Origin: Acidobacteriota bacterium
GTDB lineage: Bacteria > Acidobacteriota > Blastocatellia > Pyrinomonadales > Pyrinomonadaceae
Direction of reading: 5' to 3'
Assembly: GCA_029777145.1 (NCBI GenBank)
Contig: JAKOSS010000794.1
Coordinates: 1-6,346 of the forward strand
Length of the DNA: 6,346 nucleotides
Part shown: piece after piece, positions 1-6,346 of the stretch
Position numbering within the stretch: position 1 is the first letter of the stretch
How the letters are laid out: each line of letters opens with the position of its first letter
The notes under the pieces: generated by a model
Seen by the model: the letters and a program-made list of their open reading frames with translations, nothing else
The model's database searches: none
What the model was told of the DNA's origin: nothing
Position numbers and translations under genes: made by a program

Positions 1-1073
<1,073 letters not shown>

Positions 1074-1076
1074 CGC

Positions 1077-1240
1077 GTTATTTCAGGCCGCGCATTTCAA
1101 GCTGCGCATTCCAAGCTTCGCATTCCAAGCTTCGCATTCCAAGCTTCGCATTCCAAGATTTCAAGCTGCGCATTCCAAGATTTCAAGCTGCGCATTTCAA
1201 AATCTCAAGCTGCGCATTCCAAGCTTCGCATTTTTTGAAT
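1077..1240 (-). repeat. Left arm of inverted tandem array (14/22-nt units)
   Basis: On the plus strand the unit is CGCATTCCAAGCTT (14 nt). Exact copies start at 1105, 1119, 1133 and 1213, and a close variant starts at 1091. Three 22-nt units start at 1147, 1169 and 1191. The first two are identical and insert an AAGATTTC block, and the third is diverged. Degenerate units flank the arm at 1077-1090 and 1227-1240, the latter carrying a run of six T. Read on the minus strand the core is CTTGGAATGCG, which relates it to the right arm in opposite orientation. Units follow each other without spacers. The strand is given as minus because that orientation matches the right arm's unit as read on plus. 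Confidence 0.93.
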
Positions 1241-1530
1241 CCTGGAATGCACAGCCTGGAATGCACAGCCTTAAATCTTGAAATTCCCAGCCTGGAATGT
1301 CCCAGCCTGGAATGCCCAGCCTGGAATGTCCCGCCTGGAATGTCCCGCCTGGAATGTCCCAGCCTGGAATGCACAGCCTGAAATCTTGAAATTCCCAGCC
1401 TGGAATGCACAGCTTGGAACGCACAGCCTGGAATGCACAGCCTGGAATGTCCCGCCTGGAATGTCCCGCCTGGAATGCACCGCTTGGAATGCACAGCCTG
1501 GAATCTTGAAATGTCCAGCCTGGAATGTCA
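1241..1530 (+). repeat. Right arm of inverted tandem array (14/15/22-nt units)
   Basis: This is a head-to-tail array of about 19 units beginning CCTGGAATG and ending CACAG, TCCCG, CCCAG, TCCCAG or CACCG. Units are mostly 14 nt. Two are 15 nt (1291 and 1348) and three are 22 nt (starting at 1269, 1377 and 1497). The 22-nt units carry an AATCTTGAAAT block, the same block found in the left arm's 22-nt units when read in reverse complement. The last, partial unit (1519-1530) ends in TCA, which on the minus strand is the TGA stop of the lipid kinase. Several open frames of 75-150 codons cross this arm in different phases on both strands, but they are only the repeat read through, since 14 nt is not a multiple of three. 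Confidence 0.93.
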
Positions 1531-2511
1531 TCGCTTTTTCGGAACCCGCAATTTCAATGCCGCGGGAATTATCTCGAACGTCGCCGGAAGTTTTCCCGGC
1601 AATTCGCCGTCGACCTCGATGTTGATCTCTTCCGAAGCCGTGACGACGACTTTCTTCGCGTGCGACGCTTTTACTTCGGGCAGCGTCAGATGCGTTCCTC
1701 CGTACAATTTCCACGCGTTCAGCAGTATCTTGCCGGTCTTGATATCGCCGATGTTGACGACGTCGAACACGCCGTCCGACAGGCTCGCGTTCGGAGCGAT
1801 CATCATTCCGCCGCCGAAAAAGCGCGCGTTGCAGACGCAGAAATTCACCGTGTTGAGCGGCTTTTCCTCGCCGTCGTCGAGGCTCACCTTCACTGTCTTC
1901 GGGCCGAGATCGAGGACTTCCTGCAGCGTCGAAACCGCAAAATTCGTCTTTCCGCGAAGAAAGCTTTTCGGAAGCCAGTCGAGAAATCGCGTCTTCTTGA
2001 CCCGTTCGATGATCGCCGCCGAAAGACCGAACGAGGAAACATTCAAGAAGTAACGGCTGACCGGTTCGCCGTCGAAATTCCGGAAAGTCACGCGACCGAC
2101 GTCGATCGTTTTCGTTTCTCCCGTTCGCAGTTCGCGCGCCGCCTCGCGTTCGGTGTTCGAGATGCCGACCGCGCGCCTGAAATCGCCGCCGGTTCCCGAC
2201 GGAAGGATGCCAAGTTCGACGTCCTTGCCGCTTTCGAGAATTCCGTTCGCGACCTCGTTGATCGTGCCGTCGCCGCCGCAGGCGATGATCATCTTGCGTC
2301 CCTGTTCGGCGCCGCGTTTGGCGATCTCGCTCGCGTCTCCGGCGTGTTTCGTGAACGCCACCTGGAACGGTCCGAAGTGGACGCGGAAGTCGGCCGCGAT
2401 CTCGGCCCAGCGGTCCTTCGTCGAGCCGCTCGCCGATTTCGGATTGACGATCAAGAGCGGCAACGCGGCGTTGTCGCCCGAAGGCAAAATTGTCTTGTGT
2501 CGTTTCAGCAA
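1528..2511 (-). CDS. YegS/DgkB-family lipid kinase (diacylglycerol kinase catalytic domain)
   Basis: The predicted 327-residue soluble protein belongs to the DAGK_cat/YegS-BmrU family, which phosphorylates diacylglycerol or related lipids with ATP at the membrane surface. The N-terminal strand LLIVNPKSASGS (19-30) leads to the nucleotide-binding GGDGTINEV (79-87) and then LPSGTGGDFRRAVGI (103-117), where most relatives have GTGNDF. The C-terminal domain contains NARFFGGGMMIAP (228-240), DGVFDVV (246-252) and the EVDGELPGK segment (299-307), which normally holds acidic catalytic and metal-site residues. Length is near the family norm of about 300. The start is assigned to TTG at 2511. The frame is open upstream to a TAA at 2575-2577 but contains no ATG, and no strong Shine-Dalgarno is visible, so the true start could be slightly internal. 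The stop TGA is supplied by the edge of the repeat array. It lies 85 bp after the methyltransferase gene on the same strand, with no terminator-like hairpin seen between them. Confidence 0.93.
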   Translation of the reverse strand: MLKRHKTILPSGDNAALPLLIVNPKSASGSTKDRWAEIAADFRVHFGPFQVAFTKHAGDASEIAKRGAEQGRKMIIACGGDGTINEVANGILESGKDVELGILPSGTGGDFRRAVGISNTEREAARELRTGETKTIDVGRVTFRNFDGEPVSRYFLNVSSFGLSAAIIERVKKTRFLDWLPKSFLRGKTNFAVSTLQEVLDLGPKTVKVSLDDGEEKPLNTVNFCVCNARFFGGGMMIAPNASLSDGVFDVVNIGDIKTGKILLNAWKLYGGTHLTLPEVKASHAKKVVVTASEEINIEVDGELPGKLPATFEIIPAALKLRVPKKR

Positions 2512-2596
2512 GATCGGAAGCCGCGAGTCAAGATTCTCGGAAAGCGTTTGCGGATTATTCGCGGCATCTTTTGTTTAGCTTTTTTCCGAGGTTTAG

Positions 2597-3667
2597 TCAA
2601 TCGGAATCCCGCCGGCGCGGTCGTCGTGCAGGCTTGTTCCCGACCCGATCTTCCGCTGGTTTTCGAGGGCGAACGATCCGGTGCGGTGCCATGGCATGGG
2701 CCATCTTGAGCCTTGCGCCGGCGAGCGTCGGTGAGTAGGTCACGGGCGGGATCGTGTCATTGCCGACGACGCGCACAGACCACACCGAGCCTTTGTCATT
2801 CATTCGCAAACTGAACGACAGCGTGCCCGCGCCGTCAATGTCGAATTCGGCGATCGGGTAAACAACGGTTCCCCAACTTTGGGATTCGAAATTCTTCATC
2901 TCGATCCCTTGGTCGAACGTCGACACGTCAAACGTCGCAAATGCGTTTACCCGTCGGACGTCCGGGACATCAAACCGAGCTTCGACTCCGTCGAATGCCG
3001 GCGACGTTACGATTGAGCGGAAATCCATTTCGGAGATGACCTTCGGTTCCGCGAGCATTTCAATCTGTTTGCGATCGCCAAGCGGAACGTTCAGCGGGAA
3101 GTGAAGACGAATTGAGCGGAGATATTCCGTCATGACCGGAACTCCCGCCGGAATCTCCCGGTCGAGCAAACCGAAGTGTACCGGTACGGCGAACAGTGAA
3201 AGCTTCTGCGGGATTATCACGCCGCCGGGAGCCAGAAATCGCGTCCGAAGATCAACGAACGAATCGACGGTTGCTTTGCCGTACGCGCTTGAGCCGAAAA
3301 GTTCGCTGACGATGACATCGAACCGTCCACGCAAACGGACATCGTCAGAGCGTCCGTGGACGATTTCGATGCGGTCCGCGACACCGTTCTCCTGTGCGTG
3401 TTTGAAAATCAGCGGGATCAGTGCCTCCTGCATTTCGACCGCGACAACCCTGCGGGCGCCGAGCTTCGCCGCGAGTATTGCCCACGAGCCGGCTCCCGAA
3501 CCAATATCGAGGAACCGCGTCGTTTCGGTCACACGATTTGTGATCGCACGGGTTAGCAGAGGGTTGCGTACGGCATCGGAAAGCATCGTTTCGTGGAAAC
3601 CGATTACACCCGGAAGCGTTGCCGTAAAGTGTTCGTCGGCAAGTTCTTTTTTTGACTTCTTTTTCAT
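2597..3667 (-). CDS. PRMT-like class I SAM-dependent methyltransferase
   Basis: The 356-residue protein has the layout of protein arginine N-methyltransferases. FHETMLSDAVRN (24-35) matches the PRMT segment FGIHEEMLKDEVRT. SAM motif I is FLDIGSGAGSWA (52-63), with the ribose-binding acidic residue in VVAVEM (Glu78). The substrate-pocket loop VSELFGSSAYGKATVDSF (120-137) corresponds to the double-E loop. Glu122 is kept, but the second Glu, nine residues on, is Lys131. A beta-barrel-like C-terminal half includes SQSWGTVVYPI (262-272), the counterpart of THWKQTVFYL in PRMTs, with the His replaced by Ser. The tail (about 328-353) is rich in Arg and Lys. Family membership and methyltransfer from SAM are well supported. 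Arginine as the target is doubtful given the lost Glu and His. The ATG at 3667 is chosen because the conserved N-terminal segment follows closely. No good Shine-Dalgarno is seen. It is the first gene of the minus-strand group, divergent from glgA. Confidence 0.85.
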   Translation of the reverse strand: MKKKSKKELADEHFTATLPGVIGFHETMLSDAVRNPLLTRAITNRVTETTRFLDIGSGAGSWAILAAKLGARRVVAVEMQEALIPLIFKHAQENGVADRIEIVHGRSDDVRLRGRFDVIVSELFGSSAYGKATVDSFVDLRTRFLAPGGVIIPQKLSLFAVPVHFGLLDREIPAGVPVMTEYLRSIRLHFPLNVPLGDRKQIEMLAEPKVISEMDFRSIVTSPAFDGVEARFDVPDVRRVNAFATFDVSTFDQGIEMKNFESQSWGTVVYPIAEFDIDGAGTLSFSLRMNDKGSVWSVRVVGNDTIPPVTYSPTLAGARLKMAHAMAPHRIVRPRKPAEDRVGNKPARRPRRRDSD

Positions 3668-3780
3668 CGGATCGATTTGTGTTTGCTAATGCCGACCTTT
3701 GGCATCGGTCCGGCAACCGTTGGAGTGTACTCAATTCTGAGGGATTTCGGGTGAATCTCAAAATCAGCAAGGACGGTCTG

Positions 3781-3806
3781 ATCGGGACGCGCACTCGCGT
3801 TCCGAT
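3781..3806 (+). promoter_or_regulatory. 11-bp-stem inverted repeat (possible operator or RNA hairpin)
   Basis: ATCGGGACGCG and CGCGTTCCGAT flank a 4-nt CACT loop. All eleven positions pair in plus-strand RNA, with one G-U wobble. In minus-strand RNA the same position would be an A-C mismatch. No T-run follows on either strand, so it is not an intrinsic terminator. It sits 95 bp upstream of the glgA start and 114 bp upstream of the methyltransferase start, a suitable place for a regulator binding both divergent promoters. The inverted repeat is directly visible, and the regulatory role is inferred. Confidence 0.4.
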
Positions 3807-3854
3807 AATCGTATGACTTACGTTCTGACAACATGGACGAATCAGCGTGCCTGT

Positions 3855-3863
3855 TGCTAGAAT
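3855..3863 (+). promoter_or_regulatory. Candidate extended -10 promoter element for glgA
   Basis: TGCTAGAAT matches the extended -10 pattern TGnTATAAT with one change. It would start transcription at about 3870, giving a leader of roughly 30 nt that contains the Shine-Dalgarno at 3888. There is no good -35 hexamer at 16-18 bp upstream, consistent with an extended -10 type or with a chance match. If it is real, the 3781-3806 inverted repeat lies upstream of the transcript and would act as DNA rather than RNA. Confidence 0.3.
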
Positions 3864-3887
3864 TTACTACGGCTTAACAACTCATTC

Positions 3888-3893
3888 GAAGGA
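3888..3893 (+). promoter_or_regulatory. Shine-Dalgarno site fixing the glgA TTG start
   Basis: GAAGGA ends 8 nt before the TTG at 3902. The codons after this TTG read MRIAVLSAEAVPYSKTGGLA, which is the normal N-terminus of glycogen synthases, so both spacing and homology support TTG as the start. Confidence 0.75.
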
Positions 3894-3901
3894 AAAACAA
3901 C

Positions 3902-5323
3902 TTGCGAATTGCCGTTCTTTCCGCGGAAGCGGTTCCATATTCGAAGACCGGAGGCTTGGCCGACGTCGCGGGCGCGCTGCCGAAGGCGCTGCGACAAGTC
4001 GGCGAGGATGCGTTTCTCATCACGCCGTGCTACCTGCAGACCAAGGGTGAATATCTCTGGCACACCGCGGTCCACGATCTCAACGTCCCGTGGCGCGGCG
4101 GGATCTATCCGGCGAAGGCTTTTTATTCCGAGTCGAACGGCTCGCCGACGTTTCTGATCGACGCTCCGTCGTATTTTCACCGCGATTCGATCTATGGTTA
4201 CAAGGAAGATCATGAACGGTTCGCGTTCTTCAATCACGCCGCGCTCGAACTGATCAAACGGATCGGTGTCGCGCCCGACATCGTTCATCTCAACGACTGG
4301 CATTGCGGGTTCGCGGCCGCCGAGATCGCGCATCTTCGCTATTGGGATCCGTTCTGGCGAAACGTCCGCACCGTCTTTTCGATCCATAATCTCGCGTACC
4401 AGGGCGGATTCGACGCCGGTGAACTTTGGAAATTCGGGTTCTCTTCCGACTTCGAGCGGAACGCGTTCGCCTTCAACGGCTACGCTTCCGCGATGAAAGC
4501 CGGCCTCGCCGTTTCGGACATGCTCTCGACCGTTTCGCGTACGTACGGACGCGAAATGCAGACGTCGGAGAACGGCTACGGCTTGGACTGGCTGCTGCGG
4601 CAGCGCTCGAACCGCCTCGTCGGGATCGTCAACGGCGTCGATTTCGACGTCTGGAATCCGGAAACCGATCCGGCGATCGCGGCGCATTTCAACAAGGACG
4701 ACATGTCCGGAAAGCTCGAATGCAAACGCGCGCTTCTCGATCAGTTTTCGCTGCCGGTCGATCCCGAGCGTCCGATCTTCGCGTCGATCACGCGGCTCAC
4801 GTCGCAAAAGGGAATCGAGCTGATCCAGCAGGTCGCGGGTGAAATTCTGGCGACCGGATCGTACATCATCTCGCTCGGATCGGGCGACAGCGCATACGAG
4901 GATTTCTTCCAGCGTCTGCGCGATCATGCGCCGCGGCAGGTCGGGATCTTCCGCGGATACAACGAAGATCTTTCGCACAAGATCGAGGCCGGCGCCGACA
5001 TGTTCCTGATGCCGTCGCGGTTCGAGCCGTGCGGGCTCAATCAGATGTATTCGCTGCGTTACGGAACGGTGCCGATCGTCCGCGCCGTCGGCGGCCTCGA
5101 GGACACCGTCCGCGAATTCGACGCCGTCTCCGGAATGGGCAACGGCTTCAAGTTCCGGGCGTTCCGCGCTGACCGTTTTCTCGAAAAGATCTACGAAGCG
5201 CTGTTCGCTTACTACGACAAGGACGCATGGAGAAAGATGCAGTTCAACGGGATGAGCGAAGACAATTCTTGGCAGAACGCGGCGCGCAGGTACGTCGATC
5301 TGTATCGCATGGCGCGAAGTTGA
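3902..5323 (+). CDS. glgA: Glycogen (starch) synthase, GT5 family
   Basis: GlgA transfers glucose from ADP-glucose to the non-reducing end of an alpha-1,4-glucan in the cytoplasm. The 473-residue length is typical (about 470-490). The ADP-glucose-binding KTGGLADVAGALP is at 15-27. HLNDWH (129-134) and SIHNLAYQG (160-168) complete the N-terminal GT5 domain. The C-terminal GT-B domain has NGVDFDVWNP (244-253), ITRLTSQKG (296-304, with the phosphate-contacting Arg298 and Lys303), GSGDSAYE (326-333) and SRFEPCGLNQMYSLRYGTVP (372-391, with Glu375 in the active site). VGGLEDTV follows at 397-404, and the closing SW...A..YVDLY helix is at 456-468. All expected catalytic motifs are intact. The TTG start is supported by GAAGGA at 3888. 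The next gene follows after 10 bp, so the two are probably co-transcribed. No other glg gene is in the window, so whether it serves storage glycogen or another glucan cannot be told. Confidence 0.97.
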   Translation: MRIAVLSAEAVPYSKTGGLADVAGALPKALRQVGEDAFLITPCYLQTKGEYLWHTAVHDLNVPWRGGIYPAKAFYSESNGSPTFLIDAPSYFHRDSIYGYKEDHERFAFFNHAALELIKRIGVAPDIVHLNDWHCGFAAAEIAHLRYWDPFWRNVRTVFSIHNLAYQGGFDAGELWKFGFSSDFERNAFAFNGYASAMKAGLAVSDMLSTVSRTYGREMQTSENGYGLDWLLRQRSNRLVGIVNGVDFDVWNPETDPAIAAHFNKDDMSGKLECKRALLDQFSLPVDPERPIFASITRLTSQKGIELIQQVAGEILATGSYIISLGSGDSAYEDFFQRLRDHAPRQVGIFRGYNEDLSHKIEAGADMFLMPSRFEPCGLNQMYSLRYGTVPIVRAVGGLEDTVREFDAVSGMGNGFKFRAFRADRFLEKIYEALFAYYDKDAWRKMQFNGMSEDNSWQNAARRYVDLYRMARS

Positions 5324-5333
5324 GCTGGTTCTG

Positions 5334-6323
5334 ATGGCAAAAAAAGCACTCATCACGGGAATTACGGGACAGGACGGCAGCTATCTTGCCGAAGATCTCC
5401 TCGAACGCGGCTACGAGGTCCACGGACTCGTCCGGCGCGTCGCGCTCGAAGATCCGAAACGCCGTTTCACGCGGATCGCGCACATCCTCGACGACATCGT
5501 TCTTCACCCGGCGAGTCTCGAGAATTATCCGAGCATCTTTCACGTCGTCAGCAAGACCGATTTCGACGAATGCTATCACCTCGCGGCGCAGAGTTTCGTC
5601 GCCGAGAGTTTCGCCGACGGGTTCTCGACGATGAACACGAACATCAACGGCACGCATTACATGCTGGCCGCGCTGCGCGAATTGCGTCCCGGTTGCCGAT
5701 TCTACTTTGCCGGTTCGAGCGAGATGTTCGGCAAGGTTCACGAAACGCCGCAACGCGAGACGACGGCCTTTCACCCGCGCAGTCCGTACGGGATCAGCAA
5801 GGTCGCCGGATTCGATCTGACGCGCAATTACCGCGAGGCGTACGGGATGTATTGCTGCAGCGGAATTCTTTTCAATCACGAAGGCCCGCGGCGCGGGTTT
5901 GAGTTTGTCACGCGGAAGATCACGAGCGGCGTCGCGGCGATCAAGTTCGGGCTCGCGAAGGAGCTCCGGCTCGGGAATCTCGACGCGATGCGCGATTGGG
6001 GGCATGCCGCGGACTACGTCAAGGCGATCTACATGATGCTTCAGCAGGACGAACCCGACGACTTCGTGATCGCCACCGGCGAAACGCATTCGGTCCGCGA
6101 ATTTTGCGAGATCGCATTCGATCTCGTCGGTCTTGATTACCGCGATTTCGTCGTCATGGACGAGCAGTTTTATCGCCCGGCCGAGGTCGAACTCCTGATG
6201 GGCGACGCGTCGAAGGCGCACGAAAAACTTGGCTGGAAACCGCGCTATACGTTCCGTGAAATGATCGCCGAGATGGTCGAGGCGGACGTCGAGCAGATGT
6301 CGAGGTCGCTGCGTGAAAAATAG
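5334..6323 (+). CDS. gmd: GDP-mannose 4,6-dehydratase
   Basis: This extended short-chain dehydrogenase/reductase converts GDP-D-mannose to GDP-4-keto-6-deoxy-D-mannose using bound NADP(H). That product is the precursor of GDP-L-fucose, GDP-D-rhamnose and related sugars for surface glycans. The Rossmann motif GITGQDGSYL is at 8-17 and HLAAQSFV at 82-89. The active site AGSSEMFG (126-133) supplies the Ser/Thr and Glu130, and YGISK (152-156) gives Tyr152 and Lys156. NHEGPRRGFEFVTRKI (181-196) matches the GMD signature NHESPRRG..FVTRKI, with Ser replaced by Gly. LDAMRDWGHAADYVKA (216-231) and YRPAEVELLMGDASKA (280-295) are also family-specific. At 329 residues it belongs with the shorter GMDs rather than the roughly 370-residue Escherichia coli form. 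GDP-mannose specificity is inferred from these signatures. It starts 10 bp after glgA, with only a weak GAGCTGG as Shine-Dalgarno, suggesting translational coupling. Confidence 0.93.
   Translation: MAKKALITGITGQDGSYLAEDLLERGYEVHGLVRRVALEDPKRRFTRIAHILDDIVLHPASLENYPSIFHVVSKTDFDECYHLAAQSFVAESFADGFSTMNTNINGTHYMLAALRELRPGCRFYFAGSSEMFGKVHETPQRETTAFHPRSPYGISKVAGFDLTRNYREAYGMYCCSGILFNHEGPRRGFEFVTRKITSGVAAIKFGLAKELRLGNLDAMRDWGHAADYVKAIYMMLQQDEPDDFVIATGETHSVREFCEIAFDLVGLDYRDFVVMDEQFYRPAEVELLMGDASKAHEKLGWKPRYTFREMIAEMVEADVEQMSRSLREK
6302..6306 (+). promoter_or_regulatory. Shine-Dalgarno candidate inside the end of gmd
   Basis: GAGGT lies 6 nt before a GTG at 6313. It is the strongest ribosome-binding match near the right edge and supports a further coding start overlapping the gmd tail. 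Confidence 0.4.
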
Positions 6324-6346
6324 TCGCGAAACGGCGTCTTCCGAAA
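6313..6346 (+). CDS. Possible start of next gene, overlapping gmd end (partial)
   Basis: A GTG overlapping the last 11 bases of gmd opens a frame reading MKNSRETASSE up to the right edge, without a stop. The GAGGT at 6302 is well spaced for it, and start/stop overlaps of this kind are common within operons. Only eleven codons are visible, so no function can be given. A deoxysugar or glycan gene such as a GDP-sugar reductase or glycosyltransferase would fit the context, but this is a guess. Confidence 0.4.
   Translation, partial: MKNSRETASSE

Follow-up and report, generated by a model that had tools for sequence, protein, structure and literature searches.

A two-armed inverted array of short words in an intergenic gap of an Acidobacteriota bacterium, and similar hairpins around S23 and GxxExxY genes

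Structure of the array in the kinase-ligase gap

The window, i.e. the whole stretch of 6,346 nucleotides that was analysed, carries a diacylglycerol-kinase-like gene and an AMP-binding ligase gene. The gap between them is occupied by two facing arms of tandem 8-nt words with 6-nt linkers, the word being ATTCCAAG in one arm and its reverse complement in the other. The features of the locus are as follows:

3..1073, minus strand: AMP-binding ligase gene (PF00501), truncated by the window edge; the array stops just short of its start (1073)
1080..1229, plus strand: left arm, forward cores ATTYCARG in tandem, the linkers being CTTCGC or CTGCGC
1230..1240, no strand: turn of 11 nt between the arms, read directly from the sequence
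1241..1526, minus strand: right arm, reverse-complemented core of the left arm with mixed linkers
1528..2511, minus strand: diacylglycerol-kinase-like gene (PF00781, PF19279); the array starts directly after its stop (1528)

In total, 12 forward cores (1080-1223) and 22 reverse cores (1241-1526) were counted, leaving out one weak additional match at 1233; with a stricter core definition, the numbers are 10 and 20. The module consists of the 8-nt core and an optional 6-nt linker, which gives units of 14 nt (8+6) and 22 nt (8+8+6), and Tandem Repeats Finder reported periods of 14, 22, 28 and 36 over the array. The figure of about 28 units in the preliminary description is a fair one if each 22-mer is taken as one unit. 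Lag 14 gives the maximum in both arms (0.69 and 0.71), and the values at lag 7 are low (0.27 and 0.20). No gene is located in the loop.

The arms are inverted, with a 98-nt pair that is 80% complementary. Allowing up to three mismatches, the two-unit pattern matches 24 times in the window and not once in 200 shuffles, and the 454-nt minus strand, which is the coding strand of both neighbouring genes, folds with -261.3 kcal/mol compared to -160.8 kcal/mol (sd 5.2) for 100 shuffles (z -19.2). Chance is therefore excluded, and the inverted two-armed tandem array described earlier for this gap is real by Tandem Repeats Finder, complementarity, shuffling and folding alike. The strong fold would also suit a transcript-end hairpin made by the host, i.e. 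a stem-loop of nearly irrelevant sequence selected behind genes, in which slippage-made words are replaced over time and enclosed genes are passengers settled in the loop. Against this stands the search for intrinsic terminators (a short G+C-rich stem followed by a T run), which returned no site in 1000-1600.

The linker identity is 0.87 within the left arm, 0.55 within the right arm and 0.54 between the right arm and the left. The statement that each arm is more uniform internally than in comparison to the other thus holds for the left arm and fails for the right one. The linkers between the cores are themselves repeated, in agreement with the reported lack of CRISPR spacers. No Rfam family reached its gathering score in the window. 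A search of plasmid DNA with the array gave no match, and viral contigs scanned for the word pattern contained no exact match.

The same word in a sister species

The exact two-unit pattern was scanned across one genome per species, covering 84,980 species, and was found in a single metagenome-assembled genome (MAG) of the Acidobacteriota, G001, on two contigs. Its kinase is 94% identical to that of the window, and the window outside the array aligns almost entirely with the G001 contig at 77-86% nucleotide identity. The orthologous gap in G001 has a length of 182 bp and carries the same two-armed array with six forward and six reverse cores. As these two arms recur at the orthologous site of a separate MAG, an assembly artefact is very unlikely for the window array. 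Several G001 contigs end within or next to arrays (L001, L002, L044, L045), for which reason array copy numbers may be wrong.

Comparing the two species, identity is 0.92 for left-arm linkers, 0.52 for right-arm linkers and 0.61 for window right-arm against G001 left-arm linkers, values that rest on only three and four G001 linkers. As two arms occur at one site in either species and the left arms agree, the two-armed state seems to predate their split. The great age proposed for the arms is supported in part, by the left arms; the right arms resemble one another no more than they resemble the left ones, with few units to compare.

Besides the orthologous site, G001 has at least 13 more arrays of the window word. 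With up to three mismatches, 51+59 pattern matches were obtained, compared to 4+3 for the control, and 14 of the 15 mapped loci hold a cluster of at least four cores (nine two-armed, five one-armed). The repeat family suspected before is therefore present. All nine two-armed G001 loci are of hairpin polarity (>>><<<). Of the five one-armed loci, three touch a contig end, L037 starts 121 bases from one, and L035 is internal. Among 60 sampled genomes of the family, 25 match a loose word pattern; outside G001 there are at most 3+3 hits with one or two mismatches, near the reversed-pattern control, and G001 alone clearly exceeds the control.

An inert minisatellite that arose through slippage of the polymerase and acquired its inverted copy via template switching would explain the tandem units and the variation in their number, which amounts to 12 forward and about 22 reverse cores in the window and to 6 of each in G001. 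This explanation is improbable in view of the identical polarity of all ten two-armed arrays of the window word, the occurrence of one word at many dispersed sites and the recurrence of this anatomy with different words and around genes, as described below.

Other words at the orthologous junction

The kinase was detected at E <= 1e-60 in 105 of 119 family genomes, and its 3' side was taken from 90 of these. The ligase is encoded in the same stretch in 27 of them, giving 28 junction loci together with the window. An inverted repeat exceeding all 50 shuffles was present in 11 of the 28 loci (in L089 by a single point). These hairpins use at least six unrelated words:

ATTCCAAG: window, L033
CGCAAAG, 8-9-nt spacing: L067, L072
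ACAGATT: L068
GTTCGTAGA: L069
CAGGAT: L074
ATGGTAA: L086

The hairpins of L099, L105 and L089 are less regular, and L078 has short ATGGTAA arms by eye, below the pass level. In L074, a GxxExxY ORF sits between the CAGGAT arm copies. At six junctions (L076, L081, L100, L104, L113, L124) the genes overlap or are separated by at most 29 bp with either start estimate, and the remaining 11 have longer gaps, some of them with an extra gene in between. These nearly gap-free relatives are too diverged to read a target duplication. The sole Rfam match in ten loci was a c-di-AMP riboswitch in L073.

The conserved 8-nt core and the variable linkers would be compatible with a series of sites at which a regulator binds DNA or RNA. 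This is very improbable, as the words differ among genomes at the same gene pair and the regulator itself is only putative. Unrelated words at one junction are what a host-made hairpin would produce, while the nearly gap-free junction in 6 of the 28 loci speaks against such a hairpin.

S23 and GxxExxY genes within inverted word arms

GxxExxY (TIGR04256; PF13366, PD-(D/E)XK nuclease superfamily) was matched in 98 of 119 family genomes and S23 (TIGR02436; PF05635) in all six tested. The nuclease-like D and E-x-K residues are kept in at least 90% of 17 GxxExxY proteins. S23 matches the solved structure 2gsc; for GxxExxY, the comparison with solved structures by sequence gave no match.

For each gene, the upstream flank was compared with the reverse-complemented downstream flank, with a score cut-off of >= 22. 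Inverted arms were found for 15 of 18 GxxExxY genes of six genomes (19 of 23 hits used, four fragments omitted, one too short), 21 of 30 GxxExxY genes of 30 further family genomes, of which by eye at least six precede the same gene so that not all loci are independent, and 23 of 30 fetched S23 loci. Among control ORFs, which were drawn from five family genomes and whose lengths are unmatched to those of the cargo genes, 14 of 413 reached the cut-off, one being itself a GxxExxY gene. At a looser cut-off of >= 18, 59 of the 413 control ORFs pass; at a stricter one of >= 30, 2 of 413 pass, compared to 11/18 and 7/30 for GxxExxY and 10/30 for S23. A second sample of 60 genomes of the phylum, scored with the cut-off that had been picked on the first data, gave 21/28 for S23 (29 given, one too short) and 22/27 for GxxExxY, after three already used loci and one S23 gene were left out; the arms of L306 and L308 are identical, and the replication loci L313, L316, L352 and L356 come from genomes already in the family sample.

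The arms belong to each other in pairs: the median match to the own partner is 24, compared to 9 and 10 for arms of other elements, and the own partner is the best match in 19 of 30 S23 and 13 of 18 GxxExxY loci. The word length tracks the enclosed gene, with mostly 7 nt for S23 and 8-10 nt for GxxExxY. A best lag of 7 or 14 was obtained for 17 of 21 S23 loci and for 1 of 33 GxxExxY loci, in which lag 9 is commonest (18/33). In the second sample, the best lag of S23 loci is 7 or 14 in 14/21 and 8 in 4/21, and that of GxxExxY loci is 8-10 in 17/19 and 7 or 14 in none of 19. In a word-hairpin, a single short word is arrayed in tandem on either side of a loop, in opposite orientations, and the loop is empty or contains an S23 or GxxExxY gene. 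This tie to two protein families, and the word length that follows the protein, are left unexplained by a host-made transcript-end hairpin, which we regard as the less likely reading. Two inverted arms are also the rule in many arrays with other words, gene inside or not, and the ancient inversion postulated for the window array is unsupported.

Two further observations were made at these loci. The outer ends of GxxExxY hairpins (L198-L227, L228-L249, L332-L358) often start with TT(A/C)ACC(A/G)C or a similar motif; this motif, chosen after looking, occurs on both sides in 24 of 75 loci and in 10 of 413 control ORFs and may be a terminal signal. In L329 (G139, contig C7), two S23 matches are adjacent within 1 kb.

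The window word itself is linked to a cargo gene in G001, in which the S23 gene on contig C97 (L268/L300) is flanked by forward and reverse arms of the window core. This is one of eight S23 hits in G001; the other seven have other words or no such array, and the G001 GxxExxY loci examined lack arms or have them with other words. The best reading of the window array is that of a word-hairpin without an ORF and, given this S23 gene within arms of the window word, probably one of the S23 type, the latter step coming from one locus. On another G001 contig (C44, L255), an S23 gene has 7-nt arms of TTCAAGA, which resembles the 8-nt window word minus one base. A descent of ORF-less arrays from ORF-bearing arrays of the same genome is weakly supported, the own genome being best in 11 of 38 cases with 6.3 expected.

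Placement in genomes and occurrence on plasmids

Placement was analysed in 336 gaps of 40-900 bp between mechanically predicted ORFs in 691 kb of five genomes, a set that misses arrays covered by such ORFs (e.g., L040). Inverted repeats with a score of >= 16 that exceed 20 shuffles, some of which are ordinary short hairpins, were found in 73 of the 336 gaps: 43 of 197 co-directional, 25 of 71 convergent and 5 of 68 divergent ones. They are rarer in divergent gaps than in the rest (5/68 vs. 68/268, p = 0.0008), and the 28 word-like repeats are distributed as 23 co-directional, 4 convergent and 1 divergent (p = 0.024). Word-hairpins are thus mostly located between co-directional or convergent genes and seldom between divergent ones. 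The scarcity in divergent gaps is a point in favour of the host-made hairpin as well. Another dispersed inverted repeat, GTCAGAACCGCCTGCGGTAGCGGGCGG, recurs with close variants in gaps of G017 and G039 (L191 1917-2068, L192 9755-9940, L195 18903-19001).

A tblastn search of plasmids, which extended the analysis to other phyla, found S23 on 22 records and GxxExxY on 8. Of 16 loci examined from these 30 records, six score >= 22 (L281, L283, L287, L289, L293, L294), including two (L283, L294) with a whole hairpin within one flank and the gene not cleanly in the loop; L282, L284, L285 and L286 have short word arms by eye. On a Sphingomonas plasmid, the cargo gene is located between fabD and fabG, and on a Picosynechococcus plasmid between cas10 and a Cmr3-family gene. 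Cyanobacterial plasmid S23 genes occur within CRISPR-associated clusters (cas10/Cmr3 in L286, cas6/cas4 in L283 and L289).

Comparison with known repeat systems

REP/BIME and CRISPR arrays are dispersed or tandem intergenic repeats. The window array shares this property with them and has neither CRISPR-like spacers nor an Rfam match. The short tandemly repeated repetitive (STRR) sequences of cyanobacteria are intergenic heptamer repeats.

Heptamer repeats resemble word-hairpins as tandem short words in gaps that vary among relatives, and the arms around S23 genes mostly consist of 7-nt words. Their unit is 7 nt in length, whereas the window array has 8+6 nt and two arms. In the passages available from the respective papers, the repeats TAACTGA (PMC4679880) and GGGAATC/GGGGATT of Xanthomonas and Nostoc (PMC4692102) are treated as direct repeats, and no S23 or GxxExxY gene is named.

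The intervening sequences (IVS) of 23S rRNA genes are described, in the part of PMC4990558 considered here, as stem-loops with complementary borders, some with an S23-family ORF, and are called selfish or parasitic. Like them, the window array has complementary ends forming a stem-loop. IVS are located in rRNA genes, whereas the window array lies between two protein genes and has no Rfam match; some IVS contain an S23 ORF, whereas the window array has none and its relative L268, with the same word, does. Unlike IVS, word-hairpins have arms of tandem words and a second cargo, GxxExxY. A further mark of IVS is their excision from the RNA by RNase III. By analogy, the array may act like an intergenic counterpart of S23-bearing IVS.

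BrickBuilt is a MITE with a 23-nt minisatellite, according to the sections of PMC4596501 at hand, and is likewise dispersed and intergenic, with spacerless tandem units and inverted ends. It is presented there as one tandem block with small inverted ends, whereas the window array has two inverted tandem arms. Of the features by which MITEs are recognised, which also comprise a target-site duplication and a related transposase, terminal inverted repeats and a lack of coding capacity are found in the window array. Intrastrand triplex repeats were considered as another comparison, from excerpts of PMC4666352.

In the titles, abstract beginnings and passages of open-licence papers, no account was found of S23 or GxxExxY genes enclosed by inverted arms of tandem words; PMC10053308, PMC8934634 and PMC8700078 mention these protein families without such repeats in the excerpts seen. 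S23-bearing IVS, heptamer repeats and the minisatellite MITE each share a part of the anatomy.

Proposed origin of the array

We lean towards the view that the window array belongs, as a member without an ORF, to a broad class of word-hairpins that spread in the following way. The elements would enter transcribed non-coding junctions, where their RNA would form a long hairpin that is tolerated or that may end or cut the transcript, as in the case of rRNA IVS. Slippage and arm-to-arm copying by template switching could keep the arms tandem and mutually complementary. The S23 or GxxExxY protein would recognise or process the hairpin and thereby aid its spread, and ORF-less copies such as the window array would be non-autonomous or decayed. 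Counting against this reading are the empty loop of the window array, its word at one of eight S23 hits in G001, its spacing of 14 (8+6) rather than a plain 7, the match of ORF-less arrays to ORF-bearing ones of their own genome at slightly above the chance level, and the pass rate of 6 of 16 plasmid loci; none of the loci compared gave a sign of movement, target duplication or excision.

More tentatively, a general class of selfish hairpins is conceivable in which the enclosed S23 or GxxExxY protein sets the word length (about 7 vs. 8-10 nt). Intergenic heptamer repeats would then be S23-type arms or their relics, and the window array an ORF-less copy of a lineage with an 8+6-nt word.

In the literature examined, the heptamer repeats of intergenic gaps and the two protein families, S23 and GxxExxY, are without an accepted explanation. 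If they were joined in a single hairpin element with a cargo-dependent word length, each of the three would become open to direct tests, and many gaps filled with repeats, as well as many small genes of unexplained nature, would be accounted for in environmental bacteria.
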